From: Bacteroidota bacterium
GTDB lineage: Bacteria; Bacteroidota; Ignavibacteria; Ignavibacteriales; Ignavibacteriaceae
Assembly (NCBI GenBank): GCA_021777835.1
Contig: JAJYDC010000008.1
Span: forward strand, 62,001 to 126,000
Reading direction: 5' to 3'
Length of the DNA stretch: 64,000 bases
Shown: positions 1 through 64,000 of the stretch, piece by piece
Layout: each line of letters starts with the position of its first letter
Position numbering within the stretch: position 1 is the first letter of the stretch
Program-made: the position numbers and the translations under genes
Notes under the pieces: generated by a model
What the model was told of the DNA's origin: nothing
The model's input: the letters and a program-made list of their open reading frames with translations, nothing else
Databases searched by the model: none

Positions 1-1902
1 AAGTTTGCTTGTTGAGTTATACTTAAATGTCCATAGCCCCGTGCGCTCCCAAATTTCCACAGGCAGCTTTATCCTGCCCGAATGCCCGTTTGATTCTTTG
101 ACTTCTACTTCTACCGGCATTACCATCCTGTCCTTATTCTCAATCGTAATGAGACTTCCTTTCGTCGGATCATTGTCGACATATTTAACGCTGTCTACTG
201 CCTGGTCAAGTGCCCAATTTTTAACAAACCATTCCTTCCAGAACCAATTTAAATTCTCGCCTGAACCGTTATTCATTGATCTAAAAAAATCTAAAGGCGA
301 AGGATGTTTATAAGCCCAATTAGATATATAATTTCTAAATGCATAGTCGAATCTTTTCCTTCCCAATATATCTTCTCTTAACATTACAAGTCCAAGAGCA
401 GTCTTATAATACTCTAGAGTATGTACAAACCTGTTCGGTATTGCATCCGCATATGTTAAGATTGGCTGAGAGTCTTTACTTAGCAAATAAGGTACAATCT
501 CACGGGCGGGATCACCTCCCTTGGGTGCATATTCGCCGTCTCTCTTGGGTGCGAATTCTCCGTGATTAAATTCATCCGAAGCATATATATCTATGAATGT
601 ATTAAATCCTTCATCCATCCAGGCGTTCTCTCGTTCGTTTGAACCTACTATCATGGGAAACCAGTTGTGCCCGAGTTCATGACTTGTTACCATCCAAAGT
701 ACTTTGCCCGTTGCTTTCCAATGGCAGAATACTATTCCGGGATATTCCATACCGCCTACAGGTCCCGCAACATTAATTGCCGTTGGATATGGGTATTCAA
801 ACCAATCCTTTGAAAATATTTCAATGCTGCTCTTCGAAAATTCTGTCGATCGGCTCCATGCGTCAGCTCCGCTGCTTTCTACGGGATAAACTGACATTGC
901 TAATGCCTTCCTGCCGCTTGGTAAATTTATTCTTGCTGCATCCCATATAAATGCTTTAGATGAAGCCCACGAAAAGTCACGTGCATTTTCAAACTTAAAG
1001 TGCCACGTCAATCTTCCATTATGCACAGGTCGTGAGTTAGGATTTTCAATTTCACTTGCATTTCTAATATATACTCTCTTATCGCTATCCCCGGCTTCCT
1101 TTAAACGCTTAATCTCTTCTTTTGTTAATACATCATTTGGGTTTTGTAACTTGCCAGGGGCTACAACTAACTCATCCCAGGGCACGTTAAGGTAAACATC
1201 ATAATTGCCGTAATCCAAATAGAACTCTCCCGATCCTAAGAAGGGAAGATTATTCCATCCTTTAATATCATCGTAAACTGACATTCGCGGAAACCACTGC
1301 GCTAGCTCAAATATCTTTCCGTTCTTAGTTTCTAAATATCCGCACCGCCCATAATTTGGCGGAGGTATCGGAAATGAATAATCGATATATATGAAAACTT
1401 TATCGCCATTCGGTTTCACATTATCCGGAAGCCTTATTTGCATCCTTGTGTCTGTTATTACGTAATCTCCCTTAAATTTTTTACCATTCAGCTTAACTTC
1501 CACCGATTTGATATTATAACCTCCGTAAAACCTCTCAGCATTATTAGAAGGCGGCGAAGTTAAATCTCCTCGCGAGTCTTTCCTTAATTGATTTTGCTCT
1601 AGCTGCAGCCAAAGATAATTTAAATTATTAGGACTGTTATTTGTGTAGGTAATTTCTTCACTCCCCGACAGTGAGTCGTTCTTTTCATCAAGTTGCGCAT
1701 GAATTTTATAGTCTGCTCTGTTTTGCCAGTAGTTTGGGCCGGGTGCGCCGTTTCCGCTTCTATAAACAGTCCCCGGTGTACTGTCAAATAATGGATCAAA
1801 AACTTTTCTTGGTGAATAAGCATTTTTCTCTTGCGCTAATCCGGAAGTTAATCCCACTAGGAAAATAATAATAAGAAACTTAACGAAAGTGTTTTTATTC
1901 AT
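1..1902 (-). CDS. Secreted M1-family zinc metallopeptidase (C-terminal end outside window)
   Basis: The minus-strand frame is open from an ATG at 1902 to the window edge (634 codons), so the gene is partial at its 3' end. It begins with a signal peptide ([13 protein letters not shown], ending near GLAQ), so the enzyme is exported. The gluzincin signature is complete: HELGH at residues 408-412, and the third zinc ligand E431 in WMDEGF, 18 residues after the second His. A GGMEYP motif lies about 40 residues upstream and matches the exopeptidase GxMEN region of aminopeptidase N relatives. M1 enzymes trim N-terminal residues from peptides. The N-terminal 400 residues fit the usual beta-rich M1 domain. 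The substrate cannot be deduced. The family call is firm, and the start is supported by the signal peptide. Confidence 0.93.
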
Positions 1903-2323
1903 AACTTTTCTTTCATGTTTAACTTAATGTAAACAAATTTATAAAAAATAAATTAAACTACGATGTCCATCTAAATAATTTTCCTCATTCAAACCCTGCA
2001 GCCCGAATATTAATCACAATAATCCATTTGTTATTCCGTTCATCCTGGATTATTGAATAGTAAAACAAATGCAAAAAGTTTTCCTTAATCTTAAATCAAA
2101 GATCTAACTCATTATTTTACTCAAATAATGTTGCGTTAATTTATATCGTTATGAATATTATAATGTTACGAGAAATGTTGATGCTGAAATTACGTAAAAG
2201 ATGGCTCTTTTAATTTGTGAAATTAAATAAAAGCAAAAAAAAAATTATTAAATTTTATCTTATATAAAGATTAGGAAAGGTGTTAAAAATTACTAATACT
2301 TTTACCCGTTTAGTTATCGTGTC
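1903..2323. other. Intergenic region between M1 peptidase and microprotein pair
   Basis: This stretch of about 420 bases has no convincing gene in either strand. It is very AT-rich, with an A9 run near 2237. It should contain the promoter and leader of the M1 peptidase, which starts at 1902 on the minus strand. Its only notable structure is the inverted repeat at 2017-2055. Confidence 0.5.
2017..2055. repeat. 10-bp perfect inverted repeat upstream of the M1 peptidase
   Basis: CAATAATCCA (2017-2026) and TGGATTATTG (2046-2055) are perfect complements separated by 19 bases. It lies about 115 bases upstream of the peptidase start codon, so it could be an operator or a leader or terminator hairpin for the gene pair that ends at 2324. 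No T-tract follows on either strand. Confidence 0.35.
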
Positions 2324-2434
2324 TTAAAGTGATCTGTTCTTTAGTTTATAAAATAGATAAGACACCGAAATAACTAAGAAAAATATTAAAGTTAAAATGC
2401 CAAGTAATTCGAAAATACTTTTATCTAGACTCAT
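2324..2434 (-). CDS. 36-residue single-pass membrane microprotein, paralogue of its neighbour
   Basis: The peptide starts MSLDKSIFELLG and ends LKNRSL. Residues 9-28 form one hydrophobic segment, followed by a basic tail, so the likely topology is a single inner-membrane helix with a cytoplasmic C-terminus. A weak AAAGG lies upstream of the ATG. The strongest evidence that it is a gene is its neighbour at 2478-2606: both begin MSL and both carry VSY(I/L)FYK at exactly residues 24-30. The two are 43 bases apart in the same direction, so they are probably co-transcribed. I do not recognise the family. The size resembles small accessory subunits of membrane oxidases or transporters, but no function should be assigned. 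Confidence 0.6.
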   Translation of the reverse strand: MSLDKSIFELLGILTLIFFLVISVSYLFYKLKNRSL

Positions 2435-2477
2435 TTTAAGCCTTTATAACTATATGAATAAAATAATTTCCCCAAAT

Positions 2478-2606
2478 TTACCATGAATTTGACTGGTAAG
2501 GTGACTTCTTGCGAATTTTATAAAAAATATAAGAAACTGCAATCCCCAGAAAGAATACACCGAAGAAAATAGCTGCTGCTGTAAATGATAAGTATGATAG
2601 AGACAT
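2478..2606 (-). CDS. 42-residue single-pass membrane microprotein
   Basis: The peptide starts MSLSYLSF, has a hydrophobic helix at about residues 8-29 and ends with a basic, polar tail (KIRKKSPYQSNSW). The frame stays open upstream to 2744. I chose the ATG at 2606 because a good ribosome binding site (GGAAGG, seven bases before the ATG) sits there and because this start aligns with the paralogue at 2324-2434. A Bacteroidota-type -7 element lies about 40 bases upstream. It is encoded between the metal-efflux island and the M1 peptidase. Its family is unknown to me; a role as a small subunit of a membrane complex is only a guess. Confidence 0.65.
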   Translation of the reverse strand: MSLSYLSFTAAAIFFGVFFLGIAVSYIFYKIRKKSPYQSNSW

Positions 2607-2646
2607 ATTATATCCTTCCCGATAGTAATTTTTATAGCTAAATATG

Positions 2647-2654
2647 CAAATATA
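2647..2654 (-). promoter_or_regulatory. Possible -7 element for the microprotein pair
   Basis: On the minus strand this reads TATATTTG, matching the TAnnTTTG element described for Bacteroidota primary sigma factors, 40 bases upstream of the 42-residue gene. I do not see a clean TTG at the usual -33 distance, so the call is weak. Confidence 0.25.
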
Positions 2655-2843
2655 TGCGTTATGCTTTTTGCACGTTGCTAAACCTATTAAAGACTCATGA
2701 ATTTGTAAAGCCATAAAGGACATGAGTCTTGTTAAATTCGTCAAGTGGTTGTATTAAACCGATTAGCGGCACTGCATATTTTAAAAAATTACCCGCTTAT
2801 ATAACATTGTCGTTTTTTACGTTCACTTTATTTTACTGCTTTG

Positions 2844-2891
2844 TTACTCGGTAAATATTATCATCCTATCTGTGCCTAATTTACCGGGTAA
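2844..2891 (-). terminator. Strong hairpin after the HMBD protein gene
   Basis: The 13-base arms 2844-2856 and 2879-2891 are complementary (ATTTACCGGGTAA against TTACTCGGTAAAT, one G-T pair) with a 22-base loop. The hairpin begins 14 bases after the stop codon at 2906 on the minus strand. There is no U-tract on the minus strand, so it is either a U-less terminator or an mRNA 3'-end stabiliser. Confidence 0.45.
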
Positions 2892-2905
2892 CTTAGCTTT
2901 TATAA

Positions 2906-3376
2906 TTACTTTACTTTTAAACCTGCCATTATGAGATTATGCTTGGCTTGCTTCAACGTTACTTCCTTCAATTCCATTCCGCATTTTGGATCAACGCCCG
3001 GTTTGTCGGATAGTACATTAAAATCCATTGGACACTGATATACTTTTCCGTCTTTATTTAAGTCTATTGATTTTAGGTCGATCACTCCTTTATAAAGAAA
3101 AGGTTTATCTCCCTTAACGGTTGAGTCCTTTCCCATTTCCTTATTGCACTCTGCCTTCATTTTACAGCCCATCTTCATGCAGCTATCCATCTTCATGCCA
3201 CCACCCATCTTCATGCTGCTGTTCATCTTCATACTCTTATCCATTACCTTCATCTCCATTTGCTGCTTATGACTCGATGTCTTTGGCTTTGTAGAATCCT
3301 GCGCCAATGTTGACGACGCTGCAAAAAGAAATAGAACGAATGAGAAACATAATGTGTTTACAAAATTCAATTTCAT
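2906..3376 (-). CDS. Secreted Met/Cys-rich HMBD protein (metal-binding, periplasmic)
   Basis: This 156-residue protein has a signal peptide (cleavage near SSTLAQ). A central Met-rich tract at about residues 40-80 repeats short MKM units with interspersed Cys, typical of soft-metal (copper/silver) ligands. The C-terminal module of about 65 residues contains YQCPMD, then CGMEL, the signature of the heavy-metal binding domain found on CusB-type adaptors. A DLNKDGKV loop just before it resembles an EF-hand calcium loop. The same C-terminal module ends the adaptor encoded at 6922-8634. It is last in the efflux operon. I infer a periplasmic metal buffer or chaperone that hands metal to the pump; the metal identity is not proven. 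Confidence 0.8.
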   Translation of the reverse strand: MKLNFVNTLCFSFVLFLFAASSTLAQDSTKPKTSSHKQQMEMKVMDKSMKMNSSMKMGGGMKMDSCMKMGCKMKAECNKEMGKDSTVKGDKPFLYKGVIDLKSIDLNKDGKVYQCPMDFNVLSDKPGVDPKCGMELKEVTLKQAKHNLIMAGLKVK

Positions 3377-3454
3377 GATAATGTACCTTATATATTATTT
3401 TTGTTAATTAATGTAGACCGCCTTAAACAGACAGCCTTTGTTAAAAATCTATCT

Positions 3455-3553
3455 TTACTTACAGCAGTCTTTTCCATTTGAAGCTTTCTTAAATTTCCTC
3501 CATAGGACAAAGACAAATAATCCTACTGCTATTATTAAAATTATATATTTCAT
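3455..3553 (-). CDS. 32-residue membrane peptide with Cys-Cys tail
   Basis: The peptide starts MKYIILIIAV, has one hydrophobic helix (about residues 3-17), a basic WRKFKK stretch and a terminal DCCK. AAAGGA sits seven bases upstream of the ATG. It lies in frame with the efflux operon between cusA and the HMBD gene (gaps of about 80 bases each side). Its architecture resembles the small FeoB-associated Cys-rich membrane proteins, with one helix followed by a short Cys-containing cytoplasmic tail. The vicinal Cys pair would be a plausible cytosolic Cu(I) or Ag(I) ligand. It was probably missed by annotation because of its length. Confidence 0.6.
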   Translation of the reverse strand: MKYIILIIAVGLFVFVLWRKFKKASNGKDCCK

Positions 3554-3567
3554 ATTGATTCCTTTTT

Positions 3568-3621
3568 GAGATGCCATCTCACCGTGTTGTGGTTAATACA
3601 CTTCTCTGAAGACGGCATCTC
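3568..3621. repeat. 8-bp inverted repeat between cusA and the Cys peptide
   Basis: GAGATGCC (3568-3575) and GGCATCTC (3614-3621) flank a 38-base loop that has a further GTGT/ACAC pairing. On the plus strand a TTTT follows, but transcription here runs on the minus strand. It could mark an mRNA processing or attenuation point between cusA and the downstream small genes. Confidence 0.35.
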
Positions 3622-3633
3622 TTTTCCTTTCGC

Positions 3634-6600
3634 TTAATTTTCTAACAATTTTCCTTCAAGCTTAGCTTGTTTTTTTAATTCCCATGACATCCATAAATAA
3701 TAAATTACCGGGTAGACCGCAAGTTCCATTAGCACAGACGTTACAACTCCCCCAAGCATTGGCGCCGCTATCCTCTTCATTACATCTGCTCCTGCACCGT
3801 TACTCCACATAATTGGAACTAAACCCGCTATTATTACAGACGCCGTCATTATTTTCGGTCTCACTCTTTTTACTGCTCCGTGATGAATCGACTCGACTAA
3901 ATCCTTAATGCCTCTCATCTTTCCTTTGTCCTTCCATTCTTTGTAAGCTACATCAAGGTAAAGAAGCATCACAACCCCCGTTTCAGCATCAAGTCCTGCC
4001 AGCGCTATTATACCTACCCAGACTGCTATACTCAAATTATATCCCAATATAAATAGCAGCCAGAATGTTCCAACTAATGAAAACGGTACAGCCAAAAAGA
4101 TGATTGCTACCTTCTTTAATGATTTAGTGTTTAAGTAAATGATTAAAAAGATTATAAATAACGTCATCGGAATAACTACCATTAAACGTTTATTTGCATG
4201 CTGCATGTACTCGAACTCACCGCTCCAAACGAGACTATATCCTGTCGGTAGCTTAATATTCTTAGCTACTACTTTTTGTGCGTTTCTTACATATGTCCCT
4301 ATGTCGGATGTCTTTAAATCAATGTATACCCATGCATTCGGTCTTGTATCTTCAGTCTTAATCACCATAGGTCCTTTGTGAATCGTGAAGTTCGCAAGTT
4401 GCTCCATAGGTACTTGCGCACCCGTTGGCGTAGGTACAAGTACTCTTTTCAAATCATCTATGTTGTCTCGCTGCTCGCGTCCGTATCTTAAATTAACAGG
4501 GAAGCGCTCAAGTCCTTCTACTGTGGTCGTCACATTCATTCCGCCCATTGCCGATTGAATTACATCTTCTACGTCTTGTATTGTTAATCCGTATCTTGCA
4601 GCTTCCTCACGGTTAATATTTATATCAATGTAATTCCCTCCAACGGTTCTTTCTGCGTAAGCGCTCAGTGTCCCCGGTACTGTTCTCATCACAGCTTCAA
4701 CACGCTCTCCAATAGCTTGTAGAGTATCAAGATTTGGTCCTGAGATCTTAATACCCACTGGCGTTTTAATTCCGGTACTTAGCATGTCTGTCCTTGTCTT
4801 TATCGGCATTGTCCACGCATTAGTAACCCCGGGGAAGTTTATTGCCTGGTTCATTTTGTCAATTAGCTTTTTTACTGTCATTCCCTTCGGCCACTGACTT
4901 TGAGGCTTAAGCATTATTGTGGTCTCTGACATGTCTAGCCCTGCTGGATCAGTTGCTGTCTCTGCTCTTCCAACTTTGCCAAATACATGTTCAACTTCTG
5001 GAAAGGAGGCAATTATTTTATCCGCCTGCTGAAGCAGTTCTTTTGCCTTTGTAATTGATATTCCCGGCAGCGTTGTCGGCATGTAAAGTAAATCACCTTC
5101 ATATAGCGGAGGCATGAACTCACTGCCAAGTCGCGAAAATGGAATTATGGTCAGTCCCATTATTAAAATAGTCGTAAGGATTACATATTTCCAATGCTTT
5201 ATTACGAAGTCAACTACCGGATGATAAATTTTTATTAAGAACTTATTTATCGGATTTTTCTCCTCGGGCATTATATTCCCGCGTATCCAGTAACCCATCA
5301 GCACTGGTACCAATGTAATTGACAGTATCGCCGCCGCTGCCATTGAATATGTCTTTGTAAATGCAAGTGGCCTAAATAATTTACCTTCCTGAGCTTGCAT
5401 CGTAAATATCGGAATGAAAGAAACTGTTATTACAAGCAGAGAATAAAATAGGGAAGGACCTACTTCCTTTGATGCTTCAATTATTAGCTGCCACCTGTCT
5501 CTTCTATTCTCCGGAGGCTTCAGCATGTCGTGCTCAATATGCTTGTGCGCATTCTCAATCATTATTATCGCGGCGTCAACCATCGCCCCTATTGCAATTG
5601 CAATTCCGCCTAGGGACATTATGTTGGCATTTATCCCTTGAGCCTTCATTACTATAAATGACATCAAGATTGCCGTAGGTAATGTAAATATTGCTACAAA
5701 TGCACTCCTGAAGTGCATCAAAAATATTATACAAACTAAGGCGACTATTAGTATTTCCTCAATTAGTTTGTCCTTTAGTGTATTAATTGCTCTGTCAATT
5801 AAACCAGATCTGTCATAAACAGCCGTAATCTTTACATACGGCGGAAGTCCTTGCTTCAATTCTGCAAGTTTCTTCTTAACTCCTTCAATTACAGATAGCG
5901 CGTTTTCTCCGTAACGCATTACGATTATTCCGCCTACTGTCTCACCCTTGCCGTCTGACTCAGCTACCCCTCTACGCATCTCCGGTCCGTACGCAACGTT
6001 GGCTATATCTTTTATGTATACTGGTGTGTTTGTTTTCTTATCAATCATTACAGGGATGTTTTCAACATCTTGAATAGATTTTATATATCCCAACCCTCTT
6101 ATCATGAATTCAGATTCACCCATTTCAATAGTCTCACCGCCGACATCACTATTCGATTTCTTAATTGCCATTTCAACATCACTAAGTGGGATATTATATG
6201 CTAACAATTTTGCAGGGTCTACTGTGACTTGATATTGTTTAACAAACCCGCCTACACTCGCAACTTCTGCGACTCCGGGAACTGAACTAAGCTGATATTT
6301 TAAGTACCAATCTTGTATAGAACGAAGGTCTGCCAAAGACCGCTTCTTTGAGGAAAGCGTATACTCAAACACCCATCCAACTCCTGTTGCATCTGGGCCT
6401 AATGTCGGTACTACATTAGCCGGCAGTCTTTTTGCCGCATAGTTTAAGTATTCTAATACTCTGCTTCTTGCCCAGTATATATCAGTACCGTCTTTGAATA
6501 TTACATAAACAAGTGAATATCCGAAGAAGGAATAACCCCTTACTACCTTTGCTCCGGGTACGGATACAAGTGCCGTAGTTAATGGGTAAGTCACCTGGTC

Positions 6601-6786
6601 TTCAACTATTCTGGGCGATTGACCTTCATATTTCGTATAAATAATTACTTGAACGTCGCTGAGGTCCGGTATCGCATCTACCGGTATTTTATATAGTGAA
6701 TAAATTCCCCAGCCCATTAAAAACACTACTGCTAGTATTACAAGAAATCTGTTCTTAACCGAATACTCTATTATTTTTTCTAACAT
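3634..6786 (-). CDS. cusA: CusA/CzcA-type heavy-metal RND efflux pump
   Basis: This is the 1050-residue inner-membrane proton antiporter of a tripartite heavy-metal efflux system. It has the usual RND layout: a first transmembrane helix at residues 12-30, a large periplasmic loop, six helices from about 340 to 500, a second loop, and six final helices. The TM4 motif GAMVDAAIIMIENAHKH carries the proton-relay Asp (D404). LDMSETT (M619) and RTDMLSTGIK (M668) fall in the periplasmic cleft segment where the Met ligands of E. coli CusA lie, which favours monovalent Cu/Ag over Zn/Co. Length is normal. It is encoded after cusC and cusB in one direction, with a 135-base gap after cusB. The family is certain and the substrate is inferred. 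Confidence 0.95.
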   Translation of the reverse strand: MLEKIIEYSVKNRFLVILAVVFLMGWGIYSLYKIPVDAIPDLSDVQVIIYTKYEGQSPRIVEDQVTYPLTTALVSVPGAKVVRGYSFFGYSLVYVIFKDGTDIYWARSRVLEYLNYAAKRLPANVVPTLGPDATGVGWVFEYTLSSKKRSLADLRSIQDWYLKYQLSSVPGVAEVASVGGFVKQYQVTVDPAKLLAYNIPLSDVEMAIKKSNSDVGGETIEMGESEFMIRGLGYIKSIQDVENIPVMIDKKTNTPVYIKDIANVAYGPEMRRGVAESDGKGETVGGIIVMRYGENALSVIEGVKKKLAELKQGLPPYVKITAVYDRSGLIDRAINTLKDKLIEEILIVALVCIIFLMHFRSAFVAIFTLPTAILMSFIVMKAQGINANIMSLGGIAIAIGAMVDAAIIMIENAHKHIEHDMLKPPENRRDRWQLIIEASKEVGPSLFYSLLVITVSFIPIFTMQAQEGKLFRPLAFTKTYSMAAAAILSITLVPVLMGYWIRGNIMPEEKNPINKFLIKIYHPVVDFVIKHWKYVILTTILIMGLTIIPFSRLGSEFMPPLYEGDLLYMPTTLPGISITKAKELLQQADKIIASFPEVEHVFGKVGRAETATDPAGLDMSETTIMLKPQSQWPKGMTVKKLIDKMNQAINFPGVTNAWTMPIKTRTDMLSTGIKTPVGIKISGPNLDTLQAIGERVEAVMRTVPGTLSAYAERTVGGNYIDININREEAARYGLTIQDVEDVIQSAMGGMNVTTTVEGLERFPVNLRYGREQRDNIDDLKRVLVPTPTGAQVPMEQLANFTIHKGPMVIKTEDTRPNAWVYIDLKTSDIGTYVRNAQKVVAKNIKLPTGYSLVWSGEFEYMQHANKRLMVVIPMTLFIIFLIIYLNTKSLKKVAIIFLAVPFSLVGTFWLLFILGYNLSIAVWVGIIALAGLDAETGVVMLLYLDVAYKEWKDKGKMRGIKDLVESIHHGAVKRVRPKIMTASVIIAGLVPIMWSNGAGADVMKRIAAPMLGGVVTSVLMELAVYPVIYYLWMSWELKKQAKLEGKLLEN

Positions 6787-6921
6787 CTGAAACTCCGATA
6801 AAAATTATTCATTTCCATTGTTAAAAGACTTTCCTTGGGATTAATTATGTCCCGACAATTCCAAATTCATTTTTGAACTATCCCAAAATTGTGTATCTCA
6901 CTTATCTTAAACATTAAACTA

Positions 6922-8634
6922 TTATTGTTTAACCTTGAAACCATGTTCCTTCAAATTCGTTTCGGCTTGTTTAATTGTGACTTCTTGAAGTTTCATTCCG
7001 CACTTAGGATCAATCCCGGGCTTATCTGCTAGAACATTAAAATCCATCGGACATTGATAAACTTTTCCGTCTTTATTATCGTCAACTGATTTCACATCTA
7101 TTGTGCCTTTGTATTCAACCGGAGATGCATGCGTATCTTTCATCAGCTCATTTTTGATTTTAGTGGTTTTATCTGCATTCATGTTCATAACCTTAGAGCT
7201 GCTGTTATCCATCGCAGGCTTTTCTGCTACGGGCTTTGATGAAGAATTATTTTGCTCATTTGGTACGGAAGATGATCCAGCCTGCATATTATTCAATGCG
7301 GCATTTAAATTACTCTCAGAATCAATTAAGAATTCAGAGGATGTTACTATTTCTTCTCCTTCATGTAAGCCGCTTAGTATTTGTACATACCCTCCATCTC
7401 CGCGAGCTCCAAGTACTACATTAACCGGTTTAAAGTAGCCGTTACCTAGAGCGATTATTGCAATGTCTCTCGTTCCCGTATGTATTATCGCTTGATTCGG
7501 CACTGTCATTGTTTTTAATATAAGAGGCGATTTAATTGATGCGTCTGCAAACATTCCTGGCTTAAATTCGAAGTTGTTTGTATTGTGTATATCTATTCTT
7601 ACTTGTACGGTTTTCGATTCCGAATCAACATAAGGATATATAAATGATATGCGCCCTTCAAAAGTTTTACCGGGTATATAAGATAATTGAAGGTTTACTT
7701 TGTCGCCTACCTTTATCCATGGCAATTCATACTGATATATTTGAGCAATTCCCCACACGGTTGAAAGATTTGCAATTTTATATAATGCCATTCCCGGCTC
7801 AATATTTTGTCCGTTAATTACCATCTTGTCCGTTACAATTCCATTTGCCGGACAATAGATTATCATAGTCTTTTGAGGCGTTCCTCTTTTCTCAAGTGCT
7901 TTAATCTCTTTTTCCGAAATATCCCAATATAACAATCGTCGCTTTGCGCTTTCTACTAGCTGCTCTGCACCTTTTTGACTTATTAATGAACCATTCTTAG
8001 ATATTTCATCACGGTATTTTATTGCCTGCAAGTATTCTTCTTGCGTACTTACTAGATCAGGACTGTATATTTCTAATAGTGGCTGACCTTTTTTTACAAC
8101 CTGACCTGTATAGTCAACATAAAGCTTTTCAATATATCCCATAATTTTTGTGGATATTGTATAAAGCTTTGTCTCATCGTATGTAATATTTGCCGTCGTC
8201 CTTACTGTACGCGTTAGATTCATCTTCTCTACCGTTTCAGTTGTTACTCCGGTATTCTGCTGTGTTGCAGGGTCAATATGTATTTCATCAACTCCAACTT
8301 CATTAGTATAAACTGGGATGTAATCCATGCCCATTGAGTCTTTCTTAGGCACCGGCGAAGTTATTGTCGAATCCATAGGCGATTTATAATATGCAATTCT
8401 CCTGCCTTCTCCTGAACCGCTCTGATCTGCATATACTGGTACATAGTCCATTCCCATTTGATCTTTCATAGGTACTTTTGAAGTCACCGTTGGATTCATA
8501 GGTGAGCGGTAAAAAAGAATTTTCCTTGCACCGCTATTTGCCGAATTCGCTGACGAATGATTCTTGAATATTAACCATCCTCCGCCAAGTCCAATTAGTA
8601 TACTGATTATACCCGTTATTATTAATTTTTTCAT
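6922..8634 (-). CDS. cusB: CusB-type periplasmic adaptor with three HMBD modules
   Basis: This 570-residue membrane-fusion protein is anchored by an N-terminal helix (about residues 4-23). Two HMBD modules follow (YRSPMNP...MGMDYVPVY at about 41-68 and YKSPMDS...MGMDYIPVY at about 82-108). Next come the hairpin, lipoyl-like and beta-barrel domains of the CusB family. A Ser/Asn/Lys-rich linker (about 450-510) leads to a third, different HMBD near the C-terminus (YQCPMDF...CGMKL). That last module is nearly the same as the C-terminal half of the secreted protein at 2906-3376. Adaptors of this family link the RND pump to the outer-membrane channel and pass metal to it. Three modules on one adaptor is more than the usual zero to two. 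It starts 20 bases after cusC. Confidence 0.92.
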   Translation of the reverse strand: MKKLIITGIISILIGLGGGWLIFKNHSSANSANSGARKILFYRSPMNPTVTSKVPMKDQMGMDYVPVYADQSGSGEGRRIAYYKSPMDSTITSPVPKKDSMGMDYIPVYTNEVGVDEIHIDPATQQNTGVTTETVEKMNLTRTVRTTANITYDETKLYTISTKIMGYIEKLYVDYTGQVVKKGQPLLEIYSPDLVSTQEEYLQAIKYRDEISKNGSLISQKGAEQLVESAKRRLLYWDISEKEIKALEKRGTPQKTMIIYCPANGIVTDKMVINGQNIEPGMALYKIANLSTVWGIAQIYQYELPWIKVGDKVNLQLSYIPGKTFEGRISFIYPYVDSESKTVQVRIDIHNTNNFEFKPGMFADASIKSPLILKTMTVPNQAIIHTGTRDIAIIALGNGYFKPVNVVLGARGDGGYVQILSGLHEGEEIVTSSEFLIDSESNLNAALNNMQAGSSSVPNEQNNSSSKPVAEKPAMDNSSSKVMNMNADKTTKIKNELMKDTHASPVEYKGTIDVKSVDDNKDGKVYQCPMDFNVLADKPGIDPKCGMKLQEVTIKQAETNLKEHGFKVKQ

Positions 8635-8654
8635 TATATATATTCCTTAAACTT

Positions 8655-9950
8655 TTATTTAATTCTATCTTCTATTTCATTAATGCTTAGCCCTACGGCT
8701 TGTTCAAGCATCGCTTGACTCTGCATGTAATTCATCTGCGCCATGTAGTAATTCAACTTAGAGCTTAAAACTGTTTTATATGCATCAATAAACATCAGGA
8801 ATTCCGTCTTCCCGGTCTGATATGCAGATAGTGTTGATTGAAGTGTCTGTTCTGACTGCGGTATAACGGTGTTTTTATATAGGTCAATTAGATTTTTATT
8901 CGTCTCTATCTTTATTATCGCACTCTGAACCTCGCTTGCTACCATATTCTTTACAGCACTTAATTGCTCCTGAGCTGCGCTGATGTTATTCTCATTTTCC
9001 TGTACCTTCCCCGTATACTTATTCTTTGACCAAAATGCCAAAGGAACATTTACACCGACCATTGCCGACCAAAAATCATTCGGAGTATTTGACATGTTCT
9101 TATACATCAGTTGGACCATGAAATCAGGATAATACTGTAGCTTGGAGGTCTTTAATTCGTACTTATTCATTTCGATATTATTTTGCATCACTTTAACTTC
9201 AGGTCTGTTCTGATAAGCAAGATCGACTAACTGTTCATAAGTCCAGCCCGCATTGTATGAAGACCGGTTCGATATTGTATCTTGAATATTATTGATCTCA
9301 GGCAGAGGCGTGTTTACTGGTCTGCTTAATATTGTATTTATCATTGTCTCTACATCTCTTTTTTCCTTAAGAAGATTTACCCCGTCATTGATCAAGGTTG
9401 ATAGTTCAGTTTGAGCCCTTAATGCGTCAGCTTGCTTGCCGGTGCCAACTTCGTACTGCTTTAATGCAATAGCATTGAGCTGTTTCAATAAATTCTGGTT
9501 CTCTTTATTAATCTGAATCTTCTTATCTACATAATAAAGCTCGTAATAAGAAGATTTTAAATCAGTAATTATTTTATTCTTAAGTTCGCTGTATTGTTCG
9601 TTATACATTTGTGCGTTGCTTAAAGCTGCATCACCCATATTGGCAAGCTTACCCGGGAATGGAATTGTTTGCTGTATATAGTAATCTGTTTCCATATTGT
9701 TTCTAATCGGATTAGGGAATGACTGTATTGGAGTCTGATAAAAGGAAATGCCGACTTGAGGCGGATCCCACGCTGTAACTTGATTTATTTTTGTCCTCTC
9801 GGCCAGCGTTTGATCTCTCGCCGCCCTTAATTGAGGATTGTTTTGAATGGCTATAGAAATAAGGCTATCAAGAGTAGGGCCATTCCCTCCTTTGCAATAG
9901 CCTATTGATCCATAAAATATTATTATTAATAATAATGCTGTCTTTCTCAT
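8655..9950 (-). CDS. TolC/CusC-family outer-membrane efflux channel
   Basis: This 431-residue protein has a signal peptide (MRKTALLLIIIFYGSIGYC) and two long helical OEP repeats. The pattern LVDLAYQNRPEVKVMQ near residue 240 repeats the LDSLISIAIQNNPQLRAA near residue 27, as expected for TolC-type trimers. It forms the outer-membrane exit duct for the CusAB pump encoded immediately downstream. It is the first gene of the cusCBA operon and lies 206 bases downstream of the HYC_CC_PP gene, with a hairpin in between. I see no lipobox Cys, so it is not lipid-anchored like E. coli CusC. Confidence 0.9.
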   Translation of the reverse strand: MRKTALLLIIIFYGSIGYCKGGNGPTLDSLISIAIQNNPQLRAARDQTLAERTKINQVTAWDPPQVGISFYQTPIQSFPNPIRNNMETDYYIQQTIPFPGKLANMGDAALSNAQMYNEQYSELKNKIITDLKSSYYELYYVDKKIQINKENQNLLKQLNAIALKQYEVGTGKQADALRAQTELSTLINDGVNLLKEKRDVETMINTILSRPVNTPLPEINNIQDTISNRSSYNAGWTYEQLVDLAYQNRPEVKVMQNNIEMNKYELKTSKLQYYPDFMVQLMYKNMSNTPNDFWSAMVGVNVPLAFWSKNKYTGKVQENENNISAAQEQLSAVKNMVASEVQSAIIKIETNKNLIDLYKNTVIPQSEQTLQSTLSAYQTGKTEFLMFIDAYKTVLSSKLNYYMAQMNYMQSQAMLEQAVGLSINEIEDRIK

Positions 9951-10097
9951 TTTGTTATCTCCGCTAACAATTATTTTTTCTCTGAATTTTCATGACGTTA
10001 ATTCGTTCATGCTATTATCAATCTATATGATTTTCTTATACAATAGCCTTATTCTTTTAGATTTGCTATTCTACTTGTAATTAAATATTATGATTTG

Positions 10098-10132
10098 AAT
10101 ATCAGGAAAGTACGTAACATTTCCCTGATATT
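10098..10132 (-). terminator. Hairpin between HYC_CC_PP gene and cusC
   Basis: AATATCAGGAAA (10098-10109) pairs with TTTCCCTGATATT (10120-10132) with a single bulged C and a 10-base loop. It lies 24 bases after the stop of the upstream gene and 148 bases before cusC. No U-run follows on the minus strand. It may terminate the upstream transcript or attenuate read-through into the efflux genes. Confidence 0.4.
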
Positions 10133-10156
10133 GAATTCGAAATTATAATTGTAGGA

Positions 10157-10597
10157 TTAAATGAGCAGGACGGAGTTATCCAGGTATATATGATTTTGCT
10201 GCGTTATCGGAGGTGCTGTATTATCTGCGTGACTGAAAGTAGGATAATAATTATAACTTAAACTTTCTAAGGTTACGCAATTAATTACTATTTTAGAAAA
10301 TGAAAAATTGTTGCCGTCCTTTACCTGCACGAAGTTGTCTTTTAGATGATTGTCTACAATTTTATAACTGCAGCAGTCTGGCTGTCTGTAAGATCCCGTA
10401 TTATTAACCGCAGGCTCTTTGCTGTTGCCTAAGTTAGACTGACAGCTTTCCATATTCATTTTGCAATTATCTTGGTGGACTGGCATCTTTGCCATCATAG
10501 CCTTGCTCATAGTGCAATAATGCACTACAACAGGGAACGCTGTCGATGATGCGAAAAAAAGACTCGCTAATGCTAATATGAATATTTTCTTTTTCAT
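10157..10597 (-). CDS. HYC_CC_PP family secreted protein
   Basis: The protein has 146 residues from the ATG at 10597. A TTG four codons upstream keeps the frame open, but the ATG gives a proper signal peptide (MKKKIFILALASLFFASSTA). It has the diagnostic HYC (in VVHYCTM), CC (PDCCSY) and PP (APPI) landmarks of this Bacteroidota family. It also has a Met/His/Cys-rich stretch (KAMMAKMPVHQDNCKMNMESC) able to bind soft metals. Members are often found next to copper-efflux genes, as here, directly upstream of cusC. The function of the family is not established; a periplasmic metal sensor or scavenger is a reasonable inference. Confidence 0.75.
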   Translation of the reverse strand: MKKKIFILALASLFFASSTAFPVVVHYCTMSKAMMAKMPVHQDNCKMNMESCQSNLGNSKEPAVNNTGSYRQPDCCSYKIVDNHLKDNFVQVKDGNNFSFSKIVINCVTLESLSYNYYPTFSHADNTAPPITQQNHIYLDNSVLLI

Positions 10598-11037
10598 TAT
10601 TTCTAGCAAAAATAGAAATATAACAAAATAAAAACAATATTAACTTTTCTACCCCTAATAAATCACAGAATTACCGAAATTATAAAACCCTTACAGATAA
10701 AAAGATTTGCCAAAATTTTAATTATTTAACCTTAAATTTAATATGAAGAAATCGCCTTTTTTACCTCTTCTTGCATTATATAGCGCAATTTAATATCTTG
10801 AAGCGTTGAAACATTACAAACTTTCAATACAGTTTATATTCTTAAAGTAGATTCAATTAACTCTTTCCGCCCCTCATAAATTCTAATCAAAATCCAAAAC
10901 AACGTCATGAATGCACTCTGAATGCACTCTGAATACACTCTGAATACACTCTGAACGCGCATTAATTCCTTATATCTAGGCTTATTCTCCCTCTTCTATA
11001 ATACTTTTCCCTGTCACCTATCTGTGACAAACTGTAC
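10598..11037. other. AT-rich intergenic region upstream of the metal island
   Basis: About 440 bases without a gene. It must hold the promoter of the HYC_CC_PP/efflux genes, but I find no certain metal-regulator operator. It contains the 11-bp tandem repeat at 10908-10951 and a small TGTCAC...GTGACA palindrome (11012-11029), and it ends at the IS-derived element. Confidence 0.5.
10908..10951. repeat. Four tandem copies of an 11-bp unit
   Basis: TGAATGCACTC is repeated twice and TGAATACACTC twice, in register. A diverging partial unit (TGAACGCGC) follows. The unit length of about one helical turn places identical faces on the same side of DNA. Confidence 0.85.
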
Positions 11038-11202
11038 TATAGTGTACCCCCAAAACTGGAGTAAGAAAGAGGTAAATTTAATGTGGTGATTTATTGAAAA
11101 ATAAAAACAATAAGGAGCCACAAAATGACGAGAGCCAGAAAAACATTTAGCGGCGATTTCAAAGCAAAGGTGGCTTTGGAAGCAATCAAGGGGTACACTA
11201 TA
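11038..11202 (+). mobile_element. 165-bp internally deleted IS3-type element (MITE-like)
   Basis: TATAGTGTACCCC (11038-11050) and GGGGTACACTATA (11190-11202) are perfect 13-bp inverted repeats. The left end continues as CCAAAACTGGA, a typical IS3-family terminus. Inside is the ribosome binding site and first 22 codons of an orfA-type transposase gene, which breaks off exactly at the right repeat. No clear target-site duplication is visible. Its right edge lies one base from the stop codon of the receiver gene at 11204. Confidence 0.75.
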
Positions 11203-11232
11203 ATCAATATTCAAAGGAAAGGAAATCACTGA
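11125..11232 (+). pseudogene. Truncated IS3-family OrfA transposase start
   Basis: AAGGAG then ATG opens MTRARKTFSGDFKAKVALEA, the well-known N-terminus of the helix-turn-helix protein OrfA of IS3-type elements. After 22 codons it runs into the right inverted repeat and then out of the element, ending at a TGA at 11230-11232 inside the antisense receiver gene. The normal protein is about 90-100 residues, so this is a non-functional fragment. No OrfB (integrase) sequence remains. Confidence 0.75.
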
Positions 11233-11575
11233 TGGTGGTGACAAACTTTTTCAAATCGAATGGTTTTGCTATATAATAAGATAGGCCTTGGGATAGGAAA
11301 TACTCCTCATCACCTCTCATAGCGTACGCAGTAACTGCAATAATTGGAATCTTTTCGTAACCTTGTATCTTGCGGATGTTCTTAGTAGCCTGTATACCGT
11401 TCATACCATAATCCAACTTAATATCCATTAGTATTAGGGCAAAGGTAGTCTTCTGAGCTAGATCAATTGCTACTTCTCCTCTATTAGTAGTTTGAAGTTC
11501 ACAGACATTTCTTAAAAGATATTTGATAATATCCTTGGTAGGTTCATCATCCTCAACAAGAAGAACTTTTCTCAT
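11204..11575 (-). CDS. Single-domain response regulator (CheY-like receiver)
   Basis: The 123 residues contain only a receiver domain: acidic pair in VEDDEP (residues 8-10), phospho-acceptor Asp in ILMDIKLD (about D51), Thr/Ser in IIAVTAYAM and Lys in YIAKPF. There is no output domain, so it probably acts as a phosphorelay intermediate or a diffusible target. It resembles the C-terminal receiver of the hybrid kinase directly upstream, and the two genes lie 85 bases apart in the same direction. The last codon abuts the IS-derived element, but its length is normal and it looks intact. Confidence 0.9.
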   Translation of the reverse strand: MRKVLLVEDDEPTKDIIKYLLRNVCELQTTNRGEVAIDLAQKTTFALILMDIKLDYGMNGIQATKNIRKIQGYEKIPIIAVTAYAMRGDEEYFLSQGLSYYIAKPFDLKKFVTTISDFLSFEY

Positions 11576-11619
11576 TTATCCTGTGGTTATTAAACGACTT
11601 AATGTTGAATGCAAATCTA

Positions 11620-11654
11620 TTACATTTTATCAATATAAAACAACTAAAATGTAA
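11620..11654 (-). terminator. Perfect 10-bp hairpin after the hybrid kinase gene
   Basis: TTACATTTTA (11620-11629) and TAAAATGTAA (11645-11654) flank a 15-base loop, starting six bases after the kinase stop codon. It is AT-only apart from one pair and lacks a U-tract on the minus strand. It may be a weak terminator or processing site between the kinase and the receiver. Confidence 0.35.
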
Positions 11655-11660
11655 AAAGAA

Positions 11661-14600
11661 TTATTCAGCCTTCGAGATGTACTTATCTAGGAGTTCCATC
11701 AATTCTTGTTTACCAAATGGCTTGGAAATATAACCTGATAAACCCTGTGAGAGGATTCTATCTTTATCTCCTTTCATTGCAAAAGCTGTAACTGCTATAA
11801 TCGGAACGTCACCATATCCGTCAATCTTTCTTATTCTATTTGCAGCCTCAATTCCATCCATACCGCGCCCTAGGCCTATATCCATTAAAATAATATCGTA
11901 TGAATTCTCAGATGCTTTTTGAACTGCCGATTCTCCCTCCTCTGCCATTTCAACATCGTAAAGTTTCTTTAATGAAAGCCTAACAAATTCTCTACTTGCC
12001 ATATCGTTCTCCACGAAAAGAATACGTAGTTTCTTTCTAGACATAGAAAGTATATCCCCGTCCTTAGGCTTCAGAGCAGGCATAGTTTCTTTTGGTTTAA
12101 GCTCAGAGTAATGCACAGGGAAGCGAATAGTAAAAGTTGATCCTACTCCTTCCTTGCTTTCTACTGCAATAGTACCTTCCATAAGTTCCACGGACTTTTT
12201 AGTAATGGTAAGCCCAAGACCAGTCCCCTCATAATTTCTGCTAATACCTTCACTTGCTTGACGAAATTCCTCAAATATAAGTCCTAAACTATTTTCAGAA
12301 ATACCTATGCCGGTGTCAATAAATCTTAGAATGCCCCAAGCACTTTTCCCTTCTGTTTCCTCATCAATTTCTACAGTTATACCTCCCGACTTAGTAAACT
12401 TTATTGCATTATTAAGAAGATTATTGAATATCTGTGTGAATATCCTCTCATCAATTTTGATGAAGACACTTTCTTTTATATCATATTGCCTAAGGTAAAG
12501 GTTTTTCTTTAACGCAGCACTCTGATAATTCTTAATGAGATCAGATACTAATTCTGATAAATTAATTATTGTAAAATTAAAATCGAGCTTATTTGATTCT
12601 ATTCGTGATAAATCGAGAAGCTGATTAAGTGTCTGGAGAAGTCTTTCTCCTCCAGAATTAATAATCTCTATCATCTCTATATGCTCCGGCTTCTCCAGCT
12701 CATCTTTTAGTATTTCGGCAAATCCCAAGATGCCAATCATAGGTGTTCTTAGTTCGTGACTCATATTTGCCAGGAAGTTCGACTTAAGCTTACTAATCTC
12801 TTCAGCTTTTTCCTTCGCAGTAATCAATTGCTTCTCGGCTTCTTTGCGCTCTGTAATATTCCTAAATATAGTCAGTAATTTTGTAGGTTGATTTTCTACA
12901 TCAATAAATGAATTAGAAACCTCCAACCATATTTTTTCACCGTTCCAATAAGTAACTTCATTCTCATAATTTCGCCTAATTGTACGATAACTAAAATCAC
13001 GCTTAAATTTAGATACTAGGTGAGGGTCTTCATCGGAATACACAACATCATACGTCTTTCCCTCTAATTCCTCCTTAGTCATACCGACTAATTTGCAGTA
13101 AGCTTGGTTTACTTCGAGAATTATGCTATCCTCATTTGTCAATCTAAGAGCATCAATTGAATTTTCCCACACTGATCTAAACAGTGCTTCTGATTTAATA
13201 ATAGTAGACTCTGCCCTCTTCTTTTCTGTGATGTCTTCCTTTACAGCAAGATAATTTGTTGTTTTGCCGTTAACATCTGAAATTGAAGAGATTGTAATAG
13301 ACTCCCAGTAAAGTTCACCGCTCTTTTTCCTGTTAAGAAATTCTCCGCGCCATTCATTACCAGATATTATCGTACTCCACATATTTTTATAAGTTGTAAG
13401 AGGTGTCAACCCTGACTGAATAATTCTTGGATTCTTCCCCTTTACTTCTTCGAAAGTATAACCAGTAACCTCAGTAAACTTTGGGTTAACATATTCTATA
13501 TTACCATTTAGCTCTGTTATTATTACTGAATTAGGACTCTGCTCAATTGCTCTAAGTAGTTTCCTTAATTCAAAAATTGCATTCTTCTTATCATTTATAT
13601 TAAAAACAGTACCTATTGCTGCAGGATTACCCTTGTATTTTATTATCCCTGCGCTAAAATCAACCCACAGCTCTTTACCTTCCTTTGTTATTATCTTGAA
13701 TTCATATCTTGAAGTAATAGGTAACCCTTTCATACGATCAATTGACCTGCTCTTTATCAAATCTCTATAGTCAGGGTGGACAATTTCCCAAATTTTCTTT
13801 TTTAAGAATTCCTCTCTTGAGTATCCAGACATTAGGAGAGCAGCATTATTTACTTCGATAAAGTCTTCATCACGGTAAATAAAAATTCCCGTAGTAGTTG
13901 TTTCAGCCAATGCACGGAAAAGGCTTTCACTTTCTTTTAAATTTTCTTCAGTTACTTTTCTAGCGGTTATGTCAAAGGCAGTACCAATTATAGCTGGCTT
14001 ACCCTGGTATTCTATCGAACCAGCTGTAAAATCAAGCCATATCTCTGTTCCTCCTTTAGTAATTATCTTAAATTCATATCTTGTTGGAACCGATGAACCA
14101 GTCTGCCTCTCTATACTTCTTTGAATTATTTCATCCCTAAAATCCGGATGAATTAAATCGCCGATTTTCATGGACATAAATTCTTCTTGTGAAAATTCCG
14201 ACATCTTAATAGCATAGGGATTGGCATATAAAAATCTATCTTCGCGGTAAATGAATATCGCTGAAGCCGTTGTCTCTGCTAACGATCGAAAACGCGATTC
14301 GCTTTCACGCAATGAATTCTCAGCATTCCTCTTCTCTGTTATATCCTGAATTTGCGAAATGAATTGCAATGGTTTCCCATTTTCATCTCTATGAACAATA
14401 ATTCCTAGAAATACCCAAACTATCTCGCCATTTTTAGAAATATAACGTTTCTCAAAATGAAATGAATCTTCTTCGCCTTTTGCTAATCTGTTTGTATACC
14501 CGATACTCTTTTCAATATCATCGGGATGTGTTACCTTTAGAATACTAAGATTAATCAGTTCATTTTCACTGTATCCCAACATATTACTAAAAGCACGATT

Positions 14601-15473
14601 CACTTTTAGGAATTTTCCATCAAGACTTGTAATTGCATTACCAATTACAGCATTATCAAATGCCACACGGAATCGTTCTTCACTTTCAGTTAGCGCCTTA
14701 AGTGTTTCAACTCGCTCAGTTATATCATGAACAATACCCAAAACATTTCCATCGCTCATTAACTTAACGTTTACTTCAACAGGGAAAAGCGTTCCATCCT
14801 TCCGCTTAATAAGTCTTTCGAAGTTAAGCGGATATCCTTTTTTCAAAGTAGAATATTGTTTTTCTGCTGAATAGTCATTCCCCTCCGGATAGGTATCCTT
14901 AATGTTAAGATTGAGTAATTCTTCTCTTTTATATCTAAGGAGCTGGCAGACTTTTTCATTGATAAATAAAATTTTTCCTGTAGAATCAGTATTAAATATC
15001 CCAATTACCGCTTGCTCAATAAGGTCTCTATAATGTGACTCGCTAAGAATAAGAGCACTTTCAATGATCTCCTTTTCTCTTTTTATTCTATTATTCTCTA
15101 ATTCAGAGTAAATAGCAGGGACAAGGCGCGCAATATGGTCCTTAAGTACGTAGTCATTTGCACCTTCTTTCATGCACTCTACTGCAGTCTCTTCATTCAT
15201 TGAGCCTGTTAATATTATGAAAGGAGTTTCTTTCCTAATCTTATTCCTAATTCTTAATGCGTCCATGCCATCAAAGTTAGGAAGCATATAATCAGAAATA
15301 ATTAAATCAGGATTAAAGTCATCTAAAGCAGCAAGGTACTCACTCTGTGTTTGGACTCGAATTGCCGAAAATTTAATAAGAGAACTCTTAAGTTCTCTTA
15401 TTGTCAGTTCATAATCACTATTATTATCTTCAATAAAAAGTATGCGACATTCATCTTGCAATTTATTTATCAT
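11661..15473 (-). CDS. Hybrid sensor histidine kinase: REC, six PAS, HisKA, HATPase, REC
   Basis: This 1270-residue protein has no membrane segment, so it is cytosolic. An N-terminal receiver (about 10-125, Asp61 in SDYML) is followed by six PAS/PAC units starting near residues 142, 265, 392, 515, 637 and 760. Then come the dimerisation domain with phospho-His in SHELRTP (about 905), the ATPase with N and G boxes (NNAIKF, DTGIGI, GTGLGL), and a C-terminal receiver (about 1150-1265, Asp in ILMDIGL). PAS units 3 and 4 are near duplicates of each other, sharing RYEFKIITK and matching flanks. No PAS ligand (heme, flavin) residue is obvious. The co-encoded receiver at 11204 is its likely partner. 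The stimulus is unknown. Confidence 0.93.
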   Translation of the reverse strand: MINKLQDECRILFIEDNNSDYELTIRELKSSLIKFSAIRVQTQSEYLAALDDFNPDLIISDYMLPNFDGMDALRIRNKIRKETPFIILTGSMNEETAVECMKEGANDYVLKDHIARLVPAIYSELENNRIKREKEIIESALILSESHYRDLIEQAVIGIFNTDSTGKILFINEKVCQLLRYKREELLNLNIKDTYPEGNDYSAEKQYSTLKKGYPLNFERLIKRKDGTLFPVEVNVKLMSDGNVLGIVHDITERVETLKALTESEERFRVAFDNAVIGNAITSLDGKFLKVNRAFSNMLGYSENELINLSILKVTHPDDIEKSIGYTNRLAKGEEDSFHFEKRYISKNGEIVWVFLGIIVHRDENGKPLQFISQIQDITEKRNAENSLRESESRFRSLAETTASAIFIYREDRFLYANPYAIKMSEFSQEEFMSMKIGDLIHPDFRDEIIQRSIERQTGSSVPTRYEFKIITKGGTEIWLDFTAGSIEYQGKPAIIGTAFDITARKVTEENLKESESLFRALAETTTTGIFIYRDEDFIEVNNAALLMSGYSREEFLKKKIWEIVHPDYRDLIKSRSIDRMKGLPITSRYEFKIITKEGKELWVDFSAGIIKYKGNPAAIGTVFNINDKKNAIFELRKLLRAIEQSPNSVIITELNGNIEYVNPKFTEVTGYTFEEVKGKNPRIIQSGLTPLTTYKNMWSTIISGNEWRGEFLNRKKSGELYWESITISSISDVNGKTTNYLAVKEDITEKKRAESTIIKSEALFRSVWENSIDALRLTNEDSIILEVNQAYCKLVGMTKEELEGKTYDVVYSDEDPHLVSKFKRDFSYRTIRRNYENEVTYWNGEKIWLEVSNSFIDVENQPTKLLTIFRNITERKEAEKQLITAKEKAEEISKLKSNFLANMSHELRTPMIGILGFAEILKDELEKPEHIEMIEIINSGGERLLQTLNQLLDLSRIESNKLDFNFTIINLSELVSDLIKNYQSAALKKNLYLRQYDIKESVFIKIDERIFTQIFNNLLNNAIKFTKSGGITVEIDEETEGKSAWGILRFIDTGIGISENSLGLIFEEFRQASEGISRNYEGTGLGLTITKKSVELMEGTIAVESKEGVGSTFTIRFPVHYSELKPKETMPALKPKDGDILSMSRKKLRILFVENDMASREFVRLSLKKLYDVEMAEEGESAVQKASENSYDIILMDIGLGRGMDGIEAANRIRKIDGYGDVPIIAVTAFAMKGDKDRILSQGLSGYISKPFGKQELMELLDKYISKAE

Positions 15474-15868
15474 GAGACAGACTTAATTTCTTACATATTA
15501 TATTATTTAATTTTAAAAGGTATGCAATTTGTAAAAAGATATACAAATCATTGCTATTGTTCACCAACCTAATAATTTTCAATACAGTCATCTCCAATTC
15601 CGTTATCGTAAGATTTACTGAAATGGAAGCTAATTTAAAAATAATATAAAGTAAATAGCCCATATAAGATTCATTACTAGATGTTCCATTTTAATCAATA
15701 ATCATTTAGCGCCAAATTCACTCCAAGAAACTAAATACATTACTAATTTTCAAGGATATAAGGAAGACTTTCTATATGTTCTAGAACTCTTCCATGAGAA
15801 TTTTGTCATAAATTTTAATATCTTGAAATATAAAAAATTATCAATATTGTTGGTTGCATTATATCCTT
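15474..15868. other. Divergent intergenic region, kinase / isoprenoid operon
   Basis: Nearly 400 AT-rich bases separate the kinase (minus) from fni (plus). No coding sequence is convincing. A bulged hairpin at 15524-15554 (GCAATTTGTA against TACAAA-TTGC) lies about 50 bases upstream of the kinase start in its leader. Promoters for both directions should be here, but I cannot place them reliably. Confidence 0.45.
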
Positions 15869-16912
15869 ATGTCAAAAGATTCAAATTCGATTTCTCAACG
15901 GAAAAAAGAGCATTTAGAGTTATGTCTCACCGGTGAAGTTTCTTTCAAAGAAAAGAGAAACGGGTTTGCTAGTTACGATTTTAAACACTATGCCATAACT
16001 GAAGTAATATTAAAAAAGATTTCTTTCAAAACTGATTTCCTTGGAAAGAAAATCAATTATCCATTTTTAATTTCATGTATGACAGGGGGAACTGAAGAAT
16101 CTGAAGATGTAAACACCAAACTTGCCATAGCGGCTAATGAGTTAAATATTCCAATAGGAGTTGGTAGTCAGCGGCATGCACTTGAATCAACCTCGTTTCA
16201 TAAATCATATAAGATTATTAGAAGAAATGCACCTCATATTCCAATACTAGGAAACATTGGCGCATCACAATTGGTGCTTTTTGAATCATTTAAGCCAATG
16301 CGGAAGATAGTGGAATTAGTAAATGCCGATGCAATGGTCGTTCATTTAAATTCACTACAAGAATTAATGCAAAAGAATGGTGAACCTAATTTCACCGGGC
16401 TTCTAAAGACGCTAGAGAAATTAGTTAAAAATTTGGATGTTCCAATTATAGTTAAAGAGGTTGGAGCGGGAATATCAAAGGATGTAGCTAAAAAAATACT
16501 TCAAACAGGGGTAAAAGGAATTGATGTAGCGGGTGCTGGAGGCACAAGCTGGGCAGGAGTTGAAACTCTCCGTAAAAAGGAAGAGCCAAATTATTTCTGG
16601 GACTGGGGACTTCCAACTTCATATTGTATAAGGAAAGTTTATAAGCTTAAAAACGAGTTTGACTTTTTCCTTATAGGCTCAGGCGGAATAAATAACGCGG
16701 TAGATATGGCTAAAGCATTTGCTCTTGGCGCTGATATTAGTGCCTCAGCTAGAACGGTTTTAATACAGTTAGATAAAAATGGCATTGATGGTGTTATATC
16801 ACTTATAAGAGAATGGTTTGAAGTTGTTAGAAAAATTTTATATTTAACAGGGTCAAGCTCAATTAGAGACCTGCAGAATCATAAGTTAATTAGAAAGGAT
16901 AAACTAATTTGA
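15869..16912 (+). CDS. fni: Type 2 isopentenyl-diphosphate isomerase (FMN-dependent)
   Basis: The enzyme interconverts isopentenyl and dimethylallyl diphosphate using reduced FMN and NADPH. From the ATG at 15869 it has 347 residues, the usual length; a TTG five codons upstream is also possible. Family motifs are in order: RKKEH (residues 11-15), MTGG (71-74), VGSQR (98-102), HLNSLQE (159-165), KEVGAG (196-201) and DVAGAGGTSWA (219-229). It is a TIM-barrel cytosolic enzyme. Its stop codon overlaps the TTG start of the prenyl synthase (TTGA at 16909-16912), so the supply and use of the C5 units are translationally coupled. Confidence 0.95.
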   Translation: MSKDSNSISQRKKEHLELCLTGEVSFKEKRNGFASYDFKHYAITEVILKKISFKTDFLGKKINYPFLISCMTGGTEESEDVNTKLAIAANELNIPIGVGSQRHALESTSFHKSYKIIRRNAPHIPILGNIGASQLVLFESFKPMRKIVELVNADAMVVHLNSLQELMQKNGEPNFTGLLKTLEKLVKNLDVPIIVKEVGAGISKDVAKKILQTGVKGIDVAGAGGTSWAGVETLRKKEEPNYFWDWGLPTSYCIRKVYKLKNEFDFFLIGSGGINNAVDMAKAFALGADISASARTVLIQLDKNGIDGVISLIREWFEVVRKILYLTGSSSIRDLQNHKLIRKDKLI

Positions 16913-17904
16913 TCGGGGATATAAATGATAAATTTTACTTTCTCTATGAACGAGAAAGATTAAAGGTAGAGAAAAAGCTAGGAAAATTATTGAAAGATAG
17001 AAATCCGGCTTCGCTATATATGCCGGGTTCTTATATTCTTGAAGGCGGCGGGAAAAGACTAAGACCATTACTGGTTTTGTTTTCCTCAAAAGCAGTTAAT
17101 GGTAAATTTTCTTCAGCATACAATGCAGCCATTGCGGTCGAATTACTTCATAATTTTACTTTGGTTCATGACGATATTATGGATAACGCTGATAAGAGGA
17201 GAGGAAGGATTACATTACACAAAAAATATGATGTAAACACCGCAATTCTTGTAGGCGATAGTCTGCTTTCCGTCGCTTATGAAAGTTTACTTAAAGACTG
17301 CAATAATATTGCCCAACCAGTGTTTGCAGCTTTCACCAAAGGACTAGTGGAAGTGTGTGAAGGGCAGAGCATGGATAAAGACTTTGAAACGAAAAGAAAT
17401 ATTTCGATTGAAGACTATATTTTGATGATTGAAAAGAAAACCGCAGCAATGGCTGAAATGTGCTGCAAAATAGGTGCACTGCTGGGCGGCGGTTCATATA
17501 AGGAAGTTAATGCACTTTCAAATTTTGGGAAAAGTATAGGAATTGCCTTTCAAATTCAAGATGATCTTCTTGACATTATTGGAGATGAGAAAGAGTTTGG
17601 TAAATCTGTTGGCGGTGATTTAGTAGAGGGGAAAAAAACATATCTTTTTCTTAAAGCCTTTGAAACTGCAAAGGGAGAAGATAAAAGAAAATTACAAAGT
17701 GTAATAGATAGAAAAGGAATTAAGCAAAATGAAATCTTAATTTATAGACTTCTATATGAAAAACTCGGTGTAATTGAAGATGCAAAAGTTGAAATAAAAC
17801 GTTATACAACGAAAGCATTGAAGTCAATTCAAGTTTTACAAAACGAAGAAGATAAAGATTTTTTTACCTGGCTTGCTAACTCACTTATAAAAAGAAATAA
17901 ATAA
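16909..17904 (+). CDS. Short-chain polyprenyl diphosphate synthase (GGPP/FPP type)
   Basis: This 331-residue trans-prenyltransferase has both Asp-rich motifs: DDIMD (88-92) and DDLLD (218-222). GGGKRLRP (47-54) contributes to diphosphate binding. The HNFTL segment before the first Asp motif has a bulky Phe, where long-chain enzymes have Ala, suggesting a short product (C15-C20). It starts with TTG overlapping the fni stop and ends one base into the ATG of the HPr gene (TAATG). A second, long-chain-type synthase is encoded at 38861-39841. The product length is inferred. Confidence 0.88.
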   Translation: MIGDINDKFYFLYERERLKVEKKLGKLLKDRNPASLYMPGSYILEGGGKRLRPLLVLFSSKAVNGKFSSAYNAAIAVELLHNFTLVHDDIMDNADKRRGRITLHKKYDVNTAILVGDSLLSVAYESLLKDCNNIAQPVFAAFTKGLVEVCEGQSMDKDFETKRNISIEDYILMIEKKTAAMAEMCCKIGALLGGGSYKEVNALSNFGKSIGIAFQIQDDLLDIIGDEKEFGKSVGGDLVEGKKTYLFLKAFETAKGEDKRKLQSVIDRKGIKQNEILIYRLLYEKLGVIEDAKVEIKRYTTKALKSIQVLQNEEDKDFFTWLANSLIKRNK

Positions 17905-18170
17905 TGATTGAACAGACAGTAAAGATTGTAAACAAAGCAGGATTACACACACGCCCGGCTGCAACTATTGTTAAAATGGCAGCAAAATTTAAGTGTGAAT
18001 TTTTTATATCCAAAGACGGACTAAATATAAATGCAAAAAGCATAATAGGAGTTATGACTCTCGCAGCAGAAATGGGTTCAGAGCTTCTTCTTACTTTTGA
18101 AGGAGAGGATGAGCAACAGGCTGCGGAAGAAATAATAGACTATTTTAAGAGAGGATTTGATGAATTGTGA
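17904..18170 (+). CDS. ptsH: HPr phosphocarrier protein
   Basis: This 88-residue protein has the phosphorylatable His15 in AGLHTRPA and the regulatory Ser46 in NAKSIIGVM. It carries the phosphate from enzyme I to sugar-specific EII proteins or to regulators. The gene overlaps ptsI (GTGA at 18167-18170). No EIIA, EIIB or EIIC gene is seen in this window, so transport is not implied; Ser46 would allow regulation by an HPr kinase if one exists. Its placement directly after an isoprenoid gene is unusual. Confidence 0.95.
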   Translation: MIEQTVKIVNKAGLHTRPAATIVKMAAKFKCEFFISKDGLNINAKSIIGVMTLAAEMGSELLLTFEGEDEQQAAEEIIDYFKRGFDEL

Positions 18171-19933
18171 AGAAATTTAATCAAATATTTAAAGATGCTG
18201 AAAATAAGATTACTGGTATTGCCGCTGCACCGGGTATTGTTATTGCACATGCTTACCTGTTTACAAAAGAAAAACTTGTAATAAATGAAGGTGAAATAAC
18301 CAACGTAGATGAAGCAAAACAAAATTTAGTTGATGCCTTAGCCAAATCTAAAAAGGAGCTAAATAAAATTTTTGCTATTGCAAAGGAAAAAATGGAAGAG
18401 AAGCGCGCGGCAATTTTTGAGGCTCAGGTTATGATACTTGACGATCCTGTTCTTTTAAAAAATATAAATGACAGAATTGAATCTGAAAAGAAACAGCCTG
18501 AATTTATTGTCAACGATGAAATCTCAAAATATCAATCGCTAATGATGCATTCTTATGAAACATACATGATGGAAAGAGCAGGAGATATTGAAGATATTAA
18601 AAACCGCATTGTTAGAAATCTTCAGAAGAAAAGATGGGAATCGAAAATTAAGAATGACATGATTGTTGTTAGCGATAGCCTTACCCCGGCAGATACAATC
18701 CTGCTTTCCCGCTCAAATGCAAAAGGTTTTGTAACAGATCACGGCGGCTTAACATCACATGCTGCAATTATTTCCCGTTCCTTGAATATACCAGCAGTAG
18801 TCGGTACACACAATGCAACTAAACACATTACAGACGGTGATATGATCATTGTTGACGGCTTCCATGGTTACGTTTTGGTTAACCCGACAACTGAGCAGAT
18901 AGATTTTTTCAAAGAAAAGATTGGGAAACTAGTTGAGCTACAAAAAAGTCTTGCTGAATTAAAAGACCAACCTGCAAAGACTACGGATGGTAAAGAAATT
19001 AACCTTTTGGCAAATGTTGATGTAACGGGCGAAATTGACTTGGTTATTACAAACGATTCTAAAGGTATAGGATTATACAGAACCGAACAAATAATCGAAG
19101 AGCTTGGAGAGCTTCCCGGTGAGGACGAGCAGATGAATATTTATTTGAATTTGTCAACCAGAATTTATCCAAAACCTTTAGTAATTAGGGCTTTTGACAT
19201 TGGCGGAGATAAATTTAAGTTTTTAGATTTTGACGAGCCAAATCCATTTCTTGGTTTGCGCGGAATTAGACTTCTTCTTGAAAACCAGAAAATGTTTAAA
19301 ACCCAAATTCGAGCTGTACTTAAAGCAAGTAAGAATAATAATATTTTGTTTATGCTGCCCATGATTTCAACTGTTCGAGAAATAAAGCGTTCTTTGGAAA
19401 TAATTCACGAATGCAAAATTGAGTTGAAAGAAGAAAAAATTAATTTTGATAAAAACCTTAAGATTGGTATTATGATAGAAGTACCTTCTGCTGCATTATT
19501 AACTTTTGAGCTTGCTGGCTTCGTAGATTTTCTTAGTATTGGGACAAATGATTTAATACAATATTTAATTGCTGTTGACCGTGGAAATGATTTAGTATCT
19601 GATTTATATCAGGAATTTCATCCCGCAGTAATACGCACTTTAAGCCATATTGTTAAAGAAGCAAAGAAAGCCAAGAAACCAATAAGTATATGCGGAGAAA
19701 TGGCGGCGGATACACTTGCAATTCCTTTGCTCGTCGGAATTGGCTTAACAAGCTTGAGCCTTGCTCCTGCAACTATTCCTTATGCTAAGAGAATTATAAG
19801 AAGTATTTCATTTGAGAAGTCTAAGTTATTAGCCGAAGAATGCATTGCATCAGCTACTGTAGAAGAAGTAACCGAGAAACTTGAAAAATTCTTTAAGGAT
19901 AATTCAATCAAGAGAACCAGGAATATTATTTAG
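18167..19933 (+). CDS. ptsI: PTS enzyme I (phosphoenolpyruvate-protein phosphotransferase)
   Basis: It autophosphorylates from phosphoenolpyruvate and transfers the phosphate to HPr. The protein has 588 residues, slightly longer than the usual 575. The phospho-His lies in GGLTSHAAI (His198). The PEP-binding barrel motifs are present: GLYRTEQI, RAFDIGGDKF, FLSIGTNDLIQY and the active-site Cys in ISICGEMA. It starts with GTG overlapping the ptsH stop, a tight coupling that keeps the pair stoichiometric. The enzyme looks complete and functional. Confidence 0.95.
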   Translation: MKKFNQIFKDAENKITGIAAAPGIVIAHAYLFTKEKLVINEGEITNVDEAKQNLVDALAKSKKELNKIFAIAKEKMEEKRAAIFEAQVMILDDPVLLKNINDRIESEKKQPEFIVNDEISKYQSLMMHSYETYMMERAGDIEDIKNRIVRNLQKKRWESKIKNDMIVVSDSLTPADTILLSRSNAKGFVTDHGGLTSHAAIISRSLNIPAVVGTHNATKHITDGDMIIVDGFHGYVLVNPTTEQIDFFKEKIGKLVELQKSLAELKDQPAKTTDGKEINLLANVDVTGEIDLVITNDSKGIGLYRTEQIIEELGELPGEDEQMNIYLNLSTRIYPKPLVIRAFDIGGDKFKFLDFDEPNPFLGLRGIRLLLENQKMFKTQIRAVLKASKNNNILFMLPMISTVREIKRSLEIIHECKIELKEEKINFDKNLKIGIMIEVPSAALLTFELAGFVDFLSIGTNDLIQYLIAVDRGNDLVSDLYQEFHPAVIRTLSHIVKEAKKAKKPISICGEMAADTLAIPLLVGIGLTSLSLAPATIPYAKRIIRSISFEKSKLLAEECIASATVEEVTEKLEKFFKDNSIKRTRNII

Positions 19934-19953
19934 GGATTTAATTTTTATTTATT

Positions 19954-20808
19954 ATGCTAACAGTTTTAGACTCAATAAATCTTTCGACAGAATATTTAAA
20001 GAATAAAGGAATTGACTCGCCAAGGATTAACGCAGAATTATTATTAGCGCATATTCTAAAATGCAAACGACTTCAGCTTTATCTCTCATATGATAGACCT
20101 CTAAAAGAAGATGAAATTATTTTGTATAGAGAATTATTAAAGCGAAGATGCAAATTTGAGCCACTTCAGTATATAACTGGTTCGACTGAGTTCTATGGAC
20201 TTGAGTTTAAGGTTACGCCTGCAGTCCTGATACCACGCCCCGAAACAGAACTCCTGGTTGAAACTATTGTTAGCAACTATCGTGAAAAGGAAATAATAAA
20301 GATATTAGATATTGGAACAGGCAGCGGGAATATTTCTATTGCATTGGCAAAGCTTCTTCCAGAAGCTTCTATAGTTGCAATTGATATTAGCGAGGAAGCC
20401 CTTACAATTGCAAGAGAAAATGCTAAACATAACTTTGCTACTGACAGAATTCAATTTCTTTGCCATGATATATTGAGTGACGCATTGTTAAAGGATAATG
20501 ATTTCGATATTATCGTATCCAATCCCCCCTATGTTACTCTTGAAGATTTTCAAATGCTGGATAACGAATTAAAGGATCATGAACCTACTATAGCATTAAC
20601 TGATCAAGCAGATGGTTTTAGTTTTTATAGAGTTATTACCTCAAAAGCAGGATTTTACCTTAAAAATGAAGGTGAAATATATTTTGAAATTGGACATTGT
20701 CACACACAGCAAGTTAAAGAGTTGCTTGTCTCTAACAATTTTGGCAATATCCAAATTATTAAGGACTTTCAAAATATAGACAGAGTAATTATCGGAGAGA
20801 AACTTTGA
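19954..20808 (+). CDS. prmC: Release factor N5-glutamine methyltransferase
   Basis: PrmC methylates the GGQ glutamine of peptide chain release factors. The 284 residues have the N-terminal helical domain (1-75) and a class I SAM-dependent domain with DIGTGSGNISIALA (glycine loop) and the catalytic VSNPPYV. The RPETELLVE segment before the SAM loop is typical. It starts 20 bases after ptsI and its stop overlaps the TTG start of dtd (TTGA, 20805-20808). Normal length, no oddities. Confidence 0.95.
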   Translation: MLTVLDSINLSTEYLKNKGIDSPRINAELLLAHILKCKRLQLYLSYDRPLKEDEIILYRELLKRRCKFEPLQYITGSTEFYGLEFKVTPAVLIPRPETELLVETIVSNYREKEIIKILDIGTGSGNISIALAKLLPEASIVAIDISEEALTIARENAKHNFATDRIQFLCHDILSDALLKDNDFDIIVSNPPYVTLEDFQMLDNELKDHEPTIALTDQADGFSFYRVITSKAGFYLKNEGEIYFEIGHCHTQQVKELLVSNNFGNIQIIKDFQNIDRVIIGEKL

Positions 20809-21293
20809 AAGCTGTAGTGCAGCGCGTGTCAGAAGGTGGCGTTTATATTAGTTCGATAAACTTCAGTTCAGAAATTAGTAAGGGGATAGTAATATTACTG
20901 GGGATAAGAAATGGGGATAGTCTAGAAGATGTTATATACGTGGCTGATAAATGTTGCAATCTTAGAATATTCTCTAAGAAAGATTTGCAACACCAAACAA
21001 ACGGATTATTTGATGATGAAGAAGATAAAATGAATTTATCGGTTAAAGATATTAATGGAGAAGCTTTAATTATTTCACAATTTACTTTATATGGCGAAAC
21101 ATCTCGAGGTAACCGTCCAAGTTATTCAAATGCCGCAAAACCAGAAATTGCAAATGAGCTATATGAGAAATTTATTTTAAGAATAAAAGAAAATATTGGT
21201 GAGAATAATGTCAGGAGCGGAGTTTTTAAGACAATGATGTCTGTGAAAATAATTAACGATGGACCCGTTACCTTAATTGTAGATTCAAAATAA
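20805..21293 (+). CDS. dtd: D-aminoacyl-tRNA deacylase
   Basis: Dtd hydrolyses D-aminoacyl-tRNAs and prevents D-amino acids from entering translation. It has 162 residues against the usual 145-150. The cross-dimer motifs are present: ISQFTLYG near residue 90 and the C-terminal NDGPVTL replacing the common NxGPVT, where the Gly-cisPro pair gives chiral proofreading. The start is TTG within TTGA, coupled to prmC. The first residues (MKAVVQRVSEG) match the family start, which supports the TTG. Confidence 0.93.
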   Translation: MKAVVQRVSEGGVYISSINFSSEISKGIVILLGIRNGDSLEDVIYVADKCCNLRIFSKKDLQHQTNGLFDDEEDKMNLSVKDINGEALIISQFTLYGETSRGNRPSYSNAAKPEIANELYEKFILRIKENIGENNVRSGVFKTMMSVKIINDGPVTLIVDSK

Positions 21294-21344
21294 ATTCAAG
21301 CTCTTTTTAACTTTCTCTTTATAATTATCAAACAGGCTAATATT

Positions 21345-22250
21345 TTGGACCATGTTTTAATGATATTTATTGACGGAGTAGGAATTGGGAAGGAAGATTA
21401 TCTTAATAATCCTTTCTTTAAATATCAATTTAAAACATTTACTAACATATTTGGTAAAATTCCCTCAATTCAAGATCAAGTTATTGAATCTAATGGTTCA
21501 TACGTTTTTCCGACTGACGCAAGGTTGGGAGTTGAAGGATTTCCGCAAAGTGGAACCGGTCAAACTGCTATCTTATGCGGAGTTAATGCTCCAAAAATAG
21601 TGGGAAAACATTTTGGGCCTTATCCATACTCAACTCTTTTGCCTATCATTAAAGACCAGAATATATTCAGACATTTTTTAGCTAAGAATAGAAAGGTTTT
21701 TTTTGCTAACGCCTATCCCAAACCTTTTTTTGACTACATTAAATCTGATAAACCAAGATTGAGTGTTACTCCTTTAAGCTGCAGATTTAGCGGCGTAAGA
21801 TTAAATACAACTACAGATGTTAGAAAAGGTAGGGCGTTGACTGCAGAGATTACGAATGATAAATGGAATCAAAGATTAGGATACAAACTACCTGCTATTA
21901 AGCCAGAAAGGGCAGCAATTAGGCTTCTAAAAATAGCATTAAGAAACTCTTTCACACTTTATGAATATTATCTTACAGATTATATCGGGCATGGCAGGCA
22001 TGAGGGGGATATTGTATTTTCTATAAATGTATTGGACGAATTTTTATACGCCGTTCTTTCTAAAATGAATCGCTCAAATACTACATTATTAATTTGTTCG
22101 GATCACGGAAATTTTGAGGACCTATCAATTAAGACTCATTCGCTAAATCCTTCATTGACAATTAGTGCGGGAAAATACTCGAAATATTTATTCAATTCAA
22201 TAAAAGACATTTCTCAAATAAAAAAGGCAATAATTGAGATAAGCAGATGA
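21345..22250 (+). CDS. Alkaline-phosphatase-superfamily metalloenzyme (iPGM-like), unknown substrate
   Basis: The 301 residues carry the two-metal site of the alkaline phosphatase/phosphoglycerate mutase fold: FIDGVGIG (residues 8-15), a nucleophile loop QSGTGQTA (about 67-74), DYIGHGRH near 215 and SDHGNFED near 250. It lacks a signal peptide and is much shorter than cofactor-independent phosphoglycerate mutase (about 510 residues), so it is not that enzyme. It resembles the conserved metalloenzyme-domain proteins annotated without a substrate. The TTG start gives the family-like MDHVLMIFIDG. Its stop overlaps the comEC start (ATGA). Phospho-sugar or nucleotide mutase/phosphatase activity would be a guess. 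Confidence 0.8.
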   Translation: MDHVLMIFIDGVGIGKEDYLNNPFFKYQFKTFTNIFGKIPSIQDQVIESNGSYVFPTDARLGVEGFPQSGTGQTAILCGVNAPKIVGKHFGPYPYSTLLPIIKDQNIFRHFLAKNRKVFFANAYPKPFFDYIKSDKPRLSVTPLSCRFSGVRLNTTTDVRKGRALTAEITNDKWNQRLGYKLPAIKPERAAIRLLKIALRNSFTLYEYYLTDYIGHGRHEGDIVFSINVLDEFLYAVLSKMNRSNTTLLICSDHGNFEDLSIKTHSLNPSLTISAGKYSKYLFNSIKDISQIKKAIIEISR

Positions 22251-24646
22251 AAGATTATCCAATTATAAAAGTAGCATTCCTTTTTATTGCTGGAATAATC
22301 TTAAATAAATATTTATCATCTTATCATTACCTTTTTCTGGTCCTCACTCTTGCGATTGTTAGTTTATTTTTAATGGTAACACTCTTTGACAATAAAAATA
22401 AAATAAGATATTTACTTAACATCATTATTTTTATTGCTCTAATCGGAACAGGTTATGCTGCGGAGTCAATATCGAAAATTAATAAAGAAAATTTCCCCTT
22501 AAATACAGATTACATTGAAAACGCTAAAGCATATGGTAAGATTTCAAATATAGAATTGAATAAAAGAAAAGGAATTCTATTTGAAATTTGTACCGACTCA
22601 ATTGTATATAATAACCATATCTCTAAGATTAGAGCAAATATCCTTTGCAGGCTAAACGATAATTCCAAGCAAAGGCTTGATTCTGTCTATGCTCTAATTT
22701 GTCCAGGAAATATGATAGGTATTGAAGGCTATTATTCTAAGGGAAGAGATAGGAGAAATCCCGGAGAGTTTGATTATAATAATTACCTCAACTCAAATGG
22801 TATTAGTGGAGTATTAACTTCATACAGCATTAATCACTTCGATTTAATAAATCAAAATAAAGATAGAACTAAGTCATTAATATTTTCGATAAGAAAGAAT
22901 TTGAATAAATCAATTTCTTCATTGTTTGAAGAGCAAACAGCGGCATTAGTAAAAGGACTACTGCTTGCAGATAGGAGTGAGATAGATCAGAAAGCAAAAG
23001 TAGATTTTATCAATTCCGGAGTAATGCATGTGCTAGCCGTTTCGGGATTGCATGTTGGATTCCTGGCTTTCATCTTCATTTTCTTATTCGGTAGGCTAAA
23101 TATTTATATTGGTTCAATTTTAACCATTGCGGGATTATTTTTGTTTATGGTTATTACAGGAATGCCTGCATCAGTAGTCAGAGCGGTAGTTATGTTTAAT
23201 ACAGTAATAATTTCGTTACTAACTAATCGAGGAAATAATATCAATAATTCTTTAGCTCTGGCTGCACTATCTATTTTATTGTTTTCTCCTAATGAATTAT
23301 TTAATCCCGGATTTCAATTGTCTTTTGCTTCGGTCTTTTCAATTGGAGCAATTTATCCTTACTTTAGAGATAAAATTAAAACATTAAGAATCAGGTTTAA
23401 TTTTATTAAACACATACTATTGTGGATTAGCGTTACTTTATCGGCTCAAATAGGAACATTTCCTTTTATAATTGTTTATTTTAACAAATTATCAATCATC
23501 TCATTTTTTGCTAACATTATTGTTATTCCAGCAATTGGCATCATTGTCGGTATTTCTTTTTTTACTTTAGCAATAAATATTATAGCACCCTTTGTTGCCT
23601 CAATATCTGCTATTACGAATAACATAACCTCATCATTGATTTTTGAATTTGTAAAGTTCACAGGAGGGCTGCAATATTCGTTTTTGTGGGTTAGGAATTT
23701 TACAATTATAGATTCAATTATTTTTTATCTATTCGTCATTATTTTAATCTATGCAATCAATAAGATGTCAAATTTCATTTCCAAAATGATTCTTGTCATA
23801 TTGGTACTTACTAATATTATGGTGTTTTGTACGTTAGGTCACAAAGATTTGCTTTCGAAAAATCTTCTTAATGTCTATTCTATTGATGTCGGACAGGGAG
23901 ACGCTTTCCTAATAAAATTTCCAAATGGTAAGACTGCAATAATTGATGCAGGATTTGCTTCCATTGATTTTGATAACGGTGAAAAGATAATTGATCCTAT
24001 ACTAGGCCAATTCGGTATAAAAAAAATTGATTATGCATTTATTTCACATTTTGACATTGATCATTATGGTGGAATCGTTTCTCTTATTGAAAATAAAAGG
24101 ATAGACAAAATATTCATCCCAGAAATTAATCCAAGTATAAACAAGGAGTTAAAGTTTCGGCAATTCCTTATCCAAAATAAGATACAATTGGAATATTATA
24201 CTAAAAAAAGTATGATTGTCGGCAACTCTAAAATCTATATTTTAAATGATATACAAAAGTTAGATGCTAAAGCAAAGACTTCTAATAATAGAAGTGCGAT
24301 AATAAAAATAATTTACGGCAAAACTAGCATATTATTCACTGGTGATATAGATAAAAATGGAGAGAAATATTATACAAGAAGGTACGGAAAATTTTTGAAT
24401 TCGGATATCCTGAAAATATCCCATCATGGAAGTAGTTTTTGTTCAAGTGAAGAATTTTTAAGGCAGGTTGAGCCAAAAATTAGTTTGATTAGTGTGGGAA
24501 TTAAAAATAAATTTGGGCATCCTTCTCGAGAGGTTTTAGACCGTCTAGAAAAACACAGATCAAGAATATTACGTACTGATAAGTGCGGCGGTATTTTGCT
24601 TAAGTCAGACGGACAAGAATTCACGCAAGTTGAATGGAAAAGTTGA
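22247..24646 (+). CDS. comEC: ComEC/Rec2 DNA uptake channel protein
   Basis: This 799-residue polytopic protein has the three ComEC parts. The N-terminal hydrophobic helices and OB-like region (DUF4131, about 1-190) come first. The competence channel domain (about 200-510) contains HVLAVSGLHVG, and the C-terminal metallo-beta-lactamase domain (about 540-799) contains SIDVGQGDAFL, SHFDIDHYGG and SHHGSS. ComEC imports one DNA strand across the inner membrane, and the nuclease-like domain is thought to degrade the other. The full-length, intact gene suggests natural competence is possible. The metal ligands HxDxDH are present in SHFDIDH. Confidence 0.95.
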   Translation: MKDYPIIKVAFLFIAGIILNKYLSSYHYLFLVLTLAIVSLFLMVTLFDNKNKIRYLLNIIIFIALIGTGYAAESISKINKENFPLNTDYIENAKAYGKISNIELNKRKGILFEICTDSIVYNNHISKIRANILCRLNDNSKQRLDSVYALICPGNMIGIEGYYSKGRDRRNPGEFDYNNYLNSNGISGVLTSYSINHFDLINQNKDRTKSLIFSIRKNLNKSISSLFEEQTAALVKGLLLADRSEIDQKAKVDFINSGVMHVLAVSGLHVGFLAFIFIFLFGRLNIYIGSILTIAGLFLFMVITGMPASVVRAVVMFNTVIISLLTNRGNNINNSLALAALSILLFSPNELFNPGFQLSFASVFSIGAIYPYFRDKIKTLRIRFNFIKHILLWISVTLSAQIGTFPFIIVYFNKLSIISFFANIIVIPAIGIIVGISFFTLAINIIAPFVASISAITNNITSSLIFEFVKFTGGLQYSFLWVRNFTIIDSIIFYLFVIILIYAINKMSNFISKMILVILVLTNIMVFCTLGHKDLLSKNLLNVYSIDVGQGDAFLIKFPNGKTAIIDAGFASIDFDNGEKIIDPILGQFGIKKIDYAFISHFDIDHYGGIVSLIENKRIDKIFIPEINPSINKELKFRQFLIQNKIQLEYYTKKSMIVGNSKIYILNDIQKLDAKAKTSNNRSAIIKIIYGKTSILFTGDIDKNGEKYYTRRYGKFLNSDILKISHHGSSFCSSEEFLRQVEPKISLISVGIKNKFGHPSREVLDRLEKHRSRILRTDKCGGILLKSDGQEFTQVEWKS

Positions 24647-24687
24647 AACTGGACTTATTTAATAAATAATGAAACAACAAGGTAATT

Positions 24688-25824
24688 GTGAAAGATAAGA
24701 AATGTATTGGTATCCTTGGTGGTGGGCAACTGGCAAGGATGTCAGCCTATCAAGCTTTTAAACTCGGTTTTGAAGTGGCAATCCTTGAAAAAGAAGGGAA
24801 TTCACCCGCAGGTCAATTAACAAAAAACGAATTTATAGGTTGGGTGAATAATAAGAATATACTGGAAATGTTTACTAATAAGTCTGATGTGGTAACTTTA
24901 GAAAATGAATTTATAGATTCTACAAAATTGCATTATATCGAGACTTTAGGGAAAAAAGTGATTCCATCTCCAAAAACAATTTCTTTAATCCAAGATAAAT
25001 ATGTTCAAAAGAAGACACTTGAGAGAAATGGAATACCAATTCCAAAGTTTGTAAGCTATGATTATGAAGATTCTTATAATGATGTTTCTTTGATACTTGG
25101 TAAAAAGTTTGTGCTTAAGTCAAGGAAAATGGGATATGATGGTTATGGAAATGCTTTAGTGCGGAATGCTGATTCTTTCCAAAAAGGTTTAGAAAAACTT
25201 GTGTCACGAAACAGTTCTCTCTATGCTGAAGAGTTTATTGATTTCAAAATGGAACTTGCAATAATGATAGTTCGGACAAAGAAGGAGATTAAAACTTATC
25301 CTATTGTTCAAACCATTCAGCAAGATCACATATGTAAAACAGTAATTGCACCTGCTCCAATATCTAATAAATTGGTAAAATTATCGGAAGAAATAGCAGT
25401 TTCTGCAGTTGAGTCTGTAAAAGGATTTGGTATTTTCGGAATAGAAATGTTTCTTACTCAGGACGAAAGAGTTTTATTAAATGAAATGGCGCCTAGACCT
25501 CATAATTCAGGACATTTTACGATTGAAGCTTGTATAACGTCACAATTTGAGAATCATATACGTGCTGTTCTCGATTTGCCGCTTGGCTCAACCGCAATGT
25601 TAAGACCTCATGCAGTTATGATTAATCTACTTGGGAAACGAAATGGTGAAGGGACAATCCAAAATTATAATAAAGCTTTAATTGATGGCGAAGTTCATCT
25701 TCATATTTATGGAAAGGAGAAATCTCGAATTGGAAGAAAAATGGGACATTTAACTTTACTAGGTGACAATGTGAATTCAATACTAGCTCGTGCAGCTCAG
25801 ATTGAGAAACAAATAATTTTTTAA
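24688..25824 (+). CDS. purK: 5-(carboxyamino)imidazole ribonucleotide synthase
   Basis: PurK carboxylates aminoimidazole ribonucleotide with ATP and bicarbonate. The 378-residue ATP-grasp protein has the nucleotide-binding N-terminus [24 protein letters not shown] in the ATP site and the metal-binding [12 protein letters not shown] motif. It starts with GTG 41 bases after comEC and ends four bases before purE, the usual purK-purE partnership (order reversed compared with E. coli purEK). Confidence 0.96.
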
Positions 25825-25828
25825 AGGA

Positions 25829-26350
25829 ATGAAGAATATTATGAAACACACAAATCCCCAAGTTGGAATAATTATGGGCAGCGATTCTGATTTGCTGATA
25901 ATGAAAGAAGCTGCTCAAGTGCTAGATGAATTTCAAATAACTTATGAAATAAAGATCGTGTCGGCGCATAGGACTCCAAATTTGATGGCAGAATACGGAA
26001 ATTCGGCACATAAAAGAGGTATTAAAGTAATTATAGCAGGCGCTGGTGGGGCAGCGCATTTGCCAGGAATGACGGCTTCCTATTCGCCTCTTCCGGTAAT
26101 AGGGGTACCAGTTAAGTCAAGATCTCTTGATGGTTTGGACTCGCTACTTTCAATTGTCCAAATGCCGGGTGGTGTTCCTGTAGCAACTGTTGGAATAAAT
26201 CAGGCCAAAAATGCTGGAATTCTTGCAGCTCAAATAATTTCTGTTTTCGATAAGGTTTTGCAACGAAGAATCATTAGTTACAAAAAGAAATTAGAAATGG
26301 ATTCCATTAAAAAAAATGATGGAATAAGCGTGGCTCGAAAAAAGGAGTAA
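25829..26350 (+). CDS. purE: N5-carboxyaminoimidazole ribonucleotide mutase
   Basis: PurE moves the carboxyl group made by PurK to the carbon of the imidazole ring. It has the class I signature IIMGSDSDL (about 15-23), SAHRTP (about 47-52) and [11 protein letters not shown] (about 75-85). There are 173 residues from the first ATG; a second ATG at 25841 is equally possible. A charged tail of about 20 residues at the C-terminus is longer than usual. Confidence 0.96.
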
Positions 26351-26437
26351 GTATAGGCAACCTTTATTTGATTGCTAGTTCATTTCTAATTTGATAAGTT
26401 TGTGAATAATATTTATAATATAGATTGTGGAAATTTT

Positions 26438-26965
26438 ATGAAACTCTTCTTGCTACCAGCACTCATTTTAGGATTTGTTTTATTCGGTTGCAGCAAAAAA
26501 ACTGATCAGAATTATCTAGATATGGGAAATACAAGTGTTGGGCAAAAAAGCTACGATGCTGCAGTAGAATCATATCAAAAATTGATAGATAATTATCCCG
26601 AAAGTCAATTAGCACCCGAGGCAATATTTAAGATGGCGACTCTTTATCAAAATTATATGATAAAAAAAGTACCGTCAACTGATCAAAATTTAACACAGGA
26701 TGAATCATTAAAGCTAGCCGTTTCTCTTTTTAGAAGTGTATATGATAAATATCCTCAAAGTGCAATTGCTCCCAAATGTTTATTCCTTTCAGGCTTCATT
26801 CAAGCTAATGATCAGAAAGATTTTAAGGATGCGACGTCAACGTTTAATCTATTTTTAACGCATTATCCTAATAATGAATTAGTGACTTCGGTAAAAGAAG
26901 AATTGGAGAATATGGGACTAACCCCTGAAGAAATTTTGCAGCGGAAGAAAATAGCTAATAAATAA
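26438..26965 (+). CDS. BamD-like TPR lipoprotein
   Basis: From the ATG at 26438 the protein has 175 residues and a clean lipoprotein signal (MKLFLLPALILGFVLFGC, Cys18); a GTG 12 codons upstream would spoil the signal. Tetratricopeptide helices (YDAAVESYQKLIDNYPES and two further repeats spaced for 34-residue units) match the outer-membrane-assembly BamD/YbgF type. It is shorter than E. coli BamD (245), so it may be a relative rather than the core BAM subunit. Its stop overlaps the DUF58 start by one base (TAATG). Confidence 0.75.
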   Translation: MKLFLLPALILGFVLFGCSKKTDQNYLDMGNTSVGQKSYDAAVESYQKLIDNYPESQLAPEAIFKMATLYQNYMIKKVPSTDQNLTQDESLKLAVSLFRSVYDKYPQSAIAPKCLFLSGFIQANDQKDFKDATSTFNLFLTHYPNNELVTSVKEELENMGLTPEEILQRKKIANK

Positions 26966-27873
26966 TGCAAACATCTACAAATGATTACCGGAAATATTTG
27001 AATCCTGCGGTCATATCAAAATTAAATTCTCTTGAATTACGGGCTAGATTAGTTGTAGAGGGCTTCATGGTTGGTCTTCATAAAAGCCCGTACCATGGCT
27101 TTAGCGTAGAATTTACGCAGCATAGACCATATATGCAGGGCGATTCTGTGAAAGATATTGATTGGAAGGCTTACGGAAAAACCGAAAAATTTTTTATTAA
27201 ACAATATGAAGAAGATACTAACTTAAAAAGTTATATTTTATTAGATACTAGTAAATCAATGGGGTACAGTTCCGGCAATAATATATCAAAATTGGAATAC
27301 GCGATAACTCTGGTAGCAGGATTGAGCTATTTGATGATAAAACAACAAGATGCCGTGGGATTATCATTATACTCTGAAACTATAGATAAATATTTCCCTC
27401 CGAAAACTACGAAATCATATCTTCAAGAAATTTTAAAAAGTCTCAACTCCTTAACTCCTTCTAATAAGACCAACACGGCTAATTCCTTAAATATTATAGC
27501 CGAGAAAATTAAACGTAGAGGATTAGTAATAATAGTATCTGATTTTTTTGACGATATAAACTCAATTCTAAAAGCTTTAAAACATTTTCGATATCAAAAA
27601 AATGAAGTTATTGTCTTCCAAATTCTTGATCCTCTTGAAAGAAATTTTGCGTTTGGAAACGATGCAATATTCAAGGACTTAGAGACGGACGACGAAATTT
27701 CAACGCAACCTTATCAAATTCAGAATTCCTATAGAGAAGCAGTTGAAAGCTTCATTAACAAAATTAAAACTGAATGCTTAAATTCAAATATTGAGTATAA
27801 CCTTATTGAAACTTCTATGTCATATGACATAGCACTTTTCAGTTATCTGCAAAAAAGAAGTAAATTAACTTAG
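26965..27873 (+). CDS. DUF58 domain protein (vWA-like fold)
   Basis: The 302 residues have the DUF58 core QHRPYMQGDSVKDIDWKAYG (about 50-69) followed by a von Willebrand A-type segment with LLDTSKSMGY (DxSxS metal site, about 93-102) and IIVSDFFDD. Such proteins are usually encoded with a MoxR AAA+ ATPase and transmembrane vWA proteins and are thought to help assemble or activate complexes. Here no MoxR gene is adjacent; instead it is coupled to the BamD-like lipoprotein. It ends 25 bases from glmM in a convergent arrangement. Confidence 0.85.
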   Translation: MQTSTNDYRKYLNPAVISKLNSLELRARLVVEGFMVGLHKSPYHGFSVEFTQHRPYMQGDSVKDIDWKAYGKTEKFFIKQYEEDTNLKSYILLDTSKSMGYSSGNNISKLEYAITLVAGLSYLMIKQQDAVGLSLYSETIDKYFPPKTTKSYLQEILKSLNSLTPSNKTNTANSLNIIAEKIKRRGLVIIVSDFFDDINSILKALKHFRYQKNEVIVFQILDPLERNFAFGNDAIFKDLETDDEISTQPYQIQNSYREAVESFINKIKTECLNSNIEYNLIETSMSYDIALFSYLQKRSKLT

Positions 27874-27898
27874 CTTAGACATTTTAGGGCTACCAATC

Positions 27899-29248
27899 TT
27901 AAAACATTTTTTTAATTACATTAAAATACTTTTCAGAATATTTTTCCGCTGATTCCTGTGTCTTTGCTTCTGTTATAATTCTTATTATTGGCTCAGTATT
28001 TGATTTCCTAAAATGTACCCAATGATCTTCAAAATCAACCTTTAACCCATCTTCAGAATTTAATCTCTCATTTTTATATGTATCCATGAGAAGGCCAATT
28101 ATTTTGTCAGGTTGAGAATTACCAACATCAATTTTCTTCTTTGCTATGAAATATGAAGGCAAAGTGTTTTTTAACTCGGCAATAGTTCCGCCGAAATCTG
28201 TTAAATGTTGTAGTGTTATTGCAATACCTACTAGTGCGTCACGTCCATAATGCAGTTCTGGAAAGATTACTCCGCCGCTTCCTTCGCCACCAATTACTGC
28301 GTTAACTTCTTTCATCTTTTTTACAACATTTGCCTCACCCACGGGGGATCTAAATACCTTCTGGCCAAAATCCGCAGCTACATCATCAACAGCTCTCGTT
28401 GTAGACAAATTAACTGCAACATTTCCTTTTTTCTTAGATAAAATGAATTTTACAACCTGAGTTATTGTGTTCTCCTCCCCAAAAGGTTTTCCCTCATTAG
28501 TAATAAGAACCAACCTATCAACATCAGGGTCAACGACAATTCCGAGGTCAGCTTCATTAAATTTTACAGCTTTCATCGTTTCTGTCAAATTTTCCGGTAA
28601 AGGCTCAGGGAGACGTGGAAATATACCGGTACGCTCGCAATTCATTTCTATAACATCACAACCAAAGTCTCTTAAAAGATCAGGAATTACGTAGACTCCG
28701 GCACCATTTACGCAGTCAACTACAACTTTAAATTTCCTTGCTTTTATTTCATCAATTCTTAAAAATTCTAAGTTCAAGACATCTGTTTTATGTTTTTTTA
28801 ACCCCTGTTCAAAGTATTTCAAGCTTCCTAGCTTATCCCAACTTTCAAATAATGGATTTATCTCTAAAAGCTTAAGCATTTCTTTATTTTGCTCCGGAGT
28901 CATAAATTGACCTGTATTATTCAGCAATTTCAAAGCATTCCACTGGTTTGGATTGTGACTAGCTGTGATTGCTATGCCTCCATCCGCAGACAAAGTTTTT
29001 ACAGAATATTGAACAGTAGGTGTAGGACAAATTCCTATTAATATTACATCCAGACCTTTAGCTAATAGAGTACCTGTAATAAGGGATTGAACCATTTCGC
29101 CTGATATCCGCGCATCTCTTCCAACAACAATTTTTCCTTTCCCCACAAAATCTGCATATGCAGATGTATATTTTACAATCGTAAGCGGATCAAGGCCATC
29201 GCCTATTATTCCGCGTATTCCCGAAACACTGACCATTAGAGTGGACAT
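27899..29248 (-). CDS. glmM: Phosphoglucosamine mutase / phosphohexomutase
   Basis: This 449-residue alpha-D-phosphohexomutase has the phosphoserine loop TASHNPNQWNALKL (about 91-104), the metal loop DPDVDRLV (about 233-240), the sugar loop GEGSGG (about 316-321) and the phosphate-binding C-terminal RKSNTEPIIRI. The first two residues of the domain (VSGIRG) and the overall length fit GlmM, which makes glucosamine-1-phosphate for peptidoglycan and LPS. Phosphomannomutase or glucomutase activity is possible because the families overlap; the choice of glmM is likely but not certain. It is transcribed divergently from nth with a gap of 57 bases. Confidence 0.82.
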   Translation of the reverse strand: MSTLMVSVSGIRGIIGDGLDPLTIVKYTSAYADFVGKGKIVVGRDARISGEMVQSLITGTLLAKGLDVILIGICPTPTVQYSVKTLSADGGIAITASHNPNQWNALKLLNNTGQFMTPEQNKEMLKLLEINPLFESWDKLGSLKYFEQGLKKHKTDVLNLEFLRIDEIKARKFKVVVDCVNGAGVYVIPDLLRDFGCDVIEMNCERTGIFPRLPEPLPENLTETMKAVKFNEADLGIVVDPDVDRLVLITNEGKPFGEENTITQVVKFILSKKKGNVAVNLSTTRAVDDVAADFGQKVFRSPVGEANVVKKMKEVNAVIGGEGSGGVIFPELHYGRDALVGIAITLQHLTDFGGTIAELKNTLPSYFIAKKKIDVGNSQPDKIIGLLMDTYKNERLNSEDGLKVDFEDHWVHFRKSNTEPIIRIITEAKTQESAEKYSEKYFNVIKKMF

Positions 29249-29305
29249 TTATCCTCCTATTTGTGTAATATCATTATTTATGATCATAGAATTAATTATG
29301 TTAGA

Positions 29306-30067
29306 ATGAAGAAAAATAATCTTAATAACTTATTAAATATGCCCGAGAAATCAATAAAAGTATTTAGAACTATTTCAAAAGTAAATGAAATATTAATCCA
29401 AAAATATGGAATACCATTTCGTCCTCAAAATCCACCCAATCCAGTTGACATGCTAATTGCAACAATTCTTTCGCAAAATACAAATGATAAGAATTCGTAT
29501 AGGGCATTCTTACATTTAAAAAATAATTACCGTGACTGGTATGAAGTTGCAGCCTTATCTGTATCAAGAATTGTTAGAGAAATTAAGATAGCAGGACTTG
29601 CAGAACAAAAATCAAAAGCAATAAAGAATTTACTAACCTCACTAATTGAAAAAAATGGAAGTATTAGTCTTGAATACCTATTGAAATTTAGTAATGAGGA
29701 AATATTAAAAGAGTTAACAAATTACAAAGGCATTGGAATAAAAACTGCCAGCTGCGTACTTCTATTTTCTTTTAAAAAAAATATTTGCCCAGTAGACACG
29801 CATGTACACCGGACAACAAATCGTATCGGAATTGTCTGCACAAAAGCTCCTGATAAGACTTTTTTGATCCTCAATAAGAATTTACCTCAAGAGATTGCAC
29901 ATTCCTTCCATACAAACTTAATTAGATTAGGCAGGGAAATCTGCAAACCAACAAATCAAAATTGTTTTATATGCCCCTTAAAAAATATTTGCAGATATTC
30001 AGAAAAGAATTTTAAAATAAGAACAGCTTCTAAAGAAAATAAATTTTTATTGTTAGATAATATATGA
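29306..30067 (+). CDS. nth: Endonuclease III-type DNA glycosylase
   Basis: This bifunctional glycosylase/AP lyase removes oxidised pyrimidines. The helix-hairpin-helix YKGIGIKTASCV carries the catalytic Lys, and the GPD Asp is in PVDTHVHR. The 4Fe-4S ligands are C-x6-C-x2-C-x5-C in CKPTNQNCFICPLKNIC near the C-terminus. ATG 29306 gives 253 residues; an upstream TTG (29261) is also in frame. A basic N-terminal tail and about 20 C-terminal residues exceed E. coli Nth (211). Confidence 0.9.
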   Translation: MKKNNLNNLLNMPEKSIKVFRTISKVNEILIQKYGIPFRPQNPPNPVDMLIATILSQNTNDKNSYRAFLHLKNNYRDWYEVAALSVSRIVREIKIAGLAEQKSKAIKNLLTSLIEKNGSISLEYLLKFSNEEILKELTNYKGIGIKTASCVLLFSFKKNICPVDTHVHRTTNRIGIVCTKAPDKTFLILNKNLPQEIAHSFHTNLIRLGREICKPTNQNCFICPLKNICRYSEKNFKIRTASKENKFLLLDNI

Positions 30068-30291
30068 AATTGCTGTTAGTAATTATGAAATGTAAGTAAT
30101 ACTTGTATAAAAGAATATTAAGAATATAATTATCCAGCTTTTTCTTGAAACTAAAGATTTCTATTTTAAGCTATATATAATCGAGCAATCGGAAAAGAAA
30201 GATTCTTCGTTAACAAAATGCAGCTAACAAAATAGGCGAATTACCACTAAAAATAATATTTGTATTCTTTAGGTTATGATACGAAATGAGT

Positions 30292-31542
30292 TTAATTACT
30301 TTGTCCTGAATAAATTATTTCACCATTCTTAACTGTCATACAATTCAAATTCCTGCCGATATTATACACAATATCAGTGTAATCATTGGTACAGAAAATT
30401 GCAAAGTCAGCTTTCTTGCCTATTTCTAAACTTCCAGAAATATTGTTTCTGTTTACTGCTTTTGCTGCATTTATTGTGACTGCAGAAATAACCTGTTCGA
30501 CAGTCATGCCCATTTTAAGTGCTGCAATAGACATAATTAGACTCAAATTTGCAATGTTTGATGAACCTGGGTTATAGTCCGTGGACAAAGCTATAATAGC
30601 ATTTTCTTCAATTAGCTTTTTTGCGGGGGCATAAGGGTGGTTAAGGAAAAACGAGACGCCAGGTAAAAGAGTACATACTATTTCAGATGCCGCAATATTT
30701 TTAATATCCGCCTCAGTAATTACTTCTAGATGGTCTGCGCTAAATGCTTTGTATTTAATAGCAGTAGATATACCATTCATTGAAGTAAATTGATCAGTAT
30801 GAAGTTTTACATTAAGACCCAATTCCAATGCTTTGTCAAAAATAAGATTTACCTCATTAGGAGAAAAAGCTGTCTTCTCACAAAACGCATCACAAAATTC
30901 TGCCAGATTATTTTTAGCTATAAATGGAAGCATTTTATTGGTGATTAAATTAAGATAAGAGTCGTGGTCGCCTTTGAATTCGGGAGGGTAGGCATGAGCT
31001 CCAAGAAAGGTAGCTATAATATCAATTGGAAATATTTCATTTAATCTTTTTATTGTTCTCAGTAATTTGATCTCATTATCGAAGTCCAAGCCATACCCGC
31101 TTTTAATTTCCATAGTCGTAATGCCTTGGGAAATAAAGTATTCGATTCGTGGTTTCACAGTATTTATTAGTTCGTCAAAACTTGCGTTTCGAACTGCTAT
31201 CACGGTATTATTAATACCACCACCGCTTGCAGCAATTTCTTCATAGGATTTCCCATCCAATCTCTTGCGAAACTCCTTTGATCTTGAGCCAAAGAATAGT
31301 GTATGAGTGTGACTTTCCACCAATCCGGGTAATATTATTTTGTCTTTTACTGATATACATTCATATTTAGAATATTTTGATAATGAATGGTTGGGAATAA
31401 AATCTTTAATAATTGAATCCTCGACCAAAATAGAATGACCCGAAATCAGATTAATTTGGTCTAATGATTTCCCACGTTTGTAATTAATTCCATTTGTATC
31501 TACAGTGATGATTGCCGAAGCATTAGAAAAAATCTTAATCAT
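30292..31542 (-). CDS. hutI: Imidazolonepropionase
   Basis: HutI opens the imidazolone ring in histidine degradation, giving N-formimino-glutamate. The 416-residue amidohydrolase has the metal motif HTHTLFFGSR (about 78-87) with the family extension KRLDGKSYEEIAASGGGI. Further ligands are in LGAHAYPPEF, KLHTDQF and STDYNPG. No hutH, hutU or hutG gene lies in this window, so the pathway must be completed elsewhere. It ends 224 bases from nth and starts 11 bases after the SPOR lipoprotein gene in the same direction. Confidence 0.95.
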   Translation of the reverse strand: MIKIFSNASAIITVDTNGINYKRGKSLDQINLISGHSILVEDSIIKDFIPNHSLSKYSKYECISVKDKIILPGLVESHTHTLFFGSRSKEFRKRLDGKSYEEIAASGGGINNTVIAVRNASFDELINTVKPRIEYFISQGITTMEIKSGYGLDFDNEIKLLRTIKRLNEIFPIDIIATFLGAHAYPPEFKGDHDSYLNLITNKMLPFIAKNNLAEFCDAFCEKTAFSPNEVNLIFDKALELGLNVKLHTDQFTSMNGISTAIKYKAFSADHLEVITEADIKNIAASEIVCTLLPGVSFFLNHPYAPAKKLIEENAIIALSTDYNPGSSNIANLSLIMSIAALKMGMTVEQVISAVTINAAKAVNRNNISGSLEIGKKADFAIFCTNDYTDIVYNIGRNLNCMTVKNGEIIYSGQSN

Positions 31543-31553
31543 ACTAAAATATT

Positions 31554-32087
31554 CTACTTAAATATGTTTATTTTAGAACTTATTACTCTTGAGTCGCTAA
31601 ATCCCATTTGTTTTAATTGAAAATTTAGATTATCGGCATCTTGCGTAGTCCTAAAATCACCTACTTCAACCTTATAAAATGGAGGGTCGAAGACTATGTA
31701 TATATCCTGTCGATCCGTTTTGGTAGCAACATTGAGCTTTGTTGAATCTGCTTCATCCAAATTATCGCTGGTATAAACTAATATTCTATATCCTTGAGAA
31801 GTATTAAGTACTACTTTCGTCTTTGAAGTATCAGGCAGGTTCCTATAGTTATACCACAAACCATTTCCTACATCTGGACGAGTACTCTTTATTTTGGGTA
31901 AATCTAGTCTAGTCCTATATTGGGACAAATCAAAATTCTCCTGTTGTTGATATTTTTTTGTTTTAACAGCAGCGTTTTCTTTTAGAGTTGGTTTTTGTTC
32001 ATATCTCGTTGACACCGAAGTACCGCAAGAAACAACTAAAATGCTTGTTGTAATGCAAGAAAATAAAAATAATATTTTCGAAACCAT
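31554..32087 (-). CDS. SPOR-domain lipoprotein
   Basis: The 177 residues start with a lipoprotein signal ending VVSC (Cys21). A Ser/Lys/Gln-rich linker of about 75 residues leads to a C-terminal SPOR domain (about 100-177; YRILVYTSDN, FYKVEVGDFRT, LKQMGFSDSRVIS). SPOR domains bind denuded peptidoglycan glycan strands and concentrate at division sites. The protein is likely outer-membrane anchored with its domain in the periplasm. It is divergent from glgA with a 166-base gap. Confidence 0.83.
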   Translation of the reverse strand: MVSKILFLFSCITTSILVVSCGTSVSTRYEQKPTLKENAAVKTKKYQQQENFDLSQYRTRLDLPKIKSTRPDVGNGLWYNYRNLPDTSKTKVVLNTSQGYRILVYTSDNLDEADSTKLNVATKTDRQDIYIVFDPPFYKVEVGDFRTTQDADNLNFQLKQMGFSDSRVISSKINIFK

Positions 32088-32253
32088 TGGATACAGTCCT
32101 AAAAATTGATTTTAATTGATAACTAATATAAAACAAAGTGCTTAATACTTAAAGCATTAATTGGATAATACACCATGAATTGATGTTCTAAAATGTTGTG
32201 ACGTAAGTAATTATTTAGTAAATTTACTCTAATAAAAACAAACCTTTTAGCTA

Positions 32254-33747
32254 ATGTCAGTAAAAAAACTTAAAATTTTGTTTGTAACCTCCGAGGTAGT
32301 ACCCTTTATGAAAACCGGAGGGCTAGCTGATGTTTCGGCGGCTTTGCCTCAAATGTTGGCAGAAATGGGACACGAAGTAAGGATCGTTGTTCCCAAATAT
32401 GGCGCGGTTGATACTAGAAAATTCAAAATTCATGAAGTTGTAAGACTTAAAGATTTAACAATGAAAATTGGAGATAAGGATGTTGTTTATTCTTTAAAGT
32501 CCTGTTTTTTACCCGGACAGAAAATAAGAGTGCAAATTTATTTTCTTGATAATCAAGACTATTTTGGAAGCAGGAACAGTCTCTATGTTGATCCTGTTAC
32601 AGGTCTGGATTATCCCGACAATGATGAAAGATTTATTTTACTCACTCATGCTGTTTTTGAATTAATATCTAAATTAGGCTGGATCCCTGATATTATTCAT
32701 GGAAACGACTGGCAATGTGGATTAATTCCCGCCTACTTAAAGAGTATTTATAAAGACAACGAGGCATATTCAAAGTTTAAAACATTATTTACGATTCATA
32801 ATCTAGCTTATCAGGGAGAATTTCCAAAATCATCTTTTATTAAGACCGGATTGCCCGAGGAATTAAATTCGGAAAAGGGAATTCAAATATATGACAAAGT
32901 AAACTTCATGAAATCAGGGTTGCTTTATGCTGACGTTATTAATACAGTTAGCGAGACTTATTCAAATGAAATCAGATCTGACGATGAATTAGGTGCTGGT
33001 TTAAGACAAGTGCTTGCAAAAAGAAAAAATGATCTCTATGGAATTATAAATGGCATTGATGAAAAAGTTTGGAATCCTGAAAAAGATAAGTTATTGCCAA
33101 GAAAATATTCATTGAAAAATTTTGAGGGAAAACTCGAAAATAAAAAGGAACTTGCTGAAAAATTTGGATTTAATTTTAACGAAAATATTCCTATAATTGG
33201 AGTAATATCGCGCCTCTATGAAGCAAAAGGTTACGATTTAATTAGTGAGGCGTTCCCAGAGTTAATGAAATTGAATATTCAAATGATCATTCTTGGTACC
33301 GGAGATAGGAAATATCATAATTTCTTTGACAAAATGAGCAAAAAATATCCAGATAAATTTGCGTGTTATTTAGGCTTCAACGATGATCTCGCCCATTTAA
33401 TTGAAGGTGGCTCTGATATTTTCTTAATGCCATCAAGGTACGAACCTTGTGGTTTAAACCAAATGTACAGCCTTGTTTATGGTACAGTCCCGGTTGTTAG
33501 AGAAACGGGCGGTCTAGCAGATACGGTTGAGCGTTTCAATGAAAAAACAGGCGAAGGTAATGGATTTGTTTTCAAGCAGTATGAAGCACCCGCTTTATTG
33601 AAAGAGCTAAAAAGGGCGTTAAAGTTATTTGAAGACAAAAAAATGTGGATGAAAATAATCCGTAATGGTATGAAGAGTGACTTTAGCTGGACCGCATCTG
33701 CTAAAAAATATATAGACCTCTATAGAAAGATCCTGAATAACGATTAA
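32254..33747 (+). CDS. glgA: Glycogen synthase (ADP-glucose type, GT5)
   Basis: The 497 residues have the GT5 N-terminus LFVTSEVVPFMKTGGLADV (KTGGL binds the glucosyl donor), HGNDWQCGLIPA, IHNLAYQGEF and the C-terminal SRYEPCGLNQMYSL and ETGGLADTVE loops. It extends alpha-1,4 glucan in the cytoplasm. The gene opens a run of coupled genes: gmhB starts one base into its stop codon. No glgB, glgC or glgP is present here, so glycogen metabolism is split across the genome. Confidence 0.95.
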   Translation: MSVKKLKILFVTSEVVPFMKTGGLADVSAALPQMLAEMGHEVRIVVPKYGAVDTRKFKIHEVVRLKDLTMKIGDKDVVYSLKSCFLPGQKIRVQIYFLDNQDYFGSRNSLYVDPVTGLDYPDNDERFILLTHAVFELISKLGWIPDIIHGNDWQCGLIPAYLKSIYKDNEAYSKFKTLFTIHNLAYQGEFPKSSFIKTGLPEELNSEKGIQIYDKVNFMKSGLLYADVINTVSETYSNEIRSDDELGAGLRQVLAKRKNDLYGIINGIDEKVWNPEKDKLLPRKYSLKNFEGKLENKKELAEKFGFNFNENIPIIGVISRLYEAKGYDLISEAFPELMKLNIQMIILGTGDRKYHNFFDKMSKKYPDKFACYLGFNDDLAHLIEGGSDIFLMPSRYEPCGLNQMYSLVYGTVPVVRETGGLADTVERFNEKTGEGNGFVFKQYEAPALLKELKRALKLFEDKKMWMKIIRNGMKSDFSWTASAKKYIDLYRKILNND

Positions 33748-34322
33748 TGGCAAATGTTGCTATATTCTTTGATAGAGATGGGACACTTAATGAAGATCCG
33801 GGTTATCTAGGAAATCCGGACCAAGTTAAATTATTTCCGGGTACTGGAGAAATCCTTTCTCAATTAAAGAAAACATTTAATCTTTTATTTATCGTTATTT
33901 CAAATCAATCCGGAATTGCAAGAGGAATTCTTACCAAAGCAATGGTTGATGCAGTAAATCTAAAAATTAATCAATTGCTTTCTGTTTATGATACTGCAAT
34001 TGACGCGTTTTATTATTGCCCTTCGCATCCTGATTTTAGTGATGTAAATGATTGCTCTTGTCGAAAGCCTTCACCTGAGTTAGTCTTCAAAGCTGCAGAG
34101 GACTTTAATATCAACCTAAGCAAATCGTATTTTGTCGGTGATACTGTTAGTGATATTCTATGCGGGGTCAATGCCGGGTTAAAGACAATCTTGGTAAAGA
34201 CTGGTTTCGGTAAGGAAAGTTTTTCTATCTTGAAAAAGCAAAATATATTTCCGACTTTTGTTGCCGAAAATATTAATGATGTATTTACATTTATTCAAAA
34301 AGATTTTAGCGGAGATAAATAA
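33747..34322 (+). CDS. gmhB: D-glycero-D-manno-heptose 1,7-bisphosphate 7-phosphatase
   Basis: This 191-residue HAD phosphatase has DRDGT with the nucleophile Asp9 and acid/base Asp11, and then the GmhB-specific zinc site YCPSHP...CSCRKPSP. FVGDTVSDI is the metal-binding motif near residue 130. It removes the 7-phosphate in LPS heptose synthesis. Heptose is consistent with a Gram-negative envelope. Overlap with glgA is TAATG. Histidinol-phosphatase activity, found in close relatives, is less likely here because no his operon is adjacent. Confidence 0.88.
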   Translation: MANVAIFFDRDGTLNEDPGYLGNPDQVKLFPGTGEILSQLKKTFNLLFIVISNQSGIARGILTKAMVDAVNLKINQLLSVYDTAIDAFYYCPSHPDFSDVNDCSCRKPSPELVFKAAEDFNINLSKSYFVGDTVSDILCGVNAGLKTILVKTGFGKESFSILKKQNIFPTFVAENINDVFTFIQKDFSGDK

Positions 34323-35507
34323 TTGTCTAGAAATAAATTTCTTCTCATCTTGACCGGGGTAATTTCTTTAGCTTTATATTCTTGCAGCAATAACCCTAAT
34401 CCTATTGGGGCGCAATTAGTTGGTAGTGATTTAGTTAATGTCAAAACGTTGGACTCTTATGCTGATTCTTTACATCAAACTTCATCATATTTTAAGAGCT
34501 CGGTGAATTTATCATCATCCTCATATCTTTTCCTTGGAAAAAAAAATAATGCTCAAGCCTCTGCGTTGATTAAGTTTTATGTTTCGCTCCCAGATTCCAT
34601 GAATCAAGATTTAATAGCAAATAATGCTCAAGTAATATCTTCAATTATAAAGTTGCCTACGGGCTATACATTTGGAGACAGTACCGCTTCTCTTGATTTT
34701 AGTGTACACAAAATAAATAATCCTTGGACTTCGTCAAGTTATAATGCCGATAATATTGGGGCATTATCTTTCGATCCGACCGACGTTAGTTCTAATAGAA
34801 CGGTGACAGATTCCTTAACTACTTTTAATATTAGTAATTCTCTTTCAACTTCCTGGTTAGTGGCAGCAGCTGATTCTGTCGATTCAACTATATACGGAAT
34901 TTATCTTATTCCTTCATCAGGCTCACAAAAAATTCTTGGCTACAATACAGCTTCGACTACTACAAATATTACCTTACAGTTAATAATTCAAAAAGCAGGT
35001 ACTTACACAGATACGGTATCCTTTTCACCTTTGCAGGATTTAAGTGTAATCACTGGAAGTCTCCCCTCGGTTAATCATGAAGATATAGTTGTGCAATCAG
35101 GTGTTGAGATTAATTCAAAACTTTGGTTTGATATTTCAAAGATTCCTTCAAATGCAGTTATCAATTATGCTGACTTAACTCTGAGCCCTGATTCATCAGC
35201 GCAACTTTTTGGAAGTACATTTTATAACTCACTTTTAGCGTCAAACTTGGAAGATAGTGCGTCCGCATTGCCTGATTCGTCCTCTACAAGCTTGTATAAT
35301 GTTATTATTTCATTAAGTGGAAACAAATACGTGGGAAATGTCACCCCAATTGTACAAAAATGGCTATCCTCAAAAAATAACCAAGGCTTATTATTGGAAG
35401 CAGAAGGAAACTTACTTGGGCTAGAATTATTTGCTTTAAAAGGCAGTAATGCTTCCGATTTGCAATTACGTCCGCGTTTAAGAATAACTTACACAACAAG
35501 GAAGTAG
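34323..35507 (+). CDS. Outer-membrane-type lipoprotein, unknown function
   Basis: The 394 residues begin with a lipoprotein signal (LLILTGVISLALYSC, Cys21) after a TTG start. The rest is beta-rich, low in Cys, and Ser/Asn/Thr-heavy, with a repeat-like layout: two segments that each read SSIIKLP... and AVINYADLTLSP..., then WLSSKNNQGLLLEAEGN and LRPRLRITYTT at the end. The last pattern (residue stretch ending RPRLRITY) is shared with DNRLRE-like surface adhesion or structural proteins. No enzyme motif is visible. It is two bases from the downstream outer-membrane protein gene, so the two are probably partners. Confidence 0.75.
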   Translation: MSRNKFLLILTGVISLALYSCSNNPNPIGAQLVGSDLVNVKTLDSYADSLHQTSSYFKSSVNLSSSSYLFLGKKNNAQASALIKFYVSLPDSMNQDLIANNAQVISSIIKLPTGYTFGDSTASLDFSVHKINNPWTSSSYNADNIGALSFDPTDVSSNRTVTDSLTTFNISNSLSTSWLVAAADSVDSTIYGIYLIPSSGSQKILGYNTASTTTNITLQLIIQKAGTYTDTVSFSPLQDLSVITGSLPSVNHEDIVVQSGVEINSKLWFDISKIPSNAVINYADLTLSPDSSAQLFGSTFYNSLLASNLEDSASALPDSSSTSLYNVIISLSGNKYVGNVTPIVQKWLSSKNNQGLLLEAEGNLLGLELFALKGSNASDLQLRPRLRITYTTRK

Positions 35508-35509
35508 CC

Positions 35510-36760
35510 ATGATTAAAAATTTGAAAAAGACAATTTTATTGATACTACTGTTATCGGTTTATATTTTCCCTCAAAGTGGTTCAAGCTACTCAAGAATAG
35601 GAATTGGCGATATGGTGTTTTCGTATTCAGCAAGAAGCATGGGAATGGGCCAGCTCGGAACATCTTTGGCGGTGCCTGACTTCACGGGAATAATAAACCC
35701 TGCAGCTTGGTTTAAATTAGATAGAACCCGTTTTGAAATTACGGTGGATGACAATAATTTATTCTTAAGAAATAATTCACAAAGCGGAAGAATATCTAGC
35801 GCAATTTTTAACGGCTTTACTCTTGCATTTCCGGTCAACCAAAAATATGGTGTTGGCATTGCTATGGGAATTGTCCCTTATTCGAGAGTAAGCTATGATG
35901 TTTCCCAGAGTTATCCATCTCCGATAACAAATGTTTCCGATTATCAGCTTAGTTATATCGGTAGCGGAGGATTATCAAGAACTTTTATTGGTTCTTCATT
36001 TCAACTTCCATTTGGATTAGTTTTAGGAGCTTCACTTGACTACTATTTCGGTCAGATTGATTACTCTTCGCAGGTAAACTTCACAAATACCTCAAATGCA
36101 TCAACTAATTATTTGAAAAGTTATAGACCTAATGGCACAGGGTCAACAGTCGGATTGATAAGTCCGGATTTGTCTCCATTATTTAAGTCAAATTCAATTT
36201 CTGATATACGATTAGGTGTTGCAGTAAATTATATATCCAAGTTAAATGTTGACACTATCGGGTCGGCAAATACTACTTTAGGGGTTGACACTATAGGATT
36301 TGGGTCAGTCAAAATGAGCATTCCGTTAAGAGTATCAGCTGGACTAAGTATGGAGCTAAGCAAAAAATATTTGGTGAGCTTAGATATCCTTAGCCAGCCA
36401 TGGCAAAATTATACTTTTAATAATGTCAAGTCGCCAGAATTAAGAAATGCATATAAAGTAAGTGCTGGATTTGAATATAGACCATCGTTAAATCTTGGTT
36501 CTACGTTTTGGCAGGCTATTATTTGGCGCGCCGGGCTAAGCTATGAACAAACACAATATTTTATAAATGGGACGGGAATAAATCAATTTTCAATTTCGGG
36601 AGGTTTCTCGCTGCCGCTTAGTTATCAGAATACTCTTGACATCGGAATTCAGTATACCGATAGAGGAACAACCAGTTTTAATTTAGTACAGGAAAATGCT
36701 CTAAGAATTGATGTCGGACTAAGCTTAGGCGAACTTTGGTTTGTACAATCAGCAAGATAA
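35510..36760 (+). CDS. Outer-membrane beta-barrel protein (PorV/OmpP1-FadL-like)
   Basis: The 416 residues have a signal peptide (about 1-22, FPQSG) and the N-terminal SYSRIGIGDMVFSYSARSMGMGQ segment seen in PorV/FadL-like barrels of Bacteroidota. The remainder shows alternating amphipathic beta strands (for example YGVGIAMGIVPYSRVSYD, DIRLGVAVNYISKL) typical of an outer-membrane barrel. Loss of a final aromatic is not obvious, since it ends LWFVQSAR. It lies two bases after the lipoprotein gene, so they may act as a surface pair. The transported substrate or cargo is unknown. Confidence 0.78.
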   Translation: MIKNLKKTILLILLLSVYIFPQSGSSYSRIGIGDMVFSYSARSMGMGQLGTSLAVPDFTGIINPAAWFKLDRTRFEITVDDNNLFLRNNSQSGRISSAIFNGFTLAFPVNQKYGVGIAMGIVPYSRVSYDVSQSYPSPITNVSDYQLSYIGSGGLSRTFIGSSFQLPFGLVLGASLDYYFGQIDYSSQVNFTNTSNASTNYLKSYRPNGTGSTVGLISPDLSPLFKSNSISDIRLGVAVNYISKLNVDTIGSANTTLGVDTIGFGSVKMSIPLRVSAGLSMELSKKYLVSLDILSQPWQNYTFNNVKSPELRNAYKVSAGFEYRPSLNLGSTFWQAIIWRAGLSYEQTQYFINGTGINQFSISGGFSLPLSYQNTLDIGIQYTDRGTTSFNLVQENALRIDVGLSLGELWFVQSAR

Positions 36761-36796
36761 TTTTTATTTTTTATTTAATGAGAGTATGCAATATCT

Positions 36797-38092
36797 ATGT
36801 TTGAGCAATTAAAAAACGATAAAGAAATTTTTGATGTTTTAAAATTAGAGACTATACGTCAGCAAGATAATTTAGAGCTAATCGCTTCGGAAAATTTTGT
36901 TAGTCTATCGGTTTTACAAGCTGCAGGATCGGTATTGACGAACAAATATGCAGAAGGATATCCGGGCAAAAGGTATTATGGCGGATGCGACTATGTTGAT
37001 ATGGCTGAAAATATAGCTCGAGAAAGACTTAAGAAACTTTTTAATGCAGATTATGCAAATGTTCAGCCGCATAGCGGCTCTCAAGCGAACATGGCTGTGT
37101 TAATGACACTTTTAAAACCGGGGGATAAATTCTTAGGTCTAAGTTTAGCGCACGGTGGTCACCTAACACATGGTTCTCCAGTTAACTTTTCAGGACAGCT
37201 ATATCATGCTGTTGGATATTCACTAAATAAAAATTCTCATCTTCTCGATTATGATCAGATAGCGGATCTTGCAAAAAAGGAAAGACCAAAACTTATTATT
37301 ACAGGCGCTAGTGCTTATTCACGAGAATGGGATTATAGTAAGTTTCGTGAAATTGCCGACTCTGTTGGCGCTTTATTAATGTGCGATATGGCTCATCCAG
37401 CGGGATTAATTGCAAAAGGATTTCTCCAGAGTCCACTTCCGTTTTGTGATGTGGTTACTTCTACAACCCATAAAACACTAAGAGGGCCAAGAGGAGGAAT
37501 TATTTTAATAGGTAAAGATAAAGAAAATACCCTCGGTATAAGATCTCCAAAGGGAGACAGGCTAAAGATGATGTCCGAAATTTTTGACAGCATGGTAATG
37601 CCTGGAATACAAGGTGGTCCTTTGATGCACATAATTATGGCAAAGGCAGTAGCTTTTAATGAAGCACTCCAGGATTCTTTTAGGGAATATGTGGGACAAA
37701 TTATTAAAAATGCAAAAACATTAGCTTCAAGGCTAAATGAATTTGGCTTTGAAATAATTTCTGGAGGGACAGATAATCACCTGATGTTGATAAATGTTGG
37801 CAATAAAAATATTACAGGCAAAGAAGCTGAAAATTCATTGGGTACAGCTGGTATTACTGTTAATAAAAACATGATTCCTTTTGATACGCGAAGTCCTTTT
37901 GTTACAAGTGGTATTAGGGTTGGTACTCCTGCTGTTACTACAAGAGGTATGAAAGAAACAGAAATGCTCATTATTGCTGAGCTGATAAACAAAGCAATTA
38001 TTAATTCCGGGAATGAAAAAATCCTATCTGAAATTAAAGAGGATGTTAAGGATCTTTGTTCAAAATTTCCATTATATTCAGAATTGAATTAA
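36797..38092 (+). CDS. glyA: Serine hydroxymethyltransferase
   Basis: GlyA converts serine and tetrahydrofolate to glycine and methylene-tetrahydrofolate with PLP. The 431 residues include LIASENFVS (30-38), [22 protein letters not shown] and the PLP-Lys loop [14 protein letters not shown]. Length and motifs are normal. It is 36 bases after the outer-membrane gene and 13 bases before tatC, so it may be co-transcribed with both. Confidence 0.97.
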
Positions 38093-38105
38093 TCAACTTT
38101 TAAAA

Positions 38106-38864
38106 TTGGCAACAGAAGAGTTAAGTACTTATAATCCTTCATCTGAAAAAGAAGAAAAAGAAATGACATTCCTTGAGCATATTGAGGAATTACGGTGGAG
38201 AATTATATATTCACTAATCGGAGTTGGAGTCGGTTCTTTAATATGTTGGATATTTGTTGATTTCTTAGTGGATGATGTATTGCTTTTGCCGGCAAGTAGA
38301 GTGGGTCTGCACCTCCAGAATTTAAAACCATTTGGCCAGCTCATGCTGTATTTTGAAGTTGCAATGGTTGGCGGATTGATTATAAGCTTGCCTAATGTAT
38401 TCTATCAGTTGTGGAAATTCATATCTCCTGCTCTTCGCAAGAATGAAAGAAAATATATTTCTGCAATTGTTGCTTTCTCTACACTCTGCTTCTTATTAGG
38501 TATAGTATTTGCATATTTTATTATGCTTCCATATTCTTTGAAATTTGTATCTCAATTTGGTTCTAAAAATATTACTAATGATTTTGCAATCGACGAATAC
38601 ATGACAATAATATTAAGTATTATGCTAGGTGCAGGTCTTGTATTTGAACTACCAATGATTTCCTTTTTCTTAACAAAACTTGGAATTTTAACTCCCCAGT
38701 TTATGAGAAAATATCGTAGACATGCGATTGTAATAATTTTTATAGCTGCTGCTTTTCTTTCTCCCGGGACCGACCCGGTTTCCCAAATAATCCTAGCTGT
38801 GCCTTTGATAATCTTGTATGAAATAAGCATTATAATTTCAAAATATTCTAGAAAAAAATCTTGA
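38106..38864 (+). CDS. tatC: Twin-arginine translocase subunit TatC
   Basis: The 252-residue protein starts (TTG) with a charged N-terminus containing MTFLEHIEELRWRII, the conserved TatC cytoplasmic motif, and has six transmembrane segments (first near 30-55). FGQLMLYFEVAMVGG and the PNVFYQLWKFISPALRKNERK loop carry the conserved Glu/Phe and basic features. It recognises twin-arginine signals of folded proteins. TatA/B are not in this window. The stop overlaps the prenyl synthase start (TTGA). Confidence 0.95.
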   Translation: MATEELSTYNPSSEKEEKEMTFLEHIEELRWRIIYSLIGVGVGSLICWIFVDFLVDDVLLLPASRVGLHLQNLKPFGQLMLYFEVAMVGGLIISLPNVFYQLWKFISPALRKNERKYISAIVAFSTLCFLLGIVFAYFIMLPYSLKFVSQFGSKNITNDFAIDEYMTIILSIMLGAGLVFELPMISFFLTKLGILTPQFMRKYRRHAIVIIFIAAAFLSPGTDPVSQIILAVPLIILYEISIIISKYSRKKS

Positions 38865-39841
38865 TTAAGAAAGAACTCTCAGAAATTAGCGGTCTTATCA
38901 AATCAGAGCTTGAAACTTTCGATGAACTATTCAAAGAATCTATTCGTTCTAAAGTTGCTCTAGTTGATTTAATTGCGCGCTATATTATTCGACAAAAAGG
39001 GAAGAAAATAAGACCTCTGTTAGTCTTACTTTCTGCCAAAATAGTTGGTACTATTAACGAACGAACTTATCGCGGAGCTGTTTTAGTTGAACTCCTGCAC
39101 ACTGCGACTTTGGTTCATGATGACGTGGTAGATAATGCAGATAAAAGGCGTGGTTTCTGGTCAATAAATGCAATTTTTAAGAATAAAATAGCTGTGTTAA
39201 TGGGTGATTATCTCTTGTCGCGCGGACTTATGATAGCTATTGATGGCAAGGATTATGATTTTTTGGAGGTAATGACTAGAACAGTAAAAAGAATGTCTGA
39301 AGGTGAATTACTCCAAATTCGTAAAACGCGAAAACTTGACATAGATGAAGAAACTTATTTTAAAATAATCTCGGACAAAACAGCATCCTTGCTTGAAACT
39401 TGCTGCTTAATTGGAGCTCTTAGCGGTTCCGAAAATACTAGCTATCATGAGGCTATGAAGATATTTGGCGAATCTATGGGAATTGCTTTTCAAATTCGTG
39501 ATGATATTTTAGATTATGAGGGCAATTTTAGTATTACTGGTAAACCGATTGGCGGAGATATAAAAGAAAAAAAAATAACCCTTCCCTTAATTTATTCACT
39601 TAACCAAGTTTCAAAAAATGAAGCTTCGGCAATAAGAAAAAAAATTAAAAACGGGAATAAAAGCGAAAATGTTAACGAGATAATTGATTTCGTTAGACAA
39701 TACAACGGAATTGATTATGCTATCAAAACTGCTCAAAAGTATTCTCTTAAGGCCAAGGAAGCTTTAAAAATCCTGCCCGATTCTCAAAGTAAAATTGCTC
39801 TTGAGAGTTTAGTTGATTTTGTAATCGAACGAAAAAACTGA
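38861..39841 (+). CDS. Long-chain polyprenyl diphosphate synthase
   Basis: The 326 residues have GKKIRPLL (about 47-54), the first Asp motif DDVVD (preceded by HTATLVH, with small Ala/Thr residues that leave room for a long chain) and the second DDILD. These features match octaprenyl/heptaprenyl synthases that make the menaquinone side chain, in contrast to the bulky Phe of the enzyme at 16909. Its stop lies 26 bases from the convergent uspA gene. Chain length is inferred from the residues before the first Asp motif. The TTG start is coupled to tatC. Confidence 0.88.
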   Translation: MIKKELSEISGLIKSELETFDELFKESIRSKVALVDLIARYIIRQKGKKIRPLLVLLSAKIVGTINERTYRGAVLVELLHTATLVHDDVVDNADKRRGFWSINAIFKNKIAVLMGDYLLSRGLMIAIDGKDYDFLEVMTRTVKRMSEGELLQIRKTRKLDIDEETYFKIISDKTASLLETCCLIGALSGSENTSYHEAMKIFGESMGIAFQIRDDILDYEGNFSITGKPIGGDIKEKKITLPLIYSLNQVSKNEASAIRKKIKNGNKSENVNEIIDFVRQYNGIDYAIKTAQKYSLKAKEALKILPDSQSKIALESLVDFVIERKN

Positions 39842-39867
39842 TCTGATCTATTATTGATAAATAATTA

Positions 39868-40353
39868 CTATTCTTTTCCTAATTCCTCTTTATAATTAAA
39901 ACCTTTTGCCGGTTCTCTTAAAGTTAAAACAGGGCAAGGGGCTTTTCGTACAACTTTTTCAGCGGTACTTCCAAAAAGTATATGTTCCATTCCAGTGTGC
40001 CCATGTGTCGAAATTATTATTAAGTCAATTTTCTCATCCAAGGCAGTTTCAATTATTTCAATAAAAGGTTTGCCTGTTTTAACAATGGTATTTACTTTGA
40101 CTTCAGAAGGTATTTCTTTTTTTGCAAGTTTGTCAAGCTCTTCAACAGCTCGCTTATCCATTTCCAGATCAACTGTCGGAATTGCAATTTGACCCATACT
40201 GAAGTCGGGGGGATAAATTACGGGTTCAACTACGTATATTAAGAATAGTTCAGCTCTGAATTGCTGAGCAAAGCTTACAGCATACTTCAGTGAATTTTTT
40301 GAGTAGTCGGAAAAATCAATAGGTACCAAAATTTTTTCTATTTTAAGTTCCAT
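39868..40353 (-). CDS. Universal stress protein (UspA family)
   Basis: The 161 residues start KILVPIDFSDYSKNSLKYAV and end with the ATP-binding pattern STHGHTGMEHILFGSTAEKVV (G-2X-G-9X-G-S/T). It is a single-domain cytosolic USP and probably binds ATP. It is last in a minus-strand set with a cyclic-nucleotide-binding protein, HisA and an acyl-CoA dehydrogenase. The pairing with the cNMP protein suggests a stress or energy-state response. Confidence 0.93.
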   Translation of the reverse strand: MELKIEKILVPIDFSDYSKNSLKYAVSFAQQFRAELFLIYVVEPVIYPPDFSMGQIAIPTVDLEMDKRAVEELDKLAKKEIPSEVKVNTIVKTGKPFIEIIETALDEKIDLIIISTHGHTGMEHILFGSTAEKVVRKAPCPVLTLREPAKGFNYKEELGKE

Positions 40354-40368
40354 CTTAATTCTCCTATC

Positions 40369-40899
40369 TTATTTTTTATTGTTTTTAACTGAAAGAAAAT
40401 CGTCATCCATCTTTCTCAACCGGTAAGTTATTATTTGCAGCACTCCTTTCAAAATTTTTATCCCCTTTAGCGGGTACTTATCAATAAATTCATCCAAATC
40501 AGGTTTAAATATAACTGCAATTTTTGTATCTGTTTTTGCTATGGCAGAGGCTGATCTTTTTCCGCCATCGATCAATGCAAGCTCGCCAAAGAAGTCTCCT
40601 TTTAATAAAGTTGCTAAAAGAAGTTCTTCGTTATTTGAAGTGAACCTTGTAATCGTTACTTCTCCTGTCCTTATAATATACAATCCTAATCCCGGATCGC
40701 CTTGAGAAAAGATGCATTCTCCGGCAATATAACTTCGATTGTTTATTAGTTTTGAGACAATTGATAAATCCTTTTTATTCAATTCTTTAAACATAGGAAT
40801 GGCTTGAAGACTTTTTTCCAGATCAGACTTTTCAGTAGGAGTATTAAATATATTCGACCAAACGCTGCTGTGAACTGTATCTCTATTTTTATCTTCCAT
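40369..40899 (-). CDS. Cyclic-nucleotide-binding domain protein (no DNA-binding domain)
   Basis: The frame opens upstream at 40953, inside hisA, but the ATG at 40899 has AAGGAATT before it and follows the hisA stop by eight bases, so I take the 176-residue form. One CAP-type cNMP-binding fold spans about 38-150; the phosphate-binding cassette reads FFGELALIDGGKRSASAIA, with the Gly-Glu of the ligand site but Lys-Arg-Ser in place of the usual Arg-(S/T)-Ala. There is no C-terminal helix-turn-helix, so it is not a Crp-like regulator. It probably senses or buffers a nucleotide or acts by protein contact with UspA, encoded 15 bases downstream. Confidence 0.85.
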   Translation of the reverse strand: MEDKNRDTVHSSVWSNIFNTPTEKSDLEKSLQAIPMFKELNKKDLSIVSKLINNRSYIAGECIFSQGDPGLGLYIIRTGEVTITRFTSNNEELLLATLLKGDFFGELALIDGGKRSASAIAKTDTKIAVIFKPDLDEFIDKYPLKGIKILKGVLQIITYRLRKMDDDFLSVKNNKK

Positions 40900-40907
40900 A
40901 ATTCCTT

Positions 40908-41660
40908 CTATTGAAAAATTCCGGACTCGGCAATTCGCCACATTTTTTGACACGGGAATCTATTTTCATAAAGTGCACGACCAATAATTACCGAATCAAC
41001 TCCAAGTGATAACAGGCTTTGAACATCCATTAGCTCGTCTTTATTTCTAATTCCCCCAGAATGTGTTACTTTTTTCATTGTTAATTGGGCTACGTCTTTT
41101 GTGTATGTTAGATTTGGTCCGCCAAGAACACCATTACGTAAAACATCGGTAACAATAAATCTTTCAACACCAATTGTCGACATTTTCTTAGCAAATTCTT
41201 TATAGTGAATTCCTGTCTTAACCCGCCTACCTTTAATTACAATTTCGTTATCTATAATATCAAGTGCAATAGAAATTTTAGCAGGACCGTATTGCTCAAA
41301 CGCAGAAATAAAATCGGCTGGAGATTCAATTGCCATAGTACTTAAAATAAGTCTACTTATTCCTACATCCATAATCATTTTCACATCCTCCAGTGTTCTA
41401 ATTCCACCTGCAAATTCAACAGGAATAATTACTGATGAACAAATATTTTCAATTATGGAAAAATTTTTCTTACTATGTTCGGCTGCAGCATCAAAATCAA
41501 CTACATGAATAAGCTTAGCATTTTCAGCTCTCCAAATTTTTGCCATTTCTACAGGATCGTTGCCGTATTCATTACAATTAAGCTCTGGTATTCCTTTAAC
41601 AACCCTGACTGTTTTTCCATTTTTAATATCTATTGATGGTATAACTAATATATGTGCCAT
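40908..41660 (-). CDS. hisA: HisA-type phosphoribosylformimino-AICAR-P isomerase
   Basis: The 250-residue TIM barrel has both HisA catalytic regions: PSIDIKNGKTVRVVKG (N-terminal Asp, normally the general base) and TDVLRNGVLGGPNL (C-terminal Asp), with FAGGIRTLED and HSGGIRNKDEL as the two phosphate-binding loops. It catalyses the fourth step of histidine synthesis; some relatives (PriA) also act in tryptophan synthesis. It is isolated from any other his gene and is flush with the acyl-CoA dehydrogenase gene (no gap), which is unusual. Confidence 0.88.
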   Translation of the reverse strand: MAHILVIPSIDIKNGKTVRVVKGIPELNCNEYGNDPVEMAKIWRAENAKLIHVVDFDAAAEHSKKNFSIIENICSSVIIPVEFAGGIRTLEDVKMIMDVGISRLILSTMAIESPADFISAFEQYGPAKISIALDIIDNEIVIKGRRVKTGIHYKEFAKKMSTIGVERFIVTDVLRNGVLGGPNLTYTKDVAQLTMKKVTHSGGIRNKDELMDVQSLLSLGVDSVIIGRALYENRFPCQKMWRIAESGIFQ

Positions 41661-42809
41661 TTATGTCTTCTGCTTACCATTATTTTTAATTGTGTTTCGA
41701 CTAATTATCAATTTCTGTATTTCATTAGTCCCTTCAAAAATTTTGAGAATCCGTGCGTCCCGGTAAATCCTTTCAAGCGGAAGCTCTCTCGAAAATCCCA
41801 TTCCGCCATGAATTTGGATTCCCTTGTCTGCTATTTCAAGCATAGCCTCCGAGCAGAAAAGTTTTACGATTGCAGATTCGTTAGAAATATTTCTTCCTAA
41901 ATCATAATTGTTTGCAGCTCGATAAACAATACTTTCCATTGCATAAATTTTAGTCTCGATTTCTGCAAGCATAAATTGAATAGCTTGAAATTTTGAAATA
42001 GCTTCTCCAAATTGTTTACGCTGCTTTGAGAATTTTACTGAAAGTTCCAAAACTTCCTTTGAGCCTCCTAAACAACCAGCACCTAAACCTAATCTTCCGG
42101 CATCCAAGGTTGCCATAGCAATCAAAAATCCTTTACCGTCTGTTCCAATAATATTTTCTTCTGGAATTTCCACATTTTCAAAATTAATTGAATTTGTTAC
42201 ACTGCCTTTTATACCAAGTTTTTTTTCATTTGGACCAATAAAAACACCGGGCATTCCTGATTCTACAACAAAGCCGGTTATTCCACTTTTTGTTCGTGCG
42301 AATACTGAAAAGATATCTGCAATCCCGGCATTTGTAATCCACATTTTTGATCCATTAATTATCCATTTATTTCCATGCTTTTTTGCAACAGTTTTCAAAT
42401 TAAATGAATCGGAGCCTGCCTCATGTTCGGTTAAAGCAAAAGCAGCTATTTTTTCACCTGAGGTCAAAAGTGGTAAATATTTTCTCTTCAATTCATCAGA
42501 GCCTCCAATGTATATTGCATTTGTTCCTATTGATTGGTGAGCTCCTATCATAGTTGCTGTTGAGCCGCAAGCTCTTGTTACCTCTTCTTGTGCAATACAA
42601 TATCCAACTTCTCCAAAACCTCCTCCGCCATACTCTTCAGGAAAATATGTTCCTAAAAGACCAACTTCGCCAAGTTTGGCTATCAACTGTTTAGGAATAT
42701 ATTCGTTTTCGTCAATTTGTTTTGCTAAGGGTCTTATTTCGGAATCAGTAAACTCCTTTACAAAACCGCGGAGCATTTTTTGATTTTCAGTAAAAGTAAA
42801 ATCTATCAA
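41661..42809 (-). CDS. Acyl-CoA dehydrogenase
   Basis: The 382 residues have the standard three-domain fold, with FALTEHEAGSDSFNLKT and MWITNAGIADIF in the middle domain and the C-terminal RIYRDARILKIFEGTNEIQ, in which the Glu serves as the catalytic base in short-chain enzymes. It oxidises an acyl-CoA and passes electrons to ETF. An EtfD-like membrane oxidoreductase at 43787 and an enoyl-CoA hydratase at 49923 in the vicinity fit a beta-oxidation or branched-chain degradation role. The exact chain specificity is not visible. Confidence 0.93.
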   Translation of the reverse strand: MIDFTFTENQKMLRGFVKEFTDSEIRPLAKQIDENEYIPKQLIAKLGEVGLLGTYFPEEYGGGGFGEVGYCIAQEEVTRACGSTATMIGAHQSIGTNAIYIGGSDELKRKYLPLLTSGEKIAAFALTEHEAGSDSFNLKTVAKKHGNKWIINGSKMWITNAGIADIFSVFARTKSGITGFVVESGMPGVFIGPNEKKLGIKGSVTNSINFENVEIPEENIIGTDGKGFLIAMATLDAGRLGLGAGCLGGSKEVLELSVKFSKQRKQFGEAISKFQAIQFMLAEIETKIYAMESIVYRAANNYDLGRNISNESAIVKLFCSEAMLEIADKGIQIHGGMGFSRELPLERIYRDARILKIFEGTNEIQKLIISRNTIKNNGKQKT

Positions 42810-43156
42810 GTAATTTCTTCCTATCTGTTCTTGAAAAAATAATCAAACCGTTTATAAAAACAAAGATAATCAAAACTTAAGGTTTCAAATGTCTCATATT
42901 ATATGTATTTAATTGTCAATTGCTCATAACTCTGCACTAATTAAAAAATTCAAAATTTCCTTAGATTCTTGACTTTTCTTTAAGTAATAAGCATATTTGA
43001 ACTATTAACGGATTAGTTTAAGGTCTGAATTGAAAAGAGTGAGGTTTTTTTTACTTCTCAGAATGCCTTAAACTTTTGCCAAAATTCTTTTATAAACAAT
43101 AAAATTCTTTATTGCAAAAAAACTATAATCTCTAAAAATTCAGACGAGGAAATTAC
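42810..43156. other. Divergent intergenic region, acyl-CoA dehydrogenase / bioY
   Basis: About 350 AT-rich bases with no gene. It contains a candidate promoter for bioY (42969-42999). I see no clear BirA operator and no riboswitch-like GC-rich core. Confidence 0.45.
42969..42999 (+). promoter_or_regulatory. Candidate promoter upstream of bioY
   Basis: TTG (42969-42971), then 20 bases, then CATATTTG (42992-42999) fits the Bacteroidota pattern TTG-N17-23-TAnnTTTG with one mismatch. It would leave an untranslated leader of about 150 bases before bioY. Confidence 0.3.
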
Positions 43157-43744
43157 ATGTCGTACAAAGAAAATATCTCAAAAAGTAAGTTTTTGAACTT
43201 GGTCTCAATACTAAATGCTTCCCAAGCTTTTTGGATTTTATCATTTACATTACTAACTGCAATAGCTTCTCAAATTACTATTCCGGTCAGACCTGTTCCA
43301 TTTACTTTGCAAACCATGGTGGTAGTCATGTCGGGCGCTTTTCTGGGCGCTAAAAAAGGATTTTATAGTCAAATAATCTATCTATTTGCAGGTTGCTTGG
43401 GTATGCCGGTATTTGCGCAAATTCCTGATGCAACTATAGGATTCGCACGTTTGTTTGGGCCTACCGGAGGCTATTTGCTTGCCTTTCCTTTAGCAGCGTT
43501 GCTGACTGGTTATTTAGCCAAATTCAATAAATCATACATTTGGATCCTTATCTCTATGTTTTTGGGGAATTCGTTAATTTTATTGACTGGTTCGATTTAT
43601 CTCGGTACTTTTTATTTGAAAAATATGTTACAAGCTTTCGAAGTTGGCCTAACTCCTTTTTTAATTTGGGAATTGGTCAAAGTTTTTATCGGGGCAAATA
43701 TCTATTTTGGAATCTCAATGAAACATTCGGGTTCACGTAAATAA
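43157..43744 (+). CDS. bioY: Biotin transporter S component
   Basis: The 195-residue membrane protein has six helices and the BioY fold signature: PVPFTLQTMVVVMSGAFLGA (about 48-67) and GFARLFGPTGGYLLAFPLAA (about 95-114). It captures biotin in the inner membrane, alone or with ECF energy subunits (BioM/BioN). No bioMN gene is adjacent. A GAGGAAATTAC before the ATG is a good ribosome binding site. Functionally it suits a biotin-requiring lifestyle, perhaps for acyl-CoA carboxylases. Confidence 0.93.
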   Translation: MSYKENISKSKFLNLVSILNASQAFWILSFTLLTAIASQITIPVRPVPFTLQTMVVVMSGAFLGAKKGFYSQIIYLFAGCLGMPVFAQIPDATIGFARLFGPTGGYLLAFPLAALLTGYLAKFNKSYIWILISMFLGNSLILLTGSIYLGTFYLKNMLQAFEVGLTPFLIWELVKVFIGANIYFGISMKHSGSRK

Positions 43745-43786
43745 TTTTGAATTCGTTAAACTTTTTCTGATAGAAAGTCTTGTTCG

Positions 43787-45787
43787 ATGGAACTGAAGAA
43801 TATTATTTTTACTATAGTCTTTATTGCTGCCATAGGTTTTTTCCTTTATAATTCAAGAAAAATAATTGAAAATCTGTCAGTTGGAAAGAAAAAGGATTAT
43901 CGTTTTGATAATATTGGCAAAAGATTAAAGAACGTTTGGGTAATTGCTTTTCTTCAAAAAAAACTACTTCGGGATTTTAAAGCTGGAATTCTTCATGTCT
44001 TTATTTTTTGGGGATTCGTACTCTTCCTTTTTGCTGTTATTGAAGCATTTATCCAGGGCTTTTATTCACCATTTACACTCCAATTCTTAGGACCGGTTTA
44101 TTCATTAATAACGATTATTGAAGATGTTATGGGCTTGTTGGTCATTTTTTCAGTATTATATGCCCTATATCGTCGCTATGTTATTCATATCCCTCGACTT
44201 GAAGTTGGTAAAGCTGAAAAGATTGACGCCACGATAATTCTGTTGTTAATAATGTTTGTAGTTATAGGAATGTTTGGTGAAAATATTTCTTTAATAGCTA
44301 GCCATAATTTTGTATTAAAGAATTATGAAGTGAGACCAATATCCGCTATACTTAGCCCGCTGTTTTATTCAGATCAACATGTAAATGCGGTTATTTTTTT
44401 TGAAATCTTTTGGTGGATGCATGTAGTAGTTGTGTTAACATTCCTGAATTACTTACCGTTTTCAAAGCATCTTCATGTATTGACCTCTATTCCGAATACT
44501 TTCTTTGCGAACCTTGAGCCCATAAGAAATACTATTAAACCTCTCAATCTTGAAGATGAAAGCATTGAAGTGTTCGGTGCTGCAGATATTGAACATTTTT
44601 CTTGGAAGCAAATTCTTGATGGATATTCTTGTACTCAATGCGGAAGATGTTACTCTGTATGCCCGGCTGCTACAGTTGGAAAATCTTTGTCACCAAGAAA
44701 AATAATAGTTGACATTCGGCATAGAGTAGAAGAAAAAGCTCCGCTCGTCCTAGAAAGTAAATCTAACGAAGAAATTTTTGGTAAAACTTTAGTCCATGAT
44801 TATATCTCCGATACAGAACTTTGGGAATGCACAACTTGCATGGCTTGTGTTCAGGAATGCCCGGTAATGATAGAACATATCGACTCCATCGTAGATATGC
44901 GACGCAACTTAGTGCTGACGGAATCTCAATTCCCGACTAATCTAAATAATGTCTTTAAAAGTCTAGAGACTAATTATACTCCCTGGGCTTTTAACCAATC
45001 CGACCGTGCAGCTTGGGCAGAAGGTATGAACATAAAAACAATGGCTGAAGATCCAAAAGGTGAAATTCTTTTCTGGGTCGGATGCGCTGGTTCTTTTGAT
45101 GAACGCTATAAAAAAGTTACTAAAGCATTTGCTTCCCTGATGCAGAAAGCAGATATCGATTTTAGAATTTTAGGTACTGAAGAAAAATGTAACGGCGACT
45201 CAGCTCGTAGGCTTGGTAATGAATATCTCGCCCAGATGCTGATGAAAGAAAATATAGAAACCTTAAATAATTACGGTGTGAAAAAGATTGTTACTGCGTG
45301 CCCGCATTGCTATCATTCGATTAAAAATGAGTATAAACAATTCGGCGGAAATTTTGAAGTACTTCATCATACTCAATTGTTGGAGGAAATTTTAAGTGAA
45401 GGTAAAGTAAAACTTAAAGATGATGATTTATCAAAGAAAGTTACTTATCATGATTCATGTTATATCGGAAGATATAACGGAATATATGACTCTCCACGCA
45501 ATTCTCTTGAAAAGATCAAAGGCTTGGAAATTATTGAAATGGAGCGGAATAAAAGTAAAGGATTTTGCTGCGGAGGCGGAGGAGGAAGAATGTTTTTGGA
45601 AGACGAAGAGGGAGGAAGAATCAATGTTGAAAGAACACGAGAAGCTCTGGAAACAGCTGTGCCTACAATTGCTTCTGCTTGCCCATTTTGTATGACTATG
45701 TTGACCGATGGTGTCAAACATTTTGAAAAAATCGAAGAAGTCGAAGTAAAAGATATTGCGGAAATTATTTTTGAGAATTCTAACTAA
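43787..45787 (+). CDS. Membrane FeS oxidoreductase with NarI-like and CCG domains (EtfD/EMO-like)
   Basis: This 666-residue protein joins five or six N-terminal helices (about 1-220, NarI-like, with His70 and His212 in helices as possible heme ligands) to two 4Fe-4S motifs. These are C-x2-C-x2-C-x3-C at 282-292 (CTQCGRCYSVC) and CTTCMACVQEC near 345. Two cysteine-rich CCG domains follow (EKCNGD...ACPHC and DSCYIG...FCCGGGGG). This architecture matches the ETF:menaquinone oxidoreductase type (EtfD of Mycobacterium, EMO of Geobacter), which passes electrons from acyl-CoA dehydrogenases via ETF to menaquinone. EtfAB genes are not in the window. A heterodisulfide-reductase-related role is the main alternative. 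Confidence 0.8.
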   Translation: MELKNIIFTIVFIAAIGFFLYNSRKIIENLSVGKKKDYRFDNIGKRLKNVWVIAFLQKKLLRDFKAGILHVFIFWGFVLFLFAVIEAFIQGFYSPFTLQFLGPVYSLITIIEDVMGLLVIFSVLYALYRRYVIHIPRLEVGKAEKIDATIILLLIMFVVIGMFGENISLIASHNFVLKNYEVRPISAILSPLFYSDQHVNAVIFFEIFWWMHVVVVLTFLNYLPFSKHLHVLTSIPNTFFANLEPIRNTIKPLNLEDESIEVFGAADIEHFSWKQILDGYSCTQCGRCYSVCPAATVGKSLSPRKIIVDIRHRVEEKAPLVLESKSNEEIFGKTLVHDYISDTELWECTTCMACVQECPVMIEHIDSIVDMRRNLVLTESQFPTNLNNVFKSLETNYTPWAFNQSDRAAWAEGMNIKTMAEDPKGEILFWVGCAGSFDERYKKVTKAFASLMQKADIDFRILGTEEKCNGDSARRLGNEYLAQMLMKENIETLNNYGVKKIVTACPHCYHSIKNEYKQFGGNFEVLHHTQLLEEILSEGKVKLKDDDLSKKVTYHDSCYIGRYNGIYDSPRNSLEKIKGLEIIEMERNKSKGFCCGGGGGRMFLEDEEGGRINVERTREALETAVPTIASACPFCMTMLTDGVKHFEKIEEVEVKDIAEIIFENSN

Positions 45788-45820
45788 TCATTTCTATAAA
45801 CTATATTTAGGAGGTTCACA

Positions 45821-46012
45821 ATGAGTAAATTTGAAGACTTAGTTCAAGCAGTAAAATCCCTTGAAGCAGATTTTGAAAAATTCTATGATAAGGGACAAGC
45901 TGCAGCCGGTACGCGTCTACGTAAAGGACTTAGCGATTTGAGAAAACATGCCCAGGAAGTACGCAAAGATGTTCAGGAAGTTAAATCTCAAAGAAAAGCT
46001 AGCAAATCGTAA
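45821..46012 (+). CDS. Histone H1-like (Hc1) nucleoid protein
   Basis: The 63 residues are Lys/Arg-rich and helical (KFEDLVQAVKSLEADFEKF, then RLRKGLSDLRKHAQEVRKD), matching the small bacterial Hc1-type histones known from chlamydiae and many Bacteroidota. It likely bends or compacts DNA non-specifically. It has the best ribosome binding site of the window (AGGAGG seven bases before the ATG) and is followed by a textbook hairpin terminator at 46027, both fitting a highly expressed protein. Confidence 0.88.
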   Translation: MSKFEDLVQAVKSLEADFEKFYDKGQAAAGTRLRKGLSDLRKHAQEVRKDVQEVKSQRKASKS

Positions 46013-46026
46013 TTCTATTTCAATTA

Positions 46027-46054
46027 AAGGCTGAATTTCATTTAATTCAGCCTT
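46027..46054 (+). terminator. Rho-independent-type terminator after the Hc1 gene
   Basis: AAGGCTGAATT (46027-46037) pairs perfectly with AATTCAGCCTT (46044-46054) across a six-base loop (TCATTT), followed by ATCTTTAT. It begins 14 bases after the Hc1 stop and ends six bases before the capA start. Confidence 0.75.
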
Positions 46055-46060
46055 ATCTTT

Positions 46061-47233
46061 ATGAATAAAAGATTACCAATAAAACTCCTTTTAATTATTA
46101 GTTCTGTCTTTTTTGCTTTTGTTAATTCCTCAAATAATAAAGCTACTCCTATAAATAATATATCCTCTGACTCTTTAGTCACAATTTCTATTTCTGCGGT
46201 TGGTGATTTGATGTGTCACTCAATAGAGTCGAACTACGCTAGAGTCTCGGCTGACAGTTTTAATTTCAATCCATTTTTTGATTCGATAAAAGAATTTATT
46301 AAGAAACCAGATTTTGCGTTTGGTAATTTAGAAACCGTAACTGCTGGAAAGTCAGTAGGCCTTTCAGGCTATCCATTGTTTAATTCTCCCGATGAGTTTA
46401 TCTCTGCAATTAAATATGCTGGATTTAAACTTATATCTACCGCTAATAATCATGCATTTGATCAAGGCGAGATGGGAGTATTGCGAACTATAAGAGAATT
46501 GAAAAAAAATCATTTATGCTATAATGGAACATTTATATCGCAAGCAGACAGAGACTCAATTCGCATTTTTGATATAAAGGGAATTAAATTGGCATTTCTC
46601 GCATATACTTATGGAATTAACGGTAATAGAATTCCTTCAGGAAAATCTTATTTAATTAATATTATTGACACAAATCTAATTAGTCAAGATATTGCAAAAG
46701 CCCGCATGGAAAATGCAGATGTGATTATTCTTCATTTTCATTTTGGTATAGAATATAAAAGGATGCCAGTTGAATATCAAAAGAAAATAGTTGAAGCATC
46801 CATAAGAGATGGTGCAGACATTATTATCGGTGGTCATCCTCATGTAATTGAACCCGTTGATTACTTTAAAACAACTAACCCAAATTTTGATACTGGCTTT
46901 GTTGCATACTCATTAGGTAATTTTATTTCAAATCAGAGATGGAGATACTCCGATGCCGGTGTAATATTGACATTAAATATTACTAAAAACTTTTCAACTA
47001 ATACTGTTCATATTTCAAAGGTGAAATTCTTATCTACATGGGTCTTCAAAGGCAAAACTTCAAGTGGGGAGCAATACATTATTTTACCCTCTCAATTAGC
47101 ATTTAGTCATAATGTCCCAAAATATTTGACAAAACAGGACTTATTTAAAATGAGTCAAGCTTTTCAAGACACAAAAAGAATTTTGTGTAAGTTTACAAAC
47201 AAAATATCGCCTGAAATAATATCAGGGTTTTAA
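46061..47233 (+). CDS. CapA family protein (metallophosphatase fold)
   Basis: The 390 residues have a signal peptide (LLLIISSVFFAFVNSS) and the CapA/PGA motifs: SAVGDLMCH (about 50-58), FGNLETV, STANNHAFDQG, FHFGIEY and GGHPHVIEPV, which make up a calcineurin-like metal site. Homologues are implicated in making or releasing poly-gamma-glutamate capsule, but capB and capC are absent here, so it is probably a stand-alone surface-polymer or phosphoester enzyme. The last 90 residues are ordinary for this family. It starts right after the Hc1 terminator. Confidence 0.83.
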   Translation: MNKRLPIKLLLIISSVFFAFVNSSNNKATPINNISSDSLVTISISAVGDLMCHSIESNYARVSADSFNFNPFFDSIKEFIKKPDFAFGNLETVTAGKSVGLSGYPLFNSPDEFISAIKYAGFKLISTANNHAFDQGEMGVLRTIRELKKNHLCYNGTFISQADRDSIRIFDIKGIKLAFLAYTYGINGNRIPSGKSYLINIIDTNLISQDIAKARMENADVIILHFHFGIEYKRMPVEYQKKIVEASIRDGADIIIGGHPHVIEPVDYFKTTNPNFDTGFVAYSLGNFISNQRWRYSDAGVILTLNITKNFSTNTVHISKVKFLSTWVFKGKTSSGEQYIILPSQLAFSHNVPKYLTKQDLFKMSQAFQDTKRILCKFTNKISPEIISGF

Positions 47234-47291
47234 GAAATTTATCATTTCAAAATAAAATCTTATATTTAATTCTATTCATCTAAAGATTTTT

Positions 47292-48173
47292 ATGGAATAC
47301 AATAAGTCCGCTGAAAATAAGGAAAAGAATCGTGTAACCTATTGGTCTGTAATTGCTGCCATCTTTTTAACTTCGACAAAATTGATTATCGGAATTTCTA
47401 CCAATAGTCTTGGAATATTATCAGAAGCGGCGCACTCAGGTTTGGATTTAATCGCTGCGCTTATGACCTATTATGCGGTTAGGTTCTCCAGTAAACCTGC
47501 CGATGAGGATCATAATTTTGGTCATGGCAAGATTGAAAATTTTTCTGCTCTCTTTGAAACTCTTCTATTATTAATTACCTGCGGCTGGATTATCAGTGAA
47601 GTAATAAAAAGAATGCTTGGAGAAAGCGCACACATTACTGTTAATATTTGGAGTTATATAGTTATCCTTACCTCAATAATTATTGATATTTCGAGATCAA
47701 GAGCACTAAAGAAAGTTGGAGTAAAATACAATAGTCAGGCGATTGAAGCCGATGCCCTTCACTTTTCAACCGATATTTATAGCTCTGCTGTTGTGTTTGT
47801 TGGACTTATAGGTGTTTATTTTAGCTTCAATTATGCAGATTCAATTGCAGCATTTTTTGTTGCGATGATCGTAATTTTTATAAGTTTTAATCTTGGAAAA
47901 AGGGCAATTGATGTCCTTTTGGACAAAGCACCAAAAGGTATTAAGGAAAAAGTAGAAGAAATTACTTCTCAAATCCCTGCTGTGGTTAAAGCACACGACA
48001 TTAAAATTAGAAGTGCTGGTTCCCAAACTCTGGTTGAAATGAATATACATGTTAAGGAAACCTTGACAATAGAAAAAGCTCATGAAATCTCTCATGAAGT
48101 TGAACAAAAACTTCACCAAAAGTTTGATAATCTTGATGTACATATTCACATTGAGCCTGAAAAAGAAGACTAA
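47292..48173 (+). CDS. Cation diffusion facilitator (CDF) transporter
   Basis: The 293 residues have six helices and the CDF metal sites: an HxxxD in EAAHSGLDL (helix 2, about 44-52) and HFSTD (helix 5, about 156-160), with a C-terminal cytoplasmic dimer domain (about 205-290) containing VEMNIHVKE and VHIHIEPEKED. It exchanges a divalent cation for protons. The His-Asp/His-Asp site suggests Zn/Fe-type specificity of the FieF/ZitB sort, which is only an inference. No regulator is adjacent. Confidence 0.92.
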   Translation: MEYNKSAENKEKNRVTYWSVIAAIFLTSTKLIIGISTNSLGILSEAAHSGLDLIAALMTYYAVRFSSKPADEDHNFGHGKIENFSALFETLLLLITCGWIISEVIKRMLGESAHITVNIWSYIVILTSIIIDISRSRALKKVGVKYNSQAIEADALHFSTDIYSSAVVFVGLIGVYFSFNYADSIAAFFVAMIVIFISFNLGKRAIDVLLDKAPKGIKEKVEEITSQIPAVVKAHDIKIRSAGSQTLVEMNIHVKETLTIEKAHEISHEVEQKLHQKFDNLDVHIHIEPEKED

Positions 48174-48262
48174 TCAAGATTCCAAATCCCCTTATAACTA
48201 TATAATCAATAAATATAAAAGTGTTATATTTGTATTAATAAAATTGATTTGATTGTAACATA

Positions 48263-49258
48263 ATGTTTAAAGTTGGAAATATAAGTATTGAGAAGGCCAT
48301 TCTTCTAGCACCTATGGAAGATATTTCAGATGTTTCATTCCGTGTGGTGTGCAAAGAACTTGGTGCAGATGTTGTCTATACTGAATTCGCAAATGCCGAA
48401 GGATTAATTAGAAAGTCAGAAAAAACTCATAAGAAATTGGAGATTGTTGAAGAAGAACGCCCCGTAGGAATCCAAATTTATGGAAGTGGGGTTGAATCAA
48501 TGGCTGCAGCTGCTAAAATTGCTGAAGAAGAAAATCCCGATTTAATTGATATTAACGCAGGCTGCTGGGTGAAAAATGTTGTCGCACACGGTGCTGGCGC
48601 TGGATTACTGAAAGATCCTCCATTTATGCAAAAATTAGTTAAGGAAGTTGTTGACTCAGTCTCTTTGCCGGTTACGGTGAAAACGCGTCTTGGAATCGAT
48701 AGTGATAGTATCCAAATATTGGAAGTTGCTAAACGGTTGGAAGATGTCGGCGTTAAAGCCTTAACTGTTCATTGTAGAACTAGAGTAATGGGTCATAAGG
48801 GTGAACCAGATTGGGATTGGATACCTCGCATAAAGCAAGTTGTTAATATACCAGTAGTCTTGAACGGAAATGTACTTACACCACAAGACGTAAAAAAAGC
48901 ATTTGATGAAACGGGTGCTGACGGAGTAATGATTGCGCGCGGCGCTATTGGCAATCCATGGATTTTCTATGAAGCTAAACAAATTTTAGCCAACGGCAGT
49001 GTGACTTCCGTTGTTGACGAAAATCTAAAAATTAAAACATGTTTGAGACATCTTCTTCTTGCTGTTAAGATTAAAGGGGAGAAAAGAGCTGTTTTGGAGC
49101 ACAGAAAATTTTATTCCGGTTACCTAAAAGGATTGCCTTTTGCCGCACAGGTAAGAAAAGAATTAATGACTGTCATTGAGTTTAATTTAGTTGAAGATAT
49201 CTTGCTTAAATATCTTGAAAGCCTTAAGCAAGAAGCTGTTGAAACCATAATTAACTAA
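48263..49258 (+). CDS. dusB: tRNA-dihydrouridine synthase (Dus)
   Basis: This 331-residue flavoenzyme reduces uridine to dihydrouridine in tRNA. It has APMEDISDVSFR (the usual APM[AE]G/DxT region, 12-23), a catalytic Cys in DINAGCWVKNVVAHGAGAGL (about residue 99), HCRTR (about 173-177) and the FMN-binding NGNV and GVMIARGAIGNPW. The Cys is followed by Trp where most Dus enzymes have Pro. The C-terminal helical domain is the DusB type. Which position is modified cannot be read from the sequence. Confidence 0.88.
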   Translation: MFKVGNISIEKAILLAPMEDISDVSFRVVCKELGADVVYTEFANAEGLIRKSEKTHKKLEIVEEERPVGIQIYGSGVESMAAAAKIAEEENPDLIDINAGCWVKNVVAHGAGAGLLKDPPFMQKLVKEVVDSVSLPVTVKTRLGIDSDSIQILEVAKRLEDVGVKALTVHCRTRVMGHKGEPDWDWIPRIKQVVNIPVVLNGNVLTPQDVKKAFDETGADGVMIARGAIGNPWIFYEAKQILANGSVTSVVDENLKIKTCLRHLLLAVKIKGEKRAVLEHRKFYSGYLKGLPFAAQVRKELMTVIEFNLVEDILLKYLESLKQEAVETIIN

Positions 49259-49301
49259 ATTTCCATTCTATCATTTTAAATAATCAAAAGAAATCACTGC
49301 T

Positions 49302-49901
49302 TTGAAAAGAACATTGTCGATAAAATTAGCAAGAATAATTTCAACAATATTCGTTCCTCCGTCTTTTACTCTTTTATTTTTTTTAGCGTTTTCCTTTTCA
49401 CTTGAGGTAACATATCAAAAAAGCCTGGTTATGATTTTAGTCGCTACAATTTTTGGATTTGTTGCCCCGATTGCCCTTTTTTTATTCCTGCGAAATAAGG
49501 GAAAATTAGTAGATATTGATGCTTCCGTAAAGGAAGAAAGGACTGTCCCTTTCTTAATAGCGGAATTATTTTATTTAGCCGGGTTATTCATTCTAATATT
49601 TTATAAAATTAATATTATTTCAATCGCATTTTGGTTTTGTTATATTTCTAATACACTTATTATTGTTTTTATTAATAAATATTGGAAAATTAGTGTACAC
49701 GCAATGGGCGCTGCTGGCCCTGCAGCTTCAATAATTTTCATATTCGGTTGGATTGGTTTATTAATGCTTTTCCTGGTTGCTATAGTAGGTTGGTCAAGAG
49801 TTAAATTAAAATGCCATTCAATAAGTCAAGTATTGGCAGGTGCTTTGTTCGGTTTTGTATCTACCTATTTGCAAATTTATATGATTTCAAAATATTTATA
49901 A
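49302..49901 (+). CDS. PAP2-like membrane protein with altered catalytic motif
   Basis: The 199 residues have about six helices. Motifs of the PAP2 phosphatase superfamily are partly kept: SVKEERTVPF (motif 1), SVHAMGAAGP (motif 2) and WSRVKLKCHSISQVLAG (motif 3). In motif 3 the His is present but the following Asp of SRx5Hx3D is Gln, so activity as a lipid phosphatase is uncertain. The TTG start is 43 bases after dus. The reading is a PAP2 relative with unknown substrate. Confidence 0.7.
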   Translation: MKRTLSIKLARIISTIFVPPSFTLLFFLAFSFSLEVTYQKSLVMILVATIFGFVAPIALFLFLRNKGKLVDIDASVKEERTVPFLIAELFYLAGLFILIFYKINIISIAFWFCYISNTLIIVFINKYWKISVHAMGAAGPAASIIFIFGWIGLLMLFLVAIVGWSRVKLKCHSISQVLAGALFGFVSTYLQIYMISKYL

Positions 49902-49922
49902 GACAATTAAAAGAAATTTGAA

Positions 49923-50681
49923 ATGACAGGCATGCTTAAGTATACAAAAAAAAATAACATTGGGCTTATCATGCTTAATCGTCCTGAAAAGAGAAATGCT
50001 TTTCATCCTGAATTGATTAAATCCTTGACAGAAAAATTAATTGAAATTGAAAGTGATAACGAAGTAAAAGCTCTTGTGCTAAGCGGAGAAGGGAAAAGCT
50101 TCTCTGCCGGTGCGGATTTGGAATACCTCAACAAACTCAATAGTTTTTCAACATTGAAAAATCAAAATGATTCTGAAAATCTTGGACAGATGTTTCTTCA
50201 CCTTTATAATTTATCAAAGCCTACTATTGCCGCGGTAAATGGGGCTGCTATTGCCGGTGGGAGTGGACTTGCAAGTTGCTGTGATTTTGTAATTGCTGAT
50301 AGACAAAATGCAAAGTTTGGCTACTCTGAAATAAATATTGGTTTCCTTCCAGCTATTGTTTCAATATTCCTCGTTAAAAAAATCGGTGAAGGTCCTGCAA
50401 AACAAATGCTTTTATCTGGTGAAATTATTCATGCACAAAGAGCATATGAATTGGGGTTTGTTAATAGTCTGTCAGATAATTTATTGATAGATGCTTTCTC
50501 TCTAGCTGAAAAATTATCTGCAAATCCCTCCTCTAGTATGAGCATGACAAAGAGAATGATTCATGAAATTTCGAATCTTGGAGTAGAAAATGCAGTAAAA
50601 TATTGCATTAATCTGAACACAATTGCAAGAACATCGGATGATTTTAAGTATGGACTTGAGAAATTTCTTAATAAAAATTGA
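49923..50681 (+). CDS. Enoyl-CoA hydratase/isomerase family protein
   Basis: The 252 residues of this crotonase-fold enzyme have SFSAGADLEYL (oxyanion hole loop, about 60-70), AAVNGAAIAGGSGLA (second oxyanion loop) and FGYSEINIGFLPA with the Glu at the classical catalytic region. NRPEKRNAF is the CoA-binding N-terminus. It hydrates a double bond in beta-oxidation or leucine-type degradation. It neighbours the EtfD-like and acyl-CoA dehydrogenase genes at a distance. Specificity is open. Confidence 0.9.
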   Translation: MTGMLKYTKKNNIGLIMLNRPEKRNAFHPELIKSLTEKLIEIESDNEVKALVLSGEGKSFSAGADLEYLNKLNSFSTLKNQNDSENLGQMFLHLYNLSKPTIAAVNGAAIAGGSGLASCCDFVIADRQNAKFGYSEINIGFLPAIVSIFLVKKIGEGPAKQMLLSGEIIHAQRAYELGFVNSLSDNLLIDAFSLAEKLSANPSSSMSMTKRMIHEISNLGVENAVKYCINLNTIARTSDDFKYGLEKFLNKN

Positions 50682-50692
50682 GGCTTGATAAA

Positions 50693-51217
50693 ATGGATTT
50701 GAAAAAGTATATAAGAAATGTGATAGACTTTCCTAAAGAAGGAATAATGTTCAGAGATATTACTACTCTATTAAAAGAGCCTGTAGCATTAAAAAGTACG
50801 CTCGATGAGTTATATGAATTAGCAAAGGATTTGAAAGTTACAAAAGTTGTGGGTATTGAATCTCGCGGATTTATATTTGGTTCAATGCTCGCTGAAAAAT
50901 TAAATGCGGGATTTATCCCTATCCGTAAGCCGGGAAAACTTCCAGCCGAAACCGAAAGCCAGTCGTACGATTTAGAATATGGAACCGATACTATCCAAAT
51001 TCATAAAGACGCAATAAAAATAGGAGAGCGCGTTCTATTACATGATGATTTACTTGCAACCGGCGGTACAGCCCTTGCAGCGGCTAATCTTATAGAAAAA
51101 CTTGGCGGTGAAGTTGTCCAAATATCTTTTATTGTTGAATTGAGTTTTTTGAATGGCAGAGACAAATTGAAAAATTATGATGTTAAAGCTCTTGTGGATT
51201 ATCGAAACGAAGAATAA
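50693..51217 (+). CDS. apt: Adenine phosphoribosyltransferase
   Basis: Apt salvages adenine to AMP using PRPP. ATG 50693 gives 174 residues starting MDLKKYIRNVIDFPKEGIMFRD, as in the family; the TTG overlapping the hydratase stop (50678) would add five residues. TGAGG, nine bases upstream of the ATG, is a plausible ribosome binding site. The PRPP loop VLLHDDLLATGGTALAA is complete, and RKPGKLPAET is the flexible loop. It is convergent with rsmI, separated by one base. Confidence 0.95.
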   Translation: MDLKKYIRNVIDFPKEGIMFRDITTLLKEPVALKSTLDELYELAKDLKVTKVVGIESRGFIFGSMLAEKLNAGFIPIRKPGKLPAETESQSYDLEYGTDTIQIHKDAIKIGERVLLHDDLLATGGTALAAANLIEKLGGEVVQISFIVELSFLNGRDKLKNYDVKALVDYRNEE

Positions 51218-51218
51218 A

Positions 51219-51902
51219 TTAACTTTTCTTCCACTTTGTTGGAGCAATAACTACTACAAACTCACCTTTAATTGTTTTTTCTGAAAGTGTGCTGATTATT
51301 TCTGAAGGTTTCCCTCTCCAAACCTCTTCAAATTTTTTCGTTAATTCCCTGCAGACTGCAATTTCTCTATCAGGTATATATTGTTCCAATTCATTAAGCA
51401 GTTTCTCAATTCTATAAACGGATTCGTATATAACTATTGTTCTTTCCTCTTTTGCAATTTCAGTAAGCTTTTTCTGCCTTCCTTTTTTTTGAGGAATAAA
51501 TCCTTCAAAAATAAAAGAATCTGCAGGAAGGCCGCTAATTGTTAATGCAGTTAATAATGCAGATGCACCTGGTATAGGAACCACTGTAATATTTTTCCCG
51601 ATTGCCGATGCAATTAGTCGTTTGCCCGGGTCTGAAATACCAGGAGTTCCGGCATCGGAAACTAGTGCACAGTTCTCACCAGAAAGAATCCTATTTAATA
51701 CCGATTCAATCTTGAAATTTTCATTTACAGCATTAAGCGAAAGCATCTCCTTTTTTATCTCATATTGGTGAAGAAGATTTACTGTTACTCGAGTATCTTC
51801 ACAAGCAATAAAATCCACCTCTCTAAGTACTTCTATACCCCTCAAAGTAATGTCTTTAAGGTTCCCGACTGGTGTGCTAACAATATAAAGAATATTCTGC
51901 AA
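51219..51902 (-). CDS. rsmI: 16S rRNA (cytidine1402-2'-O)-methyltransferase
   Basis: The 227 residues carry the RsmI signatures: YIVSTPVGNLKDITLRGIE (4-22), ACEDTRVT, SDAGTPGISDPG (SAM/tetrapyrrole methylase loop) and VCRELTKKFEEV. It methylates the ribosomal decoding centre. It lies just downstream of a strong hairpin that follows lat. Length is shorter than E. coli RsmI (286), as the C-terminal domain is lacking, which is common in Bacteroidota relatives. Confidence 0.93.
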   Translation of the reverse strand: MQNILYIVSTPVGNLKDITLRGIEVLREVDFIACEDTRVTVNLLHQYEIKKEMLSLNAVNENFKIESVLNRILSGENCALVSDAGTPGISDPGKRLIASAIGKNITVVPIPGASALLTALTISGLPADSFIFEGFIPQKKGRQKKLTEIAKEERTIVIYESVYRIEKLLNELEQYIPDREIAVCRELTKKFEEVWRGKPSEIISTLSEKTIKGEFVVVIAPTKWKKS

Positions 51903-51928
51903 ATCGGCTCCGAAAATTTAAAATGATA

Positions 51929-51949
51929 ACGGCTCCCAGTTGGAGCCGT
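51929..51949 (-). terminator. GC-rich hairpin after lat
   Basis: ACGGCTCC (51929-51936) and GGAGCCGT (51942-51949) pair across a five-base loop. On the minus strand TATCATTTTAAATTTT follows, a loose U-rich tail. It starts 29 bases after the lat stop, so it likely terminates the lat transcript upstream of rsmI. Confidence 0.65.
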
Positions 51950-51978
51950 ACCATGCAAGTAGTTGATAATTAGTTGTT

Positions 51979-53340
51979 TTACGTAAGCAAAAATAAAATA
52001 TTTCTAATAATATTCAAGGCGTCATTAATGTCACCTATAGTAATATTAAGAGGCGGTCTGAATCTTATTGATCGTTCTCCGCAACCTAGTAATAATAATT
52101 TCTCTTTGTAACACAAATTTCTAAATTTATTTCGAAGTTCCGTTGAAGGCAAATCGAATGAGCACATTAATCCTAATCCTCTGGCATTACTAATCAATTT
52201 CGGAAATTCTTTCTGAACATTCTGCAAGTTTTCCAAAAGATATTTTCCCATGACAAACGAATTCTCGACTAAATTTTCTTCTTCGATTACTTCCATTATA
52301 AATTTTGATCGAACCATATCTGTTAGATCTGCGCCCCAAGTTGAGTTAATCCTGCTTGAAACATGAAAACAATTTTCGGGAACTTCATCAATTCTCGGAG
52401 AAACCATTATTCCGCAAACTTGAGCTTTTTTCCCGAATGCAATAATGTCCGGTTCTACAAAATATTCAGAAGCCCAAAATTTTCCAGTTAAACCGAATCC
52501 TGACTGTACTTCATCAAAAATCAAAAGAATTTCATTCTCATCGGCGACTTCGCGAAGCTTTAAGAAAAATTCCTTTCTGAAAAAATTATCTCCGCCTTCA
52601 CCCTGTATAGGTTCTAAAATTATAGCGGCAATATCATCTTGATTATTCTTTAATGAAAAATAAATTTCATCAATTGCCTTAACTTCTTGTTCCTTTATTG
52701 CCGTTAAATTTTCCTCAACCGGAAATATGATTTTAGGGTTAGTTATACGTGGCCAGTTAAACTTTGGAAAATATTTAATCTTGTTTGGTTCTGTGTTTGT
52801 TAAAGAAAGAGTATAACCGCTTCTTCCATGGAAGGCTTGCTTAAAATGCATGATCTGCTGTCCCTTTTCAGACTTGTAGCCTTTCATAAAATTCTTTTGC
52901 ACTTTCCAGTCAAATGCGACCTTCAATCCGTTTTCCACAGCAAGTGTTCCTCCGGAAACAAAGAATAAATATTTCATAAAAGAAGGTTTCGCAACTCTCG
53001 CAAATGTATTCACAAATTCTGCCATTTGGACAGTATATATATCAGAATTTGAAGGTTTGTTAATAGCAGCATTTGCAATCTGCTCTTTAACAAAATCTGC
53101 TTTAATTTTAGGATGATTTATACCTAGCGCCGAAGAAGCGAAGAAAGTGAAAAAGTCGAGATATGAGTCTCCGTTTCGGGCATCAATAATTTTTGTACCT
53201 AAACTATTTTCTGTATCTAAAACAAAATCGAAGCCATCGGCAAGCATATATTTTGATAGCGTCGCATGTACGTTATCAGGAGTGATTTTAGAATTATTTT
53301 CTAAAATATCGTTTTCAAAGTTATGAATAGTCGAATTCAT
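51979..53340 (-). CDS. lat: L-lysine 6-transaminase
   Basis: This 453-residue class III PLP aminotransferase transfers the epsilon-amino group of lysine to 2-oxoglutarate, giving 2-aminoadipate semialdehyde/piperideine-6-carboxylate. The family features are FFVSGGTLAVENGLK, AFHGRSGYTLSLTNT, EPIQGEGGDNFF, FDEVQSGFGLTGKFWA and the PLP-Lys at about K304 (AFGKKAQVCG). The N-terminal extension HATLSKYMLADGFD is typical of LAT. The piperideine-6-carboxylate-type dehydrogenase gene is divergent to it, which supports the lysine role. Confidence 0.93.
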   Translation of the reverse strand: MNSTIHNFENDILENNSKITPDNVHATLSKYMLADGFDFVLDTENSLGTKIIDARNGDSYLDFFTFFASSALGINHPKIKADFVKEQIANAAINKPSNSDIYTVQMAEFVNTFARVAKPSFMKYLFFVSGGTLAVENGLKVAFDWKVQKNFMKGYKSEKGQQIMHFKQAFHGRSGYTLSLTNTEPNKIKYFPKFNWPRITNPKIIFPVEENLTAIKEQEVKAIDEIYFSLKNNQDDIAAIILEPIQGEGGDNFFRKEFFLKLREVADENEILLIFDEVQSGFGLTGKFWASEYFVEPDIIAFGKKAQVCGIMVSPRIDEVPENCFHVSSRINSTWGADLTDMVRSKFIMEVIEEENLVENSFVMGKYLLENLQNVQKEFPKLISNARGLGLMCSFDLPSTELRNKFRNLCYKEKLLLLGCGERSIRFRPPLNITIGDINDALNIIRNILFLLT

Positions 53341-53418
53341 ATTAACCTCCGCTAAAGGATTTATAATTAAATTGCTTAAATTTTAAGAAAAGGAAATAGA
53401 GATTGGAAGAGATGAGTG

Positions 53419-53505
53419 TTAGAAAACATCCTCAAAACGTGAGACAAAGTAGCTGCGAAGGTCTTTGAACCCGGTTTCTTCTTTGAAATTCTTTAGTTTT
53501 AACAT
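53419..53505 (-). CDS. Possible 28-residue leader peptide upstream of lat
   Basis: An ATG at 53505 opens a short frame (MLKLKNFKEETGFKDLRSYF...) with high Lys content at the start (four Lys in the first 10-14 residues) and ends at a TAA 78 bases before lat. No clear ribosome binding site is seen. A lysine-rich peptide ahead of a lysine gene is suggestive of a leader, but at this length it could be chance. Confidence 0.25.
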   Translation of the reverse strand: MLKLKNFKEETGFKDLRSYFVSRFEDVF

Positions 53506-53543
53506 ATTATTAGATACTTATTAACTATTACAAAGTTATGAAA

Positions 53544-53569
53544 TTTCCTGCGTAAATTCAATCAGGAAA
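53544..53569. promoter_or_regulatory. Inverted repeat in the divergent promoter region
   Basis: TTTCCTG (53544-53550) and CAGGAAA (53563-53569) are separated by 12 bases. CAAAGTT before it and AACTTTG after it extend the pairing loosely. It could be a dimeric regulator's site or a hairpin. Confidence 0.3.
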
Positions 53570-53692
53570 CTTTGTTTATTTAACTTGTAAGTTCCCCGAT
53601 TGACTATAATGAAAATATTTACAAAGTTATCATTACAAAAATAGTTAATTAATTCGCTGATTTAACAAATCAACGGAAACCACATTTGGGGT

Positions 53693-53728
53693 GCATTCTG
53701 AATTATTCCAAAAGTTTTTTTAGAATGC
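53693..53728 (+). promoter_or_regulatory. Inverted repeat close to the dehydrogenase start
   Basis: GCATTCT (53693-53699) and AGAATGC (53722-53728) flank 22 bases and end 24 bases before the ATG at 53753. In the mRNA this would be a leader hairpin. AAAGGAAATTCGT before the ATG is the ribosome binding site. Confidence 0.3.
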
Positions 53729-53752
53729 TGAAATTAAAGAAAGGAAATTCGT

Positions 53753-55285
53753 ATGAGATTTTTAAATAAACTCGGTATTGAGAAAATTAATTTTGGATCT
53801 TCTTCAGGTCAGAAATGGAACAGTACTAAAACAGACGGTGTGTTAACGATTAGTTCTCCGGCAACTGGTGACCTGATTGCGACTGTGTATCAAGCAAGTG
53901 AATCAGATTATGAAAAAATAATTTCGCGAGCGCAAACAGCTTTCCAATATTGGCGTAAAGTTCCCGCACCAAAAAGAGGAGAGATAGTGCGACAGATTGG
54001 AATTCGTCTTCGGGAATTCAAATCTTATTTAGGTATGCTTGTCTCCTACGAAATGGGAAAATCACTTCAGGAAGGGTTGGGCGAAGTTCAAGAGATGATT
54101 GACATTTGCGATTTCGCTGTTGGACAGTCGCGCCAGCTTTACGGATATACAATGGCCTCTGAACGACCTAATCACAGAATGTACGACCAGTATCATCCTC
54201 TTGGAATTGTTGCAACAATTTCTGCTTTTAATTTTCCCGTTGCCGTATTCTCTTGGAATGCGATGATTGCTATAGTTTGTGGCGATGTAAGTATTTGGAA
54301 ACCATCATCAAAGGTTCCTCTTTCTGCTATCGCTACACAAAAAATAGTTGCTCAAGTACTGAAAGAAAATAATTTGCCCGAAGGAATTTTTTCATTAGTT
54401 ATTGGGAAGGGCTCTACTCTGGGTGAGAGAATTCTAAATGACAAGAGAATACCTTTAATTTCTATTACTGGCTCTACAAAAGTTGGGCAACATGCCGCAG
54501 AAGCTATTTCAAGAAGATTTGGTAAATCTATTTTGGAACTCGGCGGTAATAACGCTATAATAATTACTCCGGATGCGGATATGAAAATGGCTATGCCTGC
54601 AATTGTTTTCGGTGCTGTTGGAACTTGCGGTCAGCGTTGTACTTCAACTAGACGTCTTATTATTCATGAATCGGTTTACTCAAAAGTAAAAGAGTCATTA
54701 CTCAAAGCTTATAAAAGTCTAAAAATAGGTGATCCGCTAGATGAAAAAAATCACGTTGGACCTTTGATTGATAAGGAAGCAGTAAAAATGTTTGTTGATG
54801 CTTTAACAAAGGTTAAAAGTGAAGGTGGCAAAGTCATATACGGCGGAGAGATTTTATCAGGAAAAGGATTTGAATCCGGCTGTTATGTTAGGCCTGCAAT
54901 AGTTGAAGCTAAAAATGAATATGAAATTGTACAGACAGAAACTTTTGCCCCGATTTTATATTTAATTAAATATTCAGGTGACATTGAAAATGCAATCGAA
55001 ATTCATAACGGTGTTGTACAGGGGTTATCTTCCTCTATATTCTCTAATAATTTGAGAGATGTGGAAAAGTTTCTCTCTGTAGAAGGTTCTGATTGTGGAA
55101 TTGCAAATGTAAATATCGGGACTTCCGGTGCAGAAATAGGAGGAGCTTTTGGCGGCGAAAAAGAAACTGGAGGAGGACGTGAATCTGGTTCTGACGCTTG
55201 GAAAGCTTATATGAGAAGACAAACAAATACGATAAATTTTGGGACAACTTTACCTCTAGCTCAAGGAATAAAATTTGAAATATAA
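53753..55285 (+). CDS. amaB: Aldehyde dehydrogenase, ALDH7/piperideine-6-carboxylate dehydrogenase type
   Basis: It oxidises 2-aminoadipate semialdehyde to 2-aminoadipate using NAD(P)+. The 510 residues have catalytic Cys296 in GTCGQRCTSTR and Glu262 in LELGGNN, with ISAFNFPVAVFSWN and SITGSTKVGQ as the cofactor and substrate motifs. The QRCTSTRRL arrangement and length match the ALDH7 (antiquitin) group that acts on this semialdehyde. The gene overlaps the downstream metallophosphoesterase by 11 bases. Function is supported by the divergent lat gene. Confidence 0.88.
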   Translation: MRFLNKLGIEKINFGSSSGQKWNSTKTDGVLTISSPATGDLIATVYQASESDYEKIISRAQTAFQYWRKVPAPKRGEIVRQIGIRLREFKSYLGMLVSYEMGKSLQEGLGEVQEMIDICDFAVGQSRQLYGYTMASERPNHRMYDQYHPLGIVATISAFNFPVAVFSWNAMIAIVCGDVSIWKPSSKVPLSAIATQKIVAQVLKENNLPEGIFSLVIGKGSTLGERILNDKRIPLISITGSTKVGQHAAEAISRRFGKSILELGGNNAIIITPDADMKMAMPAIVFGAVGTCGQRCTSTRRLIIHESVYSKVKESLLKAYKSLKIGDPLDEKNHVGPLIDKEAVKMFVDALTKVKSEGGKVIYGGEILSGKGFESGCYVRPAIVEAKNEYEIVQTETFAPILYLIKYSGDIENAIEIHNGVVQGLSSSIFSNNLRDVEKFLSVEGSDCGIANVNIGTSGAEIGGAFGGEKETGGGRESGSDAWKAYMRRQTNTINFGTTLPLAQGIKFEI

Positions 55286-57011
55286 TATTCGGAAATTATT
55301 ATTTATCTTATTCCTTTTTACCGTATTTAAGACAAATTCTTTAGCTCAAGAGTTTCACTTTGTTGTTTGGGGAGACAGTCAATTTGAAAACCCAAAAACT
55401 TTCGAAAAAATAGTTAAGGAAACTGAACTGCTGCATCCTGACTTTGTAATCCATGTAGGCGATATGATTCATGGTTATTCCTATGATATAAATACTGCAA
55501 GGGAACAGTGGAAAAAATTTAAAGAGCAAATTTCTCCTTTAACTGTCCCATTTTATCCAACTCCTGGAAATCATGATGTTACTACTAAAGAAATTCAGCC
55601 AGCCTATATAGAAGCATGGGGTCAGGATAAATTGTATTATTCGTTCAATTATAAAAATTCTCACTTCATTATCCTAAATGCATTCTTAGACCAGGACTTT
55701 GATACTATTCCTCCTAAAGAACTTGAATGGTTTAAAAAGGATCTTGAGAAGGCTAAAAGTGCAGAAAATATATTTATCTCATTTCATTCGCCCCTTTATA
55801 TGAATCCCAAATATGATTGGAAACCTATCCGGGAACTCTTAAAAAAATATTCTGTTAAAGGAATTTTTTCTGGTCATTATCATATATATGATTATCGTGT
55901 TGAAAATGGGATACCTTATTTTTGCCTTAATTCGTCAGGTAATATGGACTTTGAAAATTTTCTTGCCGGTTATGGACATGGATTTTTATATGTTACAGTA
56001 AATGGGGGAAAAATCAGTTACGCATTTATTAGTAATGGTAAGATTTATCCTCCAGATGCAGTTAAAGAAGGTGAATTTCGACGGTCGCCCGAATTTTTTA
56101 ATACTGATAAAACAATAATAATAAGTGATCCTTCAAAAGCTCCGGTTAAATTAGAAACTGAAGTGCCCGTAATAAACAAAAGTGATGTGACACGAAATTA
56201 TACATTAACTTGGGAGACAGAAGATTATAGATGGAAGTTTCAACCCTGGGGAGCAAATATTACAGTAGCTCCCGGGCAGACTAAAATGGTTAAATTTGCT
56301 ATATCAGGACCGGAAGGGAATTATACACGAGATAAATTGCCAGCACTAAAAGTATCTGCACCATATGTTACCTTGGCAGGAAAAGAAACTCGAAGTGTGT
56401 ATTATTTCCACCTCTTTAATCCGCCGCAAACAATTGCTAAATTTACGAGTGATAAAATAATTATTGATGGCCTCCCTGATGAAAAAGCCTGGCAATCTTT
56501 AAAAGGTATTAGCCGATTATATTATGGTCATACCGGAGAGCCAGCGAAAGAAAAAACTTACGTTAAACTTTTATATGATAACAAAAATTTATATATAAGT
56601 ATAGTTGGCGAAGAGCCAAATCCTCAAAAATTATCTTCAGTAGCTTATGGCGATATTCCGCTGGTATTTGCGGATGATGATTTTGAATTGTTCTTTGATA
56701 CAAATCGGGATCAAACAACTTTTTATAGGTTAATGGTTAATCCCAAAGGAACAATTTTATGCAGTAGCCCTAAAGGATTGTTCTCTTTTAAATTTGATGT
56801 AAAAACTCATATAGGCAAAAATAATTGGAGCGCTGAATTTAAAATTCCTTTTTCTCAATTAAATATTAAAGAACCCTCTAAAGGCGATATTTGGGGATTC
56901 AATGTAATCAGACATCGTCTCCAATCTAATATACAGCAATATTTCTGGTCAATGATGCAGTATTATCTTCCTTATCAGCCGGAATATTTTGGTTTGCTTA
57001 AGTTTGAATAA
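55275..57011 (+). CDS. Secreted metallophosphoesterase with C-terminal CBM9-like domain
   Basis: The 578 residues start with a signal peptide (LLFILFLFTVFKTNSLAQ). A calcineurin-like phosphoesterase domain (about 27-245) has WGDSQFEN, HVGDMIHG, PTPGNHDV and FSGHYHIYDY for two metals. A middle Ig-like or beta region and a C-terminal CBM9-like domain (about 390-575; IDGLPDEKAWQ and FFDTNRDQTTFYRLMVNPKG) follow, a combination typical of enzymes that bind extracellular polysaccharide or glycan. The TTG start overlaps the dehydrogenase stop, so translation is coupled but the function differs. Substrate unknown. Confidence 0.82.
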   Translation: MKYNIRKLLFILFLFTVFKTNSLAQEFHFVVWGDSQFENPKTFEKIVKETELLHPDFVIHVGDMIHGYSYDINTAREQWKKFKEQISPLTVPFYPTPGNHDVTTKEIQPAYIEAWGQDKLYYSFNYKNSHFIILNAFLDQDFDTIPPKELEWFKKDLEKAKSAENIFISFHSPLYMNPKYDWKPIRELLKKYSVKGIFSGHYHIYDYRVENGIPYFCLNSSGNMDFENFLAGYGHGFLYVTVNGGKISYAFISNGKIYPPDAVKEGEFRRSPEFFNTDKTIIISDPSKAPVKLETEVPVINKSDVTRNYTLTWETEDYRWKFQPWGANITVAPGQTKMVKFAISGPEGNYTRDKLPALKVSAPYVTLAGKETRSVYYFHLFNPPQTIAKFTSDKIIIDGLPDEKAWQSLKGISRLYYGHTGEPAKEKTYVKLLYDNKNLYISIVGEEPNPQKLSSVAYGDIPLVFADDDFELFFDTNRDQTTFYRLMVNPKGTILCSSPKGLFSFKFDVKTHIGKNNWSAEFKIPFSQLNIKEPSKGDIWGFNVIRHRLQSNIQQYFWSMMQYYLPYQPEYFGLLKFE

Positions 57012-57100
57012 GTTTATGTTTGCTCTAAATTATCTGTACTTTAATTGTGCTGCTTTGCAGTAGTGAAAAAATTATGCTAATTTTATTAAAGAAACAAATG

Positions 57101-58570
57101 ATGAAAAATTTTAATATACTTTGTAAGTTTGACGGTCCTTTCCTAATCGGAAAACAATTAATAATTATAACATTTTTCTTTTATACTATGCTGAATGCTC
57201 AAACTAAATATCCCGAAATAAATAAACAAATTAAAATAGGCAATTTTACAAAAGCCGAAAAGTTGATCAATGATGTTATAGCTAAAGATAAGCTAAATGA
57301 AAATGAGAGATATAATCTCAATTTCCAAATTGAAAAAATGCATAGAATCAAGCTTGATTTTGACAGGACTACTGACGACATAAAATTTGCTTTAAAAAAA
57401 TATTACCCCGCTTTGAATTCAAAAATGATAGAAAGGTGGGAGGCTGACAAATCACTTGAGATGAAAATTATAGATGGCAAAAAATTATTTTTCCATAATG
57501 CCGTCCCTAATTTATTTAGAATTAATATGCATGCAAAAAAGCGTAAGGAAGAAGTTGACGGAGTAACTGTAGATCCCCTTAAGATATTCTTATCTGAACA
57601 TATACCTGGCTGGATAAGTGAAAGCCTTAAAAGTGGGGAAATTTATGATAATCCCGTTAAAATGAAACTTACATATACTTTAACTGTTGATTCGGATGCC
57701 GTCCCTTCGGGTGAAACCATACGTTGCTGGCTCCCTTACCCAAGAGAAGATTCCAAAAGGCAAAAGGATATAAAACTGCTTTCGGTTAATTCCGATGAGT
57801 ACATTATTTCCGACAATTCACATCCTCAAAGAACCTTGTATATGGAAAAGACTGCGCAAAAAGGGAAGCCGACCGTTTTCCAAATTCAATATGAATTAAC
57901 AGATTACTCTGAGTTCCATAATATTGATCCGCAGAAAATTAAACCTTATAACACTTCGACAAAATTATTCAAAGAGTTCACTTCAGAACGCCCGCCTCAT
58001 ATTGTTTTTACGAATCAAATTAAGGAACTATCTAAAACGATAATCGGAAACACGAAGAGTCCTTATGAAAAAATTAAAAAGATTTATACATGGATAAACA
58101 AAAATATCCCCTGGGCTAGCGCTAGAGAATATTCTACCTTAAATAATATTCCGGCTTATTGCCTTGATAATAAACATGGTGATTGCGGTATAGTTACACT
58201 TACATTTATGACATTAGCCCGTTATAATGGAATTCCATGCAGATGGCAAAGCGGCTGGATGCTTCATCCTGGACAGGTTAATTTACATGATTGGTGTGAA
58301 GTATATTTAAATGGATATGGATGGGTACCGCTTGACCAAAGCTTCGGGATTCAAAATTCCGATGATCCAAAAGTTGAATATTTCTATATAGGTGGGATTG
58401 ATCCATACCGGCTAATTATAAATGATGATTTTGGAAAACCACTTTTCCCGGCGAAAATATATCCGCGTAGTGAAACTAACGATTTCCAAAGAGGTGAAGT
58501 AGAGTGGCGAGGTGGTAATTTGTATTTTAATAAATGGGACTATCATATGGATGTTCAATATCTTAAATAA
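57101..58570 (+). CDS. Exported transglutaminase-like domain protein
   Basis: The frame opens at 57047, but ATG 57101 gives a natural start (MKNFNILCKF) with an N-terminal hydrophobic segment at about 17-31 (IIITFFFYTMLNAQ), so the protein is exported; 489 residues. The C-terminal third has the transglutaminase-like core: catalytic Cys in KHGDCGIVTLTF, His in HDWCEVYLNGYGWVPLDQS and the following Asp. Such bacterial proteins usually act as papain-like peptidases or amidases rather than true transglutaminases. The N-terminal region (about 40-250) is unfamiliar. Target unknown. Confidence 0.8.
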   Translation: MKNFNILCKFDGPFLIGKQLIIITFFFYTMLNAQTKYPEINKQIKIGNFTKAEKLINDVIAKDKLNENERYNLNFQIEKMHRIKLDFDRTTDDIKFALKKYYPALNSKMIERWEADKSLEMKIIDGKKLFFHNAVPNLFRINMHAKKRKEEVDGVTVDPLKIFLSEHIPGWISESLKSGEIYDNPVKMKLTYTLTVDSDAVPSGETIRCWLPYPREDSKRQKDIKLLSVNSDEYIISDNSHPQRTLYMEKTAQKGKPTVFQIQYELTDYSEFHNIDPQKIKPYNTSTKLFKEFTSERPPHIVFTNQIKELSKTIIGNTKSPYEKIKKIYTWINKNIPWASAREYSTLNNIPAYCLDNKHGDCGIVTLTFMTLARYNGIPCRWQSGWMLHPGQVNLHDWCEVYLNGYGWVPLDQSFGIQNSDDPKVEYFYIGGIDPYRLIINDDFGKPLFPAKIYPRSETNDFQRGEVEWRGGNLYFNKWDYHMDVQYLK

Positions 58571-58734
58571 TAATTTGAATGTATGTAATTAGCAAAGTCA
58601 CAAATTTGTTTAATGCATTTTTATCGATATATTTTCTTTATTTAAATTAATATCTAATCTGACTTCTTGTCCCTATTCCCTGGATAGGTTGAATTTTATC
58701 AATAGTTTATAATGAAATATTATTTTAGCGAAAT

Positions 58735-60084
58735 ATGATTCCAAATAATAAAGAATGCCCAATAATAAAAGTTGGGATACTGTCTGAAAAGAAAATTGCC
58801 TTTAAACTTCAAGGAGAATTTAGAGTCAAGGGGTATAACCAGTTATTTAGTGGAATTTTTAATGCAGAGCTGCTGCATGATAAAATTTTATGTTCATTCG
58901 AATCAGAAAAAATTGAAGTATTAAATGAAATTGTTTTTGAACCGAACAATTTATTGGCCGATTCCTTTCTAATATATGATGTTACAATCGGAGTTAAATT
59001 TCATTGGGAACGAAAGGAAAACGAATTGTTCAATGGTTCTCTTAAAATAATCATTGACGATTACAATCTGACTGCCATAAATATTTTGCCCGTTGAAAAT
59101 TATCTGCTTAGTGTTAATTCTTCCGAAATGAGTCCCAAAAGTTCGATTCAGCTTTTAAAAGCACATGCTATTGTAACAAGAAGCTGGCTGCTTGCTCAAA
59201 TGGAAAATTCTAAAAAGGATAAATCAACTAAGTTCTTTAACACACTATCTACTGAAGATGAAATAATCAAGTGGTATGATAGAGAAGACCATCTCCATTT
59301 TGATGTATGCGCTGATGACCATTGCCAGCGTTATCAAGGTATTACTAAGATTTCAACCGAAAAGGTTACCCAAGCAGTTAATGAAACATCGGGTGTTGTT
59401 TTAGTTAGCGGAGATCAAATTTGTGACGCACGATTTTCTAAATCTTGCGGCGGTATTTCCGAATCTTTTGAAAATGTATGGGAACCGGTTAAACATAGTT
59501 ATCTTAAAGCGATTATCGACTATAAAACAAAACCGGATAATTTCAATCTTGATTTTTCTAAAGAAGCAAATGCCAAGAAATGGATAATGTCTAACCCGCC
59601 GGCTTTTTGCAACACAGCTGATAAGAATATCCTTTCTCAAATTCTTCTTGATTATGATCAGGAAACAACTGACTTTTACCGCTGGAATATTATTTATTCT
59701 CAAAATGAAATTTCTGAATTGATAAAGAATAAAAGTGGAATTGATTTTGGGGAAATCATTGATCTGATTCCTGTAGAACGAGGAGATTCTGCAAGATTAA
59801 TTAAATTAAAAATTATCGGAAAGAAAAAAACTCTTACTATCGGTAAAGAACTTGAAATCCGCCGCTTTCTTTCTCTGAGCCACCTTTACAGTTCTGCATT
59901 TGTAATCGAAAAACTTGATCTATTAAATGGGATCCCTCAACGATTCTCATTATTCGGAGCTGGTTGGGGGCACGGAGTCGGACTCTGCCAAATAGGAGCT
60001 GCCGTTATGGCAGAGGAAGGTTATACGTATGATCAGATTCTTCTCCACTATTTCAGAAATTCTCAATTAAAAAAAATCTATTAA
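58735..60084 (+). CDS. SpoIID/LytB domain protein without signal peptide
   Basis: The 449 residues carry a SpoIID/LytB domain (about 110-440). The catalytic Glu is in VNSSEMSPKSS (Glu131). KSCGGISE and GAGWGHGVGLCQIGAAVMAEEGYTYDQIL make up the C-terminal signature. SpoIID is a lytic transglycosylase that cuts denuded peptidoglycan glycan. The N-terminus (MIPNNKECPIIKVGIL) is polar, with no signal peptide or anchor, so the protein appears cytosolic. It opens the 58735-64000 gene row, 164 bases after the transglutaminase gene. A relation to peptidoglycan salvage is inferred. Confidence 0.88.
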   Translation: MIPNNKECPIIKVGILSEKKIAFKLQGEFRVKGYNQLFSGIFNAELLHDKILCSFESEKIEVLNEIVFEPNNLLADSFLIYDVTIGVKFHWERKENELFNGSLKIIIDDYNLTAINILPVENYLLSVNSSEMSPKSSIQLLKAHAIVTRSWLLAQMENSKKDKSTKFFNTLSTEDEIIKWYDREDHLHFDVCADDHCQRYQGITKISTEKVTQAVNETSGVVLVSGDQICDARFSKSCGGISESFENVWEPVKHSYLKAIIDYKTKPDNFNLDFSKEANAKKWIMSNPPAFCNTADKNILSQILLDYDQETTDFYRWNIIYSQNEISELIKNKSGIDFGEIIDLIPVERGDSARLIKLKIIGKKKTLTIGKELEIRRFLSLSHLYSSAFVIEKLDLLNGIPQRFSLFGAGWGHGVGLCQIGAAVMAEEGYTYDQILLHYFRNSQLKKIY

Positions 60085-60131
60085 TTGTTCGATATCTTTT
60101 CCTTACGATTATAAAAAATGGATTGAATAAA

Positions 60132-61598
60132 ATGTCAAAAAAAATAACAGCTTTTCTTCAGTATAACGAAAATGATTTTACGAAAATCTTTGTAAAAGAA
60201 CTTCAAAGCTCCGGTTTAGTTTCTAAAATATTTTTACTCAGCTCCAAAAATAACCCTGCTAAAATTGAAGGAACTAATACCTTAAAAATTGAAAGCCCCT
60301 TTGATTCAAACACAATAAAACTTATCAGTGATAATGCAAATTCTGATTATATACTATACCTGAATCAGGATATCTTAATTGAATTAGGTCAGTTTGCTCT
60401 GGAGAGATTCTTATACGTTGCTGAAAATACAAACTCGGGTCTATTGTACTCGGATTATCTGGAAATTACCGGAGAAGAAAAAAAACCTCATCAGTTAATA
60501 GACTACCAATTGGGCAGCATTAGAGATGAATTTAATTTTGGTCCTATTCTGTTTTTTTCCAAAGAAGCAATTAAAAACTATAAAAAGTCTTTTGAGTATA
60601 AATTCGCTGGACTTTATGATCTTTCCCTTTCAGTCTCGCGAACCAATACAATCTTGAGAATACCTGAATTTTTGTATTCAACCATTGCTACAGATTTAAG
60701 AAAATCCGGTGAAAAGCTTTTTGATTATGTAAATCCTAAAAACCGTGAGGTCCAAATTGAAATGGAAAAAGCAGCAACCGAACATTTAAAAATGATCGGA
60801 GCATACTTAAAACCTGAATTTGAGCAAATTAATTTTGATGAAAAAAAGTTCCGTTATGAAGCTTCCGTTATTATCCCCGTTAAAAATCGAGTTAAAACAA
60901 TCGGAGATGCAATTCAATCTGTCCTTAATCAAAAAACAAATTTTGACTTTAATCTTTTAATTGTAGATAATTATTCTACTGACGGGACTACAAATGTAAT
61001 AAAGGAATTTGCGGATAAAAATGAGAAAGTATATCACCTAATTCCGACGAGAAAAGATTTGGGGATAGGCGGTTGCTGGAATGAAGCTGTCCATCATAAT
61101 GACTGCGGTATGTTTGCAATACAATTGGATAGTGATGACCTTTATAAAGGAATAGATACAATTCAGAAAATCGTAGATAAATTTAAAGAAGAAAAATGTG
61201 CGATGGTTATAGGAAGTTACTCTCTTACTGATTTTAAGCTAAATGAGCTCCCTCCTGGAATTATTGACCATAAGGAATGGACCCCTGATAATGGGAGAAA
61301 TAATGCACTTCGCATCAATGGTTTAGGTGCCCCGCGTGCTTATTATACTCCGGTTTTACGCGATATAAAAATTCCAAATGTTAGTTATGGAGAGGATTAT
61401 GCCATTAGCCTGGCTATTTCGCGTAATTATAAAATTGGCAGAATATTCGAATCACTTTATTATTGCAGAAGATGGGAAGAAAATAGCGATGCTGCTTTAT
61501 CAATAGAAAAACAAAATATAAATAATACTTATAAAGACAGAATAAGAACAATTGAAATTATGTCACGTCAGAAAAAAAATTTGGCTGACTCTAAATAA
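60132..61598 (+). CDS. Tandem GT2-family glycosyltransferase
   Basis: ATG 60132 gives 488 residues; a TTG three codons upstream is also possible. The second half (about 240-480) is a normal GT2 catalytic domain: SVIIPVKNR, LLIVDNYSTDGT and the DSDD metal motif. The first half has GT-A-like elements (LYLNQD, LLYSDYLEIT) but no complete catalytic site, so it looks like a degenerate duplicated GT2 domain. There is no membrane helix, so the enzyme is cytosolic. Its position between the SpoIID and DUF4922 genes suggests the same pathway; the acceptor is unknown. Confidence 0.85.
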   Translation: MSKKITAFLQYNENDFTKIFVKELQSSGLVSKIFLLSSKNNPAKIEGTNTLKIESPFDSNTIKLISDNANSDYILYLNQDILIELGQFALERFLYVAENTNSGLLYSDYLEITGEEKKPHQLIDYQLGSIRDEFNFGPILFFSKEAIKNYKKSFEYKFAGLYDLSLSVSRTNTILRIPEFLYSTIATDLRKSGEKLFDYVNPKNREVQIEMEKAATEHLKMIGAYLKPEFEQINFDEKKFRYEASVIIPVKNRVKTIGDAIQSVLNQKTNFDFNLLIVDNYSTDGTTNVIKEFADKNEKVYHLIPTRKDLGIGGCWNEAVHHNDCGMFAIQLDSDDLYKGIDTIQKIVDKFKEEKCAMVIGSYSLTDFKLNELPPGIIDHKEWTPDNGRNNALRINGLGAPRAYYTPVLRDIKIPNVSYGEDYAISLAISRNYKIGRIFESLYYCRRWEENSDAALSIEKQNINNTYKDRIRTIEIMSRQKKNLADSK

Positions 61599-61634
61599 TA
61601 TTTCCCTCGTCTAAGAATAGAGAAGGCACTCAAT

Positions 61635-62651
61635 TTGGATAACAATATGTTATGTTCAAATAAAGAAATCGATAAATTCATTTCCTTGAGCGATTATTGG
61701 AATGCGTCCAAATTGTTACTCGAACAGCAGAAAAAACAATGGCCGCAGCTCGCCGAAGGATACAATTCATTGAGCTCAATAAAAGTTAAAGAATTTATAT
61801 TTGATGGCTTTACAATAAGAGTACAATTTAACCCTGGCAGAATAATTTCCACTTCAGCAAATGTTAATGATGCTGCAATTAAAGAAAGAAAATGCTTTTT
61901 ATGCCAACAAAATCTTCCCCCGGAGCAAAAAGGGATTTTATATCTTGATAAGATGGTTATTCTTTGTAATCCATTTCCCATCTTTCCCGAGCATTTTACT
62001 ATTGCAAATATTGATCATTCCCCTCAGCAGATAATAAATTCATTTGATATTTTTTTATCACTTAGCAAAGATTTATCAGGACATTATACTGTGTTTTACA
62101 ACGGACCTAAATGCGGTGCCTCTGCTCCTGATCATCTTCACTTCCAGGCTGGTAATAAAAATTTTATGCCAGTGGATAACGAATACTATTTCATTAAAGA
62201 AAAATATGGTAAAGAAATTTATTCTACAGATAGTATAGCCGTTTTCGGAGCAGATGACGGTCTTAGAAGATTCATATCGTTTGAATCAAAAGATATAAAC
62301 TTAATAAAGAAGTGTTTCGGGAAATTTTATTCTATGTATAAGTCTCATTCGAGTGGAAGTGATGAACCTAAAATGAATATATTATCCTTTTATGATAGCG
62401 AAAAAGGATGGAGGGTGATTGTCTTTTTACGTGAGAAACACCGTCCGTCTCACTTCTCTGTAAGTGATGAAAATAAAATTCTCCTTAGTCCGGCAGCAGT
62501 TGATATTGGAGGTGTTTGCATTACCCCTCTTAAAAATGACTTTGACCGTATTACAAAGAATATACTCACTGAAATATTTAACGAGGTTTCATTCGACAAA
62601 GATAATTTTGAGCTACTGATTAAAGCTTTAATAGAAGATTTTATGAGCTAA
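61635..62651 (+). CDS. DUF4922 protein, HIT-like (HxHxQ) nucleotidyltransferase/phosphorylase candidate
   Basis: The 338 residues start with TTG; AGAAGG nine bases upstream supports it over the ATG at 61647. CFLC at 87-90 is a CxxC zinc-like pair, and GASAPDHLHFQAG (about 161-173) holds H167-x-H169-x-Q171. HxHxQ is the active-site motif of the galactose-1-phosphate uridylyltransferase / Ap4A phosphorylase / GDP-galactose phosphorylase branch of the HIT superfamily, whose middle His forms a nucleotidylated intermediate. I infer a cytosolic enzyme acting on a sugar phosphate or nucleotide sugar. The domain of unknown function itself has no assigned reaction that I know. Confidence 0.8.
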   Translation: MDNNMLCSNKEIDKFISLSDYWNASKLLLEQQKKQWPQLAEGYNSLSSIKVKEFIFDGFTIRVQFNPGRIISTSANVNDAAIKERKCFLCQQNLPPEQKGILYLDKMVILCNPFPIFPEHFTIANIDHSPQQIINSFDIFLSLSKDLSGHYTVFYNGPKCGASAPDHLHFQAGNKNFMPVDNEYYFIKEKYGKEIYSTDSIAVFGADDGLRRFISFESKDINLIKKCFGKFYSMYKSHSSGSDEPKMNILSFYDSEKGWRVIVFLREKHRPSHFSVSDENKILLSPAAVDIGGVCITPLKNDFDRITKNILTEIFNEVSFDKDNFELLIKALIEDFMS

Positions 62652-62907
62652 ATAAATCCTTCTATTTAATTTATTTAGCAATTCAAAATATTCAATATGT
62701 AGACTAATGTTTATAAATGTGTGTGCCCATATTTAATTTTAGGAATATAGAAGCTAATACAGTAAATGAATTAGAAATGACTTAAAGTAAATTAATTTGC
62801 TGTCTATATAATGTAAAATTAAAATGCCGGAGATAGTTTTCTTCAAATGGACTTTTGTAAAAACTAATTATCTAATTTTATAATTAAGAATTTGAGAATT
62901 ACCTAAT
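62652..62907. other. Intergenic gap before the kinase gene
   Basis: 256 AT-rich bases without a coding frame. A TATAAT-like sequence near 62805 may be the promoter of the kinase/permease pair, which would split the region into two transcripts. Confidence 0.35.
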
Positions 62908-63831
62908 ATGGAATATATAATCGGAATGGACGGCGGAGGCACTAAAACTAATTGTGTTATTGCTGATACTGAAGGAAATATATTATATAAAACTACCGGA
63001 GGACCTTCTAACTTTTTAATTTCGGGAACTGAAGAGGTATCTAAGGTCATTTTCGAGCTAATTGAAAATTGTAAAAATCAATTAAACATTAATTATTCCG
63101 AAATAAAGTTTATATTAATAGGAGTTACTGGTGGAGGGCGACGCACTGACTCGGAACGATTAGAAAAAAGCTTTATATCCTTTTCTAAATTAAAAGGAAT
63201 TGAATTTGAAAATGTTCTGGTCGAAAGCGATGCACGCATAGCTCTTGAGGGAGCCTTTTCAGGTAAACCTGGTAGTATCCTTATTGCTGGCACCGGCTCA
63301 ATTATGTTTGGTAAGGACGAGGACGGTAATATACACAGAGTAGGAGGGTTTGGAAGATTTTTAGGAGACGAGGGTAGCGGGTATTCAATTGGTCACAAAG
63401 GGCTTGTCGCAGTAGCTAAAGAATTTGACGGCAGGGGAGAACATTCCGATATTACTAGGCTGCTAAATGAGAAATTCAGTATCGATTCATCTGAATCATT
63501 AATTACCAAAGTATATAAAGATAATTTTAACATTGCCTCTGCCGCTCCTTTAGTAATAGATGCTGCAAGTGGTAATGACAAAATTGCTGTTAGGATTATT
63601 GACGAAGAAACAGAAGCACTTATTTCGTACATAGAAACTATGGTAAAAAAAATTGATAAACCTGTCTTGAATATTTCTTTTATTGGAGGAATATTACTTA
63701 GTGATAATGTTTTTTCAAGAACCTTGCGCGATAAAATTGCAAAGATATTGCCTAATGTTATATTAATTGAAGCAGAAAATCCTCCGGAAGTCGGAGCGCT
63801 TTTAATGATAAAGAGATTATTAAAAAAATAA
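62908..63831 (+). CDS. BadF/BadG-family sugar kinase (N-acetylglucosamine/MurNAc kinase type)
   Basis: The 307 residues of this ASKHA-fold kinase have GMDGGGTKTNCVIAD (phosphate-1 loop, about 6-20), ESDARIALEG (about 108-117), AGTGSIMFG (about 126-134) and GGFGRFLGDEGSGYSIG. The last motif characterises BadF-type N-acetylglucosamine and N-acetylmuramic acid kinases rather than benzoyl-CoA reductase activators, which are built differently and sit with other subunits. It would phosphorylate an imported aminosugar. The AmpG-like permease gene starts 60 bases downstream. Sugar specificity cannot be read. Confidence 0.85.
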   Translation: MEYIIGMDGGGTKTNCVIADTEGNILYKTTGGPSNFLISGTEEVSKVIFELIENCKNQLNINYSEIKFILIGVTGGGRRTDSERLEKSFISFSKLKGIEFENVLVESDARIALEGAFSGKPGSILIAGTGSIMFGKDEDGNIHRVGGFGRFLGDEGSGYSIGHKGLVAVAKEFDGRGEHSDITRLLNEKFSIDSSESLITKVYKDNFNIASAAPLVIDAASGNDKIAVRIIDEETEALISYIETMVKKIDKPVLNISFIGGILLSDNVFSRTLRDKIAKILPNVILIEAENPPEVGALLMIKRLLKK

Positions 63832-63891
63832 ATAACAATTCTTATTCAATTTGCGCCTTAAACGCTTATCCTAAACTCGGAGAACAATATT

Positions 63892-64000
63892 ATGTCGAGA
63901 GAAAAAGTTGAATCGCGAAATCCATGGACCTGGGTCCCCTCACTTTATTATGCTGAAGGGATTCCCTATGCCTTGGTTATGTTGGTCTCTGTCATTATGT
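63892..64000 (+). CDS. AmpG-like MFS permease, start only
   Basis: The frame opens at 63892 (MSREKVESRNPWTWVPSLYY) and runs past the window end. NPWTWVPSLYYAEGIPYA then the hydrophobic LVMLVSVIM is typical of AmpG/PAT-type permeases in Bacteroidota, which import anhydromuropeptides or similar solutes. Only 36 residues are visible, so the call is provisional. It follows the sugar kinase by 60 bases in the same direction. Confidence 0.7.
   Translation, partial: MSREKVESRNPWTWVPSLYYAEGIPYALVMLVSVIM

Follow-up and report, generated by a model that had tools for sequence, protein, structure and literature searches.

A candidate muropeptide salvage locus in Ignavibacteriaceae with signal-less SpoIID, GT2, and DUF4922 proteins inherited alongside an AmpG-like importer

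Analysis of a 64,000-nucleotide stretch of an Ignavibacteriaceae genome (here, the window) identified a group of neighboring genes that we interpret, with a probability of about 0.6, as part of a Bacteroidota-type muropeptide salvage system consisting of AmpG, a MurK-like kinase, and MurQ, in which three cytosolic proteins would handle the imported disaccharide ahead of the kinase. The new element suggested by the data is this trio: a SpoIID protein without a signal peptide, a GT2 glycosyltransferase, and a DUF4922 protein, apparently intracellular and inherited with the AmpG importer. The genes, domains, folds, missing signal peptides, neighborhoods, and co-inheritance described below are what the analysis shows. 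The locus comprises the following features:

57047..58570, plus strand: transglutaminase-like protein (507 aa in the longest frame; PF01841, 1.5e-21)
58735..60084, plus strand: SpoIID/LytB-domain protein (449 aa; PF08486, 4.7e-21; TIGR02669, 165.5 bits, cut-off 83.3)
60123..61598, plus strand: two-domain GT2 protein (491 aa; PF00535, 1.5e-22, residues 248-381)
61635..62651, plus strand: DUF4922 protein (338 aa; PF16269, 1.3e-58; HxHxQ at residues 167-171, CxxC at 87-90)
62908..63831, plus strand: BadF-family amino-sugar kinase (307 aa; PF01869, 7.6e-40)
63892..64000, plus strand: first 36 codons of an AmpG-like permease (only 109 bases inside the window; full gene at L002 7893-9182)
L002 9182-10684: POT-family (peptide) transporter, after the permease and past the window
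L002 10770-11651: SH3-NlpC/P60 protein (endopeptidase), after the POT transporter and cut by the contig end

Open frames and domain matches bore out the original prediction of five neighboring plus-strand genes (SpoIID/LytB to permease), and the proposal of peptidoglycan salvage is supported. The neighborhood also recurs across Bacteroidota: among 105 distinct loci, many of them short contigs, GT2 and DUF4922 were no more than 1.5 kb apart in 84, and all five genes were present in 21 when either kinase type was counted. This grouping exceeds chance. The contig runs 3652 bases past the window; as far as its end, 3.7 kb on, no NamZ (YbbC), MurT, or MurQ gene was found in the locus. The upstream transglutaminase-like protein is probably exported, and we infer that its gene is a probable member of the locus; the family occurred at 4 loci in one set of related loci and 4 in another, several adjoining an NlpC/P60 gene.

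On the extended contig the permease is complete (429 aa), and residues 18 to 412 align with solved AmpG (2.6e-15), extending the predicted AmpG likeness to the full-length protein; its score against the AmpG subfamily model TIGR00901 was 168.8 bits, below the cut-off of 350. The genome holds a second AmpG-like gene. Over residues 1 to 301, the best solved relative of the BadF protein was 8zo3, an N-acetylmuramic acid/N-acetylglucosamine kinase (1.7e-38), which together with the PF01869 match supports the predicted amino-sugar type and makes the protein a probable MurNAc/GlcNAc 6-kinase. MurQ is encoded elsewhere, on contig C22 beside the gidA/gidB genes (380.8 bits, cut-off 302), and no PF03702 match, and hence no AnmK, was found in this genome, which is rated 98.37% complete. 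Given the kinase's nearest solved relative, the presence of MurQ, and no detected AnmK, the likely backbone is AmpG, 6-kinase, and MurQ.

The GT2 protein had been described as a tandem GT2, and this holds at the level of fold: residues 2 to 487 of its model (m85d2e942e9ad; mean pLDDT, 88.3) align with the two-domain chondroitin polymerase K4CP (Z 25.5, 404 residues), the rmsd of 21.6 indicating that the two domains are placed differently. Pfam detects only the second domain, which carries LDSDD and GEDY motifs, conserved in 82 of 82 homologues. Any DxD within residues 60 to 150 was found in only 17 of these 82; the first domain is probably without a metal motif, and the rarity of DxD suggests that it may be inactive. 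The predicted HxHxQ site of the DUF4922 protein was present in 101 of 103 homologues (absent from L045 and L094). The best fold match of the DUF4922 model (m46deaf11b5a8; pLDDT, 93.7) was yeast Ap4A phosphorylase Apa2 (Z 22.2; rmsd 2.9 over 256 residues), making the protein a candidate nucleotidyl enzyme with an Apa2-like nucleotidyl-transferase/phosphorylase fold. This fold and HxHxQ are common to Apa2 and its plant GDP-L-galactose phosphorylase (GGP) relatives in the GalT/HIT superfamily (the available text of PMC9871823 gives a DUF4922 annotation for a plant GGP homologue), whereas the window protein shares only ~15% identity with Apa2 and is set in a peptidoglycan salvage context.

Co-inheritance was assessed in 49 genomes of the class, 28 DUF4922 positive and 21 DUF4922 negative. 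SpoIID was found in 28/28 positive versus 0/21 negative genomes, GT2 in 27/28 versus 0/21, and AmpG in 28/28 versus 1/21, while AnmK was found in 9/28 versus 20/21. Matches with in-frame stops occurred for GT2 in G176, G082, and G124, for SpoIID in G188, and for AmpG in G184. In one genome (G039), the trio is missing but an AmpG-family gene is present, with a score close to that of the second AmpG-like gene noted above. In 26 of the 28 positive genomes, BadF and AmpG were no more than 6 kb apart, even with the GT2-DUF4922 pair placed elsewhere; MurQ was not over the cut-off in 7 of the 28. Co-inheritance is partly due to shared ancestry, with positives in 5 of 14 families.

It is unlikely, though worth serious consideration, that the trio (with a GT4 in some relatives) makes and trims a separate cytosolic glycan or glycoconjugate and that its link to AmpG reflects only shared ancestry or the use of peptidoglycan sugars by both. 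SpoIID adjoins a GT4 glycosyltransferase gene in many f1 and f2 genomes, which could point to glycan synthesis, and the GT2 fold is nearest to glycan polymerases. Moreover, the genes are split three ways in the order-level relatives (f2), with GT2-DUF4922, SpoIID, and AmpG-BadF each in a place of its own, and in Syntrophales the GT2-DUF4922 pair occurs without SpoIID or AmpG within the stretch seen. However, co-inheritance with AmpG is strict, the trio and AmpG form one operon-like run in Bacteroidales, and lytB, two gtf genes, ampG, and murTKQ are described as co-transcribed in Tannerella forsythia, all of which argues against this alternative.

Solved SpoIID structures were among the relatives of the window SpoIID protein (4rwr, 5.2e-23), and the H-x5-C-x3-HC, (S)EM, and GWGHGVGLCQ motifs were kept in 43/43 homologues. 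The domain carries the conserved Glu, whose catalytic identity is assigned by alignment, and the glycan-groove motifs. With location called by hydropathy and every frame taken at its longest, a hydrophobic N-terminus or signal peptide was found in 0/43 SpoIID homologues, nor was one found at the same threshold in 19 further SpoIID loci. Counts of hydrophobic N-termini were similarly low for GT2 (0/82), DUF4922 (1/103), and BadF (0/11) but high for NlpC/P60 (5/5), NamZ (17/20), and GH3-beta-lactamase (9/10). By this hydropathy measure, the SpoIID protein is probably cytosolic, as are the GT2 and DUF4922 proteins, and SpoIID would therefore act after import; the order of import and then cleavage in the original prediction is kept, with the SpoIID step placed inside the cell. 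Compared to SpoIID lytic transglycosylases of sporulation and Chlamydiales, the window protein has the same domain, conserved Glu, and four zinc-ligand-type residues but differs in having no signal peptide, in ~100 extra N-terminal residues, and in sitting with AmpG. That it is instead exported by an unrecognised route, acting in the periplasm as a lytic transglycosylase and supplying AmpG with anhydromuropeptides, is doubtful: the catalytic and zinc motifs are intact, and characterised SpoIID proteins are exported or membrane bound in the text available from PMC6635528 and PMC6221140, but the absence of hydrophobic N-termini contrasts with neighbors such as NlpC/P60.

Very improbable is the predicted AmgK/MurU-like scheme, in which the kinase yields a sugar-1-phosphate that DUF4922 converts to a nucleotide sugar for transfer by GT2: the GalT/Apa2-type fold with HxHxQ fits, and MurU was not over the cut-off in this genome (best, 60.5 bits versus 250; weak evidence, since 0/14 control genomes pass either), but BadF is present in 19/21 class genomes without DUF4922, and the kinase resembles MurK, whose T. 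forsythia representative, a member of this Pfam family, gives MurNAc-6-P in the available text of PMC5790795, so that phosphorylation and then nucleotidylation would lack the needed 1-phosphate. Two of the three MurU-model matches are RmlA-like, and three APH-family matches (best, 34.1 bits) are possible AmgK candidates. The idea that such a locus excludes AmgK/MurU also fails, since both are attributed to T. forsythia (PMC7670621, text available in part).

In the preferred reading, with substrates, reactions, and the trio's role all inferred, the AmpG-type permease would import peptidoglycan disaccharides, with or without peptides, and the trio would process GlcNAc-(anhydro)MurNAc ahead of the kinase. 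The MurK-like kinase would then add phosphate to O-6 of the released amino sugar, MurQ would convert MurNAc-6-P to GlcNAc-6-P, and the POT transporter and NlpC/P60 enzyme would handle the peptide part. A point against this reading is that an AmpG-MurK-MurQ route needs neither GT2 nor DUF4922. Further points against it are the three-way split in f2, the GT4 next to SpoIID in f1 and f2, the seven positive genomes with MurQ under the cut-off, the part played by shared ancestry, the AmpG-family gene of G039, and the matches with in-frame stops.

The pathway is not wholly new. In the available text of PMC5388701, PMC7670621, and PMC5790795, T. forsythia has no AnmK, its AmpG-family permease takes up muropeptides, and its co-transcribed operon (Tanf_08345-08385) reads xanthan lyase-gtf-gtf-lytB-ampG-ybbC-murT-murK-murQ. 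It shares with the present genome the core order gtf, gtf, lytB, ampG plus a BadF-family kinase, the presence of MurQ, and the lack of a detected AnmK, and in both the gene for the AmpG-family permease forms a single run together with those for SpoIID/LytB and GT proteins. The second T. forsythia "gtf" may be the DUF4922 gene, judging from synteny in L118, L127, L128, and L130; L118 (Dysgonomonas hofstadii) reads NamZ-SSF-GT2-DUF4922-SpoIID-AmpG-NamZ-H34-BadF-MurQ. The window kinase differs in belonging to another, better-scoring BadF branch (at best ~23-31% identity to Bacteroidales MurK-like proteins over most of their length). Here, MurQ and NamZ lie on other contigs, NamZ on C75 next to a NagX/HGSNAT protein distantly MurT-like in position, and the locus also carries the POT transporter and NlpC/P60 genes.

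E. coli-type recycling (AmpG, NagZ, AmpD, AnmK, MurQ) shares AmpG-like import and MurQ with this genome, in which AnmK was not detected and SpoIID, GT2, and DUF4922 are extra. All five GH3 proteins found have a hydrophobic N-terminus (crude scale), giving no sign of a cytosolic NagZ within the GH3 family searched; GH3-beta-lactamase often adjoins AmpG and BadF in relatives. The lack of enterobacterial genes noted for the window holds only in part: AnmK was not detected in the genome, but MurQ, a NamZ, and a NagZ-like GH3 are present. Rhodothermus marinus, as described in the available text of PMC6987092, has a GH3-beta-lactamase fusion NagZ (RmNag3), AnmK, and NagK; its authors report that they found no AmpG, and they assign NagZ to the periplasm. 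These genes resemble the DUF4922-negative, AmpG-negative state of the class, unlike the present genome with AmpG, the trio, and no detected AnmK.

A specific and rather speculative route would dispense with AnmK and cytosolic NagZ. AmpG would import GlcNAc-anhMurNAc and GlcNAc-MurNAc into the cytosol, where the SpoIID-type enzyme would add water across the 1,6-anhydro bond to give GlcNAc-MurNAc; its product-side subsites would accommodate GlcNAc-anhMurNAc. The GT2 protein, running in reverse with UDP (or another NDP), would release UDP-GlcNAc and free MurNAc; DUF4922 would phosphorolyse the nucleotide sugar to GlcNAc-1-P, recycling the NDP; and the BadF kinase would make MurNAc-6-P for MurQ. 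In this way, GlcNAc would be recovered at no ATP cost, and ring opening would not require AnmK. Such a route would explain the good growth of T. forsythia, which has no AnmK ortholog, on GlcNAc-anhMurNAc and its poor growth on free anhMurNAc, for which the available text of the published work offers no explanation.

These results name a candidate for anhydro-muropeptide use without AnmK, namely, a signal-less SpoIID-type enzyme beside AmpG with two co-inherited partners. If true, this would add a cytosolic role to the SpoIID family, whose members are known to cleave the cell wall from the outside, provide a first role for the bacterial DUF4922 family, and change the prediction of salvage in Bacteroidota, gut species included.

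The SpoIID/LytB, GT2, DUF4922, and BadF domains were found on four complete plus-strand genes at the positions originally assigned to them, and the permease gene that crosses the window's end encodes a full-length AmpG relative, bearing out the five-gene observation:

63892 onward, running past the window's end, plus strand: AmpG-relative permease, complete at 429 aa on the rest of the contig

A transglutaminase-like gene lies upstream of the SpoIID gene, and the permease gene is followed by a POT-family transporter gene and one for an SH3-NlpC/P60 protein, interrupted by the contig end. The window spans C12:62001-126000 in the source genome. Named best matches (76% identity to an unclassified Bacteroidetes MAG, followed by Ignavibacteria MAGs) point to a probable Bacteroidota or Ignavibacteria-like bacterium. 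The source genome is a 3.64-Mb draft (95 contigs; completeness rating, 98.37%) and encodes a second AmpG-like permease away from the SpoIID-GT2-DUF4922 trio (L161:8121-9389, contig C56; 411.9 bits with the AmpG model from DUF4922-linked genes).

Conservation of the neighborhood was checked in 105 distinct DUF4922 loci, drawn from 28 in the window's class (a full DUF4922 match was obtained in 28 of the 198 genomes of the phylum) and 80 named loci; because many contigs are short, all counts are lower bounds. GT2 lay within 1.5 kb of DUF4922 in at least 84/105 loci and SpoIID within 6 kb in at least 45/105, with AmpG inside the same 6 kb in at least 36/105 and a window-type BadF in at least 13/105. 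A MurK-like BadF was found within 10 kb in at least 13/105 loci, as was MurQ (likewise at least 13/105). All five genes, counting either kinase, occurred together in at least 21/105. In Dysgonomonas hofstadii (Bacteroidales; L118), the order is NamZ, sodium symporter, GT2, DUF4922, SpoIID, AmpG, NamZ, a 389-aa protein with no match in a Pfam search, BadF-family kinase, and MurQ. Several variations were also observed. At several loci (L042, L053, L106, L107, and L113), a GNAT acetyltransferase (family H30, with 7 loci) sits between GT2 and DUF4922. Loci of family f2 (L032, L041, L055-L057, and others) carry, on the strand opposite the GT2-DUF4922 pair and facing it, a conserved cassette for a PAS histidine kinase and two response regulators, one sigma-54 and one SpoIIE-phosphatase. 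Syntrophales and other Deltaproteobacteria (L111, L121, L133, L137, and L140) also have paired GT2 and DUF4922 genes, some adjoining an AmiA-like amidase family gene; lateral transfer of these pairs is possible.

Co-inheritance was quantified in 49 class genomes, 28 DUF4922 positive and 21 negative. Three weak matches (G027, 26.6 bits; G160, 26.5; G136, 19.8) were entered as negatives; L030 (166 aa) and L031 (165 aa), among the weak matches, resemble small HIT proteins. With presence models built from DUF4922-linked genes (GT2, E <= 1e-50; SpoIID and AmpG, E <= 1e-20), which leave other GT2, SpoIID, and MFS families in negatives uncounted, GT2 was present in 27/28 positive versus 0/21 negative genomes, SpoIID in 28/28 versus 0/21, and AmpG in 28/28 versus 1/21. 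BadF (27/28 versus 19/21) and MurQ above cut-off (21/28 versus 19/21) were common in both groups, and AnmK was found in 9/28 positives versus 20/21 negatives. Fisher tests gave P values (GT2, 5.6e-13; SpoIID, 2.6e-14; AmpG, 7.4e-13; AnmK, 6e-6) that are too small, since related genomes were counted as independent. Positives fall in five families: f1, f2, f4, and f9, each positive throughout, and f3, with two of its three genomes; shared ancestry therefore accounts for part of the co-inheritance. Only f3 offers a within-family contrast: the trio and AmpG are missing together from G004 but present in G078 and G097.

Exclusion of AnmK by the gene set is not strict, although AnmK is rarer in positives. 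AnmK is present in every genome of nine DUF4922-free families, whereas all five families with positives have it in some members only (2/7, 4/15, 1/3 with f3 counted whole, 1/2, and 1/2). Outside the class set, AnmK was tested in 39 named DUF4922 genomes from the 80 named loci, a sample that omits most Ignavibacteria-labeled ones and is of unstated completeness, and scored above cut-off in 17. Among the 31 non-deltaproteobacterial genomes, it was found in 3/13 whose locus has MurK-like and MurQ genes and in 14/18 of the remainder; it was found in none of the 8 deltaproteobacterial genomes. The control genome, Bacteroides ihuae, has both DUF4922 and AnmK. The 17/39 count indicates that the set does not exclude AnmK but, at most, would let a genome do without it.

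BadF lay within 6 kb of AmpG in 26/28 DUF4922-positive class genomes, including those where the genes are scattered; the exceptions were G009, where a BadF match was absent, and G055. A GH3-beta-lactamase gene (family K2) adjoined the pair at 16/31 loci examined, and other neighbors encode NlpC/P60, an enolase-superfamily (epimerase-like) protein, or Amidase_3. Given these neighbors, the module belongs to peptidoglycan salvage, as originally interpreted. In three DUF4922-negative f5 genomes (G023, G168, and G192), BadF lies ~3 to 4 kb from AnmK, which also fits an amino-sugar kinase role. The top solved relative of the window kinase is the N-acetylmuramic acid/N-acetylglucosamine kinase 8zo3 (1.7e-38; residues 1 to 301); the window kinase scored 117.6 bits with the NagK model NF046058, below the cut-off of 370. 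MurK of Tannerella forsythia, of the same Pfam family, is reported to yield MurNAc-6-P (PMC5790795). These two likenesses disfavor an AmgK/MurU-like logic, in which the DUF4922 protein would nucleotidylate the kinase product. The MurU search of the source genome gave at best 60.5 bits (cut-off of 250, reached by none of the control genomes either) and the APH search three matches (best, 34.1 bits), results that speak neither for nor against this logic. MurQ is encoded in the source genome, and from sequence we take the salvage backbone to be AmpG, a putative 6-kinase, and MurQ.

For imported GlcNAc-anhMurNAc to be used, the GlcNAc bond must be cut and the anhydro ring opened. A profile search of the source genome for AnmK returned no match. 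The glycosidase search there covered the GH3 family, and all five GH3 matches begin with a hydrophobic segment, as judged by hydropathy rather than a trained predictor (a mean of >=2.2 for any 11-mer among the first 40 start positions). One carries a type IX secretion tail and adjoins NamZ and GH25 (contig C75); among relatives' GH3-beta-lactamase proteins near AmpG, 12/16 passed the same rule. The C75 region is a second salvage cluster (L181; C75:6000-16852), encoding NamZ, a NagZ-like GH3, two GHL10 proteins, GH25, and a NagX/HGSNAT-like membrane protein; type IX tails on the GH3, larger GHL10, and GH25 suggest external peptidoglycan digestion.

In contrast to its neighbors, the SpoIID protein had no hydrophobic N terminus in any of 43 homologues (42 distinct loci, as L037 and L064 are one contig) read from the earliest possible start, versus 5/5 NlpC/P60, 17/20 NamZ, and 9/10 GH3-beta-lactamase proteins under the same rule; a few SpoIID proteins fell just below the threshold (up to 2.08 in this set and 2.09 in further loci). 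The SpoIID, GT2, and DUF4922 enzymes are probably cytosolic. Solved SpoIID relatives are 4rwr, 5i1t, and 5txu. The zinc ligands reported for Clostridioides difficile SpoIID (H134, C140, H145, and C146; PMC6635528) correspond to H186, C192, H196, and C197, invariant across ten aligned sequences, with spacing differing by one residue; the pattern was kept in 43/43 homologues. One otherwise full-length homologue (G188:C1) has a single in-frame stop, either sequencing error or decay. The source genome also encodes a second SpoIID of this signal-less subfamily (735 bits) beside a GT4 glycosyltransferase (L203; C3:36000-54000), a pair repeated across many f1 and f2 genomes.

We propose that a cytosolic SpoIID-type enzyme would act on the imported disaccharide. 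Such action would fit the AnmK/GH3 gap in the source genome and observations reported for T. forsythia: its AmpG imports GlcNAc-anhMurNAc and GlcNAc-MurNAc, growth is only slightly impaired with GlcNAc-anhMurNAc(-peptides) but restricted on free anhMurNAc (PMC5388701, PMC7670621, PMC5790795), and an AnmK ortholog is not predicted (PMC7670621). Waddlia SpoIID is reported to be a muramidase on denuded strands (PMC6221140) and hence water-using, which makes the reaction chemically thinkable.

The GT2 structure model (pLDDT 88.3) resembles K4CP over the entire chain in model comparison, and its second domain comes close to heparosan synthase (Z 23.4; rmsd 2.4 over 217 residues) and to TarP and TarS (Z about 19 to 20), all GT-A enzymes of GlcNAc type. 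Three otherwise full-length GT2 homologues carry single in-frame stops (G176:C26, G082:C116, and G124:C1), from sequencing error or decay. The DUF4922 model (pLDDT 93.7) has the Apa2 fold (Z 22.2; next family, 12.0; GalT-like enzymes, about 10), with a sequence profile match to Apa2 at 2.4e-4. This modeled likeness concerns fold only; substrate would not follow from it. Arp2/3 and APH chains among the Foldseek matches had low TM-scores and were discarded as noise. One DUF4922 protein (L045:9882-10895) has HxHxH, the typical pattern of HIT hydrolases, replacing HxHxQ.

We take T. forsythia ybbC to be NamZ. The co-transcribed T. forsythia operon, as reported, comprises xanthan lyase, gtf, gtf, lytB, ampG, ybbC, murT, murK, and murQ (PMC5388701, PMC7670621, PMC5790795). 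This published operon rules out a wholly new pathway; the original interpretation is partly supported. In the literature searched, papers naming SpoIID and AmpG together do not appear to treat this link, and matches to DUF4922 were confined to plant papers. The window locus is a variant of a salvage operon already described in Bacteroidota. Its novelty lies in three enzymes that are probably cytosolic and are inherited with AmpG, in genomes that often lack AnmK.
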